Source: Acidobacteriaceae bacterium | GTDB lineage: Bacteria > Acidobacteriota > Terriglobia > Terriglobales > Acidobacteriaceae | NCBI GenBank assembly: GCA_025352065.1 | Contig: JANXUC010000090.1 | Location: 62,001-126,000, forward strand | DNA: 64,000 bases | Direction: 5' to 3' | Shown here: in pieces, positions 1-64,000 of the stretch | Position numbering within the stretch: the first letter of the stretch is position 1 | Layout of the letters: each line of letters starts with the position of its first letter | Translations under genes and position numbers: made by a program | The notes under the pieces: generated by a model | Databases searched by the model: none | What the model saw: the letters and a program-made list of their open reading frames with translations, nothing else | Told to the model about the DNA's origin: nothing

Positions 1-513
1 TATGCCGTCAATCACTCGTCGGCGCTGGATATTCCAGTGCTGTACGTCAATCTTCCATTCCATTTTCGGATCATTTTCAAGAAAGAATTGCTCAGCTACC
101 CCTTTGTGGGATGGCACTTGAAGCGATCGGGACAAATCTGCATTGACCAGCAGAACCCGATGGCGTCCATCAGTACGATTCGCTCGGGACTCAAGACGCT
201 GAAATCTGGCATGCCGCTGGTCGTGTTCCCAGAAGGTGGTCGCACGCCGACGAAAGACCTGTTGCCTTTCTTGCCCGGCGCATTTTTTCTCGCTATCAAA
301 TCCGGTGTCGATGTCGTACCCATCGCACTCGTCGGCATGTACGAATTGCTGCCCATGAATACGTTCCACATCAAGAGCCGCCCGCTGGAGATGCGCGTCG
401 GTACTCCAATCCCGACCACAGACTACACGCTGCGAACCATGGGCCAGCTAGCGGCACGTGTGCAGGCAGCAGTGGATGAGTTGCGCAAGCAAACGCCCAC
501 CGAAATCACGTAG
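1..513 (+). CDS. plsC: 1-acyl-glycerol-3-phosphate acyltransferase (3' part)
   Basis: The gene enters the window already open; frame 1 is coding from base 1. It encodes the C-terminal part of a PlsC/LPLAT family acyltransferase, which places the second fatty acid on lysophosphatidic acid at the inner membrane. The catalytic HX4D block is visible at the very start (NHSSALD, bases 10-30), and the substrate-binding block FPEGGRT follows about 65 residues later, with a block-IV-like stretch (VVPIALVG). The N-terminal part, probably 70-100 residues with a membrane segment, lies outside the window. The stop is TAG at 511-513. The family is clear; the exact acyl acceptor is not. Confidence 0.85.
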   Translation, partial: YAVNHSSALDIPVLYVNLPFHFRIIFKKELLSYPFVGWHLKRSGQICIDQQNPMASISTIRSGLKTLKSGMPLVVFPEGGRTPTKDLLPFLPGAFFLAIKSGVDVVPIALVGMYELLPMNTFHIKSRPLEMRVGTPIPTTDYTLRTMGQLAARVQAAVDELRKQTPTEIT

Positions 514-596
514 CCACAGGCGCCTCGCCTGTGCCCTCTTAGGCGAAAACCTAAAAGCAGATTCCTCAGGATGAACCTCCTCGGAATGACAATATT
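513..596. repeat. Intergenic hairpin plus GGAATGACAA-type repeat
   Basis: A short palindrome (CACAGGCG/CGCCTGTG, about 515-536) is followed by a copy (556-592) of the dispersed repeat that begins AGCAGATTCCTC and ends TCGGAATGACAA. Further copies lie near 16.2, 18.1, 25.8, 28.2, 50.7, 53.0 and 59.2 kb. The spacer has no coding sign. Confidence 0.6.
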
Positions 597-624
597 GAAA
601 AGAGATTCTTCGCTCCCCTTAAGT

Positions 625-653
625 TTGACCCTCGCAACCCGCTCCTTTAGACT
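625..653 (+). promoter_or_regulatory. Sigma70-type promoter of thrS
   Basis: The -35 box TTGACC (625-630) and the -10 box TAGACT (648-653) are separated by exactly 17 bases. Transcription would start near 660, giving a leader of about 20 bases before the ATG at 680. The same -10 sequence occurs in the rpmB promoter of this window. The short leader leaves no room for a T-box or operator-type leader. Confidence 0.6.
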
Positions 654-679
654 CAAAAGGTCCCCAGAAAATTTCACTT

Positions 680-2623
680 ATGACCATTCAAATCAAGCTG
701 CCCGATGGCAGTTCCAAAGAGTTCCCGAAGGGCGCTACGGCGCTCGATGTGGCGAAATCCATTAGTCCACGACTGGCCGATGCCGCACTCGCAGCCAAGT
801 CGAATGGCGACTTGATCGATCTCACCCGTCCCCTCGAGTCCGATACCGAACTCCGCATTCTCACCGAGAAAGATCCCGAAGCCCTCGGCGTCTTCCGGCA
901 TTCTTCCGCGCACTTGCTGGCGGCGGCGGTGCTGGAGTTGTTTCCAGAAACGAAACTTGGCCACGGGCCGGCAACGGAGGAAGGCTTCTTCTACGATTTT
1001 TACCGACCGACCCCTTTCACTCCCGACGATCTCCTCGAAATCGAAAAGAAGATGCAGGAACTCGTCGAGCAGAACCTCCCCTATGCGCGTGAATTTCTGC
1101 CCCGCACCGAAGGCTTGGAGAAGTTCAAAGCTGAAGGCGACTTCATGAAGTGCCATTTCATCGAGCAATTCACCAAGCCCGATGAAACGATTTCTATTTA
1201 TAAGACCGGCAAATTCACGGACTTCTGCCGTGGCCCGCACATTCCCGCGACCGGGCGCATCAAGGCTTTCAAGCTGACCAACCTTTCCGGCGCCTACTGG
1301 CTGGGAGACGAAAAGAACCAGCAGTTGCAGCGCATCTACGGAACGTCCTTCTACTCCAAGAAAGATCTTGAATCTTATCTCCGCAATATTGAAGAAGCCA
1401 AGAAGCGCGACCACCGCGTGATTGGCAAGCAGCTGGATTTGTTCTCGATTCAGGAACTCGCCGGGCCGGGCCTGATTTTCTGGCATCCCAAGGGCGGCAT
1501 CATCCGCAAAGAGATGGAAGACTGGATGCGGGAGGAATATCTCAAGCGGGGATACTCGCTCGTCCATACGCCGCACGTAGCCCGACGCCAACTCTGGCAG
1601 ACCAGCGGCCACGAGGGCTACTACTCGCAGAATATGTTTGACGTCATGGAGCTGGACGATGCCGAATACCGCATGAAACCCATGAATTGCCCGTTCCATA
1701 TTCTCATCTACAAAGACACGTTGCGGTCGTACCGCGACTTGCCGGTGCGCCTGGGAGAACTCGGCACGGTCTATCGCTACGAACGTTCGGGCGTGATGCA
1801 CGGCCTCCTGCGCGTACGTGGCTTTACCCAGGACGACGCGCACATTTTTTGCACGCCCTCGCAGATTGAAGACGAGATCGTCGGATGCATTGATTTTGCC
1901 GTGGCGACGCTCAACACGTTCGGCTTCGAGAAATTTCAGGTCGAGTTGTCGACGTGGAATCCCGACGACCGCAAGAACTTTCTCGGCACCGACGAACAGT
2001 GGGCACTGGCGAACGGGTCGCTGGAGAACGCCCTCAAACGGAAAAACATCGAATACAAAACAATTCCGGGCGAAGCGGCTTTCTACGGCCCAAAAATTGA
2101 CGTCAAGCTCGTCGATGCGATTGGTCGGCTGTGGCAGCTCTCCACCGTGCAATTCGACTTCAGTCTGCCGCAAAGATTTGATTTGGAATACGTCGGAGAA
2201 GATGGGCAACGCCACCAGCCGCTCATGGTGCACCGCGCTCTTTACGGATCGATTGAACGCTTCTTCGGCGTCCTGATCGAGCACTATGCAGGAGCGTTCC
2301 CGGTGTGGCTATCCCCCGTGCAGACGGTAGTCATTCCAATTAGCGAACGCCATATCGAATACGGCCAGAAGGTAGCGGACGCATTGAAGGCCATTGGCGC
2401 CCGCGTAGCAGTGGACGGCCGCAACGAAAAAATGAACTCCAAGATCCGCGAACACTCCATGCAGAAAGTGCCCTTCCTGCTAGTGGTTGGCGACAAAGAA
2501 GCCGAAGTAGGCAAGGTCAACGTTCGCACCCGTGGCAAAGAGAAGACGGAAGATGTTGATCTCGGCAATTTTGTGGAACGCCTGAAAACACTGATCGCAG
2601 AGAAGAAATCAGGGCTGGATTAA
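680..2623 (+). CDS. thrS: Threonyl-tRNA synthetase
   Basis: This cytoplasmic class II synthetase charges tRNA-Thr. The 647 residues match the full bacterial length. In order: TGS domain (about 1-61), editing domain with the HSSAH motif (about 73-77), the catalytic core, and the C-terminal anticodon domain from about 540. The zinc ligands known from E. coli ThrRS are all present: Cys in MNCPFH, His in QDDAH, His in VHRALYGS. The ATG at 680 is the first possible start and begins the TGS fold directly (MTIQIKLPDGS). In many bacteria infC-rpmI-rplT follow thrS; here an SRPBCC gene follows, so the ribosomal operon has been separated. Confidence 0.98.
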   Translation: MTIQIKLPDGSSKEFPKGATALDVAKSISPRLADAALAAKSNGDLIDLTRPLESDTELRILTEKDPEALGVFRHSSAHLLAAAVLELFPETKLGHGPATEEGFFYDFYRPTPFTPDDLLEIEKKMQELVEQNLPYAREFLPRTEGLEKFKAEGDFMKCHFIEQFTKPDETISIYKTGKFTDFCRGPHIPATGRIKAFKLTNLSGAYWLGDEKNQQLQRIYGTSFYSKKDLESYLRNIEEAKKRDHRVIGKQLDLFSIQELAGPGLIFWHPKGGIIRKEMEDWMREEYLKRGYSLVHTPHVARRQLWQTSGHEGYYSQNMFDVMELDDAEYRMKPMNCPFHILIYKDTLRSYRDLPVRLGELGTVYRYERSGVMHGLLRVRGFTQDDAHIFCTPSQIEDEIVGCIDFAVATLNTFGFEKFQVELSTWNPDDRKNFLGTDEQWALANGSLENALKRKNIEYKTIPGEAAFYGPKIDVKLVDAIGRLWQLSTVQFDFSLPQRFDLEYVGEDGQRHQPLMVHRALYGSIERFFGVLIEHYAGAFPVWLSPVQTVVIPISERHIEYGQKVADALKAIGARVAVDGRNEKMNSKIREHSMQKVPFLLVVGDKEAEVGKVNVRTRGKEKTEDVDLGNFVERLKTLIAEKKSGLD

Positions 2624-2654
2624 GTCACTTGTTGACGCGCGATCTGAGGGCTGA

Positions 2655-3134
2655 ATGGTTCGTATTGAGTTGAAGACCCAAATCGCTGCGCCAATGGGGC
2701 GCTGTTTCGATCTGGCCCGCAGCATTGATGTCCACATGGCTTCGACCAATCAGACGGGCGAGCAAGCAATTGCTGGGGTTACGAGCGGTCTGATCGGTGC
2801 AGGAGAGACGGTCACTTGGCGAGGTCGCCATTTTGGCTTTATGGTAAAGCATACGAGCCGAATAACCGCATTTACTTTTCCAAGCCATTTTCAGGATTCC
2901 ATGGTGCGCGGAATGTTCCAGCGATTTAGCCATGATCATTATTTCGAAACGAAAAACGACCTAACCGTGATGTCCGACGTCATGGAGTTTCAGGCGCCGT
3001 TTGGATTCGTTGGCAGGCTTGCCGAGAAAATGGCGCTTCGTGAACATCTGCGTTCGTTGCTTGAAAAGCGCAACTACTGCATTAAGCGAGTCGCGGAATC
3101 GGACGAGTGGAAGAAGTATCTTCCTTTACGCTGA
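2655..3134 (+). CDS. SRPBCC-family (START-like) protein
   Basis: A 159-residue protein that opens with the typical SRPBCC/polyketide-cyclase-like pattern, a hydrophobic strand followed by APMGRCFDLARSIDVH, and shows alternating strands and a C-terminal helix (about 130-150) as expected of a helix-grip fold. Such proteins bind hydrophobic ligands; the ligand here cannot be predicted. It lies 31 bases after thrS and its end overlaps the convergent orphan gene by 9 bases. It may be co-transcribed with thrS. Family assignment is by recognition of the fold pattern only. Confidence 0.7.
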   Translation: MVRIELKTQIAAPMGRCFDLARSIDVHMASTNQTGEQAIAGVTSGLIGAGETVTWRGRHFGFMVKHTSRITAFTFPSHFQDSMVRGMFQRFSHDHYFETKNDLTVMSDVMEFQAPFGFVGRLAEKMALREHLRSLLEKRNYCIKRVAESDEWKKYLPLR

Positions 3135-4628
3135 CGCCTTTGCGGGCTTCGCTACCAGGGCGTCACCTTCCGCATTCCGATACCCAAAGAACTGCCGCCG
3201 CTTGATCATTTCCGCAATCTCCGGCGGCACCATATTTTCCCACTCGGCGTCGTTGTTCTTGATCCGCTGCAGCACGTCCCGCGAAAAAATATGTAGGATG
3301 CTTTCGTCAAAGTTGCCCAGTTGCTTGATGCGACCGCGGTCCACCAGATGACGAAATAGACTGCGCAGGTTGGCGGGGATCTTCACGTTGTCCGCCGTGT
3401 TCAGCAGCCCCGTGGCTGGATCCCGCAACGGGTACACGTAGATTCGCAGGTCTTTGGTAAAGAGCTTGCCAAAGGCTTCCAGAATGCCGCCCTCAAGTTT
3501 TGTGTAGTAATCCTCCTTAAACAGTTCGGCCAAACTGCCAAGCCCCATCGTCACGGCAATCGGCATCGTTGTGAAGCGCGCGAGGTAGGCGGCCAGCCGG
3601 TAATATTCGAAATAATCTGAGATCAGAACCGTCTTTCCCGCAGCCGCCAACATATCGGCACGCGCCAGAAAATCACTCAAATCCACCGCCCCGCTGGAGA
3701 GTAGGTTGCGCATCGTAATCTCCATCAGCTCCACAACCTGGTCGCTTTTGTTGCCACCTGCCTTGCCGCTCAGTCGATCTTCGGAGCTTGCCTCAGGATC
3801 AACCTCAGGCTCCGCGGCAAAGCGCTCGTGAGCGCACCGGATCATATCGAGATTCACCTTGGTTACCGGACGGAAACTGCCACGCTCGACCAGAATTGGC
3901 CGCTTGCGCAGCACTTCCGATGCCTGCAGTACCTCCCCGCCAGGGCCGAACATAGCTGCGCCGCACAGGCCCAGCTGCACTAACTTCAAGCTCATCACGC
4001 GGTTGTCGACATGTCGAAACTCGATCCCCGAATATTCAATCATGTCGATTTCGATTCGTTCTGTAGAGAGGTTGTCAAGCAGCGACTCGAGCATCGCCTC
4101 CGCCTGATGATGAAGAAAGAACGCCGCGTAAAGCAAATTGACGCCGACAATCCCCAAGGCTTCCTGCTGCAGGCCGTTTTCGTGGTCCAGCATGTGGACG
4201 TGCATCAAAATCTGGCTATCTTCATCGCGCGGGTGGGCTTGGTACTTCACGCCCATCCATCCGTGGCAATCGTTGGTGCCAGCAAAATTGCGGGCTGAAA
4301 CCGTGTCGGCAAAAGCGAAGAAGGCAGTTTGGTCGCCGCGGGTTGCGCGTAGCCTTTCCAGATTCAAACGATGTTCGTGGTCGAGCATCGACTGCAAACG
4401 CTCCCGGGAAACATAACGCTTGCACCGGCCATAAATGGCATCGCTGACAGCCATGTCATAGGCAGACATGGACTTAGAGATAGTCCCCGCTGCGCCGCCA
4501 ACCTTAAAAAACCAGCGCGCAACTTCCTGCCCCGCGCCAATTTCAGCAAAGGAGCCGTAACGGGCTGGATTCAGGTTGATCTTGAGCGCTTTTTGGCTGG
4601 TGTCTAGCTTCGGTCGGTTCTCGTCCAT
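3126..4628 (-). CDS. Conserved hypothetical protein, about 500 residues
   Basis: I do not recognise a characterised family. The protein is soluble-looking, with no signal peptide or membrane helix. It starts MDENRPKLDTSQKALKINL, has a Gly-rich stretch near 40-50 (WFFKVGGAAGTISKSMSAYD), a His-rich middle (HVHMLDHENG; FFLHHQ), and a C-terminal part rich in aromatic and Leu residues (SDYFEYYRLAAYLARF). An ATG at 4628 with GGAAGG eight or so bases upstream is preferred over a TTG fifteen bases earlier. The gene is divergent from tilS. Even composition and full length suggest it is functional; I cannot assign a reaction. Confidence 0.85.
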   Translation of the reverse strand: MDENRPKLDTSQKALKINLNPARYGSFAEIGAGQEVARWFFKVGGAAGTISKSMSAYDMAVSDAIYGRCKRYVSRERLQSMLDHEHRLNLERLRATRGDQTAFFAFADTVSARNFAGTNDCHGWMGVKYQAHPRDEDSQILMHVHMLDHENGLQQEALGIVGVNLLYAAFFLHHQAEAMLESLLDNLSTERIEIDMIEYSGIEFRHVDNRVMSLKLVQLGLCGAAMFGPGGEVLQASEVLRKRPILVERGSFRPVTKVNLDMIRCAHERFAAEPEVDPEASSEDRLSGKAGGNKSDQVVELMEITMRNLLSSGAVDLSDFLARADMLAAAGKTVLISDYFEYYRLAAYLARFTTMPIAVTMGLGSLAELFKEDYYTKLEGGILEAFGKLFTKDLRIYVYPLRDPATGLLNTADNVKIPANLRSLFRHLVDRGRIKQLGNFDESILHIFSRDVLQRIKNNDAEWENMVPPEIAEMIKRRQFFGYRNAEGDALVAKPAKASA

Positions 4629-4760
4629 AAAGACGCCTTCCAAGGTCGTCTGCAGGGATTATCGGCGGCTGGCTGCGAAACTTTGAGGGGATTGAGACTT
4701 TCGGTCAACGTGATTTCAGCGATGGATACGCCTCAGCGCCGCGAGTTGTAAGATTGTTGT

Positions 4761-6203
4761 TTGCAGAGACTTACCCAGAGCGTCCTAACTCACATTCGGG
4801 AGAAGCGATTTCTCCGCCCCGGTGATCGCCTGGGTGTTGCTGTTTCCGGCGGCGCGGATTCAGTCTCGCTGCTGCGCCTGATGCTGGAATTGCGTGGCGA
4901 GCTTGGAGTCGTCCTTTCCGCTGTTCACTTCAACCACCTGCTTCGGGGAGATGAATCAGAAAGCGACGAGAAGTTTGTCCGCGATCTCGCGACCGAGCAT
5001 GGTCTGGAGTTCCATAGCGCTCAAGGAGATGTAGCTAAACGCGCTGCAGAACGTTCCCTTAGCATCGAGGCGGCAGCCCGGGAGGCTCGCTATGAGTTTT
5101 TCTGGTCACTGCTGGAAGGCGGGCGTTTGAACAAGATCGCCACAGCCCACACATTGGACGACCAGGCGGAAACGGTCCTACTGCGACTGATCCGCGGGAC
5201 GGGAACGCGCGGATTGGGCGGCATTCAGCCGATCTTGCTAAGTCCGGCGCGAGGTGCGGTGCGTGGCAAAGAGTCCACGGGGGTGATCCTCCGGCCGTTG
5301 TTGCAAGTGCGCCGAAAGGAAGTCGAAGGCTATCTGACAGCTATTGGGCAGACTTGGCGAGAAGACTCCAGCAACGCCGACCTTCACCACACTCGCAACC
5401 GCGTCCGTAAGAAGCTGATGCCGCTCCTGGAGCAGGAATTCAATCCTGCAATTGCCGAACGGCTGGCCGATTTCACCGAAATCGCGCGGGCCGAGGAAAG
5501 CTGGTGGGAGCGCGACCTTCCTCGGCATCTGCCGCTGCAGTGGGAGACTCTGGCGCAGCATCCGCTGGCGCTCCAGCGTCGGCTGGTACGACATGCAGCC
5601 GCGGAGTTAGGACTTCAGCTGGAATTCCGGCAAATCGAAGAGATTCTTGCGGTCGCGGAGGGCGGCGGCGGCGCGCCCAACGCCTGCAATTTGCCGGAGG
5701 GCTGGACGTTTGCCAGACAGGGGAAAGATTTCCGCTTCCTTCCGCCAGCGTCGCCAAGGGAGCACGAGGCGACGAGCTTCGATGACCTCCATCTGCCAGT
5801 ACCTGGGCACGTCATGGTCCCCGGGGCCGATCCCGCGACGAGGGTTGTGTTCGAGGCGCGCAAAATCCTGCTGGCAAATCCTCCGGCAGGATATAATCCC
5901 GATCACTTGTATGCGCCACAAGCGTTGCCCGATCAACTACTGGTTCGGACTTGGCGGCCCGGCGACCGTTATTGGCCAGCCCATACAAAAGCTGAGAAAA
6001 AACTGAAAGAATTGTTTCAGGCCAAGCGGATCGCTGCTGATTCGCGCGCCGATTGGCCGGTAATGGTGGATGTGAAGCAAGATGCGGGCGAAGAGTTGGT
6101 TTGGGTACGGGGTTTTGCGGCTCCGGCTCATCTGAGGCCGCGACCCGGCGATCGAGAAGCAATCTTGATTCGGGAGCAAACGGTTCCGCAGTCTACGATT
6201 TGA
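4761..6203 (+). CDS. tilS: tRNA(Ile)-lysidine synthase
   Basis: TilS attaches lysine to C34 of the CAU-anticodon tRNA-Ile so that it reads AUA, using ATP. The PP-loop SGGADS lies at about residues 30-35, followed by the family motifs HFNHLLRGDES and AHTLDDQAETVLLRLIRGTG. C-terminal TilS domains follow (the VRTWRPGDR region is typical). Length 480 residues is normal. The start is TTG at 4761 (MQRLTQSVLTHIREK); no ATG lies in frame before the PP-loop. It heads a tilS-hpt-ftsH arrangement that is common in bacteria. Confidence 0.95.
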   Translation: MQRLTQSVLTHIREKRFLRPGDRLGVAVSGGADSVSLLRLMLELRGELGVVLSAVHFNHLLRGDESESDEKFVRDLATEHGLEFHSAQGDVAKRAAERSLSIEAAAREARYEFFWSLLEGGRLNKIATAHTLDDQAETVLLRLIRGTGTRGLGGIQPILLSPARGAVRGKESTGVILRPLLQVRRKEVEGYLTAIGQTWREDSSNADLHHTRNRVRKKLMPLLEQEFNPAIAERLADFTEIARAEESWWERDLPRHLPLQWETLAQHPLALQRRLVRHAAAELGLQLEFRQIEEILAVAEGGGGAPNACNLPEGWTFARQGKDFRFLPPASPREHEATSFDDLHLPVPGHVMVPGADPATRVVFEARKILLANPPAGYNPDHLYAPQALPDQLLVRTWRPGDRYWPAHTKAEKKLKELFQAKRIAADSRADWPVMVDVKQDAGEELVWVRGFAAPAHLRPRPGDREAILIREQTVPQSTI

Positions 6204-6246
6204 GAGTGGACAATTTTGGACGAAAATTATAGGAGCACTGCCAAGA

Positions 6247-6786
6247 ATGGCGAACGAAACAGGGCCGGGGAAGGTACGTCAGGTGATTTCCGCCGAGCAG
6301 ATTCAGAAGCGCGTTCGCGAAATGGCGCGCCAAATCTCCGACGACTACCAGGGGAAGAGCTTGCACGCCTTGGCTGTGCTGGAGAACGGTTTCGTGTTCA
6401 TGGCGGACTTGATTCGCGCCTTGGAGATGCCGCTGATTTGCCAGTTCATCAAGCCCCAATACTTGCAGAAACAGGACGGCGATTCTCGCATGCTGGAGAT
6501 TTTTTTCAGCCATGAGCTGGACATGAAAGATCAGCACGTCCTGCTGGTGGAAGGCGTTCTGCACTCAGGAGTTACATCTGAGTTCCTGATGAGCGATTTT
6601 CGCGGTCGAGGGGCCGCCTCGGTCAAGTTGGCGACCCTTTTGGACCGCCAGAGTGCGCGCCGGGTGGCGCTGCAACCGGACTATTTCGGCTATCTGGTGG
6701 ATGAGCATTTTTTTGTCGGTTATGGCATGGCGTCCCCCGAGCAGCACCATCGCAACCTGCCGTATCTGGGTGCCTGGCAAGAATAG
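6247..6786 (+). CDS. HPRT-fold protein with lost catalytic residues
   Basis: The 179-residue protein aligns along its length with hypoxanthine phosphoribosyltransferase, and its place between tilS and ftsH is that of hpt. However, the active-site loops are altered. The PRPP loop reads VEGVLHSGVT (101-110) where E. coli Hpt has VEDIIDSGNT, so the second acidic residue is Gly and the catalytic Asp is His. The diphosphate loop LRGS/LKGS is LENG (45-48), the purine-binding Lys of LLDK is Arg (134), and the Mg-binding Asp of GYGxD is Ala (162). By family knowledge it should not transfer phosphoribose; a binding or regulatory role, perhaps linked to TilS or FtsH, is inference. Confidence 0.85.
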   Translation: MANETGPGKVRQVISAEQIQKRVREMARQISDDYQGKSLHALAVLENGFVFMADLIRALEMPLICQFIKPQYLQKQDGDSRMLEIFFSHELDMKDQHVLLVEGVLHSGVTSEFLMSDFRGRGAASVKLATLLDRQSARRVALQPDYFGYLVDEHFFVGYGMASPEQHHRNLPYLGAWQE

Positions 6787-6842
6787 GGTTGCTGGCCGCG
6801 CACTGCGAGGCATTGGCGGTCTGCTTCAAACTCCACGCAAAT

Positions 6843-6860
6843 CCGTGACGTAAGTCACGG
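6843..6860. promoter_or_regulatory. Inverted repeat upstream of ftsH
   Basis: A perfect palindrome with 7-base arms, CCGTGAC and GTCACGG, and a GTAA centre lies 165 bases before ftsH. The TGAC-N4-GTCA core resembles sites of Crp/Fnr-family regulators. A possible -10 box, TACAAT, lies at 6894-6899 without a good -35, as might be expected of an activated promoter. The regulator is unknown. Confidence 0.35.
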
Positions 6861-7024
6861 GCCTGCATTGGGGTAATTCCTGACCGGAGCGAGTACAATG
6901 GCAACACAGCTGGAGCATCTTCTTGGGATCGAATCGGGCTCCGCTGGCATCTAACAGTTTGATACCGCAACCATAAGGTTTGAGACACCGCCTTCGGGCG
7001 GCCAGCTTTTCTTAGGAGTTGTTC

Positions 7025-8926
7025 GTGAATTCAACAGCCAAGACGGTTCTGTTTTGGGTATTGGTTATCGCCTCCGCCGGAGTCTTGTGGACGGTTGTCC
7101 AGAACGGCAAAAACCAGCGTCCCGACAAGGAAGTCAGCTTCTCGCAGTTCATGACCGATGCGAACCAAGGCAAGGTTGCCGAGGTCACCGTCAACGGTCA
7201 GGAAGTACGCGGAAAGTATGCTGACAAGTCCGCTTTCCACACCACTGCGCCAGACAAAGACCCGACGATGTACAAGCAGCTGTTGGACAAGGGCGTAAGC
7301 GTCAATGTTAAGGATCTGGCGGCTGGCAGCTGGTCCACCTGGCTACCGACGCTGGCTCCGTTCGTCTTGTTGGCGGCGTTTTGGTTCTTCATGATTCGCC
7401 AGATGCAGATGGGTGGCAATAAGGCGCTGTCGTTCGGCAAAAGCCGGGCGCGCCTGCTCTCCATGCAGCAGAAGAAGATTACGTTCAAAGATGTGGCGGG
7501 CGTGGACGAAGCCAAAGAAGAGCTCAAGGAAATTATCGAATTCCTCCGCGAGGCGCAAAAGTACCAGAAGCTGGGCGGACGCATTCCCAAGGGCGTACTG
7601 CTGGTTGGCAGCCCTGGAACGGGTAAGACTTTGCTCGCCCGCGCGGTTGCCGGCGAAGCGAATGTTCCGTTCTTCTCCATCTCCGGTTCGGACTTCGTGG
7701 AAATGTTTGTTGGCGTAGGCGCGAGCCGCGTGCGCGATTTGTTTGAGCAGGGCAAGAAGAACGCGCCTTGCATTATCTTCATCGACGAAATTGACGCCGT
7801 TGGACGTCACCGCGGAGCTGGCCTTGGTGGTGGGCACGATGAACGTGAACAGACTTTGAATCAGCTGTTGGTCGAGATGGACGGCTTCGAATCGAACGAA
7901 GGCGTCATTCTGATGGCGGCAACGAATCGTCCTGACGTTCTTGATCCAGCGTTGCTGCGTCCCGGTCGTTTTGACCGTCGCGTAGTCGTTAGTCTGCCCG
8001 ATGTGCGTGGGCGTGAAGAGATTCTCGCGGTACACACGCGCAAGATTCCTCTCGCCGATGACGTGAATCTTGGCGTGCTGGCTCGCGGCTGCCCGGGTTT
8101 TTCCGGAGCGGACATCGCGAATTTGGTGAATGAAGCGGCATTGATGGCCGCTCGCCACAATCGCAAGTCCGTCCTGCAATTCGACTTCGAAGTAGCCAAA
8201 GACAAGGTCATGATGGGTGTGGAGCGGAAGTCGATGATCCTCTCCGATGCCGAAAAGCGAAACACCGCCTACCACGAGGCGGGACATGCACTGGTAGCGG
8301 CGAAGCTGCCGCATTCTGACCCCGTACACAAAGTCACCATCATTCCTCGCGGAATGGCGCTCGGGCTGACGATGCAGTTGCCATTGGACGACCGTCACAA
8401 TTACTACAAGGAATACTTGCAGACGCGCATTGCGATCCTGATGGGCGGGCGTTTGGCGGAAGAAATCTTCCTGCACCAGATGAGCGCTGGTGCTGGCAAC
8501 GATCTGGAACGCGCCACCGAACTCGCTCGCAAGATGGTTTGCGAATGGGGTATGAGTGGGCTGGGACCTCTGACTTTCGGCAAGAAGGAAGAGCAAATTT
8601 TCCTGGGCCGCGAAATCGCACAACATCGCGATTACAGCGAAGCCACCGCCGTGAAGATTGACGAGGAAGTAAAAAATCTGATCACGATCGGCTACGAACA
8701 AGCGAAGACTGTTCTCAATGAGAACACGGAATTTCTGGAACGCATCGCGCAAGCGTTGATCGAGCGCGAAGTTCTGGATGCTTCGGACATCATGCTCATC
8801 ATCGAAGGCAAAGACCTTCCGGCATGGCCCGCGCCCACACCGAAAGATGATGGCTTGCAGCAAGTGATCAAACCCGACCACGCAAGGGTGCCCGCTAAGG
8901 GCGGAGAGCGGCCGGCGACGGCGTAG
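7025..8926 (+). CDS. ftsH: ATP-dependent zinc metalloprotease FtsH
   Basis: Membrane-anchored AAA+ protease that extracts and degrades membrane and short-lived regulatory proteins. The sequence shows an N-terminal membrane segment, a periplasmic stretch, a second membrane segment (near 105-125), Walker A GSPGTGKT, Walker [10 protein letters not shown], the second region of homology ([19 protein letters not shown]), and the zinc site HEAGH. GTG at 7025 ([11 protein letters not shown]) is chosen over TTG at 7019: AGGAG at 7014-7018 is six bases before the GTG and the protein then begins as FtsH usually does. Length about 633 residues is normal. Confidence 0.97.
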
Positions 8927-8950
8927 TTCCTGGTTCGCGGCAAAATCAAG

Positions 8951-8976
8951 GGCGGTCTCAATGAGGCCGCCTTTTG
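8951..8976 (+). terminator. Rho-independent terminator of ftsH
   Basis: GGCGGTCTC (8951-8959) pairs with GAGGCCGCC (8963-8971), one G-U pair, with loop AAT, followed by TTTT. It lies 25 bases after the ftsH stop. Confidence 0.75.
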
Positions 8977-9026
8977 ACTTTGAGGCAAATGGATTGTCGT
9001 AGACTGGGGCCTCCAGGAGAACGCCA

Positions 9027-9569
9027 TTGGCTAAAACTGCAACCTCGCTGAGCGACACTCACGCTGAATTCATCCGCTCTCAAAATATGTTCTTCGTGGG
9101 AACGGCGCCCGTCGGCGCTCGGGGCCACATTAACGTTTCCCCTAAAGGCATGGATACGTTCCGCATCCTCAACCCCACAGCTATCGCTTATCTGGATCTT
9201 ACTGGCAGCGGCGTGGAAACCATCGCGCACCTTCGGGAAAACGGGCGCATTGTTATCATGTTCTGCGCTTTCCAAGGGCCACCGAACATTCTCCGGCTTT
9301 ATGGCCGAGGCCGTTCGGTCAAGCCTGAAGACGTGGAATTTCCGAGCTTGCAAGAATAATTTCCCGTTTTCGCCAGTACGCGCTCAATCATCGTTGTCGA
9401 CATCTCACGCGTCTCCGCCTCCTGCGGTTACGGAGTTCCTCTTATGCAACATGAGGGTGAACGGCCCCAGCTTCAGGCCTGGGTCAGCAAGAAGGGGCCA
9501 GATGGCCTGAGAGCATATCGTCAGGAAGAGAATCGTCAAAGCATTGACGGTTTGCCCGGTCTCGACTGA
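9027..9569 (+). pseudogene. PPOX-fold (pyridoxamine oxidase-like) gene with internal stop
   Basis: The TTG start has AGGAG seven bases upstream. The first 110 codons encode the N-terminal part of a flavin-binding, pyridoxamine 5'-phosphate oxidase-like protein (MFFVGTAP, HINVSPKG, AYLDLTGSG, RLYGRGR). A TAA at 9357-9359 ends it, but the same frame continues with typical C-terminal family sequence (IIVVDISRVSASCGYGVPL and SIDGLPGLD) to a TGA at 9567-9569. A single in-frame nonsense change therefore explains the break; there is no frameshift. The intact protein would be 180 residues, the family's usual length. TAA is not a selenocysteine codon, so recoding of the kind seen in the neighbouring selD is excluded. 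Confidence 0.8.
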
Positions 9570-9595
9570 CCGGGGCTGGCTTCATCTATACAATT

Positions 9596-9625
9596 TGTCA
9601 TTCTTCGCTTCGCTCAGCATGACAA
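9596..9625. repeat. TTGTCAT/ATGACAA repeat
   Basis: TTGTCAT and ATGACAA flank a short spacer containing TTCGCTTCGCTCAG. It is a diverged member of the GGAATGACAA repeat family and lies between the PPOX pseudogene and selD, which converge here. Confidence 0.45.
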
Positions 9626-9696
9626 ACTGGAGGGTGGCATGTATGAAACACACCCTTGCGGTTGGGAGCATCTGTGTGAAAAGTGTTTCTGCAGCG

Positions 9697-10752
9697 CTAG
9701 GACATGACAGAAACCAGCGACTTGCCTTCCGACAGAACCTCGCCAATCTCGACGACCGGAATGCCAGCGTCTCGCAGCGCTGTTCTAAGCCGGTCCGCAT
9801 CCTGCGAGGCCACCGAAATCAGCAACCCGCCCGCCGTCTGAGGGTCGAAGAGCAGCGTTTTCAGCTCTTCGATCACGCCCGCCTCGTAAGTTACGACACA
9901 CTCGGCGAACTCTCGATTGGCCTTCAATCCGGCAGGAATGTATCCCGCCCGAATGCACTCCCGCGCGCCTTCCAGAAGTGGTATCGCGTTAGCATGGATC
10001 TTCAAACTTACCTTCGAAGCCAGCGCCATCTCCCGCGCATGGCCGATTAGCCCGAAGCCTGTCACGTCGGTAAGTGAGTGGACAGCGAAGTTGCCTGTGC
10101 CAATAATTACTTCCGCAGCAATCTTATTGAGCGTCGTCATCGAAGCAGCTGCCGCGTCCATCCACGCAGGCAACGCAGTACCTCTCTTCACCGCCGTCGA
10201 GATCACGCCTGTGCCGAGGGCTTTCGTGAACAGCAAGCGGTCTCCTGCCTGCGCGCCACCGTTGGTCAGTATTTTCTTCGGATTGACAATCCCCGTAACT
10301 GCGTAACCAAACTTAATTTCTTCGTCGCGGATGCTATGTCCGCCGACGACCGTACACCCCGCTTCGATCATCTTCGAGAGGCCGCCGGCCAGAATTCGTT
10401 CCAAAATCGCCAGATCTTCTTTCTCCGGGAAGCACACCATGGCCAGTGCCGTCAAAGGCCGTCCACCCATGGCGTAAACATCACTCAGCGCATTCGTGGC
10501 CGCAATCTGGCCGAATGTATAAGGGTCATCGACAATCGGAGTAAAAAAATCGACTGTCTGCACCAGAGCCATATCGGGCGTGAGTAGATACACGCCCGCG
10601 TCGTCGGCGTGATCGAAGCCAACTAGAACGTTCGGGTCCTGTTGCCGGGCTAATTTCCCAAGCACCGTGTCCAGCACCGCCGGACTCAGCTTGGACGCTC
10701 AACCCGCCGCTTTCACTTTTTCGGTGAGGCGTACTTTCTTCGTGTCCGACAT
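9697..10752 (-). CDS. selD: Selenide, water dikinase (selenoprotein, UGA-encoded Sec)
   Basis: SelD makes selenophosphate from selenide and ATP, the selenium donor for Sec-tRNA and selenouridine. The body matches SelD throughout (TTDFF-like VQTVDFFTPIVDDPYTFGQIAATNALSD, VVGGHS, DVTGFGLIGH, DPQTAGGLL). The true start is the ATG at 10752. Codon 18 is TGA (10701-10699), in frame, in the context KAAG-U-ASKLSP; E. coli SelD has GAG-C-GCKISP, with the essential Cys17 and Lys20. Translation as Sec gives a 351-residue protein. A start at the GTG of 10677 would remove the active site. A SECIS-like hairpin follows the TGA. Sec-containing SelD is known from other bacteria such as Haemophilus. Confidence 0.93.
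10658..10694 (-). promoter_or_regulatory. Bacterial SECIS element in selD
   Basis: Downstream of the TGA at 10701-10699 the mRNA can fold with an inner stem GUCCGGC (10685-10679) and GCUGGAC (10675-10669), one G-U pair, closed by a GGU loop (10678-10676). An outer stem CCAAGC (10694-10689) pairs with GCUUGG (10663-10658). The loop G lies about 23 bases after the UGA, within the spacing of known bacterial SECIS hairpins, and GGU is also present in the E. coli fdhF apical loop. It should bind SelB, which is not encoded in this window. Confidence 0.8.
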
Positions 10753-10786
10753 AGCTTTGATTCTAAATGGAAGAAGCTCGTGTGGC

Positions 10787-10938
10787 AGCGGAGCTTTGCT
10801 CCGCTGTGCATTTGATTTCGTAGCGCTGCCGTCCCGGCGGCAGTCCGGGGGGCATCCCGCCCGCCGTTGCATATCTTTGAATCATCCCTGCGAGGGCGAG
10901 ACGCCCTCGCGACAGCCGGCAAGATGCCAGCGCTACAC
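10787..10938. repeat. Composite palindromic element
   Basis: Nested hairpins fill the space upstream of selD: AGCGGAGC/GCTCCGCT (10787-10805), GCGAGGGCG/CGCCCTCGC (10890-10910), and an outer pair GTAGCGCTG (10820-10828) with CAGCGCTAC (10928-10936). The first belongs to the dispersed GTGT(A/G)G-plus-hairpin family found across the window. No coding sequence. Confidence 0.6.
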
Positions 10939-10941
10939 GTT

Positions 10942-11460
10942 CTACTTCGTCGCGACCCGTAGTACTCGAATTTCCGGAAAATTCTGGTTCCATTGAATCG
11001 AGATGTGCTCGAAGATCAAACGGAATTGCGCCGACTCCCCGGGGCCAAGCGGCGCGGCGGAGAGTTCTACCGCATCGTCGTAAACACCGTTGTGCTTCAT
11101 CACGCGCAGCGACGATTGTTCTTTTTGCGCCACCTCATTCATGGAATTGAGAAATGTAGTTTCCACCAGTGCGCCCGCAACGGTCTTACTTCCAGCGTTG
11201 GTCACCTTGCCGTCAATGTAGGTGACAGTCCCGCCAGCCATGTTTTCAGCGCGGCTCATTTTGATGTCGCTGATTTGCAGGCGTGAGGCGTAAGCATCGG
11301 GCGTGGTGGGCTGCGGCGCATGATTTCCGCGGGCAAGCAAAAAGATTCCGCCGACAATCAACGCAACAATCGCAGCCCCGATGGCGAAGATGCGTCCCAT
11401 GGAGTTGCCAGGTTGCGGCGGAGCGGTCGGAGAGAGCGTGTCCATCGAAACGGTGTCCAT
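10942..11460 (-). CDS. Single-pass membrane protein with extracytoplasmic beta domain
   Basis: The protein has a short polar N-terminus, one membrane helix (about 28-48 of the longest version, GRIFAIGAAIVALIVGGIFLL), a short linker, and a C-terminal domain of about 110 residues with the pattern KVTNAGSKTVAGALVETTFLNSMNEV, like the FxLYD/DUF2393 type of Ig-like domain. Function is unknown. Start is uncertain: ATG at 11460 is used, with a second ATG-preceding TTG at 11478. The gene begins shortly after the tldE stop on the same strand, so it may be the last gene of a tldD-tldE transcript. Confidence 0.7.
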   Translation of the reverse strand: MDTVSMDTLSPTAPPQPGNSMGRIFAIGAAIVALIVGGIFLLARGNHAPQPTTPDAYASRLQISDIKMSRAENMAGGTVTYIDGKVTNAGSKTVAGALVETTFLNSMNEVAQKEQSSLRVMKHNGVYDDAVELSAAPLGPGESAQFRLIFEHISIQWNQNFPEIRVLRVATK

Positions 11461-11498
11461 CGAAGCGGAATCCACCAAAAGAGATGGTTTAATTTTTA

Positions 11499-12887
11499 CT
11501 ACTCGCCGCCGACCGTCAGGCCATCGATGCGAAGAGTGGGCGCGGCCACAGATCCCCGAAATTCCAGGTCGTTGCCAATTTCGGTGATGTTGAAAAACAT
11601 CTCTTTGAGATTGCCGCCCACCGTAATTTCTTCCACGGGATAGGTCAGTTCGCCGCCGGAAATCCAGAGTCCACCTGCGCCGCGCGAATAGTCGCCGGTG
11701 ACAAGATTTGCGCCGTGGCCGAGAAATTCCGTGACGTAGAGTCCGTCTTGAATGCCCGCGATAATCTCTTTTGGGGATTTCGTGCCCTGCTGCAAGAAGT
11801 AATTTCCCGGCCCAATGCCAGGGGTTCCAGCAAGGCCGCGTGAGGCGTTCGCCGTGGTCGTCATGCCCAACTTGCGTGCGGTGTAACTGTTGAGAAGATA
11901 CGATTGCAGAACGCCATTCTCAATGACCACCGTGCGGCGTGTGGGGATACCTTCGCCATCGAAGGGGCTGCTACCGAAACCGCCGACAATCGTGCCGTCG
12001 TCGATGACGGTGACGTTGTCCCCCGCAATCTTTTCGCCCAGCTTGCCCGCTAAGAAAGAGGCGCCCCGGTAGACAGAATCTCCGTTTACACCTTCAAAAA
12101 TGTGATCAAGAATCGAACGCGAAACCAATGGATCGAACACCACCGGCACCCGCGCCGTCTTTACCTTGCGTGCTCCCAGGCGCCGTAGGCTCCGTTGAGC
12201 CGCGATCTTGCCGACATGCTCGGGAGACTCCAGCGCCTTCAAGCTACGCGACATGTGGTACCAGTAATCGCGCTGCATAGCTCCATCTTCGGATTGCGCG
12301 ATAGGCACAGCCACAACCGAACAATAGGACCGTCGATACTCGCCGAGAAACCCCAGGGAATTGGCCAGAATCTTGTGACTGGTGGCGGCGTCAAACGACC
12401 CACCTTCCGAATTCTTAATGCGAGGATCGTAATCGAGCGCTGCTTTTTCCGCTCGCCGCGCATAGTCAATGCGTTCGGCACCAGGCAGCGAATAAACATC
12501 GGAATGGAACAACTTGAGATCGCCCGGCAAGGCGCCAAACAACGCTGCATCCGGCAAGCCCGAGTGCGGGTCTTCCGAAGTGATCTTCGCCAGCACCAGT
12601 GCGGAGCTGACCAGCTTCTCAATTCCATTTAAAGAAAAATCACTGGTGTAAGTGCTGGCGGCACGCTGGCCAAAAAAGACGCGAACTCCCAAAGCGCGCG
12701 ACCCAGCTTCTTTGAGTGTCTCGACTTCGCCAAGGCGAACCACGGTGGAGAACTCGTCGCCCTCTTGAATGACGGCTTCGGCAGCGGTTGCGCCGCCCGC
12801 CATCGCGCGACGAACTACGTCGGCGGCAAGTTCCTTAAGGTCAGTTTCGAGCTGCGAGGTTCTGGTTTCAAGTTGAGCTTCAGGCAT
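11499..12887 (-). CDS. pmbA: TldE/PmbA-type metalloprotease subunit
   Basis: TldE is the non-catalytic partner of TldD; the heterodimer unfolds and cleaves small peptides, including microcin B17 precursor and the CcdA antitoxin in E. coli. The 462 residues show the family pattern (LGVRVFFGQRAASTYTSDFS, PVVFDPLVSRSILDHIFEGVNGD, FDGEGIPTRRTVVIENGVLQSYLLNSYTA in pieces, and the C-terminal [24 protein letters not shown]). The HExxxH site of TldD is absent, as expected. It lies 36 bases downstream of tldD on the same strand. Confidence 0.93.
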   Translation of the reverse strand: MPEAQLETRTSQLETDLKELAADVVRRAMAGGATAAEAVIQEGDEFSTVVRLGEVETLKEAGSRALGVRVFFGQRAASTYTSDFSLNGIEKLVSSALVLAKITSEDPHSGLPDAALFGALPGDLKLFHSDVYSLPGAERIDYARRAEKAALDYDPRIKNSEGGSFDAATSHKILANSLGFLGEYRRSYCSVVAVPIAQSEDGAMQRDYWYHMSRSLKALESPEHVGKIAAQRSLRRLGARKVKTARVPVVFDPLVSRSILDHIFEGVNGDSVYRGASFLAGKLGEKIAGDNVTVIDDGTIVGGFGSSPFDGEGIPTRRTVVIENGVLQSYLLNSYTARKLGMTTTANASRGLAGTPGIGPGNYFLQQGTKSPKEIIAGIQDGLYVTEFLGHGANLVTGDYSRGAGGLWISGGELTYPVEEITVGGNLKEMFFNITEIGNDLEFRGSVAAPTLRIDGLTVGGE

Positions 12888-12923
12888 AGATACTTCTTCA
12901 TCGCTAAGACACTCAGAAAAACT

Positions 12924-14390
12924 TTACTGCATGAACCCGCCGCCCTCGCGCCGCGCGGTTCCACCGACGGTTAGGCGATCTACTTTTATAGTTGGAATCC
13001 CCACCCCGACCGGTACCGACTGCCCATCCTTGCCGCAGGTGCCCACGCCCTCGTCGAGCTGCAAGTCGTTTCCAACCATGGAAACGCGCGTCAGCACATC
13101 GGGCCCGTTGCCAATCAGCGTTGCCCCACGCAGTGGAGCCGTGATCTTGCCGTCTTCAATCAGATACGCCTCGGAGGCCGAGAACACAAACTTGCCGTTC
13201 GTGATATCGACCTGTCCGCCGCCAAAGTTGACGGCATACATTCCGCGCTTCACCGATTTCAAAATGTCTTCCGGGTTATCTTCCCCGGAGAGCATATAAG
13301 TATTCGTCATGCGTGGCATGGGAATGTGTTCGTAACTCTCCCGCCGTCCGTTACCGGTGTCGGGCAATCCGGTCAGGCGCGAGGAAAGCTTGTCGCTCAA
13401 GTAATTCTTCAGAATTCCTTTTTCGATCAGCACAGTATTTTGCGTCGGCTGGCCTTCATCGTCGAAATTCAGCGACCCGCGCCGCCACGGCATAGTTCCG
13501 TTATCAACAATTGTGCATTTGTCGCTGGCCACGCGCTTTCCGAGCAGACCCGCAAACGCAGAAGTCTTCTTGCGATTGAAGTCCGCTTCGAGGCCATGTC
13601 CGATGGCCTCATGCAGCAGCACTCCTGGCCATCCGGGGCCGAGCACCACTTCCATATCGCCCGCCGGAGCTTCGCGAGCATCCAATTGCAGAACAGCCTG
13701 CCGCGCCGATTCCTTGGCGAAATGCTCAGGCGACTTGTCTCCCGAGAAAAAGTCCAGCGCCACTCGACCACCGCCGCCGTGGCTGCCGCGCGCGGAATTC
13801 GTTTCCGTCTTCGCGATGCATCCCACGTTGAAGCGAGCTAGCGGTTGCGAATCTTCTGCAAACGTCCCATCCGAGCCCACAATCAGAATCCTGCGCAACT
13901 CATCGCCGTAGCTAATGCGGACTTCCTTAATCCGGGAATCGTAAGCGCGGGCAGCCACATCTGCGCGTTGCAGCAAAGCTACCTTCGCCGTGATTTCCGC
14001 ATCCACCGAGGCCAGCGCAATCGGATACAAGCTGCGGTGTGGTTTCTCCTTGAATGCGGCAACTGTTTCTTTTGTGGAACCGCTGGCAATCAATGCCGCC
14101 GTTTTCGCCGCATGCAACAGCCGCTCGGGAGAAAGATTGTCAGTATATGCATAACCCGTGCGCTCGCCCGAAAGCACACGCACACCGCAGCCCGCCGAAA
14201 TTCCCTGCGATGCCGACTTCACCAGCGACTCGTCCATGCTGAGCGAAGTCGAAGTCTGATACTCAAAATAAAGATCGGCATAGTCGCCGCCCGCCGACAG
14301 AGCCGCTGCCAGATAGCGCTCCAAATCGCGGTGCGTCAATCCGTACTGATCGAAGAAGAATTTTTGCTTGTCCACCGTTTGAATATTCAT
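12924..14390 (-). CDS. tldD: Metalloprotease TldD
   Basis: Catalytic subunit of the TldD/TldE protease. The zinc motif HEAIGHGLEAD is present in the middle of the protein, followed by the family's C-terminal GNGPDVLTRVSMVGNDLQLDEG and a GxCGKxGQ stretch. ATG at 14390 (MNIQTVDKQKFFFDQYG) is chosen over an upstream in-frame start at 14474, because the family N-terminus begins here and the extra residues look non-coding. Predicted length 488. It is the first gene of the tldD-tldE pair; the space to the divergent orphan nuclease-like gene is about 200 bases. Confidence 0.95.
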   Translation of the reverse strand: MNIQTVDKQKFFFDQYGLTHRDLERYLAAALSAGGDYADLYFEYQTSTSLSMDESLVKSASQGISAGCGVRVLSGERTGYAYTDNLSPERLLHAAKTAALIASGSTKETVAAFKEKPHRSLYPIALASVDAEITAKVALLQRADVAARAYDSRIKEVRISYGDELRRILIVGSDGTFAEDSQPLARFNVGCIAKTETNSARGSHGGGGRVALDFFSGDKSPEHFAKESARQAVLQLDAREAPAGDMEVVLGPGWPGVLLHEAIGHGLEADFNRKKTSAFAGLLGKRVASDKCTIVDNGTMPWRRGSLNFDDEGQPTQNTVLIEKGILKNYLSDKLSSRLTGLPDTGNGRRESYEHIPMPRMTNTYMLSGEDNPEDILKSVKRGMYAVNFGGGQVDITNGKFVFSASEAYLIEDGKITAPLRGATLIGNGPDVLTRVSMVGNDLQLDEGVGTCGKDGQSVPVGVGIPTIKVDRLTVGGTARREGGGFMQ

Positions 14391-14609
14391 AAATAGAGTT
14401 TCCTGAAGCCGGAGCCAGTCCGCAGCTGGATGGATGCTGTCCGTTGGATGCTCGCAGGGCGCACCACGGATCAAAGCAGGCCTCTAATTATCCCACATGC
14501 AGTAGCGCCGGAAGGTGACCCATTTCAGGTACGAAAGTCGCCGAAGTAACTTAGCCGGAACCCTCTAGCTCCCTTCGAGGACTTGAACCTGGAGCGCGTA
14601 GCCCTGAGC

Positions 14610-16196
14610 ATGGGTAGACAAGCTAAGAATCCAAGGAGTTCCAGCCTGATCGCCGCAGAAGCCCTGACCCGCACCATCGGAGACTACCTCGCCGGCTCGC
14701 GCAATGCGATCGTGCTGGAGGATGGCGCCGCCATCTTTGACCTTACGCGCTCGAAATATTCTCTTTCCGGCGAGCATGGCAAGTGCCTGCTCCACCTTTG
14801 GTCGGATGAGCGCAACGCCGTCCGTCGCGTGATCGAGGCGGAAGAAAGAAGAGGCTCGCTGCAGCTCACCGTGCAGCGCATGGGTCAGCCACGCCCCACA
14901 AAGCTTGAAATATGCCGTAACCAGGATTCGCGCACGCCCGCCGCCAGAAAAGCCGTTCGCGCCGCGTATCAAGGCAAGCTGCAGCGCGTGTTGGAAAGAC
15001 AGTTCGTCGGCTTTCACGTCACGCACATCACGTCGGGCGCCGACCTGGAACGCTCGTTCGGCCCAGTCTATGCGCGAGGGTTGCTGCGCCGAGGCCAGTC
15101 CGCTTTTGCGGTTTTCGGCGTGAATGCCCAGGAAGCTCAGTCCTCCATTGATGCTTCGCTGACCTCCGCCATCTTATGGCTCGATGTCTGCCGCCAATCG
15201 CACGTGAGCAAGACTCATGTTGAGGGCGTGAAACTCTTCGTTCCCGCTGGAACCGCCGCCCTCGTCCGCGCTCGCATGTCGCAACTCAATCCCGTCGCCG
15301 CAAAGTGGCAGCTGCACGAAGTCAACGAGCTGGAAGAAACCATCCACGAACTCGACTGCTCCGACCGTGGCAATATCGAAACTCGACTCGTCCGTTGCAC
15401 CGACGAAGATGCCGCACACGAGCGCTTTGCTGCAGCCCGGGCGGCGATTCGGGAAATCATTCCAGAAGCGGAAGCCACAATCCTTTCCGCCGGCGAGATG
15501 GCCTTCCGCTGCCACGGCCTCGAATTCGCCCGCGCCCGCTGGGGTCCCGATGAACTTTCATTCCGCAACCGCGTTGAAATTGTTTTTGGTGTCGGCGCAG
15601 AAGAGACAGTTCTTACGGAAGAAAACCATCCGCGTTTCCTTCGCGGCATTCACGAGATCGCCGAAGTCCGCCACGCCGAAGGCCCACGCGACCACCCACT
15701 CTGGCGATTGCAGCCCGAACGCTGGCTGGAAACGCTGGCTATGCAGAACCTCCGCGCGCTCGACGAACGTCTGGATGCCGCCTGCCGCTATTCACAAATG
15801 CCAGCCTTCTCCGCCGCCGACCGCGCTATGATTGACGTGTTAGCCGTAACCCGCGAAGGCCGCCTTTCTGTTCTGGAACTCAAAGCGGAAGAAGATATCC
15901 ACCTACCCATGCAAGGCTTGGACTACTGGTCCCGCGTGGCCTGGCACCACACGCGAGGAGAATTTCAACGCTTCGGATATTTCCCCGGCCGCGAGCTTTC
16001 TCCTCTGAAACCTCTGTTAATGCTGGTCGCGCCCGCGCTGCACGTTCATCCCTCCACCGATACGCTGCTCCGCTATCTTTCCCCCGAAATCGACTGGATA
16101 TTCCTCGGCATCGACGAGCGCTGGCGCGAAAACCTAAGGGTCGTATTTCGCAAACGGCCCGAAACCAGAACAAACCAGGATCCCCGCGCCGCATAG
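14610..16196 (+). CDS. Orphan protein with PD-(D/E)XK nuclease-like C-terminus
   Basis: I do not recognise a named family. The 528-residue protein has an uncharacterised N-terminal two thirds with several Arg-rich helices. Its last third carries a plausible PD-(D/E)XK core: Glu of WLETLAMQNL (about 374), Asp of AMIDVLAV (about 409), then LELKAEED with Glu423 and Lys425, and a Gln/Trp segment MQGLDYW after it. This is the order and spacing of restriction-endonuclease-fold nucleases, whose Asp, Glu and Lys bind metal. The start is ATG at 14610; a TTG at 14583 is possible. It stands alone between tldD and the UvrC-like gene, which converges on it. A DNA-processing role is inference. Confidence 0.8.
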   Translation: MGRQAKNPRSSSLIAAEALTRTIGDYLAGSRNAIVLEDGAAIFDLTRSKYSLSGEHGKCLLHLWSDERNAVRRVIEAEERRGSLQLTVQRMGQPRPTKLEICRNQDSRTPAARKAVRAAYQGKLQRVLERQFVGFHVTHITSGADLERSFGPVYARGLLRRGQSAFAVFGVNAQEAQSSIDASLTSAILWLDVCRQSHVSKTHVEGVKLFVPAGTAALVRARMSQLNPVAAKWQLHEVNELEETIHELDCSDRGNIETRLVRCTDEDAAHERFAAARAAIREIIPEAEATILSAGEMAFRCHGLEFARARWGPDELSFRNRVEIVFGVGAEETVLTEENHPRFLRGIHEIAEVRHAEGPRDHPLWRLQPERWLETLAMQNLRALDERLDAACRYSQMPAFSAADRAMIDVLAVTREGRLSVLELKAEEDIHLPMQGLDYWSRVAWHHTRGEFQRFGYFPGRELSPLKPLLMLVAPALHVHPSTDTLLRYLSPEIDWIFLGIDERWRENLRVVFRKRPETRTNQDPRAA

Positions 16197-16232
16197 TGCT
16201 GACACTACTGCGTCTGGCGTCGCCCCCGCTTG

Positions 16233-16272
16233 TTGTCATTCCGAACAGTTCTATCGTGAGGAATCTGCTATC
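16233..16272. repeat. GTCATTCCGA-type repeat
   Basis: A copy of the dispersed element, here read as TTGTCATTCCGAACAG, then GAGGAATCTGC. It overlaps the 3' end of the UvrC-like gene's coding region or its stop, and lies between two convergent genes. Confidence 0.6.
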
Positions 16273-17504
16273 ACTTCAGGAACTGCTGAATCCTTCTCTC
16301 CCCGCCAAACCCGCCCAATTCCTCGCACCACACGCCGCATCGGCAACTGCCCTTTGTCATCCGCCAGAAAAATCTCGCCCACGCGATTTGACCTGTAATA
16401 CCAGCGCTTCAAAATCGCCAGATGTTCCATCGTCTCCATCGCAGAGTTAGCCTCCAGTGGCGACGCAAGAGCAATGCAGGCCTCCACGCGCGCTTCCATC
16501 GACTGCGACTTCGTATGCTCCGGAGGTTGAATCAGAAAATTCTGCGGCCCGCGAACTACCCCGCCTTGCACGAGAAAAAGAGCTACAGAATCCGCTTCGG
16601 TCGGGATGGAAGCGCCTACCTTCAAAGAGGATGTTTTTGAAGACGCGGCAGAGACAGTCGCCGCTGGCTGCACAATCAGCGCAAACAGTCGATCAATCCT
16701 CCCCACAATTTCCGGCAACTGGCCCACCACCGATTTCAATTTTTCCAGCTTGGCATGGATTCCAGCAGCCTCTTCGAACGCCAAATTCTCCGCCGCTCCT
16801 TCGCGCGCTGACGAAATCTCCCGCACCAGCGACTGCCCCCGCGAATCCAAAAATCCCTGCACCCGCGTCACTTCGCTGCGATACTCCTCGTCCGTACAGC
16901 CCTTAAAACACGGCGCCAGACACATCTTCATTTCGGAGTAGATGCAGCCCGGAAACGCGGGATCGGGATGCAAATCTTCCAAGCAACGCCGCAGTTTGAA
17001 GAAATCCAGCGAATCGTTCAGGAATTTCTCCGCCGTGGCCCGCCCAGCAAAAGGCCCGTAATAAAGCGTCCGCGCGTTGGACGAACCGTCCCCCATTCGT
17101 CCTAGCCGCGTCGTCACCGACGCTCGCGGATACTCGTTCTCTAAATGAAACCTAACCAGCGGCGCCATCCGAAATCGCAACCGGTCCGCATACGTCTTCG
17201 GAAAATGTTCCCGCAAAAGTTGATAGAGCAGAAACCCAGACTCAAAGTCCGACCCCGTCCGCGAGTACTCAATCCACCGGACGCGTTCCCGCAGATTCAG
17301 TCGCCGCGAGCGCTCTTCCGGCGCCGAAAGCAAGCGCTGCAACCGCCGAAGCAAGTTCGCCGTCTTCGTGATGTAAGGCTCTGTAGGTGGAAGTCCAGGC
17401 CCGGCGTCTTCTCCGCGCAGCAGAAACACTCCCGCCGCCGCAGGCACAGCAGCAAAAATCTCAGCATCGCGCTCGGGGACAAACTCTAACCGCTCAGTCA
17501 GCAC
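16251..17504 (-). CDS. UvrC-like protein lacking both nuclease activities
   Basis: The 417-residue protein corresponds to the N-terminal two thirds of UvrC, with the RNase H-like nuclease and helix-hairpin-helix domains absent. The GIY-YIG region (about 20-97) is degenerate: GVY is GVF (25-27), YVGK is YITK (44-47), and the catalytic Glu of LLExxLIK is Tyr (94). In contrast the four iron-sulfur cysteines are kept with UvrC spacing (Cys174, 187, 195, 199; E. coli 154, 166, 174, 178), as is the UVR motif LAFEEAAGIHAKLEKL that binds UvrB. It looks like a non-cutting UvrB partner. The start is GTG at 17504. Its C-terminus runs into a repeat. Confidence 0.8.
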   Translation of the reverse strand: MLTERLEFVPERDAEIFAAVPAAAGVFLLRGEDAGPGLPPTEPYITKTANLLRRLQRLLSAPEERSRRLNLRERVRWIEYSRTGSDFESGFLLYQLLREHFPKTYADRLRFRMAPLVRFHLENEYPRASVTTRLGRMGDGSSNARTLYYGPFAGRATAEKFLNDSLDFFKLRRCLEDLHPDPAFPGCIYSEMKMCLAPCFKGCTDEEYRSEVTRVQGFLDSRGQSLVREISSAREGAAENLAFEEAAGIHAKLEKLKSVVGQLPEIVGRIDRLFALIVQPAATVSAASSKTSSLKVGASIPTEADSVALFLVQGGVVRGPQNFLIQPPEHTKSQSMEARVEACIALASPLEANSAMETMEHLAILKRWYYRSNRVGEIFLADDKGQLPMRRVVRGIGRVWRGEKDSAVPEVIADSSR

Positions 17505-17530
17505 GCAAGCATTCTACTAAGCTTGTGTGG

Positions 17531-17550
17531 TAGCGGAGCTTGCTCCGCTA
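17531..17550. repeat. GTGTGG-type hairpin repeat
   Basis: TAGCGGAGC and GCTCCGCTA form a 9-base-pair stem preceded by GTGTGG. The same word recurs at 10.79 and 40.53 kb. Confidence 0.6.
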
Positions 17551-17571
17551 GGCGAGATGCGAAAATGCCAC

Positions 17572-18030
17572 ATGATCCTCGGCGTCATCTCCGACACACA
17601 CGGCCTGCTTTGCCTGCCATCGATGGACTTGCTCCACGGCTCCGACCACATCCTCCACGCCGGAGACATCGGCAATCCCGAAATCTTGACGCGACTCGCA
17701 ACCATCGCCCCAGTCACCGCCGTCCGCGGCAACATCGACAAAGGCGCTTGGGCAGAGAAGTTGCCACGAACCGAGGTTTATGAAGCAGATGGCATGTCCA
17801 TCTACCTCCTTCACACAATCGACGACCTCGATTTGAAACCGGAAGTCGCAGGGTTCGCCGCAGTAGTTTACGGTCACAGCCATGTCCCCAAAATCGAAAC
17901 TCGCAACGGAGTCCTCTATTTCAATCCCGGCAGCGCCGGCCCAAGACGCTTCAACCTGCCTGTCACGGTCGGGAAACTGATCCTCGAAAACGGCGAGGTA
18001 AAGGCGGAGATCATTCATCTCGCCATCTGA
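17572..18030 (+). CDS. YfcE/MJ0936-type metallophosphoesterase
   Basis: A small single-domain calcineurin-like phosphoesterase of about 152 residues. All metal motifs are present: GVISDTHG (Asp, His), HAGDIG (Asp), RGNID (Asn), YGHSHVP (His pair). E. coli YfcE hydrolyses phosphodiesters in vitro; the natural substrate here is unknown. ATG at 17572 (MILGVISDTHG) fits the family; ATG at 17557 and GTG at 17527 are possible but would read out of the hairpin repeat. Transcription is divergent from the UvrC-like gene. Confidence 0.9.
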   Translation: MILGVISDTHGLLCLPSMDLLHGSDHILHAGDIGNPEILTRLATIAPVTAVRGNIDKGAWAEKLPRTEVYEADGMSIYLLHTIDDLDLKPEVAGFAAVVYGHSHVPKIETRNGVLYFNPGSAGPRRFNLPVTVGKLILENGEVKAEIIHLAI

Positions 18031-18088
18031 CAGCACGGCAAAGCTTTACTCAGCGAGAAGACACGCCTTTTGAAGATCCCCTTGAATT

Positions 18089-18131
18089 TGTCATTCCGAA
18101 CAGCCCTATCGTGTGGAATCTGCTATTTTCT
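18089..18131. repeat. GTCATTCCGA-type repeat
   Basis: A copy of the dispersed element in the orientation TTGTCATTCCGAACAG then TGGAATCTGC. It lies just upstream of the methyltransferase start and falls in its reading frame, which would give a false N-terminal extension. Confidence 0.6.
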
Positions 18132-18156
18132 TCAGGTTCCCCAAACGAGCATTCGG

Positions 18157-18972
18157 ATGAGCGCCCACAAAGAACCCAGCAACCAAGGCTACGACGCGGT
18201 CTACCAGGAATTCGACTCGCCCCTCCAGCGCGACCTGCGTCGAGAAGCCTACGGCAAAGACATCGGCCAACATTCCTGGGTCACCGCCGAAGAGCTCGAA
18301 CAGGATATTGCCCGGCTCCAAATTCCCAGCACAAGCCGTGTTCTTGATTTGGGCTGCGGTCCAGCTGGCCCGCTGACCTTCATCGTCGCTCAAACAAACT
18401 GCCACGGAACCGGCGTTGACTTCAGCGTTCCCGCAGTAGTTTCCGGCCAGGCCCGAGCAAAATCTCAGGCATTAGAAACTCGCATCGCTCTCCAGCAGGC
18501 CGACCTCAACGACCCTCTGCCGTTCGCAACCAACTCTTTCGATGCAGTGATTTCCCTCGACGTCATTCTTCACCTCTGCGACCGTGCGAAAGTCTTCCAG
18601 GAAGTTGCCCGCGTTTTAGCTCCAGAAGGGAGATTCCTGTTCACAGACGCAGGAGTCATCGCAGGTCCAATTTCCAGCGGACAAATTCGCCACCGCGCTC
18701 TCCACGGCTATACTCAGTTCGCGCCAGCAGGCTTCAATGAGCGCGTCTTAGAACAAGCAGGTTTCCGCGTTCTAGAGACCGCTGACCGAACCCCAAGCTT
18801 GCTCAAGAACGCAACAGGAAGGCTAACCGCAAGACTTGCTCATCAGCAGGAACTCGAGCAACTAGAAGGCAAAGAAGGCCTCGAAAGCCAGCAGCAATAT
18901 CTGGAAACCATCATTAATCTCGCACAAAAACGAGCGTTATTGAGAATGATGTACTTGGCCAAGAAGGTCTAA
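18157..18972 (+). CDS. SAM-dependent class I methyltransferase
   Basis: A 271-residue protein with the class I Rossmann motifs: motif I VLDLGCGPAGP (about 63-73), an acidic post-I region GTGVDFS, motif II-like FDAVISLDVILHL and motif III LAPEGRFLFTDAG. It resembles type 11 / UbiE-like methyltransferases, whose substrates are small molecules; the substrate cannot be predicted. ATG at 18157 is chosen because the upstream in-frame sequence is a dispersed repeat. It follows the phosphoesterase by 126 bases on the same strand. Confidence 0.88.
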   Translation: MSAHKEPSNQGYDAVYQEFDSPLQRDLRREAYGKDIGQHSWVTAEELEQDIARLQIPSTSRVLDLGCGPAGPLTFIVAQTNCHGTGVDFSVPAVVSGQARAKSQALETRIALQQADLNDPLPFATNSFDAVISLDVILHLCDRAKVFQEVARVLAPEGRFLFTDAGVIAGPISSGQIRHRALHGYTQFAPAGFNERVLEQAGFRVLETADRTPSLLKNATGRLTARLAHQQELEQLEGKEGLESQQQYLETIINLAQKRALLRMMYLAKKV

Positions 18973-18982
18973 GCCCGTGTAG

Positions 18983-19002
18983 GGCGAGCATTCCTGCTCG
19001 CC
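18983..19002. repeat. GTGTAG-type hairpin repeat
   Basis: GGCGAGC and GCTCGCC flank ATTCCT, preceded by GTGTAG. It lies right after the methyltransferase stop and could also end transcription, though no T-run follows. Confidence 0.6.
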
Positions 19003-19074
19003 GCTCTTAGGCCGAAAAGGAAGATAAACTGGCAAGCTTGTAAAGACGAAATCTTGCAGCAGGAAATTGAAACA

Positions 19075-20379
19075 ATGCACTCGCCGCTACCAACCCTCCC
19101 CGAAATCGCCCGCCGCGCCCGCCGCCACGTCGCGCTGCGCCTGCTCCCTTTCGTCTTCCTCGTCTACGTCGTCAACTATATGGACCGCGTCAACGTCTCC
19201 TTCGCCAACCTCCGCATGAGCGCCGACCTCGGCTTCAGCGACCGCATCTACGGCCTCGGCGTCGGAATCTTTTACATCAGCTACGTCTTGTTTGAGATCC
19301 CCGGCGCCCTCATCGTCGAACGCTGGAGTGCCCGCAAATGGATCGCCCGCATCATGATTTCCTGGGGAGTCGTCACCATCTTCACCGGCTTCGTGCATAG
19401 CGCGACGCAGTTCTACGCAGCTAGATTTTTCTTAGGTCTCGCCGAAGCCAGCTTCTTCCCTGGCATGATTATTTACCTGACGCACTGGTTCTGCGCCCGC
19501 GACCGCAGCCGTGCCATCGCCTGCCTCTACACCGCGGTTCCCACTGCGTCGCTAATCGGAGCGCCCATTGCCGGACAGCTTCTCGGAGTGCAGTGGCTGC
19601 ATCTAGCAGGCTGGCGCTGGCTTTTTATCGCAGAGGGAATTCCCGCAGTAGTTCTCGGCGTCATCACACTTTTCTATCTCACCGACTGGCCCGCCGAAGC
19701 AGGTTGGCTTCCCACAGGCGAACGCGAATGGCTAATCCAGCAACTAGATGCGGAACTCCACGCGAAAAAGCAAAGCCGAGATCACACAATCCTCGAGGCC
19801 TTCCAGGACCCGAAAATCCTGGGGCTGATCGTGTCTTGGTTCCTCGCCCTCTCCGGATTTCTCGGCAGCATCTATTGGTTGCCCACTCTCGTCAAGCGCC
19901 TCTCGGCCCTTCCGAACCGCGAAGTCACAACCCTCCTCATAATTCCAGCTCTCATCGGCATGGCGGGAACGCTTATCAACGGTTGGCACTCCGACAAAAC
20001 CGCCGAGCGCCGCTTGCACACAGCCTTCCCTGTGCTCGCAGCGGGACTCATGTACGGGCTCGCATTCTTAACTCCCAACCACGCGTTCTTGACCATTTCA
20101 TTTCTGCTCCTCGGCAGCGGGTTCTTCTACGCCTACCAGCCAACCTTCTGGGCTATTCCCACGCTGATTCTCAGTGAATCGGCGGCAGCCGCCACCTTCG
20201 GCCTCATCAACATGGTCGGCCAACTGGGCGGAATTCTCGGCCCTTACGCAGTCGGCTTTCTCAACGACCGCACCCACGCACTGAGCGCAGGTTTTGCCTT
20301 CATCGCACTCTCTTTTATCGCATCCGGAAGCGTGATCCTACTTCTGAGAATCCACAACCCAGTCGAAGATCACGCTTAG
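19075..20379 (+). CDS. MFS transporter, anion:cation symporter type
   Basis: An inner-membrane protein of 434 residues with about twelve hydrophobic segments. The N-terminal YVVNYMDRVNVSFANLRM and the loop between segments 2 and 3 match the ACS (phthalate/tartrate/glucarate/hexuronate) family, which imports organic anions. ATG at 19075 has AGGAA nine bases upstream and is preferred over TTG at 19054. No catabolic genes sit beside it, so the substrate is open. Confidence 0.88.
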   Translation: MHSPLPTLPEIARRARRHVALRLLPFVFLVYVVNYMDRVNVSFANLRMSADLGFSDRIYGLGVGIFYISYVLFEIPGALIVERWSARKWIARIMISWGVVTIFTGFVHSATQFYAARFFLGLAEASFFPGMIIYLTHWFCARDRSRAIACLYTAVPTASLIGAPIAGQLLGVQWLHLAGWRWLFIAEGIPAVVLGVITLFYLTDWPAEAGWLPTGEREWLIQQLDAELHAKKQSRDHTILEAFQDPKILGLIVSWFLALSGFLGSIYWLPTLVKRLSALPNREVTTLLIIPALIGMAGTLINGWHSDKTAERRLHTAFPVLAAGLMYGLAFLTPNHAFLTISFLLLGSGFFYAYQPTFWAIPTLILSESAAAATFGLINMVGQLGGILGPYAVGFLNDRTHALSAGFAFIALSFIASGSVILLLRIHNPVEDHA

Positions 20380-20388
20380 ATCATGTAG

Positions 20389-20476
20389 CGCGGACTCTCT
20401 TGTCCGCGAACGATTGCGAGGCTCGCAATCTTAAAGTCCCATTTCGGGAAATCACAAATCACAAATCACCAAATCC
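20389..20476. repeat. Hairpin repeat and AAATCAC tandem words
   Basis: CGCGGAC/GTCCGCG (20389-20408), a second small palindrome GATTGCGA/CTCGCAATC, and then four near-identical words AAATCAC/AAATCACC (20450-20476) lie between the transporter and tgt. Confidence 0.5.
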
Positions 20477-20490
20477 TCTACAATCCCCAA

Positions 20491-21651
20491 GTGCCCCCTG
20501 ATTCCCAAAATGGATTCCAAATCGAAGCCACCGCTGGCCCTGCGCGCCTCGGCAAGCTCTTCCTGCCACACGGAGTCGTCGAGACCCCTATCTTCATGCC
20601 AGTGGGCACCCTGGCGACGGTAAAGGGCATCTCTCAGGACCTCCTCGAAGACCTTGGCGCTCAGATCATCCTCGGCAACACTTACCACCTCTACCTGCGT
20701 CCCGGCGTCGAAACCGTGCGCCAAATGGGAGGCCTGCATGGGTTTATGTCTTGGCCGCACCCCATCCTGACCGACTCCGGCGGCTTTCAAGTCTTTAGTC
20801 TCAACGAGTTACGTAAGGTGAAGGAAGAGGGCGTCACGTTCCGCTCGCACCTCGATGGTTCCAGCCACTTCTTCAGTCCAGAAAGCTCCATCGAAGCCCA
20901 GATTGGACTCGGCGCGGACATTATCATGGCCTTCGACGAATGCACCGAGCACCCCGCCGACCATCGCCGAACCTATGATTCCATGGAACTTACGCTCCGC
21001 TGGGCCGCTCGTAGCAAGAAGTATTTTGAGGAGCATAAGCACGAAGTGCCTTGGAAAGCGTCAGTTGAAGGTCAAAAGCTGACAGGCGAAGGCGCCTGTC
21101 GCTACATGACCCCTCCCGGTGCCACCCAGTCCCTCTTCGGCATCGTCCAAGGCGGCATGGATTTTGCCATGCGCCGCCAATCCGCTGAGCGGACCATCGA
21201 AATCGGCTTCCCTGGCTACGCCATTGGAGGCCTTAGTGTGGGCGAGCCGCGCGAGCTGACCCGCGAGGTTGTCGAAGCCACCGTCCAGCACCTTCCCGCC
21301 GATAAACCCCGTTATTTGATGGGCGTAGGGACTCCCGAGGAAATCGTCCAATACGCCGCCATGGGAATCGACATGATGGATTGCGTGCTCCCCACTCGCG
21401 CCGCGCGCCACGGCTTGCTGTTTACTTCGGAAGGGAAGGTCTCCATCAAGCAGACGCGCTACTCGAAAGATGAGTCGCCGCTCGACCCCAATTGTCCCTG
21501 CAAAGTGTGTCAGAGATACTCACGAGCGTACCTGCGGCACCTCTATGCGGCCAACGAAGTATTGGCTCAAGTGCTCAACACCATTCACAACCTCAGTTAC
21601 TATCTGGGCCTCATGGCGGGTGTCCGCGCTAAGTTTCGGCGCGACGCATAG
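20491..21651 (+). CDS. tgt: Queuine tRNA-ribosyltransferase
   Basis: Tgt exchanges G34 of GUN-anticodon tRNAs for preQ1, the first tRNA-level step of queuosine synthesis. The catalytic Asp motifs are clear: DSGGFQVFSL and MAFDECTEHP. The zinc site near the C-terminus is CPCKVCQRYSRAYLRHL, with Cys, Cys, Cys and His. Length 386 is normal. The start is GTG at 20491 (MPPDSQNGFQIEATAG), directly before the family's first strand. queA, the next enzyme of the pathway, is in this window at 54 kb but is not linked to tgt. Confidence 0.97.
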   Translation: MPPDSQNGFQIEATAGPARLGKLFLPHGVVETPIFMPVGTLATVKGISQDLLEDLGAQIILGNTYHLYLRPGVETVRQMGGLHGFMSWPHPILTDSGGFQVFSLNELRKVKEEGVTFRSHLDGSSHFFSPESSIEAQIGLGADIIMAFDECTEHPADHRRTYDSMELTLRWAARSKKYFEEHKHEVPWKASVEGQKLTGEGACRYMTPPGATQSLFGIVQGGMDFAMRRQSAERTIEIGFPGYAIGGLSVGEPRELTREVVEATVQHLPADKPRYLMGVGTPEEIVQYAAMGIDMMDCVLPTRAARHGLLFTSEGKVSIKQTRYSKDESPLDPNCPCKVCQRYSRAYLRHLYAANEVLAQVLNTIHNLSYYLGLMAGVRAKFRRDA

Positions 21652-21728
21652 CCCCGCACTGTCGTTCGTGGTTGGAGCACAGAAAATGTGGACAGAAGTC
21701 GCCCTACGTTGTAGCTTTGAAGAGTACG

Positions 21729-21765
21729 AAAAAAGCCGCCTGATGGATCCTGACCACCAGGCGGC
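21729..21765 (-). terminator. Rho-independent terminator of the small membrane protein gene
   Basis: On the minus strand GCCGCCTG (21765-21758) pairs with CAGGCGGC (21742-21735), extended by CCAC/ATGG-like pairs with one mismatch, and is followed by six T. It starts nine bases after the stop of the small gene. No T-run follows on the plus strand, so it serves the minus-strand gene and not tgt. Confidence 0.8.
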
Positions 21766-21773
21766 GCTATGCA

Positions 21774-21878
21774 CTACCGCGACAGCAGTAGCACAAGGAT
21801 GATTAGCGCCACGACCGACAGTACCAGTCGATAATCGACCAGTACCGCGATGCGGAGCCAGGACTTCTTACGGTCCAT
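21774..21878 (-). CDS. 34-residue membrane protein
   Basis: An ATG at 21878 is preceded by GGAGGTGA, an almost perfect anti-16S complement, with six bases between. The 34 codons start MDRKKSWLRIAVLVDYRL, then a 15-residue hydrophobic run (VLSVVALIILVLLL), ending SR and TAG. Positive residues before the helix suggest an N-in orientation. A strong terminator follows immediately. The gene is antisense to nothing and lies in an otherwise empty 670-base gap between tgt and yajC. I know no family for it. The ribosome binding site, membrane helix and terminator together make it credible despite its size. Confidence 0.7.
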   Translation of the reverse strand: MDRKKSWLRIAVLVDYRLVLSVVALIILVLLLSR

Positions 21879-22325
21879 GCCCGTCACCTCCATCATTGGA
21901 ATGCGGCCCGGCCTCTACGTCGGGCCGTTCGTCTTTGCAGACGAAACTCGACACGGCCGCCGGTCGGGCAAGGACTTTGATGGACGGTTTTTCCAGCGTA
22001 TAGCGCCGCAACCTGGTTGTACCACCCCTCGAAGGAGTACTTATCTCTGCTTGCTGGACAGGCAAGGCGCCTGTCGTTTCCGTCTTTTTCGCCGAAGATG
22101 ACGGAAATTTAACGTAACTCTCCTTGACACTAGCCGCGCAGTGCGGCAAGCTATTTCACTTGGGGATTCGCCGCAGTTTTTGACCGTGGCTAAAGCGTCA
22201 AACAACGCCGACCAGCTTCTCCGCAACAAATCCTAGCGAAGGAAGTCCGCTCGAAATCAGAGACGAAAGCCCCCAAACGCCCGTAAGTAGCTGAGTTGGT
22301 TCGGGCAGGCCTTTGAAAAATCCCA
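21879..22325. other. Intergenic region, mostly unexplained
   Basis: This 447-base stretch is the leader side of the small membrane gene on one strand and of yajC on the other. It contains a GC-rich hairpin (CGGCCC near 21907-21930), a palindrome GGCAAGGCGCC near 22060, and TTGACA at about 22124 without a convincing -10. No reading frame in it has coding character. Confidence 0.4.
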
Positions 22326-22721
22326 ATGACCCCCCAAGCCATGCTCCTCCAACCGACGATCTTCCAAGGTACGACCCTCCCAGCAGTTCTGAGCGCGAAG
22401 CCCGTAAGCATGGCTGCCCTCCTGCTATGGCAAGGTGCTGGCAGCGGCGGCAGCCTGGTCATGTTTGGAACCATGGCGGCGATTTTTGCCGTGTTTTACG
22501 TTCTCCTGATCCTTCCGCAGCAGCGCAAACAGAAAAAATGGCAGGGAATGCTGGACACCCTCAAGGCAGGCGACCGGGTGGTCACCAGCGGCGGCATTCG
22601 AGGGGTCATCATGACCATCAAGGACGATTATTTGTACCTGCGCATAGCGCCGGACAATTTGAAGATTGAAGTAGCACGTTCGGCCATCGTTTCCGTGAGC
22701 GGAGACGATGTGAAGAGCTAA
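22326..22721 (+). CDS. yajC: Preprotein translocase subunit YajC
   Basis: Small inner-membrane protein that associates with SecDF. After a variable N-terminus there is one membrane helix (about 46-66, MFGTMAAIFAVFYVLLILP), then the family pattern QQRKQKKWQGMLDTLKAGDRVVTSGGIRG in pieces and a C-terminal beta domain. 131 residues. The N-terminus before the helix is longer than usual (about 45 residues), so an internal start at the ATG for MAALLLW or MFGTM is possible. First gene of yajC-secD-secF. Confidence 0.92.
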   Translation: MTPQAMLLQPTIFQGTTLPAVLSAKPVSMAALLLWQGAGSGGSLVMFGTMAAIFAVFYVLLILPQQRKQKKWQGMLDTLKAGDRVVTSGGIRGVIMTIKDDYLYLRIAPDNLKIEVARSAIVSVSGDDVKS

Positions 22722-22725
22722 GAGC

Positions 22726-22820
22726 AGTTTCGAGTTTTCCAGTTTCGAGTTTCCAGTAAAACTTGGTTGATCGACTCGAGATTTTGAAACTTGAAACTTG
22801 AAATCTGAAACTCGAAACTA
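22726..22820 (+). repeat. Complementary word repeat (hairpin) between yajC and secD
   Basis: The 5' half is made of words AGTTTCGAGTTT and TTCCAGTTTCG; the 3' half is made of GAAACTTGAAACTT and CTGAAACTCGAAACT, which is nearly their reverse complement. In the mRNA it should form a long imperfect hairpin between two genes of the same operon. Confidence 0.65.
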
Positions 22821-22827
22821 GGTTTCT

Positions 22828-24441
22828 ATGAATAAGTCATTCGCCACAAAATTCGCCATTATCGTTGGAATTCTTCTGGTATTCCTGTTTGGAATCTTTG
22901 GCGTGCCCAAGAGCTTGACGCCGAGCGGCCTGCTGGCTTCCATTCAGGAGCGCATCAAGCTGGGGCTTGATCTCAAGGGTGGCACGCACCTCATCCTGCA
23001 GGTGCAGGTGAACGATGCGGTCAGTGCCGATTCCGACCGTGCCATTGAGCGCATGAAGGACATCCTGCGCGACAACAAGATTACTTACGCGGACATTTCG
23101 AAGCCTGATCCGATAGGGGCGCCCGGCAAGATTGTCCTTAAGGGCGTTCCGCTGGATGCGATGTCGACTCTTCGCTCTAACGTGCAGGACCGGTTGTCTG
23201 AGTACGATATGACCTCCGGCGCGGAGAATTCCTTGACGCTGGCGATGAAGCCAGCGGCAGCTACGGACCTGAAGAAGCGAGCCGTCACACAGGCGATTGA
23301 AACCATCCGCAGCCGCATCGACCAGTTAGGCGTCAGCGAACCCGTTATCCAGGAGCATGGCCTCGGCGAGTATCAGATTCTTGTGCAACTGCCGGGAGTC
23401 GACGATCCGGAGCGGGTCAAGGAACTCATTAAATCCACCGCTATGCTGGAGATCAGGCAGGTTCTCGGCGGCCCGTACAGCACTGAGCAGGATGCTCTGG
23501 CGGCCCATCAGGGCGTTCTCTCGCCAGATGCCATGTTGATGCGGGGCAGAACCGTTACTGCCGGAGAAGGCAGCGGAGATTCCTGGTATCTGATGACTCG
23601 CAGCTCAGCTGTAACGGGCAGCGATTTTCGCTCCGCCGATTCGGGTACGGACCAGAACGGCCAGCCCAACGTGCATTTTTATCTGACCGGCGAGGGTGGC
23701 CGCCGCTTCAGGGCTTTCACGTCGGCGCACATCGGGGATAATCTTGGCGTCGTTTTGGGTGGCAGCGTGCGTGAAGTTGCGGTGATCAAGGATTCCATTG
23801 GCGACCAAGGGGAAATTTCGGGTCGCTTCTCTTCCGATGAGACCAAGAATCTATCCATGATGCTCAAGTCGGGCGCGCTGCCGGCAACCTTGAACTATCT
23901 GGAAGAGCGCACGGTCGGGCCGTCGTTGGGAGCGGATTCGATTCGTGCCGGCGTTCGCGCGGCAATTATCGGCATGGCAGCCGTCATGATTTTCATGCTG
24001 ATCTACTATCGCGGCGCGGGCATTAACGCAGATTTAGCGCTGATCCTGAACCTCGTCATCCTGCTGGGCTTCCTGGGCTTCAGTAGCGCAACTTTGACGT
24101 TGCCTGGAATTGCGGGAGTGATTTTGACGATTGGTATGGGCGTCGATTCCAACGTTCTGATTTTTGAACGCATTCGGGAAGAATTGCGAGCTGGGAAAAC
24201 GGCTGCTTCGGCGGTGGAGCAAGGATTTGCTCGGGCCTGGGTCACGATTGTGGATACGCACGTTACGACGGTAGTTTCCGCTCTGATTCTGTTTACCTTT
24301 GGAACCGGTCCGGTCAAAGGGTTTGCGATCACGCTGGTGTTTGGTTTGATTGCCAACATCTTTACCGCGGTTTTTGTTTCACGAGTGATTTTTGATTGGC
24401 TGCTGAGCCGGAAGCAGCGTGGGGAAGCGTTGAGCATCTAG
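22828..24441 (+). CDS. secD: Protein translocase subunit SecD
   Basis: SecD works with SecF at the exit of the SecYEG channel and uses the proton gradient to complete export. The 537-residue protein has an N-terminal membrane segment, the D1 motif LGLDLKGGTHLILQV, the P1 periplasmic region, and five C-terminal membrane segments with GMGVDSNVLIFERIREELR, which carries the conserved Asp/Arg of the RND fold. Start ATG at 22828. It lies 106 bases after yajC and 183 before secF; both spaces contain hairpin-forming word repeats. Confidence 0.97.
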   Translation: MNKSFATKFAIIVGILLVFLFGIFGVPKSLTPSGLLASIQERIKLGLDLKGGTHLILQVQVNDAVSADSDRAIERMKDILRDNKITYADISKPDPIGAPGKIVLKGVPLDAMSTLRSNVQDRLSEYDMTSGAENSLTLAMKPAAATDLKKRAVTQAIETIRSRIDQLGVSEPVIQEHGLGEYQILVQLPGVDDPERVKELIKSTAMLEIRQVLGGPYSTEQDALAAHQGVLSPDAMLMRGRTVTAGEGSGDSWYLMTRSSAVTGSDFRSADSGTDQNGQPNVHFYLTGEGGRRFRAFTSAHIGDNLGVVLGGSVREVAVIKDSIGDQGEISGRFSSDETKNLSMMLKSGALPATLNYLEERTVGPSLGADSIRAGVRAAIIGMAAVMIFMLIYYRGAGINADLALILNLVILLGFLGFSSATLTLPGIAGVILTIGMGVDSNVLIFERIREELRAGKTAASAVEQGFARAWVTIVDTHVTTVVSALILFTFGTGPVKGFAITLVFGLIANIFTAVFVSRVIFDWLLSRKQRGEALSI

Positions 24442-24612
24442 CTATCGAGAGCGGCTTTTAGCCGTCGGCTTTCGGCTGGATCAAGAGCGGTTTTCGGGTG
24501 TCAGCTATCAGCTAGGTGGAGTGGGTTCGAGTCTAAAGACTTTTGCGTTCGTTAGTTTTTCGAAGCTGGCTGGGCCGAAGGCTGATAGCCGACAGCCGAT
24601 AGCAAGGTTCAA
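24442..24612 (+). repeat. Word repeat (hairpin) between secD and secF
   Basis: Words of the type GCTTTTAGCCGTCGGCTTTCGGCT and GTCAGCTATCAGCT occur after secD; GGCTGATAGCCGACAGCCGATAGC, nearly their complement, occurs shortly before secF. GTCAGCTATCAGC pairs with GCTGATAGCCGAC with one G-U-type change. A related copy lies before gltX (44.3 kb). Confidence 0.6.
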
Positions 24613-24624
24613 AGGGGTTCGACT

Positions 24625-25800
24625 GTGGAGTTTTTTCGCGATACTAATATCGATTTCCTGGGCAAGAAGTGGTACTTTCTTGCATTCTCGCTGGTGTTTA
24701 GCATGGCCGGATTGCTGTCTATGCTGTTCTGGCACGGAGTGCCGTTGAGTGTGGATTTCCGCGGCGGCACGCTGGTTTACGTGAAGTATGCCTCGGCGCC
24801 GGATCCTGACAAAGTGCGCGCGACGCTGCAATCCGCTGGATTGCATGGCTTTCGCATTCAGAGCTACGGACCTCCGGCGAATAACGAACTCCTGGTAGCA
24901 CTGGACCAGAAAGATACCGGCGGACAAGTGCTTGACCAAGGCAGGAACAAAATCGTTGAGGCGTTGGAGAGCGGCGCCCCGGCGGGCAAGCTCGACCTCA
25001 ACAACGCCAGTTCCTCTGCTATCTCAGGTTATTTGCTGGAAAAAGATCCGCTGCATGCAGGGACCGATGCGGAGCAGCGCTATAAGGCTGAAACGCAAGC
25101 CATTTTAAACTACCGCAACGTAACCAAGGGCGGCGTCCTAGGAGGCATCGAAGAGCTGGGCGGAGTCACCAAGCCTGAGGTTGTGGCTGCCTTGCGGGAT
25201 GGGTTTTTCTTGTCCGGGTTTGGCGTTCGTAGCGTCGAGATTGTAGGGCCACAAGTGGGCCAGCAATTGCAAGGACAGGCTATGCGGGCAGTTGCATTTT
25301 CGCTGGCGGGGATGCTGATTTACCTCGGCTTCCGTTTCGAGTGGATTTTCGGAATTGCGGCTGTTTTGACGGTTTTTCACGATACTTTGATCACGGTTGG
25401 CGCATTCAGCTTGACAAATAAAGAGATTTCGCTGACAGTGATTGCCGCCATACTTACGCTGATTGGATACTCGAATAACGACACCATTGTCATCTTCGAC
25501 CGCATCGCCGAGAACCTAAAGCAGTTGCGCCGCGAGAAACTGGCGGATGTGGTGAACAAGAGCATCAACCAAACCCTGAGCCGAACGATTTTGACGGCGG
25601 GATTGACGTTTCTAACGGTTTTGGCCTTGTATCTGTTTGGCGGCCAAGTGTTGCATGATTTTTCATTCGCGCTGGTGATTGGCATTTTGATTGGGACCTA
25701 TTCTTCGATTGCAGTCGCCGCCCCGATTCTGGTTGCGTACCAGGAATGGCGAGGGCAGAAGACGGGATCGGGAGTAGTGGCAGCCAAGGCTAGGGCGTAG
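24625..25800 (+). CDS. secF: Protein translocase subunit SecF
   Basis: Partner of SecD. The start is GTG at 24625 (MEFFRDTNIDFLGKKWYFLAFSL), the normal SecF opening. The sequence continues with the first membrane segment, SVDFRGGTLVYVKY, and five C-terminal membrane segments with TLIGYSNNDTIVIFDRIAENL. At 391 residues it is longer than the usual 300-320; the extra sequence is a periplasmic insertion between about residues 95 and 180. Last gene of the sec operon. Confidence 0.96.
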   Translation: MEFFRDTNIDFLGKKWYFLAFSLVFSMAGLLSMLFWHGVPLSVDFRGGTLVYVKYASAPDPDKVRATLQSAGLHGFRIQSYGPPANNELLVALDQKDTGGQVLDQGRNKIVEALESGAPAGKLDLNNASSSAISGYLLEKDPLHAGTDAEQRYKAETQAILNYRNVTKGGVLGGIEELGGVTKPEVVAALRDGFFLSGFGVRSVEIVGPQVGQQLQGQAMRAVAFSLAGMLIYLGFRFEWIFGIAAVLTVFHDTLITVGAFSLTNKEISLTVIAAILTLIGYSNNDTIVIFDRIAENLKQLRREKLADVVNKSINQTLSRTILTAGLTFLTVLALYLFGGQVLHDFSFALVIGILIGTYSSIAVAAPILVAYQEWRGQKTGSGVVAAKARA

Positions 25801-25823
25801 AGATTGATTCGTAGCCGCAGAAA

Positions 25824-25863
25824 AGCAGATTCTCAGGGCTGAAGCCCTTCGGAATGACAAGCT
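25824..25863. repeat. GGAATGACAA-type repeat
   Basis: AGCAGATTCTCAGGGCTGAAGC then CTTCGGAATGACAAG, shortly after the secF stop. The near-identical copy at 28.23 kb shares over 30 bases. Confidence 0.65.
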
Positions 25864-26006
25864 TTAAGCGGTGAAGTTTTTGGAAGTAGTGGATTTCAAG
25901 GAAGTTACATGCCCCAGAGGCTTGACCGGACGAAGATTCGGCGGGTGGGAGCAAAAGGGAAGCGGCTGGTGTCTAATGGTTAGGAAGCAATCCAGGAGAA
26001 TCACCT

Positions 26007-26735
26007 ATGTTTGAAGACAGCCTACTGGAATCGGGTAATCGGCTCAAGACGAAGCAGGGAGCGACGACAAGCATCGCATTTCTGGTGGAAGCGATATTTG
26101 TTGGCGTGTTGGTGTTGATCCCGCTGATCTTTACTGAGGCATTGCCCAAAGGTCAATTAACGTCATTCCTGGTGGCGCCACCACCACCGCCACCGCCGCC
26201 ACCGCCGCCAGCCGCGCCGGTGAAAGTGGTGAAAGTGCAAACCGAAGTGATTAACGGCGCGCTGCGCACGCCAACGAAGATTCCCGAAAAAATCAAAATG
26301 GTGCAGGAAGATGAAACTCCTCCGACCAACGCTGGCGTAGCTGGCGGTGTTCCGGGCGGCGTTCCGGGCGGGCAGATGGGCGGCGTGATTGGCGGAATTA
26401 TCAGCTCGACGCCAGCCGCTGTGCCGAAGATTGCGACGCCGCAGCGTGTGCGCGTCTCGTCCGGCGTTATTGCGGGGCAAGGCTTGAGCCAGCCACAACC
26501 TGCGTATCCTCCATTGGCCAAGCAGGCGCGTATTTCTGGCAAAGTCATTCTGCACGCGCTGATCAGCAAAGAAGGCACGATCGAAGGATTGACGCTGGTG
26601 AGTGGTCATCCCATGCTGGCACCCTCCGCGATTGAAGCGGTGAAGCGCTGGAAATACAGGCCCTACCTCCTCAACGGCGAGCCGGTGGAGGTCGATACCA
26701 CGATTGAAGTGAACTTCAACCTAAACGGTGGATAG
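26007..26735 (+). CDS. Energy transducer TonB
   Basis: TonB couples the ExbBD proton motor to outer-membrane receptors. The 242-residue protein has a cytoplasmic N-terminus, one membrane segment (about 22-43), a run of eleven prolines (near 58-68), a Gly-rich linker (GGVPGGVPGGQMGGVIGG), and a C-terminal TonB domain (about 165-240; YPPLAKQARISGKVILHALI, GHPMLAPSAIEAVKRWKYRP). ATG with AGGAG eight bases upstream. It heads the operon with exbB and two exbD genes. Confidence 0.92.
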   Translation: MFEDSLLESGNRLKTKQGATTSIAFLVEAIFVGVLVLIPLIFTEALPKGQLTSFLVAPPPPPPPPPPPAAPVKVVKVQTEVINGALRTPTKIPEKIKMVQEDETPPTNAGVAGGVPGGVPGGQMGGVIGGIISSTPAAVPKIATPQRVRVSSGVIAGQGLSQPQPAYPPLAKQARISGKVILHALISKEGTIEGLTLVSGHPMLAPSAIEAVKRWKYRPYLLNGEPVEVDTTIEVNFNLNGG

Positions 26736-26897
26736 TTAAGGAGCAGTTTCGAGTTTCCGGTTGCGAGTTTCGCGTAAGAACGGCAGGGAAAACGATTTTG
26801 TTGTTGAGTTCTAGTTTGTTTCAGGTGCTCGGGTATGTTAGATTTTCGGTTCGCAAAAAACTTTAAAACGAGATAGTTCCAGAGGAGAGAGCGACTC
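26736..26897 (+). repeat. Word repeat between tonB and exbB
   Basis: A short version of the AGTTTCGAGTTTCC / GCGAGTTTCGCG word repeat lies at about 26747-26777. The rest of the 160-base space shows no gene; AGAGGAGAGAG before the exbB ATG is its ribosome binding site. Confidence 0.5.
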
Positions 26898-27656
26898 ATG
26901 TTCGTAGCCAACGTAGCAAACGTAATGTTCAGCCATGCGCATCTTGCTGCCGCCTGGTTGCAGGCCGCAGCGGATACCAGCAGCAGCGGCGTAGACATCA
27001 TCGAAATGTGGAAGTCGATGGGATGGCTGGCCAAGGGAGTGGTCATCATTCTGTTCATCATGTCGGGTTGGTCGATCGGCGTGATGATTGACCGGCTGAT
27101 GGCATTCAGCGCGGCGCGTACGCAGTCCCGGGCGTTTGCTCCGGCGGTGGCGGGTGCTCTGAAGCAGGGCAACCTGGATGAAGCGATCAAGGTCGCCGAG
27201 CGCAACAATAAGAGCCACCTGGCCAAGGTCGTGCAAGCTGGCCTGATGGAATTCCGCGCACATCAAGCGAGCACGGATATTCCGGGCGAAATCGTAGAGG
27301 CTTCCAAGCGCGCTTTGGAGCGCACGGAAGCGATTGTGCACGCCGAGCTGAAGCGTGGATTGGGCGGATTGGCGACCATCGGTTCGACCGCGCCGTTCAT
27401 CGGGCTATTCGGAACGGTGGTTGGTATTCTCAACGCCTTCAACGGTATTGCCCACTCCAAGGTGACCGGTTTGGCCGCCGTCGCTGGTGGTATTTCGGAA
27501 GCGCTCATCACTACGGCTATGGGCTTAGTGGTGGCTATTCCGGCCGTGATGATGTTCAATTACTTGACCAACCGCGTGGAAGCGTTCGACGTGGAGATGG
27601 ATAACTCGTCCAGCGAGCTGGTCGACTACTTTCTGAAGAAGCGTCAGGCCCGCTAA
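26898..27656 (+). CDS. exbB: MotA/TolQ/ExbB proton channel protein
   Basis: Inner-membrane stator-like channel subunit that powers TonB. The 252 residues contain three membrane segments (about 40-62, 150-172 and 195-215). The family core is TIGSTAPFIGLFGTVVGILNAF and the following ALITTAMGLVVAIPAVMMFNYL. Strong ribosome binding site AGAGGAGAG. The N-terminal 30 residues precede the first helix, as in many acidobacterial and myxobacterial ExbB proteins. Confidence 0.94.
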   Translation: MFVANVANVMFSHAHLAAAWLQAAADTSSSGVDIIEMWKSMGWLAKGVVIILFIMSGWSIGVMIDRLMAFSAARTQSRAFAPAVAGALKQGNLDEAIKVAERNNKSHLAKVVQAGLMEFRAHQASTDIPGEIVEASKRALERTEAIVHAELKRGLGGLATIGSTAPFIGLFGTVVGILNAFNGIAHSKVTGLAAVAGGISEALITTAMGLVVAIPAVMMFNYLTNRVEAFDVEMDNSSSELVDYFLKKRQAR

Positions 27657-27660
27657 GAAA

Positions 27661-27755
27661 GTTGCGAGTTGGCGAGTACCGAGTACCGAGTTAGAGCCGT
27701 CCGAGAACGAGCTCTTACTCGGAACTCGGTACTCGGAAGAAGTTGCGAGTTAGAG
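27661..27755 (+). repeat. Perfect hairpin from GAGTACCGAGT words between exbB and exbD
   Basis: CCGAGTACCGAGTT (27679-27692) is the exact reverse complement of AACTCGGTACTCGG (27723-27736): a 14-base-pair stem with a 30-base loop. GTTGCGAGTT occurs at both outer ends (27661 and 27741). No T-run follows, so it is more likely an RNA-stability or processing hairpin than a terminator. Confidence 0.7.
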
Positions 27756-27769
27756 CAGGGGAGCATTTC

Positions 27770-28225
27770 ATGGCGATCAACGTAAGAAACGAAGGCGCTA
27801 AGGTCAACTCCAACATTAACGTGACGCCGATGGTGGACGTGATGCTGGTGCTGCTGATCATTTTTATGGTGATCACGCCCATGTTGCATAAGGGCGTGGA
27901 TGTAGATATGGCGAAGGTGGATAATCCCACGCCCATGCAGGATGCAGATAAGGACGACGCGCTGATTGTGGCCGTGCAGCGGGACGGCGGCGTTTTCTTT
28001 GGCTCAGAAAAAGTGGCGCCGGAAGCTCTGACGCAGAAGATCAAAGACAAGCTGGCGAGCCGGACCACGAACAAGACGGTTTTTTTGCGGGCGGATGCGC
28101 GGGCAAAATATAAGGCCGTGGCCGACGTGGTAGATAACGTTCGCGCAGCGGGCGTGGATGCGCTAGGCTTGCTGACGGAGACGCGCAAGTCGACGCCAGA
28201 GCCCCCGAGAACGGGCGGGATGTAG
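27770..28225 (+). CDS. exbD: ExbD/TolR biopolymer transport protein (first copy)
   Basis: Proton-channel partner of ExbB. The 151-residue protein has the ExbD pattern NSNINVTPMVDVMLVLLIIFMVITPM with the essential membrane Asp, and a periplasmic domain ending DNVRAAGVDALGLLTE. ATG at 27770 with AGGGGAG six bases upstream is preferred over the upstream in-frame start at 27743, which lies in the repeat. Confidence 0.94.
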   Translation: MAINVRNEGAKVNSNINVTPMVDVMLVLLIIFMVITPMLHKGVDVDMAKVDNPTPMQDADKDDALIVAVQRDGGVFFGSEKVAPEALTQKIKDKLASRTTNKTVFLRADARAKYKAVADVVDNVRAAGVDALGLLTETRKSTPEPPRTGGM

Positions 28226-28229
28226 AGCG

Positions 28230-28270
28230 AGAGCAGATTCCTCAGGGCTGAAACTCTTCGGAATGACAAG
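28230..28270. repeat. GGAATGACAA-type repeat
   Basis: AGCAGATTCCTCAGGGCTGA then CTTCGGAATGACAAGG, between the two exbD genes. Close copy of the one at 25.8 kb. Confidence 0.65.
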
Positions 28271-28334
28271 GCCTTAAAAACGGTTCTTGCAATCGCGGAA
28301 TTCCAATTTCGCAAAAAGTTTAGGAGATTGACTT

Positions 28335-28775
28335 ATGAGTATGGGAGTCAGTTCTGGCGGCAGGCAGCAATCGGAAATTAACGTTACGCCTCTGATTGAC
28401 GTGCTGCTGGTGTTGTTGATTATTTTCATGGTGATCACGCCTCTGACGCCGAAGGGGTTGGAAGCGCTGGTACCGCAGCCTCCGCCGAAGGATCAGAAAC
28501 AGCCTCCACCGTCCGACCGTACGATTGTGGTGCAGGTGCTGCAGCGAGGCAACGGTCAAGATCCAGCGGTAAAGATCAATCAGGATGATGCGACCTGGGA
28601 TAACTTGCAGGGACGTTTGACCGATATCTTCAAGCAGCGAGCGGAAAAGGTGATGTTCGTCAAGGCGGACGATGATATCAACTTTGAATGGGTAGCACGC
28701 GGCATTGATATTGGGCATGCGGCTGGCGTGGATAAAGTTGGTTTGATTACGGCGAAGATTGAAGCTGGAAATTAA
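28335..28775 (+). CDS. exbD: ExbD/TolR biopolymer transport protein (second copy)
   Basis: A second, diverged ExbD (146 residues): EINVTPLIDVLLVLLIIFMVITPL with the membrane Asp, then a Pro-rich stretch (PQPPPKDQKQPPPS) and a periplasmic domain ending GIDIGHAAGVDKVGLITAKI. AGGAGA precedes the ATG. Two unlike ExbD copies behind one ExbB suggest a mixed ExbB/ExbD1/ExbD2 complex, as described for some other Gram-negative bacteria; that is inference here. Confidence 0.93.
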   Translation: MSMGVSSGGRQQSEINVTPLIDVLLVLLIIFMVITPLTPKGLEALVPQPPPKDQKQPPPSDRTIVVQVLQRGNGQDPAVKINQDDATWDNLQGRLTDIFKQRAEKVMFVKADDDINFEWVARGIDIGHAAGVDKVGLITAKIEAGN

Positions 28776-28811
28776 GAAACAAGCTATTAGCGATTTTTTC
28801 AGGAGAGAGCA

Positions 28812-29648
28812 ATGAAGCGGAGCGTACGACTGCTGGCACTCATGGCGGCCGCCCTCTTGCTGGTTTCGGGCGTGGGCTGTGACAAGCTCCGAGCGCGCGA
28901 TCAGCTGAACAAGGGCGTGAAAGCCTTCAAAGATGCGAAGTTTGAAGAGGCGATTGAGAAGTTCAAGAATGCGGTCGAGTACGATCCCAAGCTGCTGAAC
29001 GCGCGCATGTATCTGGCGACGGCCTACTCGCAGCAGTATGTTCCGGGATCGGACAATGCCGACAACATGCAGGTCGGCAACCAGGCCATTGAGCAATATA
29101 AGAAAGTGATTGAGTCGACCGATCCGGCGCCGTCGCGCGAACAACAGCTCAACAGCATTAAGGGAGTGGCCGGGCTGTATCTGCAAATGAAGAAGTTCGA
29201 CGATTCGCGCCAGTATTACGTGAAGGCGACGGAAGTGGATCCGAACGATCCCGAACCGTATTACTCGGTGGGCGTGATCGACTGGACGAAAACCTATCAG
29301 CCGCGCATGGAAGAACGCGCGAAGCTGGGTTTGAAGCCGACGGAACAGCTGAAGGACAAGAAAGTTTGCGCTCTGGTGCACGCCAAGAACTGGGACAACG
29401 TCGCCGATGGTATCAATATGTTGACCAAGGCTTTGGAGTTGCGTCCAGACTATGATGACGCCATGGCCTATCTGAACCTGATGTACCGCGAACGCGCGGA
29501 CATTCAGTGCGCCGATCAGTCGGCGTACCAGTCGGACACAAAATTGGCGGATAGCTGGGTGGACAAGAACCTTCTTACCAAGAAGGAACGAGCCGAGAAG
29601 GCAGCCAACCAGCCTGGCGGTATCGTGATGGATCCGTCGAAGCAGTAA
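28812..29648 (+). CDS. TPR-repeat lipoprotein of the TonB operon
   Basis: A 278-residue protein with a type II-like signal peptide (MKRSVRLLALMAAALLLVSGVGC, Cys at about 23; the -3 position is Gly, not the usual Leu). It then has tetratricopeptide repeats, visible at about 30-66 (LNKGVKAFKDAKFEEAIEKF) and 118-150 and 200-225. It is the last gene of the tonB-exbB-exbD-exbD operon and ends just before a strong terminator. It may act as a periplasmic scaffold for the complex. Specific role unknown. Confidence 0.85.
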   Translation: MKRSVRLLALMAAALLLVSGVGCDKLRARDQLNKGVKAFKDAKFEEAIEKFKNAVEYDPKLLNARMYLATAYSQQYVPGSDNADNMQVGNQAIEQYKKVIESTDPAPSREQQLNSIKGVAGLYLQMKKFDDSRQYYVKATEVDPNDPEPYYSVGVIDWTKTYQPRMEERAKLGLKPTEQLKDKKVCALVHAKNWDNVADGINMLTKALELRPDYDDAMAYLNLMYRERADIQCADQSAYQSDTKLADSWVDKNLLTKKERAEKAANQPGGIVMDPSKQ

Positions 29649-29664
29649 GGATCGCGGAGTTTTC

Positions 29665-29698
29665 AAAGGCCTCTTCTTCGGAAGAGGCTTTTGTTTTT
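29665..29698 (+). terminator. Rho-independent terminator of the TonB operon
   Basis: GCCTCTTC (29669-29676) and GAAGAGGC (29681-29688) flank a UUCG tetraloop and are followed by TTTTGTTTTT. This is the strongest terminator in the window. Confidence 0.9.
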
Positions 29699-29717
29699 GC
29701 AGCCGCGTCGGCAGAGC

Positions 29718-29737
29718 GGCGAGCAGAAATGCTCGCC
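29718..29737. repeat. GGCGAGC/GCTCGCC hairpin repeat
   Basis: Seven-base arms around AGAAAT, same family as at 18.98 and 59.29 kb, in the opposite orientation (CACGAG follows). Confidence 0.55.
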
Positions 29738-29813
29738 CTCCACGAGCCGGTCATCGTGATTGTGGACAACCTACCGGTCCTGTGGCTTGCTATAGTGGAG
29801 TGCTGGATTGGGC

Positions 29814-31355
29814 ATGACATTTAAGAAAATTTTAATCGCAAACCGGGGTGAGATTGCGGTGCGGATTTTGCGCGCGTGCCGAGAGCTGGGAATTCGCTCG
29901 GTCGCCGTGTACTCCGATGTGGATCGGGCGTCGCTGCATGTTTCAAAAGCGGATGAGGCCTACTACCTGGGCGCGCCGCCTGCGACGGAATCGTATTTGA
30001 ATATTGAGAAGATTTTGGCGGTGGCTAAGCGCGCTGGGGCGGATGCGATCCACCCGGGCTACGGCTTCTTGTCGGAGAATCCCAAGTTTCCGCGAGCCTG
30101 CAAGGAAGCGGGCATAAAGTTCATCGGTCCCAAGGCGGAAGCCATGGAGATGATGGGTTCGAAGACGGGCGCTCGGCGGGCGATGGAAAAGGCTGGCGTG
30201 CCGTTTGTGCCAGGATCGCTGCGCGGATTGAACTCCGTTGAGGAAGGCGAGCAGGTGGCGGAGAGAATCGGCTACCCCGTGATGCTGAAGGCGGCCTCGG
30301 GCGGTGGCGGTAAGGGCATGCGGCTGGTATTCAAGCGTGAAGAATTGCGGTCGGCGTTGGAGTCGGCGAAGAGTGAAGCGGCACGGTCGTTTGGCGACGA
30401 TGAGGTTTATGTCGAGAAAGCGATTGTGAATCCGCGACACATTGAAATGCAGGTGCTGGCCGATGAGCACGGACACACGGTGTATTTGGGCGAGCGCGAG
30501 TGTTCGATTCAGCGTCGGCACCAGAAGGTCTTGGAAGAAGCGCCCTCGGCGATCGTCGATCCCGACATGCGGCGTCGCATGGGCGAAGTAGCAGTCCGCG
30601 TCGCGCAAGCTGCGAACTATACGAATGCAGGTACAGTCGAGTTTCTTGTCGATCAGGAAAAGAATTTCTACTTCCTGGAAATGAACACTCGTTTGCAGGT
30701 GGAGCACCCGGTCACCGAGTTGACGACAGGGCTGGATCTGGTACATCTGCAGATTCATATTGCGGCGGGCGGCGAGTTGCCGTTTAAGCAAGAGGACATC
30801 GCGATTCGAGGGCATGCCATCGAGTGCAGGATTTACGCGGAAGATCCAGACAATCATTATTTTCCGAGCCCGGGAAAGATTACGATGCTGCTGCCGCCAG
30901 CCGGGCCTGGCATTCGTCACGACAGCGGGAGCTACGAAGGCTGGACTGTACCTATAGATTACGATCCTCTACTGGCGAAACTGATTGGCTATGGCACGGA
31001 TCGCGAGCAAGTGATTCTGCGTCTGCAACGGGCGTTGCATGAGTATTTTGTAGGCGGAATTCAGACCAACATTTCACTCTTTCAGCGCATTTTGGCGGAT
31101 GGGGACTTTCAGGCGGCGCGCCTGGATACGGGATATTTGGAACGCTTGCTGGCGCGGGAACACGAGCATGTTCTGGAGGGCATGTCTCCGGCGGAAGAGC
31201 GGGTGTCGGAAGTAGTGGCGATTGCGGCAGGGTTGTTTGCCGTGCTGGACCCAGCACCGGCGGCTTCGAATGCAGCAAGTTCCATTTCGGAAATCATAGC
31301 GAAGAGCCCGTCCGGATGGAAGCAGGCTGCGCTGCGCGAAGCGCTGAGAGGCTGA
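29814..31355 (+). CDS. accC: Biotin carboxylase subunit of an acyl-CoA carboxylase
   Basis: ATP-dependent carboxylation of biotin. The ATP-grasp fold is complete: N-terminal KKILIANRGEIAVRILRA, glycine loop ASGGGGKGMRLV, and EMNTRLQVEHPVTELTTGLDLV with the catalytic Glu, Asn and Arg. The 513 residues are longer than E. coli AccC (449); the extra C-terminal part (RVSEVVAIAAGLFAV) is typical of the alpha subunits of propionyl- or methylcrotonyl-type carboxylases. ATG at 29814 is used; TTG at 29808 is possible. The biotin carrier gene follows after nine bases. No carboxyltransferase gene is in the window, so the acyl-CoA substrate is undecided. Confidence 0.92.
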   Translation: MTFKKILIANRGEIAVRILRACRELGIRSVAVYSDVDRASLHVSKADEAYYLGAPPATESYLNIEKILAVAKRAGADAIHPGYGFLSENPKFPRACKEAGIKFIGPKAEAMEMMGSKTGARRAMEKAGVPFVPGSLRGLNSVEEGEQVAERIGYPVMLKAASGGGGKGMRLVFKREELRSALESAKSEAARSFGDDEVYVEKAIVNPRHIEMQVLADEHGHTVYLGERECSIQRRHQKVLEEAPSAIVDPDMRRRMGEVAVRVAQAANYTNAGTVEFLVDQEKNFYFLEMNTRLQVEHPVTELTTGLDLVHLQIHIAAGGELPFKQEDIAIRGHAIECRIYAEDPDNHYFPSPGKITMLLPPAGPGIRHDSGSYEGWTVPIDYDPLLAKLIGYGTDREQVILRLQRALHEYFVGGIQTNISLFQRILADGDFQAARLDTGYLERLLAREHEHVLEGMSPAEERVSEVVAIAAGLFAVLDPAPAASNAASSISEIIAKSPSGWKQAALREALRG

Positions 31356-31364
31356 GATTGCATA

Positions 31365-31862
31365 ATGAATTACGACGTTAGCGTTGACGGCAAGGCCCAT
31401 CGGCTGGAACTGGCGCGCAAAGGGGACCAGTGGGAATGCAAGCTGGATGGCCGCGCGGTGCCAGTTGATCCGGTGTTGCTGCGCCGCAACATGCTGTCGT
31501 TGCTGATTGACGGCGTCTCCTACGAGGTGCGGCGGGAACAAACGGTTTCCGGGCTGCGCTTGTCGATTGGCTTGGCGAGGTATGCGGTCGAGCTGCGTGA
31601 TCCGCGCTCCCTGCATAGTTGGCAGACGGAGAGTGGCTCCGCGGAAGGTAAGAAAAAAATTGTTGCACCGATGCCCGGGAAGGTTGTGCGCGTGCTCGTG
31701 AAGCAAGGTGCCGAAGTGCAAGCCGGTCAGGGCGTGGTCGTCGTAGAAGCGATGAAGATGCAGAACGAACTGAAATCGCCGAAGCAGGGAATTGTGCAAA
31801 AGGTAATGGCGGTGGAAGGCGCAACCGTGAACGCCGGAGACGTGTTGCTGATTGTGGAATAA
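31365..31862 (+). CDS. Biotin carboxyl carrier protein
   Basis: A 165-residue protein. The C-terminal biotinyl domain (about 98-165) has the biotin-lysine motif VVEAMKMQNEL and the mirror-image hairpins PMPGKVVRV and IVQKVMAVEGATVNAGDVL. The N-terminal part (1-70, DVSVDGKAHRLEL...) is a beta domain like the one that links the BC and BCCP parts of multidomain acyl-CoA carboxylases. It is therefore the detached C-terminal half of such an alpha subunit and works with the gene before it. Start ATG at 31365. Confidence 0.9.
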   Translation: MNYDVSVDGKAHRLELARKGDQWECKLDGRAVPVDPVLLRRNMLSLLIDGVSYEVRREQTVSGLRLSIGLARYAVELRDPRSLHSWQTESGSAEGKKKIVAPMPGKVVRVLVKQGAEVQAGQGVVVVEAMKMQNELKSPKQGIVQKVMAVEGATVNAGDVLLIVE

Positions 31863-31895
31863 GGACACTGCAATAAGGTCGCAGGCTACTGCGGG

Positions 31896-32290
31896 TTATT
31901 TTCTGGCTTGCAACACTCGCGCGAAAACTTCCTGATCGACATTGGATCCGCTAGCGACAATGGCCACTCGCTTCCCCTTCAACTGATTCGATTCCTTGAG
32001 CGCGGCAGCCAATGCGGCGGCAGCCACTCCCCTCGACAACGTTGCGGGTATCCGTGAACATGAAGCGCATTGAGGCTTCGACTTCGTCGTCGTTTGACGC
32101 GGACCATGTGATCGACGTTCTCCAGCATGGTGGTTAGTGCCTCTACATCGGGTTTGCGGCAGGCCATTCCGTCGGCGATTTGCAGCGGCCAGCGATACAG
32201 CGGCGTCGGGAGCATGAACTGGTAGCCCAATTCAGTGGCCGCCTCGATTTCGGCAAGCGTCGGGAGACGAGCTTCCACCAAGCTTGTCAT
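31896..32290 (-). pseudogene. Decayed threonine dehydratase gene
   Basis: Three pieces of a PLP-dependent threonine ammonia-lyase lie in order but in different frames. The first, from ATG at 32290, is the N-terminus (LPTLAEIEAATEL, MLPTPLYRWPL). It jumps directly to ADGMACRKPDVEAL, so about 170 codons that include the PLP lysine are deleted. A frameshift leads to DDEVEASMRFMFTDTRNVVEG and another to GVAAAALAAALKESNQLKGK and the true C-terminus, ending at TAA 31898-31896. The gene cannot make an active enzyme. Confidence 0.85.
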
Positions 32291-32315
32291 AATGGGTTCT
32301 ACCAGTGGATGGCGG

Positions 32316-33389
32316 TCACTTAATTGTGGCGCCGGCGTCGGCTGCTACTTGTTGCGCGAAGTAGTTATCGACTTTTGCCTGATTCCGCAAGACCTCGTAG
32401 TACGCGGCTTTGAGAAGCTGTTCGCGACGGTCGCGAAGCTGTTCGCGGATTGACTGCTGTACGCGAGGATCCTTCAAATCGCGCTGTCCGGCGGGCTCTT
32501 TTGCAAGTAGCTTGACGATGCGGTAAGCGAAAACTTGTTTCGTTTGCAGATTCGTGACGGTGATCACGGAGCTGTTTTGTCCGACTCTTAACTTCATCAC
32601 CATATCGCGGGTGGAAGGGTCGGTGTTGTGCAACGAAGATTCCGGGGTGAAGCCGAGGTCGCCGCCGTTGCCTGCAGTTTCCGGATCTTCGGAATAGTTC
32701 ATGGCGAGGGAGGCGAAGTCTTCTCCGCTCTCCAGCCGATTCGACAGCATCTGAATTTTTTTGCGAGCCTCGGCCTCGTTCGGAGCTTTATCGTTTTTCA
32801 AATTGCGAACTTGCGGATTGGGCTGCCCGGTAACGAGAATCTGCGCCAGGTGATACTGCGCTTCCACCAGGTTGAACTCCGCCTTGTGGCTGCTGTAGTA
32901 GTTCGTAATGTCCGCATCGGTGACGCTGACCTTGGATGTAATTTCCTTGTTAATCACTTTCTCGACGGTCAGTGAGCGGCGGATGTCACGCTTGAAGTCG
33001 TCGAGTGTAATCTTCTTGTCGCGCAGTCGCTGATCGAATTGATCCTGCGTGTAAGGCGACTTCACTTCGTTTAGCTTGCGATCCACCTCTTCGTCGGTGG
33101 CAAGCAGGCCCAGCTTTTCCGCGCGCCCCATGATCATTTCGTTGTCAATCAATTCGCGCAGGATGCTCAGGCGGAGGCTGGCGGCCTGTTCACCAGTGGG
33201 TTGCTGTTCCGCGCCGGCAGTCTGGTTCTGGAAATACTTTTCTAGATCCGCCTTCAGGATCTTGTGACCGTTCACTTTCGCCATGACATCGGGGCCGCCG
33301 CGGGAATCGCAGGCGGTGAGAGACGCGAACGCGAGGAAGCCAAAGGCGGCGGCGAGAAGTTGCAACGAAGAGAGTCGGGACGAGATCAA
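32316..33389 (-). CDS. Parvulin-type peptidyl-prolyl isomerase lipoprotein
   Basis: Periplasmic folding factor of the SurA/PrsA kind. The protein starts with a signal peptide and lipobox (AFASLTAC, Cys about 27), followed by a SurA-N-like helical domain (about 35-175) and a PPIC/rotamase domain (about 195-310; YHLAQILV, FASLAMNYSEDPETAGNGGDLGF). The TTG at 33389 has GGAGG with six bases between and gives a normal signal peptide; the longer frame upstream has none. It is downstream of the DsbA-like gene on the same strand, so both periplasmic folding proteins may be co-expressed. Confidence 0.9.
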   Translation of the reverse strand: MISSRLSSLQLLAAAFGFLAFASLTACDSRGGPDVMAKVNGHKILKADLEKYFQNQTAGAEQQPTGEQAASLRLSILRELIDNEMIMGRAEKLGLLATDEEVDRKLNEVKSPYTQDQFDQRLRDKKITLDDFKRDIRRSLTVEKVINKEITSKVSVTDADITNYYSSHKAEFNLVEAQYHLAQILVTGQPNPQVRNLKNDKAPNEAEARKKIQMLSNRLESGEDFASLAMNYSEDPETAGNGGDLGFTPESSLHNTDPSTRDMVMKLRVGQNSSVITVTNLQTKQVFAYRIVKLLAKEPAGQRDLKDPRVQQSIREQLRDRREQLLKAAYYEVLRNQAKVDNYFAQQVAADAGATIK

Positions 33390-33470
33390 AAAAATCCTCC
33401 AGGAAAACAAGCCAATCCGCAAATCAAAAGAAGACACAGCAGCGGATTGGAGAAAGATCCTACGCAAATA

Positions 33471-34481
33471 TCATTGAACAGGCGGACCTGCTGGAGCCTT
33501 GGGCGCCGCAGGGCTCGCGCCAGGTATTGCTGGAGCCACCGGCTTTTGCGCTGCAGGGGCGGCTGGCGCTGAATGGACTGGCGGCGCTACGCCAGCATCT
33601 TTCAAAGCGCGGTCAAGGACAGCCCGAATTTGCTGCAAGGATACGGCACCGTCAATTTTGGCGCCGTTCACAAACATCGCGGGTGTAGCTTCCACTCCTA
33701 CCGATTCACCTTCACGCAACGATGCTGTGATGGCATCGGCGCTCTGCGCCTTAATACAAGTCTGCAACTTCACGACATCCAGATTGTCTTTCTGACCTTG
33801 CAGCAACGCTAGCTGGTCGAGTTTGGCGAGTTGAGCGTCGTGACTCTTCTCTCCGCTCACTTCGTGCTGGTTGGCATGAATGTAGTCTGCAAAGTTCCAG
33901 TAGGAATCGTTCTTTTGCGCGAACAAACAATTCGCATCGATGGAAGCGCGCCGCGACCACGGATGAATTTCTTCCAGAGGGAAGTCTTTGTAAATGAAGA
34001 GGACTCGATCACCGTATTCCTGCAAGATTTGCGGAAACAGAGTCTCGTGCAGCCGCGAGCAGTACGGACACTCGAAATCGTCATAGTTGACGGCGACAAC
34101 CTTGGCATTCACGTTGCCGCGGGTGGGGCGATCCTTCAGGCTGATTTTCTTGATGGTCTCCGCGTAAGGATCGGCAGCCAGGTCCATTTTGCTCAGCCGT
34201 ATCAGAGTCTTGCCGTCTTTGGAAACGATGAAATCGAGAGTGGATTTCTTCGGCCCTTGAATAAACGAGAGCGTAACTTGGTCGTAGTTGGGGAATTCGC
34301 TGGCCTTGAGCCCAGAAACCTCAATGTCCACGGATTCCGGCACGTTATAGGTCGCCCGTACGTGGCGTTCGATTTTGGCCGCCAATTCAGGGGGCGCCGT
34401 CTGCGCGGCACACCCCAGGCAAATCACGAAAAGTAGAGCAAAAACCCGCCGAGATAATTGCACAAGAACCTGCCTTAGCAT
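33471..34481 (-). CDS. DsbA-like thiol-disulfide protein with Pro/Ala-rich tail
   Basis: A 336-residue exported protein: signal peptide with a possible lipobox (FALLFVICLGC), an N-terminal domain of about 110 residues, a DsbA/thioredoxin-like domain (about 115-300) with the active site FECPYCSRLHETLFPQI, the insert helices, and a cis-Pro region VEATPAMFVNG. The last 40 residues are Pro/Ala-rich. CPYC and the family pattern suggest disulfide introduction or isomerisation. Gene order DsbA-like, then parvulin, on one strand. Confidence 0.88.
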   Translation of the reverse strand: MLRQVLVQLSRRVFALLFVICLGCAAQTAPPELAAKIERHVRATYNVPESVDIEVSGLKASEFPNYDQVTLSFIQGPKKSTLDFIVSKDGKTLIRLSKMDLAADPYAETIKKISLKDRPTRGNVNAKVVAVNYDDFECPYCSRLHETLFPQILQEYGDRVLFIYKDFPLEEIHPWSRRASIDANCLFAQKNDSYWNFADYIHANQHEVSGEKSHDAQLAKLDQLALLQGQKDNLDVVKLQTCIKAQSADAITASLREGESVGVEATPAMFVNGAKIDGAVSLQQIRAVLDRALKDAGVAPPVHSAPAAPAAQKPVAPAIPGASPAAPKAPAGPPVQ

Positions 34482-34563
34482 AGGAAAGCAGGGTTGATTA
34501 TCTCATAGATAGAAGGCCTGATTGGGAACGGGAGTGCGACCTCAATCCGTCTCCCGGTGGGCC

Positions 34564-35157
34564 TCAGGTTGAGCCGTGCGACTGCCGCTGCCGATAGGCC
34601 GCCGCCCGCAGTTTGTTTCCGCAGATGTCCAGGCTGCACCAGGAGCGGGTCCCACTCTTGCTAGTGTCGTAAAAATAGAGGACGCATTCGGGGTTCTTGC
34701 ATCGACGGATGCGACGGATATCGGCTGTCGTCAAGAGCTGGGCGAAGGAAAGCGCAATAGGCGCACACAGGTCCTCCGGTTCCCGCAATACCCAGTCTGT
34801 ATTAAGCCTGAACTGTCGACCCTTTTCTTGAAGATCGAAGCGGATGGCGTGTCGCTGAAGCAGCCGGTTAACGGAATCCATCAGGGAGCGCGGGATCCTG
34901 CCATTGCGGATCAGTTCCTGCAATCCCGAACGCAGCTCCTGTCGGAAGCTTCGGGCTAGTCTTAGGGCCTTGGCCAGAACTTCTGAAGGGGTCTGTGCCG
35001 CCTTTATGAGCTTGGATTGGACGAGCCAATGGGCGAAATCCTCTTCGCTCGCTAGCAGTTCAATCGTTTTGGCGTCATGCACAATCTCCGTGTTTACAAA
35101 GTCCAAGGCCGGCCAATTTCCCAGCCAGAGGAATTTGTCTTTTTCTGAAACTTTCAT
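34564..35157 (-). CDS. CGNR zinc-finger (ABATE) transcriptional regulator
   Basis: A 197-residue protein with an N-terminal ABATE-like domain (FVNTEIVHDAKTIELLASEEDFAHWL) and a C-terminal CGNR zinc finger (about 150-190): RRCKNPECVLYFYDTSKSG, W-C, and DICGNKLRAAAYRQR, where the name-giving CGNR reads CGNK. Such proteins are probable DNA-binding regulators. It is divergent from the AhpD-like gene; the shared 80-base space holds an inverted repeat, so control of that neighbour and of itself is likely. Confidence 0.85.
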   Translation of the reverse strand: MKVSEKDKFLWLGNWPALDFVNTEIVHDAKTIELLASEEDFAHWLVQSKLIKAAQTPSEVLAKALRLARSFRQELRSGLQELIRNGRIPRSLMDSVNRLLQRHAIRFDLQEKGRQFRLNTDWVLREPEDLCAPIALSFAQLLTTADIRRIRRCKNPECVLYFYDTSKSGTRSWCSLDICGNKLRAAAYRQRQSHGST

Positions 35158-35180
35158 AGATGATCCACATCTGACCCATA

Positions 35181-35204
35181 ACAGTCAAAACAAACATAGA
35201 CTGT
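35181..35204. promoter_or_regulatory. Inverted repeat in CGNR/AhpD divergent promoter region
   Basis: ACAGTC (35181-35186) and GACTGT (35199-35204) are exact complements separated by 12 bases, about one and a half helical turns centre to centre. A position between two divergent starts suggests an operator, perhaps for the CGNR protein. Confidence 0.4.
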
Positions 35205-35237
35205 AACATACAGAGTTAGATGCACAAGGAGATCAAA

Positions 35238-35783
35238 ATGGCTCGTCTACCGATTATCGATCCGGACACCGCTACCGGAAAAGCCAAGGACCTGCTCGAT
35301 GCTGTCCAGGCCAAGCTTAAGATCACCCCCAACATGACCAAGGTTATGGCGAACTCACCAGCCGTTCTGCAGGCCTACCTCGGATTCAGCGGCGCACTGG
35401 CAGAAGGAACGCTCGACGTAAAATTGCGCGAACAGATTGCGCTGGCCGTCGGACAGAGCAATGAATGTCAGTACTGCGTTTCGGCGCACACTGCCATCGG
35501 CAAGATGGTGGGGCTGCCGCAGTCGGAACTGGTAGCCAGCCGCGGTGGGCACAGCACGTCGGCCAAATCAGAAGCGGCGCTTAGCTTTTCCAAGAAAGTA
35601 ATCGCCGACGGAGGCAAAGCTTCCGCCGCCGAGGTCGAAGCCTTGCGAACCGCGGGCTTTAGCGATGGCGAAATCGCGGAGATCGTTGCTCACATCGCGC
35701 TCAACGTTTTCACCAACTATTTCAACAACATCACGGAAGTCGATGTAGACTTCCCGAAAGTCGACCTGCTGCAAGTGGCGTAA
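35238..35783 (+). CDS. AhpD-like carboxymuconolactone decarboxylase family protein
   Basis: A 181-residue all-helical protein with the AhpD-type redox motif [21 protein letters not shown]: Glu, CxxC and His of the proton relay. Members reduce peroxiredoxins or have peroxidase activity. ATG at 35238 has AAGGAG six bases upstream and is preferred over ATG at 35220. It is followed by the DUF1348 gene on the same strand after 101 bases. Confidence 0.92.
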
Positions 35784-35884
35784 GCGGCACAGCAGATTCT
35801 GTTGGCCCGGTATGGCCCGCGCCGGAGTGCGCGGGCTTGCCTTCTCGAGTGGATACAAATCAGCGAATCATGGAAGGAGAACTT

Positions 35885-36298
35885 ATGGCGGAAATCATCA
35901 AGCCTCCATTTACGGAAGAAAGTGCATTACGCAAAGTGCAGATCGCGGAAGACCTTTGGAACACTCGCGATGCTGAGCGGGTAGCCATGGCCTATACCGA
36001 AGATTCAGAATGGCGGAACCGGACAGACTTTCTTACTGGTCGTAAAGCCATCATCGAATTCTTGCAACGAAAGTGGAACCGGGAGCTGGACTATCGCCTT
36101 AAGAAAGAGCTATGGGGATTCCGCAACAACCGCATGGCCGTCCGCTTCGAATACGAATGGCACAATGGCAGCGGCGACTGGTTTCGCAGCTACGGCAACG
36201 AACTGTGGGAATTCGCGGAAAGCGGCTTGATGCAGAAGCGCTTCGCCAGCATCAACGATTTGCCGATTCAGAGCGAGGAGCGAAGGGTTGGAGTTTAG
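35885..36298 (+). CDS. DUF1348 (NTF2-like) protein
   Basis: A 137-residue NTF2-like protein. The sequence closely follows DUF1348: [86 protein letters not shown]. Function of the family is unknown; a small-molecule binding pocket is usual for the fold. ATG at 35885 has AAGGAG; probable operon with the AhpD-like gene, which suggests a link to oxidative or aldehyde stress (inference). Confidence 0.9.
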
Positions 36299-36621
36299 CG
36301 GCTGCTTGTCGCCGAAAGCTCGGACTTGAAATGCTTGGCTTTGGACAAGTCTTTGGTTAATTCCGCCGCATGAAATGCACCGGAGAGTGCTCCACGGCGT
36401 CGAGACGCTTTTTCCAGTGAAGCTTCAAATTCAGGCAGAGCCTCAACTGGGCGATTCAATTCCAGCAGCAGGTAGCCAAGTTGTTCTCGCGCAGGCTCGA
36501 TGGGGCCCGGCGTGGTGGGACGTTTCTCCAGCATTCGTGCCACCCATCTGCGGCGGTGACTTAGGTTTGGCGTGATCGAGTATTCCAACCAGGTTTCACT
36601 TCCTAAACCCTCTGCCCTCAT
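36295..36621 (-). pseudogene. TPR protein C-terminal remnant
   Basis: An open frame of 108 codons whose middle looks like the last TPR unit of a larger protein (REQLGYLLLELNRPVEALPEFEASLEKASRR, FHAAELTKDLSKAKHFKSEL). The N-terminal 30 codons do not continue the repeat pattern and no ribosome binding site is evident. Probably a gene remnant, possibly a short expressed protein. Confidence 0.45.
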
Positions 36622-36649
36622 CCTCTGCTGGATTTTGTTCTCTATTTAG

Positions 36650-37077
36650 TATGCTCAAGAGCAGGGCGATCTGCAACAGGCTGCCTCCCGCTACGAGTGG
36701 GGCTGCAACTGGCGACCGATACTCAACTGCGCGGTTCCGCCTATACCAACCTTGGACCGATATATTTTGCTCAGCACAACTATCCGCGCGCTCAGAGGAG
36801 CTTTGAGTCGGCAATCCAGCGCAATCGCACATATCCGGTATTTTTTTTGGACTTGGGTTTGATCGCCTAGAAAAACGGCGACTGGAAGACCGCAGCCAAT
36901 TACTATGCGCGTTTGGCTGCAGTTGAGCCGACCGATGTAGCCTATCTGCTGCTATCTCGTGCGCTTGAGCGGGTCGGGAGCATTGAGGATGCAAAACGGG
37001 CGGACCAATTGGCAAGGCAGATCTCGAGCGACATCCAGCAGACTCAGCAGACTGCCGATCATCTGATGCTGCAATAA
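36650..37077 (+). pseudogene. Decayed TPR-repeat gene
   Basis: Coding-like sequence without an intact frame. EQGDLQQAASRYE (frame 2, from about 36659) continues after a frameshift near 36700 as LQLATDTQLRGSAYTNLGPI and VFFLDLGLIA in frame 1. A TAG stops it at 36868-36870, after which the TPR pattern resumes (KNGDWKTAANYYARLAAVEP, YLLLSRALERVGSIEDAKRA) to a TAA at 37075-37077. The region 36.3-37.1 kb thus holds only TPR remnants. Confidence 0.65.
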
Positions 37078-37139
37078 CGGCACCATGTTCCAGCAAGATG
37101 TTCCATGTAGAATCCCACCCCTTCTTAGAGAAGTAGTCG

Positions 37140-38180
37140 TCAGTATCCGCCACCATCCAGTTGTACCTTGCCGCGAAACATGCGATAGATGTAGACGAAA
37201 TATCCCAGAGTTAGGACCATACCGATGGTCCACCAGACCAAACCCACCACAAGGCCATGATGCCCGGCAGCGGTGCTGTAAATGGTCAGACTGTAAGCGG
37301 GGTTGGTGCTGGCCGGAAGCACGACCGGATAGAGTGCGTAAACCGCGCCTACCAGCATTCCAGTAATGTACACGCAAGAGGCAAGGAACGCACGCAGCTC
37401 CTTGCCATCTCGTGTTGCCAGGCGCATGACCACGAGGCTGCCCACAACTATGACTGGGATCAAAAATCCGACCGGATGCGACAGATAGTTCTCTTTGATC
37501 GAAGGACGAACAAACCATGTCGCAACCAGGCTGACCAGGGTGAGTAGGAGCTGAACGGGCCATGCCGCTGCCGCTGCGCGTCGCGCTCGCTGGCCGAGTT
37601 CGCCGTCGGTCTTGAGCGAGACGTAAAGTGCACCGTGCGCCGTCAGGGTTACGAGTGCGACCACTCCCGTCATGATGGTGTACCAGTCGAGGATGCCAGG
37701 ATGCGGCCCGATCTGAAAATTGGTCCATAACGGCTCAAAGAAGTAGCCGTCCGAGCCCAGCGGCACGCCTCGGATGACGTTGCCAAGCGCTGCGCCAAAG
37801 AAGATTGCCAACAGAGCGCTGGAGACCGAGAAGATGACATCAAAGAATCCCTGCCAGACGGGGTTATCCATGTGCGCCCGCAATTCAATGCCAATGCCGC
37901 GCAGCATCAGCAGCCACAAGACGATCATCAGCGGCAGGTAGAAGCCGCTGAATGCCGAGGCATAGAGCAGCGGATAGGCGAAGTAAAGGGTTCCGCCAGC
38001 GGCCAGCAGCCAGACTTCGTTGCCGTCCCAGACAGGGCCGATGGAGCGCAGGATTTTGCGGCGTTCCTCCGTCGTTCGAGCCACTACGAGGTAGATGATT
38101 CCGGCGCCTAAATCAAAACCATCCAGCACCACATAAGCGGCGATCATGACAGCGACAATCACGAACCAGACGGTTTCCAT
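37140..38180 (-). CDS. cydB: Cytochrome bd ubiquinol oxidase subunit II
   Basis: CydB forms, with CydA, the bd-type quinol oxidase that reduces oxygen to water at low oxygen. The 346-residue protein has eight hydrophobic segments and the family opening VWFVIVAVMIAAYVVLDGFDLGAG, and then GNEVWLLAAGGTLYFAYP. It lies 24 bases downstream of cydA on the same strand. No cydX-like small gene or cydCD follow. Confidence 0.96.
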   Translation of the reverse strand: METVWFVIVAVMIAAYVVLDGFDLGAGIIYLVVARTTEERRKILRSIGPVWDGNEVWLLAAGGTLYFAYPLLYASAFSGFYLPLMIVLWLLMLRGIGIELRAHMDNPVWQGFFDVIFSVSSALLAIFFGAALGNVIRGVPLGSDGYFFEPLWTNFQIGPHPGILDWYTIMTGVVALVTLTAHGALYVSLKTDGELGQRARRAAAAAWPVQLLLTLVSLVATWFVRPSIKENYLSHPVGFLIPVIVVGSLVVMRLATRDGKELRAFLASCVYITGMLVGAVYALYPVVLPASTNPAYSLTIYSTAAGHHGLVVGLVWWTIGMVLTLGYFVYIYRMFRGKVQLDGGGY

Positions 38181-38204
38181 GCAATCCTCTTCTTTTGCGT
38201 AACG

Positions 38205-39539
38205 CTAGTGCGCCGCGGGCTGCGCGATGGGGCCGTTTTCAATCTCACGGCGAATCAGGAACAGGAAAAAGATGCTGAGCACGGTGTACATCCCCATGAA
38301 TCCCAGAAGCGTAAACAAGCCATTGCTGGCGGAGACCAGCTTCGAATAGCCATCGGCCGTTCGCATCAGTCCGTACACCAGCCAGGGCTGGCGGCCGATT
38401 TCGGCGGTCATCCATCCAGCGGTGTTCGCGATGTAAGGGAAGGGCAGGCTGAGCAGGAGGATCCATTGCATCCAGCGAGCGCCGTAAAGTTTGCCGCGCC
38501 ACAACAGAAACGCAGCGACAACCATGATGGCAATGAAGAGCGTTCCGAGGCCCACCATGATGTGGTAGCTGTAGTAAAGAAGCGCGATATTGTCAGGCCA
38601 GGTGTCGGGCGGAAATGCGTTGAGCCCGCGAACTTCAGCTTGCCAAACCTTGTAGGTCAGGAAGCTCAACATCTTTGGAACCACTAGAGGATTGTCGATC
38701 CGTTGTTCCGCAACATTGGGCTGACCCAGGATGATGAGCGGAGCGCCCGGTTCACTTTTGAATAAGGCTTCCATAGCGGCCAGCGTTGCAGGCTGATTCT
38801 GAGCCACCATTCGGCCCTGCCCATCCCCAGTGGGAAACAGCTGCAGAATGCTGAAAATGAGGCCTGCCACCACGCCCACGCGGACGAACAGTTTGCCGTG
38901 TTCCTGATACTTGCCCCAGAGCAAATAAAACGCCCCCACGGATGCCATGGCAAATGCGCCCGTGATCCCCGCGCCGCTCATGTTGTGGGCATATTGCCAC
39001 CACGCCCAAGGATTGAGCATCAGAGCCCAGAAGCTAGTCAAATGTAGCGAGCCGTCGGCAGCCTTGGTGTAGCCCACGGGATGCTGCATCCACGCGTCAG
39101 TGGCGATAATGAAGAAACCCGAGAGCCACGAACCTAGGCACACCGCAACCGCCGACCACCAGTGCCCTTTCGGCCCAAGCCGTTTTTCGCCGTAGAGAAA
39201 GAGGCCCAGGAACGCGGATTCCAGGAAGAATGCGAACATTCCTTCCATTGCGAGCGTCTGGCCGATGATGCCGCCCGCGAAGCGCGAGAACAGAGACCAG
39301 TTGGTGCCAAACTGGAATTCCATGGGAATCCCGGTCACCACGCCGAGTACGAAATTGATGCCGAAAATCCGCGCCCAAAACCGTGCGGCTTGGTTGTAAA
39401 CCTCGTCATTGCGACGCAGAGCCATCGTCTTAAGGACGACGATCAGGGGCGCTAATCCCATCGTAAGTTGCGGAAAGAGGTAGTGAAAAGTGACAGTGAA
39501 GGCGAAGTGCAGGCGGTGAATCAGAAGGGCGCTATCCAT
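38205..39539 (-). CDS. cydA: Cytochrome bd ubiquinol oxidase subunit I
   Basis: Heme- and quinol-binding subunit of the bd oxidase. The 444-residue length means the quinol loop is the short type seen in CIO and Bacillus enzymes, not the long E. coli type. MDSALLIHRLHFAFTVTFHYLFPQLTMG carries the N-terminal heme ligand region. ATG at 39539 is chosen because the family begins there; the upstream in-frame extension runs through the promoter. Expression is probably controlled by a Crp/Fnr-type regulator (site at 39598-39613). Confidence 0.95.
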   Translation of the reverse strand: MDSALLIHRLHFAFTVTFHYLFPQLTMGLAPLIVVLKTMALRRNDEVYNQAARFWARIFGINFVLGVVTGIPMEFQFGTNWSLFSRFAGGIIGQTLAMEGMFAFFLESAFLGLFLYGEKRLGPKGHWWSAVAVCLGSWLSGFFIIATDAWMQHPVGYTKAADGSLHLTSFWALMLNPWAWWQYAHNMSGAGITGAFAMASVGAFYLLWGKYQEHGKLFVRVGVVAGLIFSILQLFPTGDGQGRMVAQNQPATLAAMEALFKSEPGAPLIILGQPNVAEQRIDNPLVVPKMLSFLTYKVWQAEVRGLNAFPPDTWPDNIALLYYSYHIMVGLGTLFIAIMVVAAFLLWRGKLYGARWMQWILLLSLPFPYIANTAGWMTAEIGRQPWLVYGLMRTADGYSKLVSASNGLFTLLGFMGMYTVLSIFFLFLIRREIENGPIAQPAAH

Positions 39540-39570
39540 TCTTGCCTCGCGTGGTGGTTCGAAAAAATGG

Positions 39571-39613
39571 AGTATACCGAATGGCCTTAGGAGACTCTGT
39601 GATTGCAATCACA
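39571..39613 (-). promoter_or_regulatory. cydAB promoter with Crp/Fnr-family site
   Basis: TGTGATTGCAATCACA (39598-39613) is a perfect 16-base palindrome matching TGTGA-N6-TCACA; the inner TGAT-N4-ATCA is also close to an Fnr site. On the minus strand a -10 box TATACT occupies 39576-39571, so the start point is about 39564 and the palindrome is centred near -41.5. That is the class II activator position, and no good -35 box is present, as expected of such promoters. Confidence 0.65.
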
Positions 39614-39638
39614 ATCTAGCGGTGAGAGGGGCTAATTT

Positions 39639-40481
39639 CTAACTCTTGCGTAGCAATTCCGCAGCCGACAGCAGCGCATTCATCGATCCGGAGCGAAAGC
39701 CCTCCAGATCGAGCGTGACATACGCGAAGCCGAGGGCTTTGAAGATGCGGGTGAATTCGGCGGCCATCGCTGGAGAGAGTGCGCGGGGCAGGTCTTCGCG
39801 AGCGATTTCGAGGCGCACGATTTCTCCGTGATGGCGGACACGGACCTGCGGGAAGCCGAGAGCATGGAGAGCATCCTCTCCCTGCTCCACGACAGCGAGA
39901 TTCTCGCGCGTAACCGGGCGCCCATACTCGATGCGGGACGACAGGCAGGCGGAGGCGGGCTTATCCCAGACGCGGAGTCCGGCGAGGCGGGCGAGGTCGC
40001 GGACATCTTGTTTGCTCAGCTGAGCGTCGAGCAGCGGTGCGGCGACATGGTGCTGCGCCGCTGCTTGCTGGCCCGGGCGGAAGTCGCCTTGGTCGTCGAG
40101 ATTCACGCCATAAGCAATCGCATCGAAGCCGTTGGCTTGGCGGAATTGCTCCATGAGTGCGAAGAGTTCGTCCTTGCAGTGGAAGCAGCGTTGAAAGTCG
40201 TTGCGCGCGTACTCGGGGCGGTCAAGTTCTTCCGTTTGAATGACTTGCACGGTGATGTGCTGCTCTTCGGCGAAGCTGAGCGCATCGGCGAGCTGCTTGC
40301 GTGCGAGGCTGGGAGAGTCGGCGATGACGGCCAGCATGTTCGCGCCCAGAGCCTTGTATGCCGCCCATGCCAGAAAAGCGGAATCCACTCCGCCCGAGTA
40401 GGCCACTAGAGTGCGCCCTAAAGAGCGTAGACGAGCGTCGAGCGCGGTCTGCTTGCTCGCGAGATCGAGGACTGGAGGCAT
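39639..40481 (-). CDS. larE: ATP-dependent sulfur transferase LarE
   Basis: LarE supplies sulfur for the nickel-pincer nucleotide cofactor of lactate racemase-type enzymes. The 280-residue protein has the PP-loop AYSGGVDSAFLAW (about 28-38) and the Cys of SACLSSRIEYG (179), which is the sacrificial Cys in Lactobacillus LarE. Two more cysteines (RCFHC, 99 and 102) match LarE forms thought to hold a [4Fe-4S] cluster that carries the sulfur. ATG at 40481 is preferred. larA, larB and larC are not in the window. It is upstream of cydAB on the same strand. Confidence 0.88.
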   Translation of the reverse strand: MPPVLDLASKQTALDARLRSLGRTLVAYSGGVDSAFLAWAAYKALGANMLAVIADSPSLARKQLADALSFAEEQHITVQVIQTEELDRPEYARNDFQRCFHCKDELFALMEQFRQANGFDAIAYGVNLDDQGDFRPGQQAAAQHHVAAPLLDAQLSKQDVRDLARLAGLRVWDKPASACLSSRIEYGRPVTRENLAVVEQGEDALHALGFPQVRVRHHGEIVRLEIAREDLPRALSPAMAAEFTRIFKALGFAYVTLDLEGFRSGSMNALLSAAELLRKS

Positions 40482-40530
40482 TGCTTGTTGATGGTAATGC
40501 AAAGAGAGGTTTTGGGGAACTTCGGTGCCA

Positions 40531-40550
40531 CAGCGGAGCAATCTCCGCTG
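40531..40550. repeat. GTGTGG-type hairpin repeat
   Basis: CAGCGGAG/CTCCGCTG with loop CAAT, followed by CCACACGAG; inverted copy of the element at 10.79 kb. It lies between lptD and larE. Confidence 0.55.
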
Positions 40551-40563
40551 CCACACGAGCCTT

Positions 40564-43014
40564 CTAGAACGTTGGTTCTTGCCTCCGCAGGTTGCCGAAT
40601 CCGCCCAGGTTCGCCAGGTTGAAGCGGAAAAGGTATTCGTTTTCGTTGCGGCCTACCGAGCTGAGGACGATGCGGCGGTATTCCAGGCTCACGCCGCAGC
40701 AGTTCCAGTTGTAGGTGGTCTGCACCGAGCCATATTGCAGATAGCTGCTCTTTTTCTGAGTCTGCAGATTCCTGCCCTTGTCGGCGTTGGGATCAAAGCC
40801 GAAGCTGGAGAGCGCGCTCCAACCACGCTTCTCGGGTGAGCTATAGCCCAGCAGGACGCGGAACTGGTGGTATTCGGACGGACTCATCTTGAGCGGGTTC
40901 TTGGACAAAATCACGGGGAGCGTGCGCAAAAGATTATCGCTGCCTCCAACCGTGATGTCGCCGAAGTGGTAGGTGACGATGGCGGTGCTGGAATCGATGC
41001 GGCCTTTCTTGAAATCGTAGTCGAGGTTCCACTCGGCTTCGGATCGCGGCGAGGTCTGAATGCGCAAGCGCGAGATGATCGGCGACCAAAGACGGCGATC
41101 AGTGAGAAATGAAATCCCCGTGAAATCGGAGGTTGTTGCCAATACGTTGGTTTGACCACTGATCAGCGCGTGTCCGAATTCGGGATCAAGGAAGTATTTC
41201 TGGGCGATTCTCCAGCTCAGAATTTCACGGGCCGCCGGAGTTTTGGGGCAGGGCTGGCCTCGAGTGTCCTCCTTCTGCCAAGGATGCTTGGCGGATCGTG
41301 ACTGCGTTTGCATACCTGCCACGAGGTAGCCCTCTGGGTCATGACAATCGACCGACGTTGACTTTCCCCCTTTGGCGTAAAGCCGTTGCGTGAGGCCAAG
41401 TTCCAGTTCGTTCGTGTTGCTTAAGATGTCGCGCGAATCGAAGCGCAAAACATTTGCAAAGTTGTTAATGCCGGTCACATAACGATAGGTAAGGCTCGGT
41501 TCCAATACGTGTTTGAGCGTTAGGCCGAAAACCTCTTTTTGGAACACACGCTCCAGCGCGGGTGGCCTCAGGTCCAATGTAGCTTCCAGTGCTTTGCGGT
41601 TCAGCTGGCTGTCGGTGGCGCGCCCCAAGCTTTTGGTGGGAAGAAGTTCGTGGGTATAGAGGGTGTCTCGCAGCGCCACCTCCGACCGCAGTCCCCATCC
41701 CCGCCAATGAAGTGGCAGCGCGATGCTGGGATGGAAATCGAAGCGTCCCACCAGGTTCGCCGTGCGGAAGTTCGGCTCGCTGCGGGAAAGGCCCTCGACG
41801 GCTCCGTCGAAAGAGGCCAGAAACGGCGAGTTCCAAAGGGTGTGATCGACGCCGGAAATCTCGAACCCAGGAGCATGCAGAATTGTCACCACGTTACCGA
41901 TATCTGTGGACTGGAAGTTCTGGTAACGCCCGACTTGTGCGTTGTAGAAGAATCCGCTTTTGCTCTTGGAGAGAAACAGTTGGGACTTAACTTCAGAGTT
42001 TACCGCCAGGCTGATGGACTCGCTAAATGCCGAGCGGAACGCGTAGGTGCTGAGGTACTCGACGCTCGCAACCCCGCGAAATCCCCAAGGCAGCGGCCCC
42101 TCGCCGTTGAGGTGAACGTCTTGGCCATCCTGTCCTGCGCGGTCCAGCACGCCGAAATAGGTCAGATCCATGTACGAGTCTTCGCTGGGTCGCCAGCGAA
42201 AGTTTGCATTCTGCGCTAGGCCCCGCTGCGAATAGTACTCGGCGCCAACCGTCAGGTCTTTGCTCCGATCAATGGCCCAATAGAACGAATCGCCGACAAC
42301 AAACCCCTTACGCGAAGAACGTCCGATATGGGGAATCAGAAATCCCGAAGTACGCAATTGTTTGTGGATAGGGTGTGTCGCGTAAGGAAGATAGAGCACC
42401 GGTATTCCGCGTATGCGAAACACGCTGTTGTAGATACGGGCATTACCTGCCGTCTCCACTTCAACCCGCCCCGCGCTGAAGAGCCAGTTGGGGTGCGGCA
42501 TCTGGCAGGAGGTCACAGTGCCGTCATGGACTACGAAATGACTTGGGCCCGTCTTTTCCACCAATTTGCCGGTGAAAGCGAACGGATTATCGGAGAGCAG
42601 CTTAATGTTGCGCCCACGTAGGCGGATACCCGTGGTGCCAGTGACGTCGTAAAAACTGCCGATTTCAGTTTGAACGTTGTAGGTGGCGCGCGAAGCTTCG
42701 ATGTGTTCGTCGCCGGGGCCACCTTCGACGACGACATGGCCTTCGGCGGTGGCCGCGCCGCTATCGGAATCGAACACGACCTCGTCAGCGGAAAGAATCC
42801 AACTGCGGTAATAAATCCTGGCCTGCTGATGCAGTTTGTAGACGGTCCCGACTTTTTCCTGTTGCAGGGAGCAAATCGTGGTTTCGTCGGTGGTCTGCGA
42901 AGACGAAGCCAGCGGTGCGCACGCGCCCGGTGACTGGCTGGTAACTAGCGGAGGAGCCACAAGCGCGTGACAAGCGAGGACTGCCGTGATAATCAATTTA
43001 TAGCGGGACATCAT
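40564..43014 (-). CDS. lptD: LPS-assembly protein LptD
   Basis: Outer-membrane barrel that inserts lipopolysaccharide into the outer leaflet. The 816-residue protein has a signal peptide (about 1-26), an OstA-like N-terminal jellyroll (about 60-170; ADEVVFDSDSGAATAEGHVVVEGG), a linker with cysteines, and a C-terminal barrel (IPVLYLPYATHPI onward, many alternating strands) ending in a Phe. It confirms an LPS-type outer membrane. Start ATG at 43014 (MMSRYKLIITAVLAC); the second Met is equally possible. Confidence 0.93.
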   Translation of the reverse strand: MMSRYKLIITAVLACHALVAPPLVTSQSPGACAPLASSSQTTDETTICSLQQEKVGTVYKLHQQARIYYRSWILSADEVVFDSDSGAATAEGHVVVEGGPGDEHIEASRATYNVQTEIGSFYDVTGTTGIRLRGRNIKLLSDNPFAFTGKLVEKTGPSHFVVHDGTVTSCQMPHPNWLFSAGRVEVETAGNARIYNSVFRIRGIPVLYLPYATHPIHKQLRTSGFLIPHIGRSSRKGFVVGDSFYWAIDRSKDLTVGAEYYSQRGLAQNANFRWRPSEDSYMDLTYFGVLDRAGQDGQDVHLNGEGPLPWGFRGVASVEYLSTYAFRSAFSESISLAVNSEVKSQLFLSKSKSGFFYNAQVGRYQNFQSTDIGNVVTILHAPGFEISGVDHTLWNSPFLASFDGAVEGLSRSEPNFRTANLVGRFDFHPSIALPLHWRGWGLRSEVALRDTLYTHELLPTKSLGRATDSQLNRKALEATLDLRPPALERVFQKEVFGLTLKHVLEPSLTYRYVTGINNFANVLRFDSRDILSNTNELELGLTQRLYAKGGKSTSVDCHDPEGYLVAGMQTQSRSAKHPWQKEDTRGQPCPKTPAAREILSWRIAQKYFLDPEFGHALISGQTNVLATTSDFTGISFLTDRRLWSPIISRLRIQTSPRSEAEWNLDYDFKKGRIDSSTAIVTYHFGDITVGGSDNLLRTLPVILSKNPLKMSPSEYHQFRVLLGYSSPEKRGWSALSSFGFDPNADKGRNLQTQKKSSYLQYGSVQTTYNWNCCGVSLEYRRIVLSSVGRNENEYLFRFNLANLGGFGNLRRQEPTF

Positions 43015-43213
43015 CGCATGGGGTCAGGCGCCCCGCGGACTGAACGGCGGACCTGCCGGGGATATCGAGACCTTAGCATGTCCCGGCGGGTGAATCCAAG
43101 TCAGCTTCGCAGGTTCTTGCGCCACACACGTGGATTAACCGCGCTCTGAGCTTCTGGCTTTCTCCCGACCTTCGCCTCCTTTCGCGGCAGCGTTACGCTG
43201 TCACGTTATTGCT

Positions 43214-44284
43214 ATGTCTGAAGCAGAATTGAATCACGACGAGAGCAGCGAGAGTTTGCCACGAGAAGCGCCGTCGCCGCTTCCGTTGAATCTCTCCGCA
43301 GATTCGTCGGTCGATTTGGCTACTCCGGAGTGGCGGGACGAGGTTGCCGCCAAGCTGCAGCAGTATCGGAGTCGGCGGAAATCTCGCGGCCCGAAGTATC
43401 CTTCGTTGCATTTGCCGTTTGAGCGACCGGAATTTTCGCGCTCTGTTGCGCAGGAACCGGCTTCACGGTCGTCGTTGGCGGTGGAACACCTGGTAGAGCG
43501 GACGGTTGATCGAGTGCTGGACCTAGCGACGGATCGACAAAAGAGGGATCCGCAGGCGACGAGTCCGCTGCCGCTTGATCCCGCGCAGCTGCCGGATGAG
43601 CCGCTGTTTTTTCAAACCTCGCAGCCAGAGCCACGACGAGACCTCAGGCACGATTTGTCAGAGCCTCTGCGACAGGAAACCGTTGCGTCCACCAACCTGA
43701 TTGAGTTCCCGCGCTACAGCACTCCGGCCGTGGATTGGGAAGAGTTAGCGGAGCCTGTAATCGAGCGCCCCAGAATCCTGGAAGTTCCGGATTTGTCTCT
43801 CCCGCAGCCTGCGTTGGGAGGCATTTTGCTGGAGCCCGACGCGGAAGTTGAGTCTGCCGATGCGCAGCTGCAGTTGCGGCCCGCTCCGATCCAGCGTCGA
43901 ATGCTGGCCACTATGCTGGACGCGCTCTTCGTTGGCCTGGTCACTGTATTCGGCGGTTGGATTTTCTTCCAGCTAACCCACGCAATTCCACCACGTCCAC
44001 AATTGCTCATAGCTGCGGCGTTGATCCCGGCGATTTTTTGGCTCGGCTACCAGTATGCGCTGCTCGTGATGGCGGGCGGCACGCTGGGTCAAAGGGCATG
44101 CAAATTGGAACTCGCAGGTTTTGATGGTTTCGTTCCGACGATGGCAAGACGTCGCTGGCGCTTCCTCTCTTCGCTGCTCAGCGCTGCTGCCGTGATGCTG
44201 GGGTACGTCTGGGCGCTCCTGGACGAAGACGGACTCTGCTGGCACGACCGCATCTCGCGAACGTATCTGCGCTGCAAGAGCTAG
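43214..44284 (+). CDS. RDD-family membrane protein
   Basis: A 356-residue protein. The first 225 residues are polar, Pro/Glu/Arg-rich and probably disordered. The last 125 form an RDD domain: [24 protein letters not shown] with the Arg-Asp pattern, a second helix, [12 protein letters not shown], and a third helix ending [14 protein letters not shown] proteins are inner-membrane proteins of unknown or ion-transport function. The gene is divergent from lptD and followed by gltX. Confidence 0.85.
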
Positions 44285-44415
44285 TTCTTGAGAACCAGCT
44301 TTCGCGAACCAGCTCTCGGCTGTCGGCTCTCGGCTTTCGACACTCGCGAATCCAGTTTGTGCTGATGCGCCGCGATTTTGACAGCCGTCAGCCGATAGCC
44401 GACAGCCCGCCCTGC
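44285..44415 (+). repeat. Word repeat (hairpin) before gltX
   Basis: CTCGGCTGTCGGCTCTCGGCTTTCG at about 44321-44339 is complemented by CAGCCGTCAGCCGATAGCCGACAGC at about 44381-44407 (each listed in parts under 20 bases in the findings). It is the same family as between secD and secF, and falls in a false N-terminal extension of gltX. Confidence 0.55.
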
Positions 44416-44427
44416 TACCATAAAACC

Positions 44428-45948
44428 GTGACCTCAAAATCCAACGTACGCGTTCGTTTCGCGCCGTCTCCCACCGGCCAACTCCATGTCGGCAATGCTC
44501 GCACGGCTCTTGTGAACTGGCTTTACGCTCGCCAGACGGGCGGCACCATGATCCTGCGCATTGAAGATACCGACATCGAGCGCAGCGAAGCTCGTTTTGA
44601 AACCCAGCTAATCGATGACCTGAACTGGCTAGGGCTCGATTGGGACGAGGGCCCGGACGCAGGCGGCCCTTACGCGCCGTACCGCCAGTCCGATCGCACG
44701 CCGATTTATCGCGAGTATGCCGAGCGGTTGCTGAGCGAGGGCAAAGCGTACTTGTGCTTTTGCACGGAGGCCGAATTGCAGCGTCAGCGAGAGCTCGCGC
44801 ACGCAGAACATCGTCAGCCGATCTATCCCGGGACTTGCCGCAAGCTTGATCCCGCCGAAGCGCTGCAACGCCGCGCCAATGGCGAGACTGGCGCGATTCG
44901 TCTGCAAATTCCAGAACGGCCGATTCGCTTTCATGACATCGTTCACGGCCAAGTCGAATTCTCGAATGAAGTGGTAAGCGACCCGATTATTCTGCGGTCG
45001 TCGGGAATGCCGGTCTACAACTATGTGGTCGTAATCGACGATGCGCTGATGAAGATCACACACGTCATTCGTGGCGACGACCATCTTTCGAATACTCCAA
45101 AACAAGTTGCTTTGTATGAGGCATTGAACTGGCCGGTCCCGGAATTTGCGCACCTTTCCACCATTCTGGGTGCCGATCGAGAACGACTGTCCAAGCGGCA
45201 TGGGGCGACTTCCATCGCGAATTTCCGCGAGATGGGCGTGCTGCCCGAGGCGCTTACGAATTATTTGGCTCTACTGGGCTGGGCCCCCAGCGGCGGCACT
45301 CGAGAGATATTTAGTCCGCCAGAACTGGTGAAGGAATTTACACTGGAGCGCGTGACGCCTTCCCCTGCTGTTTTTGATATGGAAAAGTTATACTGGCTGA
45401 ATCGCCACTACATTAAGGAATCCGCACTGGGGAAAATCGTGGATTTGGCCGCGCCCTTCTTTGGTAGTGCAGGGCTGCTGCCCGCGCAGCTTGAGGATGC
45501 AACTCGCATCTGGTTTGAAAGAGTGGTGAGCCTGCTGGTGGCTTCCGTGGATCGTCTGGATCAGCTTCCAGGGCGCGCCGCGCACATCTTTTCTTTCGAT
45601 CCGTCGGCTGCGTTGGCTTCACCGGACAATGCTGACGTGCTAGGTTCCAGCAACGCAGGCGCTGTTTTCTCCGCTTTCACGGTGAAGATTCTCGATCTGC
45701 AATCTTGCGGAGAAGCTCTCACAGCGGAGCGATTTAAGGCCATCATGAACGAGGTGAAGGCTGAGACCCTCGCAAAAGGGAAGGAATTGTTTCATCCCGT
45801 TCGCATTATGCTGACGGGCTCGCACTCGGGGCCGGAATTCGACAAGCTCATCCCGATTTTGGAAGAAGGCAGTACGTTGCCGTTGCCCAAGCATGTAATG
45901 AGTGTTGTAGAGAGAGTGAAAGTCTTTAATGAAGCCCGTGGAAAGTAG
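44428..45948 (+). CDS. gltX: Glutamyl-tRNA synthetase
   Basis: Class I synthetase that charges tRNA-Glu. The HIGH motif region is [20 protein letters not shown] and the KMSKS motif reads RLSKRHG. 506 residues is normal. GTG at 44428 ([17 protein letters not shown]) is preferred; an ATG at 44359 would translate the upstream repeat. Whether it also charges tRNA-Gln cannot be told from this window. Confidence 0.96.
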
Positions 45949-45965
45949 AGGCGGATCAAGCAAAT

Positions 45966-46856
45966 CTACCGAAGCAGATTTTCTAGTGCGCCCGACAGCT
46001 GAGGAAATTTGAAGCTATAGCCATCGCCGATTAGTTTTCGCGGTTGTACGCGCTGGCTTCCAAGTAAGACTTCTTTCCCCATTTCGCCCATGGCTAGCTG
46101 GAGTGCGAATTCCGGCACGGGGAAGATTACTGGACGAGACAACACTTTCCCGAGTATCGAAGTAAATTCTGAATTCGTCACTGGATTGGGCGATGTAAGG
46201 TTAACTGCCCCGCGAACGTTCTCGTTGTTCATAATATGCAACATCGCCCCGACGATGTCGTCAATGTGAATCCAGCTCCACCACTGTTTTCCGCTGCCAA
46301 GTCGCCCACCGAAGCCAAGGCGAAACGGCAGCAGCATCTTATCCAGTGCGCCGCCCTTCTTGCTGAGGACTACGCCAATGCGTGCATGAATCAGCCGAAT
46401 ACCAGCTTGCTGGACTGGCCCTGCCGCCGCTTCCCATTCGCGGCAAGTCTCCGCCAGAAAACCTGTTCCGGAAGAGCTGGTTTCACCAAGAATCTCATCG
46501 TCGCGATTGCCGTAGTAGCCAATGGCCGAAGCCGCGAGAAAAATGGCAGGTTTTTGCGCAGCGCGAGCTGCGGCTTCGGCGAGCGTACGAGTTCCGAGAA
46601 CACGGCTGTCGCGAATGCGTTGCTTCTTGGCAGTTGTCCAGCGGCCGACAACACTCTCTCCTGCCAGGTGAATCACAGCGTCGAAACCGGATACCAGCGC
46701 AGGATCAAGAGCTCTACCAGGCTGCCAGGAAATCTGTTTCTCGTTGGACAGGGCGTCTTTCCTCGCCAGCGCGGTCACACCGTCCCCGCGAGTTTCCAAA
46801 GCCTGCGAGAGTACCGTTCCCAACAATCCGGACGCGCCGCTCATCAGAACTCGCAT
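45966..46856 (-). CDS. TIGR01777-type NAD-dependent epimerase/dehydratase
   Basis: An SDR-fold protein of 296 residues: nucleotide-binding loop MRVLMSGASGLLGTVLSQAL, DAVIHLAGESVVGRWT, and the C-terminal DUF1731 end (VLLGSQRVQPRKLIGDGYSFKFP). The family (E. coli YfcH) has no settled substrate. ATG at 46856 is chosen; the frame upstream is extended only by TTG. It converges with gltX, 17 bases apart. Confidence 0.9.
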   Translation of the reverse strand: MRVLMSGASGLLGTVLSQALETRGDGVTALARKDALSNEKQISWQPGRALDPALVSGFDAVIHLAGESVVGRWTTAKKQRIRDSRVLGTRTLAEAAARAAQKPAIFLAASAIGYYGNRDDEILGETSSSGTGFLAETCREWEAAAGPVQQAGIRLIHARIGVVLSKKGGALDKMLLPFRLGFGGRLGSGKQWWSWIHIDDIVGAMLHIMNNENVRGAVNLTSPNPVTNSEFTSILGKVLSRPVIFPVPEFALQLAMGEMGKEVLLGSQRVQPRKLIGDGYSFKFPQLSGALENLLR

Positions 46857-47007
46857 AGTTGCCTTGGCCGACGAAAGAGTTGTGCCTTCACTTACTGTAC
46901 CAAACGCAGGAGTTATCAAGTTCGCGCAGATTTTTTTGCTCCTCGCTATCGCAAAAAATTGACTGGCGCGATTCGCCGCCCAGAGTGAGGTTTACGTGCC
47001 TCAAAGC

Positions 47008-47013
47008 TATAAT
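47008..47013 (+). promoter_or_regulatory. Consensus -10 box before rel
   Basis: TATAAT at 47008-47013, with a weak -35 (GTGAGG) at 17-base spacing. A start point near 47020 would leave a 75-base leader and excludes the upstream in-frame TTG/GTG codons as rel starts. Confidence 0.5.
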
Positions 47014-47094
47014 CGAAAGGAGTGCCGCAGGGGCTTCCCCCGAGCCCGTTTTTCCGTGGTTTTTGCGCGACGGCGGACCTCCAAACGAACAGGC

Positions 47095-49293
47095 ATGAAC
47101 TTGCGCCAACAAATCGCGACCAGTGTACTCAGCGCCACTAAGTACCGTGAGCTGATGAGCATGATGCGCGCCAATCGACCGAATGACGACCTGGATCTGG
47201 TTCGCAAAGCCTACGAATTTTCCGTGAAGCATCATGAAGGCCAGCTGCGCGCTTCCGGCGAGCCTTACGTTGTTCATCCTTTGGAAACTGCTCTCGTTCT
47301 TGCCGAAATGAAGATGGATCCGGTAGCCGTGGCCGCCGGGCTTCTGCATGATTCCGTGGAAGACACGTCCGTCACAACCGTCGATATTCGCAAGGAATTC
47401 GGCGAGCAGGTTGCGCACATCGTTGAAGGCGTCACCAAAATTGGCAAGATCGATTTCGCGTCGCAGGAAGAGCGGCAAGCCGAGAACCTGCGCAAGATGG
47501 TTCTCGCCATGGTCGATGATATTCGCGTCGTGCTCATCAAACTCGCTGATCGTCTGCACAACATGCGCACGCTGGAACATCTTTCACCGGAGCGACAACA
47601 GAAGATTGCGCGCGAGACGCTGGAAATCTACGCGCCTATCGCGCATCGGCTCGGCATGGGTAAAGTTCGCGGCGAGCTGGAAGACCTCAGCTTCCGTTAC
47701 ACCGACCCTACCGGCTACGAAGATGTCCGCCAGTTGGTGGAATCGCGCCGCAAACAAGGCGAGCAATTTCTCGCTCATGTGCAGGACGTGTTGCGGGACA
47801 AGCTGAAAGAAGCTGGTATTTCCGCCCGCGTGGAAAGTCGAATCAAGCGCTTCTTCAGTATTCATAATAAGCTCGTCAAGCAGCGCATCACGGTCGATCA
47901 GGTTTATGACTTGTTTGCCATGCGCGTGATTACGCAGTCGGTGCAGGATTGCTACGCGGTTTTTGGCATCATTCACAATCTGTGGCGACCGGTGCCGGGG
48001 CGCATTAAAGATTTCATCGCCATGCCACGGCCAAATTTCTACCAGTCGCTGCATACCTCGGTGATTGCGGAAAACGGTATTCCATTTGAAGTACAAATTC
48101 GCACCGAAGAAATGCACAAGATGGCGGAAGAAGGCATCGCTGCCCACTGGAAATACAAAGACGGCCCTATCTCGGCGAAAGACGAGCAACGCCTCGCCTG
48201 GTTGCGGCAGGTCGTCGAGTGGCAGCGCGATGTTCCAGATCCCAATGAATTCCTGTCCTCGCTAAAGATCGATCTCTACCCGGAAGAGGTTTATACCTTT
48301 ACGCCGAAAGGCAAAGTGATCGTGTTGCCGCGTGATGCCACACCGATCGACTTCGCTTTTGCCGTTCACACCGACGTGGGCAACACCTGCGTCGGCGCAC
48401 GCGTCAACGGGCGCATGGTGCCTATTCGCCACAAACTGCATTCCGGAGATATCGTCGAAGTAATTTCCCAGGCCGGACATAAGCCCAGCCGCGATTGGCT
48501 CAGCTTTGCGAAGTCCACGCGCGCTCGGCAAAAGATTCGGCATTGGCTCAACGTGCATCAGCGTGAGCGCGCTATTGAGATTGGCCGCAAGCTCATTGAC
48601 AAAGAGGCTCGCAAGTACCGCATCGCGCTCAAAGATATTCGTGAAGAAGACTTGCAGCGCGTCGCGTCGAACTATGGCCTCGGACGCCCCGACGATCTTC
48701 TAGCCGACATTGGCTACGGAAAATATTCCGCTAAACAAGTGCTAGGCCGCGTGCTGCCGGCTGGCATAACTCCGCTGGAAGGCGAAGAGCCCAAACAGAG
48801 CGTCACTAGCGTGATTCGCCGCGTTTTCGGCGGCAAAAGTGATGCCATCATCGTCAAGGGTCACGGCGATTTAATGGTCTATCGCGCGCGCTGCTGCAAT
48901 CCGATTCGCGGCGAGGCCATCGTCGGATACGTCACGCGAGGCAAAGGCGTAGCGGTGCATGCCACCAAATGTTCCAATGTCGTAAACTTGATGTATGAGC
49001 CAGAGCGCCGCATCGACGTGGAGTGGGCCGGAGGCGCCGGAGAAGCCGCAGCCGCCTACCCCGTCCGCCTGCAAATGCTATGTGATGATCGCTTCGGCAT
49101 GTTGAAACAGATCACAACCGTAATCGGCGATGCCCACGCCAACATCCGCGACATGTCCACCCGGGCCGTCAGCGGGGAAGCGACTGTGGAAGTCTTGTTG
49201 GATATTAGCGATCTGGAACACCTGGAACTGATCACCGCAGGTCTACGGAAGATCCCCGGGTTGCATGAAGTGCAGAGGATGAAAAAGGTTTAG
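47095..49293 (+). CDS. rel: Bifunctional (p)ppGpp synthetase/hydrolase
   Basis: Long RSH protein of 732 residues that makes and degrades (p)ppGpp. In order: HD hydrolase domain with AGLLHDSVEDT and ADRLHNMRT; synthetase domain with RIKRFFSIHNKL, YDLFAMRVI, PGRIKDFIAMPRPNFYQSLHT and FEVQIRTEEMHKMAEEGIAAHW; TGS domain (VYTFTPKGKVIVLP); zinc-finger-like region with ARCCNPI; and ACT domain. RIKD in the synthetase domain is of the RxKD type that marks bifunctional enzymes. It appears to be the only long RSH in the window. Confidence 0.95.
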   Translation: MNLRQQIATSVLSATKYRELMSMMRANRPNDDLDLVRKAYEFSVKHHEGQLRASGEPYVVHPLETALVLAEMKMDPVAVAAGLLHDSVEDTSVTTVDIRKEFGEQVAHIVEGVTKIGKIDFASQEERQAENLRKMVLAMVDDIRVVLIKLADRLHNMRTLEHLSPERQQKIARETLEIYAPIAHRLGMGKVRGELEDLSFRYTDPTGYEDVRQLVESRRKQGEQFLAHVQDVLRDKLKEAGISARVESRIKRFFSIHNKLVKQRITVDQVYDLFAMRVITQSVQDCYAVFGIIHNLWRPVPGRIKDFIAMPRPNFYQSLHTSVIAENGIPFEVQIRTEEMHKMAEEGIAAHWKYKDGPISAKDEQRLAWLRQVVEWQRDVPDPNEFLSSLKIDLYPEEVYTFTPKGKVIVLPRDATPIDFAFAVHTDVGNTCVGARVNGRMVPIRHKLHSGDIVEVISQAGHKPSRDWLSFAKSTRARQKIRHWLNVHQRERAIEIGRKLIDKEARKYRIALKDIREEDLQRVASNYGLGRPDDLLADIGYGKYSAKQVLGRVLPAGITPLEGEEPKQSVTSVIRRVFGGKSDAIIVKGHGDLMVYRARCCNPIRGEAIVGYVTRGKGVAVHATKCSNVVNLMYEPERRIDVEWAGGAGEAAAAYPVRLQMLCDDRFGMLKQITTVIGDAHANIRDMSTRAVSGEATVEVLLDISDLEHLELITAGLRKIPGLHEVQRMKKV

Positions 49294-49309
49294 GAGCATC
49301 GAGTAGTGT

Positions 49310-49352
49310 GGCGCTTCAGCGCCGCAAAACACGCTGAAGCCTTCGGCTTTTA
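49310..49352 (+). terminator. Hairpins after rel, possible terminator
   Basis: GGCGCT/AGCGCC (49310-49323, the GTGTGG repeat family) is followed by GCTGAAGCC-TTC-GGCTTTTAGC. The T-run is interrupted, so termination is possible but not strong. Confidence 0.35.
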
Positions 49353-49371
49353 GCCGCGAGGTAAAGAATCT

Positions 49372-50241
49372 ATGCAACTTCCGAACCCAATCGACGAAAA
49401 CAGAACTCCCGAAGCGTTGACAACGCGCGTGGAACTCGAACTCAAGAGCACCCAAGAACTTTTTGCGGCAACTCTTGCCGGGGAATACGACGATGACGCT
49501 CCGTGGGATGCCGTGAGTGTCTTGCGAGGGCGAGGAACTCCGGAAGCATTTGAACTAGCGTGCGAGTTTTGCCAATCGGAGAATCCAAGGGCGTGCGCGC
49601 GAGGGCTCAGCGTATTGGCTCAACTCGGCGCGGGCAAGCCAGTGGAGGAGCGTCCGTTTGTGGCAAAAAGTGTTTCAATTGCGATTAGCCATCTAGGAGA
49701 TTCCCATCCAGACGTTGTCTCTTCCGCAGCTTGGGCTCTGTCCCATCTGGGTACTGAACCAGCCGTCGCGGCTCTGGCCAGTCTGCGCAGTCATCCTGAT
49801 CCAGAGGTCAGGCAGTCCGTAGCATGCTGCACGGACCTTATGAATCATCCAGAAGCAGTAGCCATCCTCGTGGCGCTCATGGAAGATGAGAACGAGGTCG
49901 TTAGGGATTGGGCGACATTCGCGCTAGGTTCATTCGAAACTTTGGAAGATGGCGTGTGGCGTTTTTGGGACTCGCCGGAAATCCGCACGGCTCTCAACAA
50001 GAGGTTACAGGATCCTTACGAAGATGCGCGTCGCGAAGCCATCTGGGGATTGGCCAGGCGTAAAGACATTCTTGGATTGAAATTACTGCTGGGACACCTG
50101 GAGTTCGAAAGCTGGTGGGGTAGCGATGAGCACACAGCCAAAGAGGTCCTCAATCTTGCGGGGAATACTCCCGTCGAGGATCTTCGTCTTGGATTGAGAC
50201 GTTTACTAACGAAAAACTTGGAAGCGAACGCTGGCAGTTGA
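49372..50241 (+). CDS. HEAT-repeat protein
   Basis: A 289-residue soluble protein built of helical pairs of HEAT/PBS-lyase type, visible at about 115-140 (HPDVVSSAAWALSHLG), 146-170 (HPDPEVRQSVACCTDL), 178-200 (NEVVRDWATFALGSF) and 222-245 (YEDARREAIWGLARR). Such scaffolds bind other proteins. No partner is evident from the context. Start ATG at 49372. Confidence 0.85.
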   Translation: MQLPNPIDENRTPEALTTRVELELKSTQELFAATLAGEYDDDAPWDAVSVLRGRGTPEAFELACEFCQSENPRACARGLSVLAQLGAGKPVEERPFVAKSVSIAISHLGDSHPDVVSSAAWALSHLGTEPAVAALASLRSHPDPEVRQSVACCTDLMNHPEAVAILVALMEDENEVVRDWATFALGSFETLEDGVWRFWDSPEIRTALNKRLQDPYEDARREAIWGLARRKDILGLKLLLGHLEFESWWGSDEHTAKEVLNLAGNTPVEDLRLGLRRLLTKNLEANAGS

Positions 50242-50350
50242 TGGTCAGCTTGCCAGTGCCTTGTTTGAGGTTTTCCAAATCCCCGCCCACCATCTACAAT
50301 CAGGAAGCCAATTTTACTGGCAACTGACAACCGCTCCCAGGAGAAACAAA

Positions 50351-50728
50351 ATGCGTGAAGTTATCGCAACCCCCGACGCGCCGAAGGCGATTGGCCCTTA
50401 TTCGCAGGCGATCAAGGCGAACGGTTTTGTGTTCACTGCGGGGCAGGTAGCTTTTGACCCAGCAACGGGCCAAATCGTTGATGGCGACATTGCCATCCAA
50501 ACCGAACGTGTGATGCAGAATCTCGCCGCAATTCTGAAGGCTTCTGGCACGGGGTTCGATAAAGTTGTCCGCTGCGGCGTGTTTTTAAAGAGCATGAACG
50601 ACTTCACGGCGATGAACGAGGTCTACGGGCGCTACTTCCCGTCCGCCCCGCCCGCGCGCTCGACCGTGGAGGTCGCACGCTTGCCGAAAGATGTTCTGGT
50701 GGAGATTGATGTCATCGCAATTGCATGA
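50351..50728 (+). CDS. ridA: RidA family enamine/imine deaminase
   Basis: RidA hydrolyses reactive 2-aminoacrylate and similar enamines made by PLP enzymes. The 125-residue protein has all family marks: AIGPYSQAIKANGFVFTAGQ, GFDKVVRCGVFL, and the Arg/Glu site PPARSTVEVARLPKDVLVEI. The ATG at 50351 has AGGAG; the frame extends upstream without coding character. The nearby threonine dehydratase gene, a typical source of RidA substrate, is a pseudogene. Confidence 0.96.
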   Translation: MREVIATPDAPKAIGPYSQAIKANGFVFTAGQVAFDPATGQIVDGDIAIQTERVMQNLAAILKASGTGFDKVVRCGVFLKSMNDFTAMNEVYGRYFPSAPPARSTVEVARLPKDVLVEIDVIAIA

Positions 50729-50741
50729 ATTCTTGAGTAAG

Positions 50742-50830
50742 CTTGTCATTCCGAGCGCAGCGAGGAATCCCTTTGAAGACCGAGAACCTTTACGGCGATA
50801 GGGATTCCTCGCAGTGCTCGGAATGACAAA
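50742..50830. repeat. Inverted pair of GTCATTCCGA repeats
   Basis: Left arm CTTGTCATTCCGAGCGCAGC then GAGGAATCCCT; right arm AGGGATTCCTCGCAGTGCTC then GGAATGACAAAG. The arms are about 31 bases and complementary apart from a few changes, with a 27-base loop. It shows that the single copies elsewhere are half-elements. Confidence 0.75.
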
Positions 50831-50886
50831 GAGCAATATAAGAATGAAACAGACTTTATTCCCTCAGTGACTCAGGAGCAGAATTG

Positions 50887-51534
50887 ATGTCGAAAAACAT
50901 GTTAGGAATTGCCATTCTAGCGCTGGCCACCTTCACCTTTGCGCAGGATGCCGTCACCCAGCCAGACGCCGCGGCACCTAAGAAACCAGCCGTCAAGAAG
51001 TCGACAACGGCCACAAAATCAACCGCAAAGTCTTCCACTGCAACAAAAACGACGGCCACCACGGCCAACAAACCCGCCGCTACGGGCACCAGGAAAACCA
51101 CCGCCAGGCATCACGCCGCAACCGCCACCACGGCCAAGAAGAGGACTCCAGTGAAGCACACCCATCCTAACGCTCCCACGCCCGTGAAGGGCCCAGGCAC
51201 CACCACTCCGACCGGCTTACAGTATTGGGATATCAGGGTCGGCACAGGAGCAACCGCCGTTGCCGGACAGCAGGCTGAAATGCAGTACACGGGCTGGCTT
51301 CCGGATGGCAAGGAGTTTGACAGCTCCTATCACACCGGCCACACGTTTCCCTTTCAGCTCGGAGCCGGGCAGGTCATAAAAGGCTGGGACGAAGGCGTTG
51401 CGGGTATGAAGGTTGGAGGCATGCGCCAGCTGCGCATTCCGCCGCAGCTAGCCTACGGCGAACGCGGCTATCCAGGCGCGATTCCGCCAAGTGCAACGCT
51501 AATTTTCGACGTGGAATTAGTAGGCGTAAAGTAG
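50887..51534 (+). CDS. FKBP-type peptidyl-prolyl isomerase, exported
   Basis: A 215-residue protein: signal peptide (about 1-20, ending FTFAQ), a low-complexity Lys/Ala/Thr-rich linker of about 85 residues (TTATKSTAKSSTATKTTATT), and a C-terminal FKBP domain (about 110-215; GWLPDGKEFDSSYHTGHTFPF, GAGQVIKGWDEGVAGMKVGG, YGERGYPGAIPPSATLIFDV). It should catalyse prolyl isomerisation in the periplasm; the basic linker may bind the cell wall or nucleic acid. ATG at 50887 is used; TTG at 50884 is adjacent. Confidence 0.9.
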   Translation: MSKNMLGIAILALATFTFAQDAVTQPDAAAPKKPAVKKSTTATKSTAKSSTATKTTATTANKPAATGTRKTTARHHAATATTAKKRTPVKHTHPNAPTPVKGPGTTTPTGLQYWDIRVGTGATAVAGQQAEMQYTGWLPDGKEFDSSYHTGHTFPFQLGAGQVIKGWDEGVAGMKVGGMRQLRIPPQLAYGERGYPGAIPPSATLIFDVELVGVK

Positions 51535-51549
51535 CAGCAGATCGTGTGG

Positions 51550-51569
51550 GGCGGACACTCTTGTCCGCC
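51550..51569. repeat. GTGTGG-type hairpin repeat
   Basis: GGCGGAC and GTCCGCC around ACTCTT, preceded by GTGTGG; same family and loop type as at 20.39 kb. Confidence 0.6.
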
Positions 51570-51647
51570 GCTCTCGATCTTGGCCCTGAATTGGATCTTG
51601 GGCTTGATCTGGATTTTCTGGGGCTACTTCGGAAATCAGGTTGAGCT

Positions 51648-51836
51648 CTACGCCTTTACGACTTTGCCGCTGCGGATGCAGCCTGTGCAGGCGCGAATCT
51701 TCTTGCCGTGGCCTTCCACTTTGGCCTTCACCGGGCGCAAGTTGACGTTCCAGCGCCGTTTGGTGATGTTGTTGGCGTGGCTGACATTATTTCCAAATTG
51801 CGGCCCTTTGCCGCAGATATCACAAACGCGTGCCAT
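51648..51836 (-). CDS. rpmB: 50S ribosomal protein L28
   Basis: A 62-residue L28 ([35 protein letters not shown]). It is the zinc-binding (C+) form: CxxC near the N-terminus and CxxC near the end. Own promoter upstream. It stands alone, without rpmG. Confidence 0.97.
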
Positions 51837-51886
51837 AACAAGAACCTTTCGACTGCAGTGGATACAGATCTAGTGAATAAACATTT

Positions 51887-51915
51887 AGTCTACAGGGATT
51901 TGATGGTTGCGACAA
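51887..51915 (-). promoter_or_regulatory. Sigma70-type promoter of rpmB
   Basis: On the minus strand -35 TTGTCG (51915-51910) and -10 TAGACT (51892-51887) are separated by 17 bases. Transcription would start near 51880, 44 bases before the ATG. Confidence 0.6.
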
Positions 51916-52015
51916 CTGGCGTAAGGCTCTGAGGAAGTGGAGCGGTGCCGGAGCGATTAAAAACTTGGAACGTTAAAGCATTTATTTACAATAAGATAGA
52001 TGCCCGAGGTCGAAA

Positions 52016-52669
52016 ATGGAAATCAAGAACCGCCACTCGGGGAATTCGTCTGCAACATCGTCGTTGGCGGCGTGCGCGACGGCAAACTGCGCCGGGAAAC
52101 GTTCCACCAAGACGAGCCGCATATTCGCAGTCGCCATTCTTGCCACACTCTTCTGTTCAGCCAGCGCAGCCGCCCAGGATTGCGCCGCCACCGCCAAAGC
52201 CCCTTGGACCTGGGGAGCGGGCGGTTCGCGCGCTAACGCTCAGTTGATAATCACCGCCAGCACCGTCGGAGATGACTGCCACTCCGCCAAAGCCACCATC
52301 AAAATCCACGCCCTCGATGGCCGAATGATTTTCGCCGTCTCCCGCCCCACGGCACAGGTAACAACTCTGGCGGATGCCACGAACGCCATTCAGATGACCA
52401 AAGCTCTCCAGACTTGGGTCGACACCACCACCTGCCCCGTCGGCGGCAGCGACGCCCTACCCCCATGGAAGCGAGGCAAGCCAGCCGTCGAAGCCTCCGG
52501 CAATACCCCATTCATCGCAACCCTGAGCCGGGAAGCCTACCTGCGCCACCGCACCGCCGCCGAGCCTCTACTGTGCTTCATCCAAGGCGCAGAAAGCGTG
52601 AACGCCCTAGCCGTCAGCCCCGACGGCAAGTTCGTCACCCGCATCGGCAGCTTCGCGCTGTCGCACTAA
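52016..52669 (+). CDS. Exported hypothetical protein
   Basis: I recognise no family. The 217-residue protein has a signal peptide (SRIFAVAILATLFCSASAAAQ) after an unusually long polar start of about 34 residues; the true start may be later, though no standard codon is near the hydrophobic part. The mature part has four or more cysteines (DCAATAK, DDCHSAK, TTCPVGG, LLCFIQG) that could form two disulfides and ends with a beta-rich stretch. No operon partners. Confidence 0.65.
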   Translation: MEIKNRHSGNSSATSSLAACATANCAGKRSTKTSRIFAVAILATLFCSASAAAQDCAATAKAPWTWGAGGSRANAQLIITASTVGDDCHSAKATIKIHALDGRMIFAVSRPTAQVTTLADATNAIQMTKALQTWVDTTTCPVGGSDALPPWKRGKPAVEASGNTPFIATLSREAYLRHRTAAEPLLCFIQGAESVNALAVSPDGKFVTRIGSFALSH

Positions 52670-52692
52670 CCCCATGTTCCATAAATAGGTTG

Positions 52693-52773
52693 AAATAATA
52701 CGAGGACAAATAATACGGGAAATAATACGGGGACGGAAATAATACGGGGACAGACGGGACGTACACCAGTTCT
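52693..52773 (+). repeat. AAATAATACGGGGAC tandem repeat
   Basis: Four near-copies of AAATAATACGGGGAC (the first AATAATACGAGGAC, the second shortened) are followed by AGACGGGACGTAC. This resembles the tails found beside REP-associated tyrosine transposase elements, from memory. No transposase gene is present. Confidence 0.6.
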
Positions 52774-52785
52774 TTTCTGCGAACC

Positions 52786-52914
52786 GGGTGCCCCAGGTTC
52801 GCGACGTTTTGTGTCGATAACCTGGGTACTGCTGGCACCGCGAATCGGCCTAGGTAGTGCCTCGCGCCCAGCCCAGGTTGTCGTCCAAAGAACGGACTCG
52901 AACCTGGGGCACCC
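52786..52914. repeat. Element with 16-bp perfect inverted ends
   Basis: GGGTGCCCCAGGTTCG (52786-52801) and CGAACCTGGGGCACCC (52899-52914) are exact reverse complements. A nested pair AACCTGGG/CCCAGGTT lies inside. The 129 bases have no open frame of note and could fold as one large hairpin or be a miniature mobile element. Confidence 0.65.
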
Positions 52915-52925
52915 TGCTACACTCT

Positions 52926-53180
52926 AGAGCTTGTTTCACAAATACATAAAACAAAAAAATGTCATTCCGAACGCAGTGAGGAATCCCCGGCAATTTCAGT
53001 TGTATTCATGATCGCAAGGAATTCTCACCGTAAAGTGTCCACGGCTTTTGGGGTTAGTGTTCGGTGAGAATGCCTCTCAGCAGCATCGTGGTAACAGGAG
53101 CCGGGGTTCCTTCCCCTTCGCAAAGAACGCTCAGGCTCAGGATGACAAATTCGGTTTCTAGTATTTATGAAACACGCTCT
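52926..53180. mobile_element. MITE-like element with 20-bp terminal inverted repeats
   Basis: The left end AGAGCTTGTTTCACAAATAC (52926-52945) and the right end GTATTTATGAAACACGCTCT (53161-53180) match as inverted repeats at 18 of 20 positions. Inside them lie an inverted pair of the GTCATTCCGA repeat (left TGTCATTCCGAACGCAGTG, right CTCAGGATGACA) and a unique centre. No coding sequence. I could not define a target duplication. Confidence 0.65.
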
Positions 53181-53186
53181 TAGGAT

Positions 53187-53870
53187 TCAATCTCCAGCAG
53201 GTCGCAACGGCATGGCTGCCCGCGACGTAGTTCCGGCGTACTTCCGGCGCGCCTCAATCAACTTCGCCAACTCGGGTTCGCCGAGAATGTGCTGGCGTCC
53301 CAGTTGGTGCGTGACCAACACAATTTTCGCGAAGTGTTCCACGGTTTCCATCTTCATGTAGGCGTGTTGCACATCTTCACCATAGGCGACGACGCCGTGG
53401 TTGGCCATGAGGACCGCATCGTAATCTGGAATGTAGGGAGCCAGAGCGTCGGTCAGTTCCGGCGTACCCGGTGTTCCATAACGCGCCAGCGGAATCGATC
53501 CCAGCCCGATCACCACTTCACAAACCAGCGGCTGATTCAGAGCCAATCCTGCCGCAGCGAAGCCGGTTGCAGTGGGAGGGTGTCCATGCACCACCGCGTG
53601 AACATCGTCGCGCATGCGGTAGATCAGAAGATGCATCGCCAGCTCGCTCGAGGGGCGGCGGCGTCCGGAAAGTGTGTTTCCGTCGTGATCGACAACAACC
53701 AGGTCGTAGGGCTTCAGGTCGGCCTTGCTCATGCCGGTGGGCGTGGTCAGAATGCGGCGCGAATCCATGCGAACGGAGAGGTTGCCATCCGTAGCCGCGA
53801 CGAAGCCCGCCGCATGCAGACGATGAGCGTGGCGCACAATCTCTTCCCGAAGTTTGTGTTCGTTGACCAT
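53187..53870 (-). CDS. Class II aldolase/adducin family protein
   Basis: A 227-residue protein like L-fuculose-1-phosphate aldolase: AATDGNLSVRM, ILTTPTGMSKADL, SSELAMHLLIYRMRDDVHAVVHGHPP with the catalytic Glu and two zinc His, and a third His in MANHGVVAYG. Family members cleave or epimerise sugar phosphates with zinc. ATG at 53870 is chosen. The substrate is unknown because no sugar pathway genes are near. Confidence 0.92.
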   Translation of the reverse strand: MVNEHKLREEIVRHAHRLHAAGFVAATDGNLSVRMDSRRILTTPTGMSKADLKPYDLVVVDHDGNTLSGRRRPSSELAMHLLIYRMRDDVHAVVHGHPPTATGFAAAGLALNQPLVCEVVIGLGSIPLARYGTPGTPELTDALAPYIPDYDAVLMANHGVVAYGEDVQHAYMKMETVEHFAKIVLVTHQLGRQHILGEPELAKLIEARRKYAGTTSRAAMPLRPAGD

Positions 53871-54045
53871 GGTCCTGATCTTGAAGTTCTTCAGCTGGGC
53901 CCCAACGCTCGATCCAACTCGGTGCGGGTATCGTATCGTACCTTGTAGTGTTGGACAACGTTTTTCAGGACAATTTAACTTTGTTCGCACATTTGTACTC
54001 CAGCGAATCGTGCCTCAACTTTATACTCGAAGTTAGGGAAAACAT

Positions 54046-55209
54046 GTGCAAGTTTCTGATTTTCATTTCGATTTGCCGGAGGAGCTGATCGCGCAGCATC
54101 CGCTTGCAGATCGCGCGAGCTCGCGACTGCTGCGGCTGCAGCGCCGTGCGGTGGGGTCGGATAGTGGCCTACAAGACCTTAATTTTCATCAACTTCCGGA
54201 CTTGTTGCGGCCCGATGACTTGGTCGTATTCAACGATACAAAGGTGTTTCCGGCGCGTCTGTTTGGGCGACGTGTCACGGCGGCCCAGGGTGGTGCCGAG
54301 GGCAGGTCAGGGGAGTCTCGGCGCTCGGGATTACACGTAATTGCCCAAGATTCCGAAGTGCCAATATTTGGGCAGGGTCGGGTTGAAGTGTTGCTAACAA
54401 AGGAACTTCCCGCCCCTTTGGGCCGACCGGACGCCAACGAATGGGAGTGCCTGGTGCGCCCCGGACGCAAGCTAGGGGTAGGCGAAAGGATCGTTTTTGG
54501 CGATCAGAATGAGCTCTCCGCCGAAGTTGTGTCGCGAGGAGAGTTTGGCGAGCGCGTGATCCGTTTTGCGCCTGTGGAGGACTTTTTTAGCGTGCTGGAG
54601 CGGCTGGGACATGTGCCTTTGCCGCCCTACATTGCCCGCCAGGACGCTCTGGAGGACCGCGGGCGATATCAGACGGTGTACGCCCAGGCGAGGGGGTCGG
54701 TGGCGGCGCCTACGGCTGGGTTGCACTTTACTGCCGAGATTTTGGCACGGATGCGGGAACGGGGCATTGAGACTGCGGAAGTGACTCTGCACGTTGGACT
54801 TGGGACGTTCCAGCCGGTGCGGGTGGAGCGCGTGGAAGATCACAAACTGCACGGGGAAACGTATGCGATCTCCGAAGAGGCTGCCCAAAAAATCACCGCA
54901 GCCCTGGCGGCGGGACGTCGAATTGTGGCTGTGGGAACGACCACGGTGCGGACGCTGGAATTTGCAGCGTCGTGTGCGGGCGGGAATCGCATTGAAGCGG
55001 GGTCGGGGGAGGCTAACCTCTTTATTTACCCCGGTTTTCAATTCAAAGTTGTGGGTGCGATGTTAACGAACTTTCATCTGCCAAAATCGACGCTTTTGAT
55101 GTTGGTGTGCGCGCTGGGCGGTGAAGAACTTGTGTTGCGCGCATACAGACACGCGGTTCAGCAGAGATATCGTTTTTACTCGTACGGGGACTGCATGTTG
55201 TTGGAGTAG
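54046..55209 (+). CDS. queA: SAM:tRNA ribosyltransferase-isomerase
   Basis: QueA builds the cyclopentene ring of queuosine on preQ1-tRNA with the ribosyl part of SAM. Family motifs are clear: [48 protein letters not shown], and the C-terminal [15 protein letters not shown] and [10 protein letters not shown]. The start is GTG at 54046. A 30-residue insertion after FGRR (about 75-110, polar) makes it longer than E. coli QueA. A candidate -10 (TATACT, 54022-54027) lies upstream. Confidence 0.96.
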
Positions 55210-55311
55210 CGGGACTTGCTGGTGCCAACCCTGATAAACTTCTCGCCGTGACTGCTAAGAAATCGAGCACTTCGGAAAAAACGGAAAAGATAGCAGAACG
55301 ATCGTTCTGTT

Positions 55312-58134
55312 ATGGGCGCGCGGGTGAATCCTGTGCCTGAAACTGTACCTGCCTCTGTGAGTGCTAGGGGCCCCAAAACAGCTCCAGCGGGCAAATTGGC
55401 GCTGCCGCATGGGGCGGGACGAGATTGCATTTTTTTGATCGACACGATGTCGTTCATTTTTCGGGCGTACCACGCGATGGCGCGGCAGAGGCCAATGACG
55501 ACTCGGACGGGGATACCGACGGCGGCGACGTTTGTTTTTGTGAACATGCTGCGCAAGTTGCGGGAGGATTTTGCGCCGCCGTATCTGGCGGCGGTGTATG
55601 ACGTGATGGGGCCGACGTTTCGCGATGAGCAAGCTGCGGCGGTCACGAAGATTCGCAAGTTCGACATCAAGACGCAGACGTTTCACGAAGTGGAATATCA
55701 CGGCTACAAGGCGAATCGCGTGGCGATGCCGGAAGATCTGGCGCAGCAGCTTCCTTATATACAGCGGGCGCTGGAGGGGTATCGAATTCCGATTTTGCAA
55801 TATGACAAATTTGAAGCCGATGACGTGATTGGGACTTTGGCGAAACAAGCTGCGGCGCGCGGGATTCCGGTGTATATCGTTTCCAGCGACAAGGACATGT
55901 TGCAGCTGGTGGGGGAGAATGTTTGGATTTTGAATCCTCCCAAAGACAATTTGATTTGCGATGCCGCGAAAGTGGAAGAGATTTTGGGTGTGCCTCCCGA
56001 GCGCGTGGTGGATGTGATGGCGCTGCGGGGGGATACGGTGGACAACATTCCGGGTGCGCCGGGGATTGGGGATAAGGGGTCGGTGGATTTGATTCAGCGA
56101 TTTGGGACCGTGGAGGCGGCGCTGGATCACGCGGACGAGGTGGAAAAGAAAACGTATCGGGAGTCGCTGCAGAACAATCGCGACATTGTTTTGTTCAGCA
56201 AAAAACTGGCGACGATTGATACGGACGTTCCGATGACGTTGAACACGGAGGAAATGCGAAGCTCGGAGCCGGATGCGGTCGCGCTGCGAGCGTTGTTTGC
56301 GGAGATGGAGTTCAACACTCTGTTGCGGGAGATGATTGTTGACCCCGAAGTGCGCGAGGTTCGTTACAGCGAAGCACAGAGCGTTGCTGATGTGGAACGT
56401 GAGCTGAAGTCCGCTGCGAAGACGGGATATCTGGCGGTGGCGATCGAGGGCGTTCAGGCTGTTGTTGTGGAAGACGGTGAGGTTGAAGAAGAGAAAGACG
56501 ACGCCCAGGGGACGATGCTGCTGTTGGATAACGCGCCTGAGGCTCCGGTTGCCGCCAAGCGGCGTATCGCTATTTCCGGCGAGCCGGGGACTGCCGCCAT
56601 GGTCGCTCTCGGGGACGATGCTGTGGCTAAAGCTCTGCGCACAGCTTTGGGGGATAAGGCGGTGCCCAAGGCGATCCACGATTACAAAGCCGCTCTTCAT
56701 GCTTGCGAATCGCTGGGGATTCCGCTGAAGGGCGTGCGGCACGATTCGATGCTGTATTCCTATTTGCTGGACCCGACGTATTCCTCGCACGCGCTGGCGG
56801 ACGTGGCTTTGCGGCGGTTCAACGAGAAGCTAAGGGGGGAATTGGCGGAGGCGGCGGATGTTGCGGGTCGGCTTGCTGTGTCGCTGCGGCGGGAAATCGA
56901 AAGCAATAGCTTGCTGAAGTTGTATGACGAGATTGAATTTCCGCTGGTTCGTGTGCTTTCGAGAATGGAACAGGCTGGAGTCAAGATCGATACTGCGGTT
57001 TTGGCTGAAATGTCTTCAAGGCTGGAATTGGAGATTCGGCGCAAAGCGAAAGAGATTCACGAACTGGCGGGAACGGAGTTCAATATCAATTCTCCCAAGC
57101 AGCTGGGCGATGTGCTGTTTAACAAGATGAATTTGCCCAAGCCGATGAAGCAGGGTAAGGGGCGTGTGATTTCTACTGCCGTGGATGTGATGGAGGAGCT
57201 TGCACTGACGCACGAGGTTCCGCGGTTGGTGCTGGATTACCGACAGCTTTCGAAGCTGAAATCGACCTATGTGGATGCGCTGCCCAGTTTGATTGATCCC
57301 GCGACGAAGCGGCTGCATACGACGTTTAGCCAGACGGTCACTGCGACAGGGAGGCTATCGTCGGTGAATCCGAATTTGCAGAACATTCCGATTCGGACCG
57401 AGCTTGGACGAGAAGTGCGTGCGGCATTTATCGCTGAACCAGGTTTCGTGTTGCTGGCGGCGGACTATTCGCAAATCGAGCTGCGGTTGCTTGCCCACTA
57501 TTCGCAAGATCCTTTGTTGAGCGAAGCTTTCCGGCGCGGCGATGATATTCATACGCTGACTGCGGCGGAAGTGTTTGGCGTTCCTCCGCTGATGATTAAT
57601 GCTGAGCACCGTCGGGCGGCGAAGGCTGTAAATTTTGGGATTGTGTACGGGCTCTCGGCGTTTGGGTTATCGCAGCAGCTGGGGATTGATAAGAGTGAAG
57701 CCAAACGTTTTATTGACGCTTATTTTGAGAAGTATAAAGGCGTGCGCAGCTTTATTGATCGAACGATTGAAGAAACGCGGCGCGAGCAGAAAGTGCGGAC
57801 TCTGTTTGGGAGGGTGCGGCCCATCCCCGACATCAACAGCAAGAATGCGAATCAGCGTGGTTTTGCCGAACGGACCGCCGTGAATACTCCGTTGCAGGGG
57901 ACGGCGGCGGATTTGATCAAGATTGCGATGATTCGGATTGACGCGGAGATGCGGGAGCGCGGGCTGAAGTCGCGGATGACTTTGCAGGTGCATGACGAGC
58001 TTGTCTTCGAGGTTGCGGAATCGGAACTGGATGTGATGAAGAAGCTCGTGCGGGATCGCATGGAGAATGCGCATGTTTTGTCTGTGCCGTTAGTAGTCGA
58101 GATGGGCGTGGGGTTGAATTGGCGGGATATGTAA
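55312..58134 (+). CDS. polA: DNA polymerase I
   Basis: Repair and Okazaki-fragment polymerase, 940 residues. The 5' nuclease domain (about 38-330) starts DCIFLIDTMSFIFRAYHAM and carries YDKFEADDVIGTLA and SSDKDMLQLV; it has a roughly 17-residue insertion between GPTFRDE and YKANR. The 3'-5' exonuclease domain is present but its DxE and NxKxD sites are lost (GYLAVAIEG; HDYKAALHA), so no proofreading is expected. The polymerase part has motif A DYSQIELR, motif B RRAAKAVNFGIVYG and motif C QVHDELVFEV. The first 37 residues before the nuclease fold are a variable tail. Confidence 0.96.
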   Translation: MGARVNPVPETVPASVSARGPKTAPAGKLALPHGAGRDCIFLIDTMSFIFRAYHAMARQRPMTTRTGIPTAATFVFVNMLRKLREDFAPPYLAAVYDVMGPTFRDEQAAAVTKIRKFDIKTQTFHEVEYHGYKANRVAMPEDLAQQLPYIQRALEGYRIPILQYDKFEADDVIGTLAKQAAARGIPVYIVSSDKDMLQLVGENVWILNPPKDNLICDAAKVEEILGVPPERVVDVMALRGDTVDNIPGAPGIGDKGSVDLIQRFGTVEAALDHADEVEKKTYRESLQNNRDIVLFSKKLATIDTDVPMTLNTEEMRSSEPDAVALRALFAEMEFNTLLREMIVDPEVREVRYSEAQSVADVERELKSAAKTGYLAVAIEGVQAVVVEDGEVEEEKDDAQGTMLLLDNAPEAPVAAKRRIAISGEPGTAAMVALGDDAVAKALRTALGDKAVPKAIHDYKAALHACESLGIPLKGVRHDSMLYSYLLDPTYSSHALADVALRRFNEKLRGELAEAADVAGRLAVSLRREIESNSLLKLYDEIEFPLVRVLSRMEQAGVKIDTAVLAEMSSRLELEIRRKAKEIHELAGTEFNINSPKQLGDVLFNKMNLPKPMKQGKGRVISTAVDVMEELALTHEVPRLVLDYRQLSKLKSTYVDALPSLIDPATKRLHTTFSQTVTATGRLSSVNPNLQNIPIRTELGREVRAAFIAEPGFVLLAADYSQIELRLLAHYSQDPLLSEAFRRGDDIHTLTAAEVFGVPPLMINAEHRRAAKAVNFGIVYGLSAFGLSQQLGIDKSEAKRFIDAYFEKYKGVRSFIDRTIEETRREQKVRTLFGRVRPIPDINSKNANQRGFAERTAVNTPLQGTAADLIKIAMIRIDAEMRERGLKSRMTLQVHDELVFEVAESELDVMKKLVRDRMENAHVLSVPLVVEMGVGLNWRDM

Positions 58135-58235
58135 AAGGGCAGTTGTTATTCTGAAGTGACGTCTGTAATATACAGAACGTGAAAGTTCTTTTCTCGGAAA
58201 GCTTTCTATCCGACCTTCCGCTGAGGATATGACAA

Positions 58236-59115
58236 ATGAAGTTTTTTGCGATTCTGTTCGCGCTGTGTTTGATGGCAGTTGGGATGGCTGCAGGTCAAGA
58301 GAGCTTCCCGCGCGCTGAAGTGTTTGGCGGCTACTCGTACCTAAATTTTGATACTAACGGGTTGAGTTCGCGGCAGAGTGCGAATGGCTGGGAAGCCTCG
58401 GTGTCGGGAAACTTCAATAAATGGTTCGCAGCGGAAGCCGATGTAAGTGGACACTATAAGAAGATCGGCGCGGTCAGTGTAAGCGACTATGCATACCTGG
58501 CTGGCCCACGCATCAATCTAAGGCCCATTTTCATCCATGCCTTGATAGGTGGCGATCATTTGACAGCCAGTGCCTTGGGTCTCTCCGCGTCGCAAGATGG
58601 ATTGGCTGGAGCATTGCGGCGGGGTGCAGTTTAAGTTTTCGCCCCATCTATCTTTACGTACATCCGGCGATTATGTTTTTAGCCGACACAATATTTTCGG
58701 AGGATCGTCGTTCACACAAAACAATTTCCGTGCAGGAGTTGGCCTTGTTTATAGTTTTGGCGGCAGCGGTCGCGTCTCTGAATCCAAAGCTAAGAGGGTA
58801 GAGGTAACTCGACCGGAGGTAGTTCGATCACGATCTGGTTCAGGCATGCCCATCCCGGTCTTGGGCCTGCGGGCCAATCCGAGAGAAAATGGTGGGGCGC
58901 AGATTGAAGAAATTGTGTCGGGAAGCACGAGCGAACAAGCCGGATTACGCGTCGGCGATGTAATCAATTTTGTTGATGGTAAAGCGGTAAGAACTCCAAT
59001 GGAACTCGCAGCGGAATTGTCCAATCAACCACCCGGAGCGAAAGTCAGGCTTGGGTACCTTGTGCACGGATATTGGCAAGCGGAAACGATAATAATTTTG
59101 CCTTCAAAGCCATAG
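58236..59115 (+). pseudogene. Outer-membrane barrel plus PDZ protein, frameshifted
   Basis: From ATG 58236 (GAGGA upstream) a signal peptide and the first part of an OmpA-like eight-strand barrel are read (AEVFGGYSYLNFDTNG, SGNFNKWFAAEADVSGHY) to a TAA at 58632-58634. The missing barrel strands continue in the +1 frame from about 58618 (GGVQFKFSPHLSLRTSGDY, FRAGVGLVYSFGG), followed by a linker and a PDZ domain (about last 75 residues: LRVGDVINFVDGKAV). One extra base near 58617 in a GCGGCGGGG run explains it. Either a recent mutation, a sequencing error, or slippage. Intact, it would be about 290 residues. Confidence 0.75.
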
Positions 59116-59229
59116 GCAAATGCGAGGGCTACCTCAGCGACTGAAGTCCTTCGAGTTTCCTAGTCTCACTGCGCGGCTAAAGCCGTGCCCTTCCCATTCG
59201 CGGGACTGCGTTTTAGACTTCTCTTTCCT

Positions 59230-59304
59230 ATGAAAGAGAGCGGATTCCTCGCTGCGCTTCGGAATGACAATCTATTGTGGAGAAGCGGCGAGCAGGAATG
59301 CTCG
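59230..59304. repeat. GGAATGACAA repeat and GCTCG hairpin
   Basis: A GCGGATTCCTCGCTGCGCTT then CGGAATGACAA copy (59231-59271) is followed by a CGAGC/GCTCG hairpin (59289-59304) and CCTACAC. Both intergenic families occur side by side here, as they do near 18.1-19.0 kb. Confidence 0.6.
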
Positions 59305-59320
59305 GCCCTACACAATCGCG

Positions 59321-60727
59321 TTAGCTTCCCAACGCCTTTTGAATGGCTCCCGCTATGGAGTCGGCTAGTTTCTTCATGGTTTCTTCGTTTTCCGCTTCGA
59401 CCATTACGCGTGCCAAGGCTTCCGTGCCGGAGTATCGGACTACCACGCGACCGTTGCCGTTGAGGGAATGTTCTGCTTCCTGAATTGCATTCTGAATTGC
59501 CGGAACCTGCGCGAAAGGCGTTTTCTCGCGCACGCGGATGTTCTGGATAACTTGTGGGAATACTTTCAGGTCGCTGACAAGATCGGCGAGAGCTTTCCCG
59601 CTGCGCACAACAACATCCATTACGCGGAGAGCTGTGGCAATGCCGTCGCCGGTGGTGGCGTCGCTGTCCCGGAAGAGGATGTGTCCGGATTGTTCGCCGC
59701 CGAGAGTTGCTCCGGTCTTTTGCATTTCTTCAAGCACGTATTTGTCGCCGACGTTGGCGCGGAGCATGTGGATGCCGGATTTTTTTAGCGCGATTTCCAG
59801 GCCCATGTTGGACATGGTGGTTGCAACGACGGTCGATTTCGCGAGTTTGCCTTGCGCTTGCATGTCGCGCGCGGCGAGGAGCAGCACGGCGTCTCCGTTG
59901 ACGACCTTTCCGTTTGCATCGCAGAACAGAGCACGGTCGGCATCGCCGTCGAAAGTTACGCCGAGGTCGAATTCGTCGTTCTTCTGGAGAGCATTGCGCT
60001 CCGAAACTGCGAGGCCCACAGCTTCGGCATGCAGTGCGCCGCAGTTGTCGTTGATGTTGCGACCGTTGGGGGAGGAGTTTAGAAACTCAGCTTGAATGCC
60101 GAGTTTGTGAAACAGTTCTGGCGCCTCGGCGGCGGCGGCGCCATTGGCGCAATCGACCAGCACCTTCAACGTGTGCAGGTCGGTGGAGACGCTCGCGGCG
60201 AGCCAATCGATGTAGGCGCGGCGTAAAGATTCTTCACCCGGCAGGCTGGGCGCGGTGGACAAGGGCTCCGGATGCTTGTTCTCTTTTGCCGCTTCCAGCA
60301 AGGCAAAGATTTCTTTTTCGACTTCCAGTTCGCGGGCATCGGGAAATTTATAGCCATCGCCGGAGAAAACTTTGATTCCGTTATCCATCCAGGGATTGTG
60401 CGAGGCGGAAATGACGATGCCTGCGGAGCATCCGCGCAAGCGTGCGAGATAGGCGACGCCGGGTGTAGTCAAAACGCCAGCGCTGTGAACTTCTACGCCG
60501 TGGGACGCGAGGCCAAGGATGAGGCGGTCGGCGATCCAAGCGCTGGATTCGCGCGTATCCTGGCCGATGATGACGCGGGGAGAGTCTGTGGAACTCGCGG
60601 CGTTCTGCCGAAGGTTGTGGCCCAAAGCGCGGCCAATGATGAAGACGGACTCGGGCGTTAGAGGAAATTCACCGGCGACGCCGCGAATGCCGTCCGTTCC
60701 AAAAAGCTGACGCTGCGAAGAGCTCAT
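59321..60727 (-). CDS. glmM: Phosphoglucosamine mutase
   Basis: Converts glucosamine-6-phosphate to glucosamine-1-phosphate for peptidoglycan and LPS. The 468-residue protein has the phosphoserine loop GIVISASHNPWMDNGIKVF, the metal loop VTFDGDADRALF, the sugar loop LGGEQSGHILF and the phosphate loop VVRYSGTEALARVMVE. It is the last gene of the cdaA-cdaR-glmM cluster, an order kept in many bacteria, where GlmM also controls CdaA. Confidence 0.97.
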   Translation of the reverse strand: MSSSQRQLFGTDGIRGVAGEFPLTPESVFIIGRALGHNLRQNAASSTDSPRVIIGQDTRESSAWIADRLILGLASHGVEVHSAGVLTTPGVAYLARLRGCSAGIVISASHNPWMDNGIKVFSGDGYKFPDARELEVEKEIFALLEAAKENKHPEPLSTAPSLPGEESLRRAYIDWLAASVSTDLHTLKVLVDCANGAAAAEAPELFHKLGIQAEFLNSSPNGRNINDNCGALHAEAVGLAVSERNALQKNDEFDLGVTFDGDADRALFCDANGKVVNGDAVLLLAARDMQAQGKLAKSTVVATTMSNMGLEIALKKSGIHMLRANVGDKYVLEEMQKTGATLGGEQSGHILFRDSDATTGDGIATALRVMDVVVRSGKALADLVSDLKVFPQVIQNIRVREKTPFAQVPAIQNAIQEAEHSLNGNGRVVVRYSGTEALARVMVEAENEETMKKLADSIAGAIQKALGS

Positions 60728-60786
60728 TGCATGGATCCGGCGCCGCGCCTGACTTGGCGCGACCCTTTCAGGGATTGGTTCGGAAA

Positions 60787-61455
60787 CTATTCGGGTACTC
60801 TTCCCATGATAACCGTGACTTGCACGGGAGCGGGATTGACGACCTGGACGAGAGGATCGGAAAGGTACACATGGGTCATAAAAGTGCCGCGGTGCATGGT
60901 GCCGCTGGCGTCGACAGGGTCGGTGAGGGCGGCTTCGAGCGCATCGACGCGGCGCTTGGGGCCGCTGACTTGAACGCGCTCGGGGTCTGTCACAACGTGG
61001 GCTACGTGCAGGCCTTGCGCGAAACTGCCCAGCACGCGGGCGCGAATCTCAACTTCGCGGGTGGCGCGGAGATCGAGATTGAGATGCAATTGCGAAGGCA
61101 CAACCTGCATAACGGAGAGTTCGCGTGCGGCGCGAATATGCGGTCCGGTTAAGTCGAAGGTGCGTTCTCCGGGCTGGGCTCCCGCAAGATCGACTTCCGC
61201 GCGGACATCGGACGGTTTTAGATCGCGGATGACGCGGGCTGGGCCGCGTACACGGATTTCCGCTTGTGGAATGTGCTCCAGGCCGATTTCCAAATTATCG
61301 GGGATATTGCGAAATTCGACTGGAACGCTGACCTGGACTTCGAGAACGGGCTCGCGTGATACGGCGTACCAGAGGCCGAAGGCGAGCAGAAGCGACATGA
61401 GCTTGAGCAGGAAGTTGTGGAAGAAGAATCGTCGCAGCAGGTTGGTGATCCTCAC
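60787..61455 (-). CDS. cdaR: YbbR-domain regulator of diadenylate cyclase
   Basis: A 222-residue membrane-anchored protein: one helix (about 15-31, LLKLMSLLLAFGLWYAVS) and then two YbbR domains on the outer side (SVPVEFRNIPDNLEIG, and IRARVLGSFAQGLHVAHV with VSGPKRRVDAL). CdaR modulates CdaA in Firmicutes. Its ATG overlaps the cdaA stop by four bases (ATGA), so the two are translationally coupled. Confidence 0.92.
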   Translation of the reverse strand: MRITNLLRRFFFHNFLLKLMSLLLAFGLWYAVSREPVLEVQVSVPVEFRNIPDNLEIGLEHIPQAEIRVRGPARVIRDLKPSDVRAEVDLAGAQPGERTFDLTGPHIRAARELSVMQVVPSQLHLNLDLRATREVEIRARVLGSFAQGLHVAHVVTDPERVQVSGPKRRVDALEAALTDPVDASGTMHRGTFMTHVYLSDPLVQVVNPAPVQVTVIMGRVPE

Positions 61456-62309
61456 GGCTGGACCTCGCGGGGGTGAGCGTCATTGCTGGAGGCGAGGGCG
61501 GTTGACTGTTCGGGAGCCGGCGCAAGAGTGGGCAGGGTGCCTGGAGGAACAAAGGTACGTAGCAATCTACCCAAGCGGGCACGTAGAAGGTCGGCGGAGA
61601 TATCGCGCTCGATCTTGCCCGAGACAGCCAAGCTGATGCCGCCCGTTTCTTCGGAAACGATGATCGCGATGGCGTCGGTTTCTTCGGTAATGCCAATGCC
61701 AGCGCGGTGGCGCGTACCGAGTTGCGTGGAGAGAACGGGGTCCATGGACAGGGGCAGAAAGCAGGCGGCGGCAGCGATCCGGTCGCGTTGTACGATGACC
61801 GCTCCGTCATGCAACGGAGTTTTCGGACGAAAAATTGTGGCCAGCAGATCGTAAGAAAGGCGGGCATCGAGCGCGACGCCGCTTTCGGTGAAGGTTCGCA
61901 GGCCGACTTCGCGTTCGATGACGATGAGGGCGCCTGTTTTGTTTTTGGAAAACAGCTGAGCGGCCAGAACAATGTCGTCGTAGGCGTCGGCTTCGGGGGA
62001 AAGCGCGCGAGAGAAAGCTAGCATGCGTCCCAGTCGGGCCAGTGCCTGCCTGATCTCAGACTGGAACAAAACAATCAGCACGAATCCGGCGTAGGGCAGT
62101 AGCTTGGTGATGAGCCAATTGGTAGTGCGCAGCTCTCCGGAGCGAATGAATTGCATGGCCAAGGCGAGTCCGGCCAGGCCCAGCAGCATTAAGGAGGCGC
62201 GCGTGCCGCGGACGAGGCGCAAGACGCCGTAAATCAGGAATGCGACGAGAAGAATGTCGAGGACCGCAGTTGTTGAGATCGGCGGCAGATGCGCCAGCAG
62301 GTTTCTCAC
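61452..62309 (-). CDS. cdaA: Diadenylate cyclase (c-di-AMP synthase)
   Basis: Makes cyclic di-AMP from two ATP. The 285-residue protein has three N-terminal membrane helices and a DAC domain with both catalytic motifs: DGA at 168-170 (TPLHDGAVIVQ) and RHR at 200-202 (LGTRHRAGIGITEE). After residue 255 a Pro/Ala-rich tail follows. With cdaR and glmM this gives the complete conserved c-di-AMP operon, so this bacterium very probably uses c-di-AMP. No c-di-AMP phosphodiesterase is in the window. Confidence 0.96.
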   Translation of the reverse strand: MRNLLAHLPPISTTAVLDILLVAFLIYGVLRLVRGTRASLMLLGLAGLALAMQFIRSGELRTTNWLITKLLPYAGFVLIVLFQSEIRQALARLGRMLAFSRALSPEADAYDDIVLAAQLFSKNKTGALIVIEREVGLRTFTESGVALDARLSYDLLATIFRPKTPLHDGAVIVQRDRIAAAACFLPLSMDPVLSTQLGTRHRAGIGITEETDAIAIIVSEETGGISLAVSGKIERDISADLLRARLGRLLRTFVPPGTLPTLAPAPEQSTALASSNDAHPREVQP

Positions 62310-62401
62310 GGCGTGCCTCGGCGGGATGGGGTCATGGGAGTTAAGTCATTGTAAAGCAAGGGGCCTAAGAGCAAGCAATACTTAAAGGTAGGAACCTTGG
62401 G

Positions 62402-63799
62402 CTAACCTTTTTTCGCGGGAGCGTTGACGGTGGCGTGAATTTCGCCCTTGGCCAGTCGCGCGGTAATTTGGTGGCCGGGTTTGATGTTGCGAGCGTCTTT
62501 CAAAAGCTTGCCGGAAGCGTCCAAAACCAGGGCATAGCCACGGTCGAGAATCGCCAGCGGGGAGAGGGCCTGCAAGGCATCGGTGAGGCGTTCGAGGCGG
62601 CTGCGATGTTGCAGATTGAGTGTGCGCACGGCTGCTGCCAGGGCTGCGGTGCGGGCGTTCAGGTCGCGATGTGCGGAGCCTAAACGCATGCGTAGATCGT
62701 AGTGGCGGACGGCTGCGGCGAGGGCTTCGAAGCGTCTTCGATATTGCTGCTGGAGGCTGCGCTCGGCATTGGTCAGGCGGTTTACGAAGTCGTCGAGGCG
62801 CTGTTGGCGGCGATGGATCACGTCCATGATGCGCGAGAATCCGCGATGCTGAGCCAGTTCGGTTAGGCTCTGGCGGCGGATCAGGATCTGGAAGCGCATG
62901 GCTTTTTCCAGGCGTCGGTGCCAGCTTTCGAGTTCTTCGTCGATGTCCTGCCTAGAGCGAATCACGAGCTCGGCGGCGGCGGAGGGCGTGGGGGCGCGGA
63001 GATCGGATACGAAGTCGAGGATGGTGAAATCTGTTTCGTGGCCGACGGCGGAGATGACGGGAATTTCAGAAGATGCCACGGCGCGGGCTAGGGCTTCATC
63101 GTTGAAGCAAGCGAGGTCTTCGAAGGAGCCGCCGCCGCGGGCGATGATGATGACGTCGACATTGCGGCAGGAGTCTTCTTCCGCAGCGTTGAAATAGCGA
63201 ACGCCTGCGGCAACTTCCGCCGCCGCGTTTTCTCCTTGGACTTGGGCTGGGTAGATTAAAACATTCGCCGAGAAATGCCGCCGCTGCAGGATGTTCAAAA
63301 TATCCTGCAAGGCGGCTGCTCGGGGCGAGGTTACGATTCCGATACAGCGGGGGAGTGCGGGGATTCGCTTCTTGCGCTCGGAGCGGAAGAGGCCCTCGGC
63401 TTCGAGCCGAGCTTTGAGCTGCTCGAAGGCAATTTGCAGCGCTCCCGCGCCTTTTGGCTCCAGGTATTCGGCGATGAGTTGCAGCTGTCCGCGACCTTCG
63501 TAAATCGTGACTTTGCCGCGAGCAATCACCTGCATACCGTCCTGCGGCTTGAAGCGCAGCAGCCGCGCCTGCGAGCGGAACATGACAATGCTCAACTGCG
63601 CGCCCGCGTCTTTCAGGGTGAAGTACAAATGCCCGGATTCGGCGGGGCGGTAGTTGGAAATTTCACCTTCGATCCAGGCGTCGCCATACTCCTGTTCCAG
63701 ACTCGCGCGCGCCGCGGCAACAAGATCGCGCACCGTCCAGACACGACGATCGGGCGGGCGGAAGGTGAAGCCGAGTTGGCCTTGGAGGTCGTCGGGCAT
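62402..63799 (-). CDS. xseA: Exodeoxyribonuclease VII large subunit
   Basis: The 465-residue protein degrades single-stranded DNA in both directions with XseB. It has the N-terminal OB fold (VRDLVAAARASLEQEYGDAWIEGEI in part), the catalytic region with VDVIIIARGGGSFEDLACFNDE and SAVGHETDFTILDFVSDLRAPTPSAAA in part, a long coiled coil (about 300-400) and a short C-terminal barrel. xseB is not adjacent. Start ATG at 63799. Confidence 0.96.
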   Translation of the reverse strand: MPDDLQGQLGFTFRPPDRRVWTVRDLVAAARASLEQEYGDAWIEGEISNYRPAESGHLYFTLKDAGAQLSIVMFRSQARLLRFKPQDGMQVIARGKVTIYEGRGQLQLIAEYLEPKGAGALQIAFEQLKARLEAEGLFRSERKKRIPALPRCIGIVTSPRAAALQDILNILQRRHFSANVLIYPAQVQGENAAAEVAAGVRYFNAAEEDSCRNVDVIIIARGGGSFEDLACFNDEALARAVASSEIPVISAVGHETDFTILDFVSDLRAPTPSAAAELVIRSRQDIDEELESWHRRLEKAMRFQILIRRQSLTELAQHRGFSRIMDVIHRRQQRLDDFVNRLTNAERSLQQQYRRRFEALAAAVRHYDLRMRLGSAHRDLNARTAALAAAVRTLNLQHRSRLERLTDALQALSPLAILDRGYALVLDASGKLLKDARNIKPGHQITARLAKGEIHATVNAPAKKG

Positions 63800-63907
63800 G
63801 GCTAAAGGCGCAAGAGGTGAGTTTACAGGGGCTTGAATGGGCTCACAACTTGGTAGCGCGCCGCGAGCGCGTTTGCGCGTTGCTCACTCCGGATGAAGGG
63901 TGTTTCT

Positions 63908-64000
63908 TCAAGGTGCAGGATTGGCATCCGCAGTGTTCAGCAGAATCGTGAGCGGCGGCACGTGCTCCGGGCTCACGTAGCGGTTTACCAGAAAGCGCTT
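63908..64000 (-). CDS. C-terminus of an unknown protein (partial)
   Basis: The last 30 codons of a gene that enters from the right edge (KRFLVNRYVSPEHVPPLTIL, then NTADANPAP and TGA at 63910-63908). The even hydrophobic pattern and lack of stops suggest coding, but the piece is too short to identify. Confidence 0.45.
   Translation of the reverse strand, partial: KRFLVNRYVSPEHVPPLTILLNTADANPAP

Follow-up and report, generated by a model that had tools for sequence, protein, structure and literature searches.

Selenophosphate synthetase of an Acidobacteriaceae bacterium: a predicted catalytic selenocysteine and a possible extended RNA fold around its UGA

Background

Selenophosphate synthetase (SelD) of Escherichia coli has two essential residues, Cys17 and Lys20. 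It is a Cys form that shares enzyme family and active-site layout with the selenocysteine (Sec) forms, from which it differs in having Cys instead of Sec and in needing no SECIS element. The SelD of Aquifex aeolicus, a thermophile of another phylum than the bacterium studied here, presumably has Sec as its natural residue. Its solved chains (PDB 2yye, 2zod, 2zau) show a similar active-site context, SGCAAK as against AGUASK in the protein described below, to which A. aeolicus SelD scores 196.9 bits by phmmer, less than E. coli SelD does. Sec-SelD as a kind has long been known, and its existence in other bacteria, which an earlier note on this DNA had mentioned, is borne out by published surveys: Sec occurs in 19% of detected prokaryotic SelD genes, always at this position (PMC4561486), and SelD is the second largest prokaryotic selenoprotein family (PMC13188914). 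According to Zhang et al. 2006, Sec-decoding bacteria that lack FdhA all have Sec-SelD, and most of them have the selenouridine trait (PMC1794560). For one acidobacterium, three known selenoprotein genes have previously been listed (PMC12013277); a literature search with most subscription journals outside its reach returned no paper on a selenoprotein-rich Acidobacteriota genome. Here, Sec-SelD is firmly supported for a member of the Acidobacteriaceae, and two modest new points are added, namely a predicted fold that encloses the UGA and a set of candidate redox selenoproteins.

The selD locus and its active site

The DNA analyzed (the window, 64,000 nucleotides) is part of contig C80 of a 4.25 Mb genome in 183 contigs, 98.5% complete; a plasmid search and an Rfam scan of the whole window gave no match. 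On the minus strand, the ATG at 10752 opens a frame with a single in-frame TGA (10701-10699, residue 18) that continues to a TAG at 9699-9697 (Table 1). The product matches the SelD equivalog model TIGR00476 with 374.8 bits (cut-off 125) and NF002098 with 325.5 bits (cut-off 299), contains two AIR-synthase-related Pfam domains and matches solved SelD chains, in agreement with the claim of the earlier note that the frame runs through the TGA into full-length SelD. Its closest named relatives come from assemblies of Terriglobales and other Acidobacteriota, a phylum that the earlier note had guessed correctly. The active site, AAGUASK, aligns with GAGCGCK of E. coli SelD (PDB 3u0o), which places the TGA at the Cys17 position, as had been proposed, and Lys20 is kept, giving the UxxK arrangement of a catalytic Cys or Sec with Lys three residues on. 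The locus thus resembles bacterial Sec-SelDs (UxxK, TIGR00476), with a predicted catalytic Sec, the Lys, a bSECIS just downstream and Sec machinery in the genome. We consider it almost certain, judging from these and the comparative data below, that selD encodes a selenophosphate synthetase with a catalytic Sec, the UGA at residue 18 being recoded via SelB and the downstream hairpin.

Table 1 Features of the selD locus and of other candidate selenoprotein genes. Coordinates are window positions unless a contig is given
Feature	Coordinates	Strand	Basis or remark
selD coding sequence	9697..10752	-	351 residues, predicted Sec at residue 18; frame, profile match and E. coli alignment
In-frame TGA read as Sec, E. 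coli Cys17 position	10699..10701	-	frame; alignment; 94 TGA / 6 Cys in 100 distinct loci
GTG, start of table-11 ORF, removes active site	10675..10677	-	not conserved as start; majority codon in relatives GCG
Apical bSECIS hairpin, 7-bp stem GUCCGGC/GCUGGAC, loop GGU	10669..10685	-	folding; bSECIS score; family pairing
Middle helix, 7 bp, UCCAAGC (10695-10689) with GCUUGGG (10663-10657)	10657..10695	-	92% of cells paired; mean pair probability 0.79 in family
Predicted outer helix, 8 bp, CGGGUUGA (10706-10699, includes UGA) with UUAGCCCG (10653-10646)	10646..10706	-	98% paired; ends match limits of synonymous constraint
Candidate peroxiredoxin-like/SelL-related gene L159	C14:281-661		TGA at catalytic Cys position
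Candidate peroxiredoxin-like/SelL-related gene L161	C93:42475-42846		TGA at catalytic Cys position
Candidate peroxiredoxin-like/SelL-related gene L162	C108:53573-53974		TGA at catalytic Cys position
Candidate peroxiredoxin-like/SelL-related gene L171	C69:12358-12651		TGA at catalytic Cys position
Candidate deiodinase-family gene L173	C180:488-838	-	PF00837 101.5 bits, motif FGSYTUPPF
Candidate AhpD-like CxxU gene L179 (CDYUL)	C162:8139-8387		family match and motif
Candidate AhpD-like CxxU gene L181 (CPYUL)	C74:22160-22396		family match and motif

Under translation table 11 an open frame begins at the GTG of 10677, and standard gene calling thereby misses the active site, as the earlier note had foreseen. 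This would fit a TGA that is a real stop or a sequencing error, with a truncated SelD starting at the GTG or another downstream start. Such a short form would be without the catalytic residue and Lys20, however, and comparison with relatives speaks against it: SelDs of relatives align through the TGA, as predicted from the single sequence, the peptide upstream is conserved (RLTExVKAAGU, where U is codon 18), and an internal start at this GTG was rejected because the codon is not conserved, GCG being found in most relatives. Of 100 distinct SelD loci, 94 have TGA at codon 18, five have TGC and one has TGT, with no other codon. This degree of conservation makes truncation or error very unlikely, close to negligible. 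The in-frame TGA is thus aligned with Cys in homologues and recurs as TGA in other organisms, the pattern by which selenoproteins are recognized.

Sec machinery and SelD across the family

The claim that this genome encodes SelA, SelB and tRNA-Sec, the set required for a bacterial selenoprotein, held up. The tRNA-Sec with anticodon UCA (tRNA-SeC(tca)) was found on contig C166, a SelA gene on C35, and, roughly 65 kb away from selD on C80, a SelB above cut-off; this SelB combines the GTPase with the SelB-wing_2 and SelB-wing_3 domains, i.e. the SECIS-reading winged helices. selD, selA, selB and selC are scattered in the genome without an operon.

Among 200 genomes of the family, 92 have a TGA-bearing SelD and 20 a SelD without the TGA, and, as far as the sequences tell, Sec-SelD is common in this family of soil bacteria. 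SelD and SelB occur together in 100 of these genomes, SelD only in 12, SelB only in 8 and neither in 80 (Fisher p ~6e-33, kinship ignored). A SelB over cut-off is absent from 10 of the 92 Sec-SelD genomes, most of the ten being incomplete assemblies; completeness is high in G091 (99%), G154 (97%), G076 (97%) and G028 (96%). The genomes with SelB and no SelD match are G006, G062, G104, G106, G117, G144, G174 and G197. These, and the fairly complete Sec-SelD genomes without SelB, may reflect assembly gaps or something else.

A quick tree requires Sec and Cys to have replaced one another four times or more. A second SelD group, about 60% identical and without the TGA, is encoded no more than a few kb from selB (G069, G039, G128, G071, G140, G168, G190, G185, G141), in contrast to the scattered selD and selB of the genome described here. 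Apparently one SelD of each kind, with and without TGA, is present in G047.

The SECIS hairpin

Downstream of the TGA, the apical hairpin begins at 13 nt and its loop at 20 nt; the earlier note had correctly described a seven-pair stem with a GGU loop and had set its start too far away, at about 16 bases. The published bSECIS rules specify a loop of 3-9 nt, a stem of 4-16 bp, a G in the first two loop positions and a distance of 16-37 nt from the UGA (PMC13188914), and the loop GGU, 7-bp stem and distance of 20 nt all lie within them. The bSECIS energy limit is a minimum free energy of at most -7.5 kcal/mol; an 81-nt region here gives -36.5 kcal/mol and the 66 nt from the UGA -24.1, values that belong to the region and not to the hairpin alone. 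The SECIS hairpin claimed from inspection is thus consistent with the published description.

By itself the hairpin was set aside as weak evidence, since one as good or better is found at 42 of the 1790 TGAs in the window (2.3%); the fold z of the selD SECIS region is -2.45, and an equally stable fold is reached by 5.4% of its synonymous recodings. With the hairpin alone so unimpressive, the case for an RNA element rests on conservation, and in the aligned sequences the TGA codon, the peptide before it and the synonymous sites are all conserved far beyond chance. The apical stem is paired in 100% of cells in 48 distinct family sequences. Beyond the family, the inner hairpin is conserved in part, this register being paired in 76% of cells.

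The Cys forms of SelD provide a comparison: the inner helix is paired in 100% of cells in the Sec forms of the family and in 57% in the Cys forms, and the inner hairpin is gone from five of the Cys forms. The sixth (L117, C57:12373-13416 of genome G175) has TGT at codon 18 with the whole SECIS sequence intact and SelB in the genome, and for these reasons reads as a recent Sec-to-Cys change. The near-identical context around its Cys codon would also suit a read-through of the UGA by ordinary suppression with another amino acid, e.g. Trp or Cys, the inserted residue being one that the sequence alone cannot tell. Against this stand the full Sec machinery of the genome, the co-occurrence of SelD with SelB, and a bSECIS-like structure that UGA forms retain and older Cys forms no longer have, and we consider insertion of a residue other than Sec highly improbable. 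The family offers a comparison set in which the need for the extended SECIS discussed below can be tested directly: the RNA element is frozen in dozens of UGA forms, still intact in one recent Cys form and lost from older Cys forms.

From the computed frame, homology and machinery genes, the conservation of UGA and peptide, the RNA constraint in UGA forms and the hairpin loss in older Cys forms, we infer that Sec is inserted, that SelB binds and that the enzyme is active. In translation, the UGA of codon 18 would be recoded by the Sec-tRNA-Sec that SelB carries, SelB binding the apical loop of the hairpin. The selenophosphate produced by SelD would be used by SelA to make Sec-tRNA-Sec, and SelD would therefore both supply Sec and depend on it. 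The same supply would serve the further redox selenoproteins predicted in the genome, of which there are at least seven.

An extended fold around the UGA

The second stem reported in the earlier note is present as well, with seven pairs rather than six, and forms the middle helix of a larger predicted structure; the outer helix below it lies partly outside the coordinates given in that note (10657-10752). The consensus bSECIS model (bSECISearch) differs from this fold, in which two more predicted helices lie below the apical stem-loop. Compared with other bacterial Sec-SelDs, the locus is set apart by a predicted fold that encloses the UGA and by a near-total freezing of synonymous sites to about +56 in the family. 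In 54 Sec relatives, codons for the same residue agree in 85% of pairs at codons 19-39 as against 44% at codons 61-345, and codons 23-36 are synonymously near-frozen, including the rare Leu codon TTA at codon 34.

The selD recoding signal of the family may be a three-tier SECIS, enlarged to about 61 nt, with the UGA fully paired to the rare Leu TTA; its opening would gate or tune recoding, as a feedback on selenium supply. We offer this model tentatively and regard it as rather doubtful. More tentatively than the steps outlined above, the outer helix, pairing the UGA with the Leu UUA, might shield the UGA from release factor 2 or set the efficiency of recoding. The frozen synonymous sites from +33 to +56 might instead belong to another mRNA or DNA signal, a conceivable though unlikely explanation that concerns the extended fold only and leaves the Sec reading untouched. 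It would be in keeping with a middle helix whose 3' arm is frozen and whose 5' arm varies, and with the absence of the extended freezing from clades outside the family; because the outer helix pairs are near-invariant, covariation cannot support them and speaks neither for nor against this helix. On the other side, the synonymous constraint stops at codons 16-17 and 36-37, where the predicted outer helix ends, the helix has a mean pair probability of 0.86 in the family (above 0.5 in 96% of sequences), and older Cys forms have lost the outer-helix constraint.

Other predicted selenoproteins of the genome

The earlier note had suggested a search for further in-frame TGA genes, with fdhA as its example. 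Formate dehydrogenase was rejected as the main Sec user, as no PF00384 match of the genome contains a TGA. For selenouridine synthase nothing in the genome exceeded the cut-off, only a fragment of 21.9 bits being found, YqeB of the Se-cofactor route is absent from the genome, and none of its thioredoxin and DsbA family matches contains a stop. A scan of the window for further read-through genes, at thresholds that also missed SelD, yielded only 29808-31862 (plus strand), where the TGA that ends a biotin carboxylase is followed a few codons on, in the same frame, by a biotin-carrier protein; these were judged to be two ordinary genes.

Other TGA genes did emerge, with at least seven candidates of thioredoxin-fold and AhpD-like type. 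Five PF00578 and two PF02627 matches in the genome have one TGA each, at the expected position of the catalytic Cys (FTGGU, WUPFC, TPTU, YGUIFC, SYTUPPF, CDYUL and CPYUL). By motif, and by family match in searches with C substituted for U, they are similar to peroxiredoxins, SelL-related redox proteins, a T4-deiodinase-family protein and AhpD-like proteins (Table 1). In the deiodinase-family candidate, the TGA corresponds to the residue that is the catalytic Sec in the motif of animal deiodinases. Together with SelD, the seven candidates would make at least eight selenoprotein genes, above the six that define a selenoprotein-rich organism (PMC5029168), and this soil bacterium is apparently selenoprotein-rich without a Sec-containing formate dehydrogenase or a selenouridine synthase. 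It fits the Sec-SelD rule of Zhang et al. 2006, but apparently does so without the selenouridine trait (PMC1794560). Gene callers that apply table 11 would remove the active site of SelD and would break up or shorten at least seven further redox genes.

Follow-up and report, generated by a model that had tools for sequence, protein, structure and literature searches.

The locus described here, in a 64,000-nucleotide stretch of an Acidobacteriaceae contig (the window), raises the question of whether a very short reading frame is a gene and, if so, to what kind of unit it belongs. On the minus strand, an ORF of 34 codons runs from 21878 to 21774 and specifies MDRKKSWLRIAVLVDYRLVLSVVALIILVLLLSR, followed by TAG (Table 1). 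Re-reading the window sequence confirmed the charged start, single hydrophobic helix and TAG that the original prediction had described, with a basic start and one hydrophobic stretch whose best 19-residue Kyte-Doolittle mean is 2.56. A whole-genome search located three other copies (C35:20955, L002; C54:10413, L003; C139:25391, L004), so that a ~250-bp unit is present at four dispersed sites in this genome, the window included. The homologous stretch (~220-240 bp, ~73-76% identical in DNA to the window copy) spans the upstream hairpin, the Shine-Dalgarno sequence, the ORF and a 3' hairpin. Leader, Shine-Dalgarno sequence and 3' hairpin are kept in all four copies and the ORF is intact in three, the frame of L004 being broken by a 14-nt insertion. 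The latter copy adjoins (L004:1752-2364; G000:C139) an apparent type II toxin-antitoxin pair, recognized by eye as Phd/YefM-like and RelE/ParE-like, of 104 residues each. The window unit sits between tgt and yajC-secD-secF (names read from the neighbors' sequence), and it had been suggested that this place beside the sec operon might matter; the suggestion was not supported, as the three other copies and those of related genomes adjoin unrelated genes. In E. coli, the type I toxin LdrA has been reported to be less toxic when extra YajC is present (2025; PMC12643268), and the unit (window 21651-22326) neighbors yajC; since the remaining copies are located elsewhere, this adjacency is probably a coincidence.

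Table 1. Features of the unit in the window (positions within the 64,000-nucleotide stretch).
Feature	Position	Strand	Remarks
Candidate sense -10, TATACG	21997..22002	-	just 5' of leader; weak, without clear -35
Structured 5' leader RNA, ~108 nt, closing on Shine-Dalgarno region	21879..21987	-	covariance model, covariation in relatives
Closing stem P1, 5' arm, TCCATCA (anti-Shine-Dalgarno)	21978..21984	-	near inferred mRNA 5' end; pairs with 21889-21895
Inner leader hairpin P3, GTTTCGTC / GACGAA	21928..21947	-	
Inner leader hairpin P4, CGGCCCG...CGGGCCG	21904..21927	-	
Closing stem P1, 3' arm, TGATGGA	21889..21895	-	overlaps Shine-Dalgarno
Shine-Dalgarno, GGAGGTGA	21884..21891	-	five bases 5' of ATG; predicted occluded, mean unpaired probability 0.05
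Single-span membrane peptide ORF	21774..21878	-	conserved frame, purifying selection in relatives, three same-genome paralogues
3' hairpin, 12 pairs, sense mRNA intrinsic terminator	21735..21765	-	with T-run 21729-21734
Candidate antisense RNA promoter, TGGACA-17-TAGCTT	21689..21717	+	p=0.02 for window copy alone
G+C hairpin then TTCGTCTTT, candidate antisense RNA 3' end	21904..21938	+	terminator-like site 21903-21928

A single-sequence search of 60 relatives gave no match outside the window's genome, and relatives emerged with profiles. Among 398 genomes of the family, profile searches at E<1e-4 found related units in ~18, which belong to nine genera; these counts depend on the E-value cut and come from genomes that are mostly MAGs. 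A genome of genus g33 has between one and four copies, and the seven genera other than g33 and that of the window mostly have single copies; the named records with members are MAGs from peatland, under the labels Acidobacterium sp. and Acidobacteriaceae bacterium. Matches with E above ~0.01 were rejected, including four in g80 that appear to fall within an unrelated coding gene, as were weak matches in other families of the phylum. Inspection of L068 showed no unit there, and 396 genomes sampled from the phylum yielded nothing convincing outside the family.

The peptides of these units have 32-35 residues, Kyte-Doolittle maxima of 2.2-2.8 and the consensus MDxKxSWTRIAITxxxDWRFVLAVVxLVLxLLL, with K or R as the last residue; start, Shine-Dalgarno sequence, stop and hydrophobic profile are all kept across genera. 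In seven disjoint pairs, which are related sequences and not fully independent, pN/pS in the ORF frame was 0.28 (synonymous changes at 73.5 of 194 sites, non-synonymous at 55.5 of 529; Fisher p=5e-16), and the remaining two frames of the same strand, used as controls, gave 1.08 and 2.0. A hairpin kept without its frame would have spoken against a gene; on checking, both the frame and the RNA structures proved to be conserved. Judged by this pattern of substitution, the three same-genome copies and the relatives in other genera, the 34-residue gene is a real, conserved small membrane-protein gene under purifying selection, as had been proposed. The family is unnamed and too short for usual gene callers, and 18 members scanned against Pfam, NCBIfam, PADLOC and PHROGs gave no match (best E=0.03).

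The near-perfect Shine-Dalgarno sequence of the original prediction is indeed present, five bases before the ATG, and it lies in a conserved RNA structure. RNAalifold on 15 leaders of other genera (alignment A9, with the window genome's copies left out) returned 31 pairs, of which ten show compensatory change on both sides; 94.4% of cells were paired, a level reached by none of 500 shuffles and compared with 30-46% in slid controls. In these relatives, the closing stem P1 is likewise formed by the leader 5' end and the Shine-Dalgarno sequence, with the inner hairpins next. Since MAFFT, given all 19 leaders, did not align the copies of this genome correctly with the others, the window copy was instead tested with a covariance model built from other genera only, which matched it at 21876-21990 of the minus strand (26 bits, E=9.4e-5) and also recovered L003, L004 and L082. 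The upstream motif CCGGGCCGTTCGTCTTT, at hairpin P4, occurs four times in the genome at up to two mismatches, once in each unit. Folding predicted a median unpaired probability for the Shine-Dalgarno sequence of 0.02 in 22 units versus 0.21 in 17 other window ORFs with such a site (p=4e-4). Since the leader hides the ribosome-binding site, the near-perfect site is no sign of strong translation.

Just 5' of the leader, relatives carry TANNCT at the position of the window's candidate sense -10. Some 20-60 bases 5' of this inferred element, the upstream flanks of L064/L073/L101, L066/L098/L075 and L065/L100/L097 contain the conserved blocks GTTAC..TTTCG and GGTAATCTGTCGCG, which might serve as -35 elements or bind a regulator. 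At the other end, the 3' hairpin was found in the units examined. In the window it begins 8 bases past the stop and has TTTTTT right after it, so the predicted terminator of its own holds for this gene; the stem had been described as eight pairs and was counted here as 12, nine of them G-C. The g33 copies are without a T-run after this hairpin, and in L071 (G272:C500) the end of the ORF and the 3' hairpin are partly duplicated in tandem downstream of the unit. The heptamer of the anti-Shine-Dalgarno arm, TCCATCA, recurs in the 3' arm of the terminator hairpin (21741-21756, minus), which could therefore also pair with the ribosome site; such long-distance pairing fits the window copy and L004 but not L003 or most g33 copies, and is not claimed.

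Past the 3' hairpin, the opposite strand carries a recurrent promoter signal. TTGAC[AT] was found on that strand in 7 of 9 units outside g33 and in none on the ORF's own strand, with shuffles averaging 0.43 units (maximum 3 in 3000), and a -10-like hexamer usually follows 17 or 18 bases further. The bipartite promoter score, taking one unit per locus, gave a Fisher value of 2.8e-8 for the opposite strand versus 0.67 for the same strand, a p-value that is optimistic since the TTGAC motif had been noticed before testing; the promoter weights were hand-set. L140, a later-found member, carries TTGAAA-17-GATACT where such a promoter would be expected (p=0.005) and is the sole independent confirmation of the motif; L139, the other later member, has a broken C-terminus and no obvious opposing site. 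The window copy's own signal is weak (p=0.02 bipartite, p=0.49 by the -10 alone), and L003 has no clear opposing promoter (p=0.39). In g33, a conserved opposite-strand TANACT stands at a fixed place past the 3' hairpin, preceded by TGn in several copies, and the sequence beyond it decays. These promoter motifs make an antisense RNA covering the ORF likely. Such an RNA could cross both the ORF and the Shine-Dalgarno sequence and, in this genome, end at the hairpin and TTCGTCTTT of positions 21904-21938; this candidate terminator is conserved in the genome's four copies, and the g33 copies are without it.

The conserved frame, the conserved leader with its predicted occluded ribosome site, the dispersed multicopy units and the enriched opposite-strand promoter signal are best explained by a stand-alone small gene of type I toxin-antitoxin design, a reading to which we give a probability of about one half. 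Type I toxins are small, with one helix, cationic ends and Shine-Dalgarno sequestration (PMC8309996; PMC6733600), AapA occurs in several chromosomal copies (same reports), and Shine-Dalgarno sequestration together with cis antisense RNAs is documented in type I systems (PMC6733600; PMC8309996; PMC11228461). The family peptides are hydrophobic, shorter than 60 residues and single-helixed with basic residues, as type I toxin peptides are, and by predicted folding the message has a hidden ribosome site, a common although not universal feature of type I toxin messages. In the proposed module, the sense transcript would start just 5' of the leader, and its first bases would pair with the Shine-Dalgarno sequence to close the multi-helix leader, leaving the primary message poorly translated. 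The opposing promoter just past the 3' hairpin would produce an antisense RNA whose sequence is complementary to that of the ORF and of the ribosome site; this RNA would block or destroy any escaping message. Should the balance shift, by trimming of the leader 5' end or loss of the antisense RNA, the cationic 33-35-residue peptide would be made and would insert in the inner membrane, probably lowering membrane potential and growth. The antisense transcript, the trigger, a silencing that lasts up to the opening or trimming of the leader, the membrane action and the toxicity are all postulated here; since toxicity and an RNA antitoxin are what we infer, we call the unit type I-like and do not claim membership in type I. 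Slightly short of even odds is the fuller proposal of a new type I family that is native to Acidobacteriota; there, the toxin message would lock its own ribosome site with its first bases, by closing a multi-helix junction, and an antisense RNA would start at the toxin's 3' hairpin.

The main rival is a leader-regulated stress or housekeeping membrane peptide, non-toxic and without an antisense partner, whose translation would be switched by the leader alone, acting as an RNA thermometer or sensor, with the opposing promoter unimportant. We consider this unlikely, although it draws on the best-supported part of the unit, since the leader is just that, Shine-Dalgarno occlusion is common to thermometers and riboswitches, and a peptide with one helix and no catalytic residues would suit such a role. 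Against it, the signal for an opposing promoter is seen again at loci that are unlinked, and a housekeeping peptide would not usually be present in several scattered copies, often broken. The broken copies (L004, L099, L101 and L079) are consistent with toxin decay, and also with a dispensable gene. Furthermore, no other gene was found to carry the leader: a search of 150 genomes with model R1 for a riboswitch core common to the leaders of different genes gave no convincing leader without this ORF, its extra matches (L117-L124) being weak, without an ORF, and rejected. Leader loops vary between genera, so that no conserved ligand core is seen, and Rfam returned nothing at gathering score in the window (in permissive mode, the best E for eight loci was ~0.9).

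Dispersed intergenic copies, with TANACT motifs at both outward ends, might instead suggest a mobile miniature element or dispersed repeat, with the ORF as a chance passenger. This reading is disfavored and very unlikely, as the copies are strongly diverged rather than near-identical and searches of viral contigs, plasmids and phages gave no relatives. Moreover, three orthologous loci in g33, e.g., the polA-glmM gap (named from flanking sequence), hold their position between species with flanks 67-95% identical, and therefore the units are old residents and not recent insertions. It is also highly improbable that the functional RNA is that of the plus strand (an sRNA or the yajC-secDF 5' UTR), with the ORF strand its mere complement: a promoter-like site and a terminator-like hairpin do lie on the plus strand, but frame selection acts on the minus strand, units elsewhere do not adjoin sec genes, and G-U outnumbers A-C by 36:13 in covarying leader pairs, an excess which indicates that the sense strand is the folded RNA. 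Finally, a small RNA gene with an incidental ORF, despite the strong conserved RNA structure that such a gene would explain, is strongly disfavored by codon-position bias and low pN/pS in the ORF frame only, and by a start, ribosome site, stop and hydrophobic profile conserved over genera.

A 2025 paper (PMC12390103) gives Proteobacteria, Firmicutes and Tenericutes as the sole phyla from which type I systems had been known, adds Cyanobacteria and blames this narrow range on search bias. The phylum of the present unit lies outside those listed. A family found through its coding frame, leader covariation and opposing promoters would support the search-bias view, and the approach offers a route to such modules without similarity to known ones. 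The unit family would also permit a direct test in cultured Acidobacteria.

Among known systems, RNA thermometers and translational riboswitches likewise place the Shine-Dalgarno sequence in the closing stem of a structured leader; the leader described here differs from them in having been found with one peptide family only, with no conserved ligand core seen and no Rfam match. The msoT1/msoA1 locus of Microcystis (PMC12390103) is, like our unit, a type I-like locus beyond Proteobacteria, Firmicutes and Tenericutes, although msoT1, compared here by description, is cyanobacterial, has two predicted helices and had its toxicity assayed in E. coli. PMC11228461 describes type I toxins whose leader is under two-step control and whose primary message is inactive by its own structure until processed; leader and peptide differ from ours, and a message predicted to be inactive through its own structure is the common trait. 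A further likeness, drawn by description and with no curated family joining the two, is to AapA/IsoA of Helicobacter pylori (PMC6733600; PMC8309996), which shares with the unit a ~30-residue peptide that is single-helixed and basic at its C-terminus, several copies in the chromosome and a message made inactive by Shine-Dalgarno occlusion. AapA/IsoA has a cis antisense RNA, where the unit has a candidate. In AapA/IsoA, occlusion is achieved by a 5'-3' long-distance interaction and metastable hairpins, whereas in the unit it would be achieved locally, by a multi-helix leader whose 5' end is itself the anti-Shine-Dalgarno sequence.
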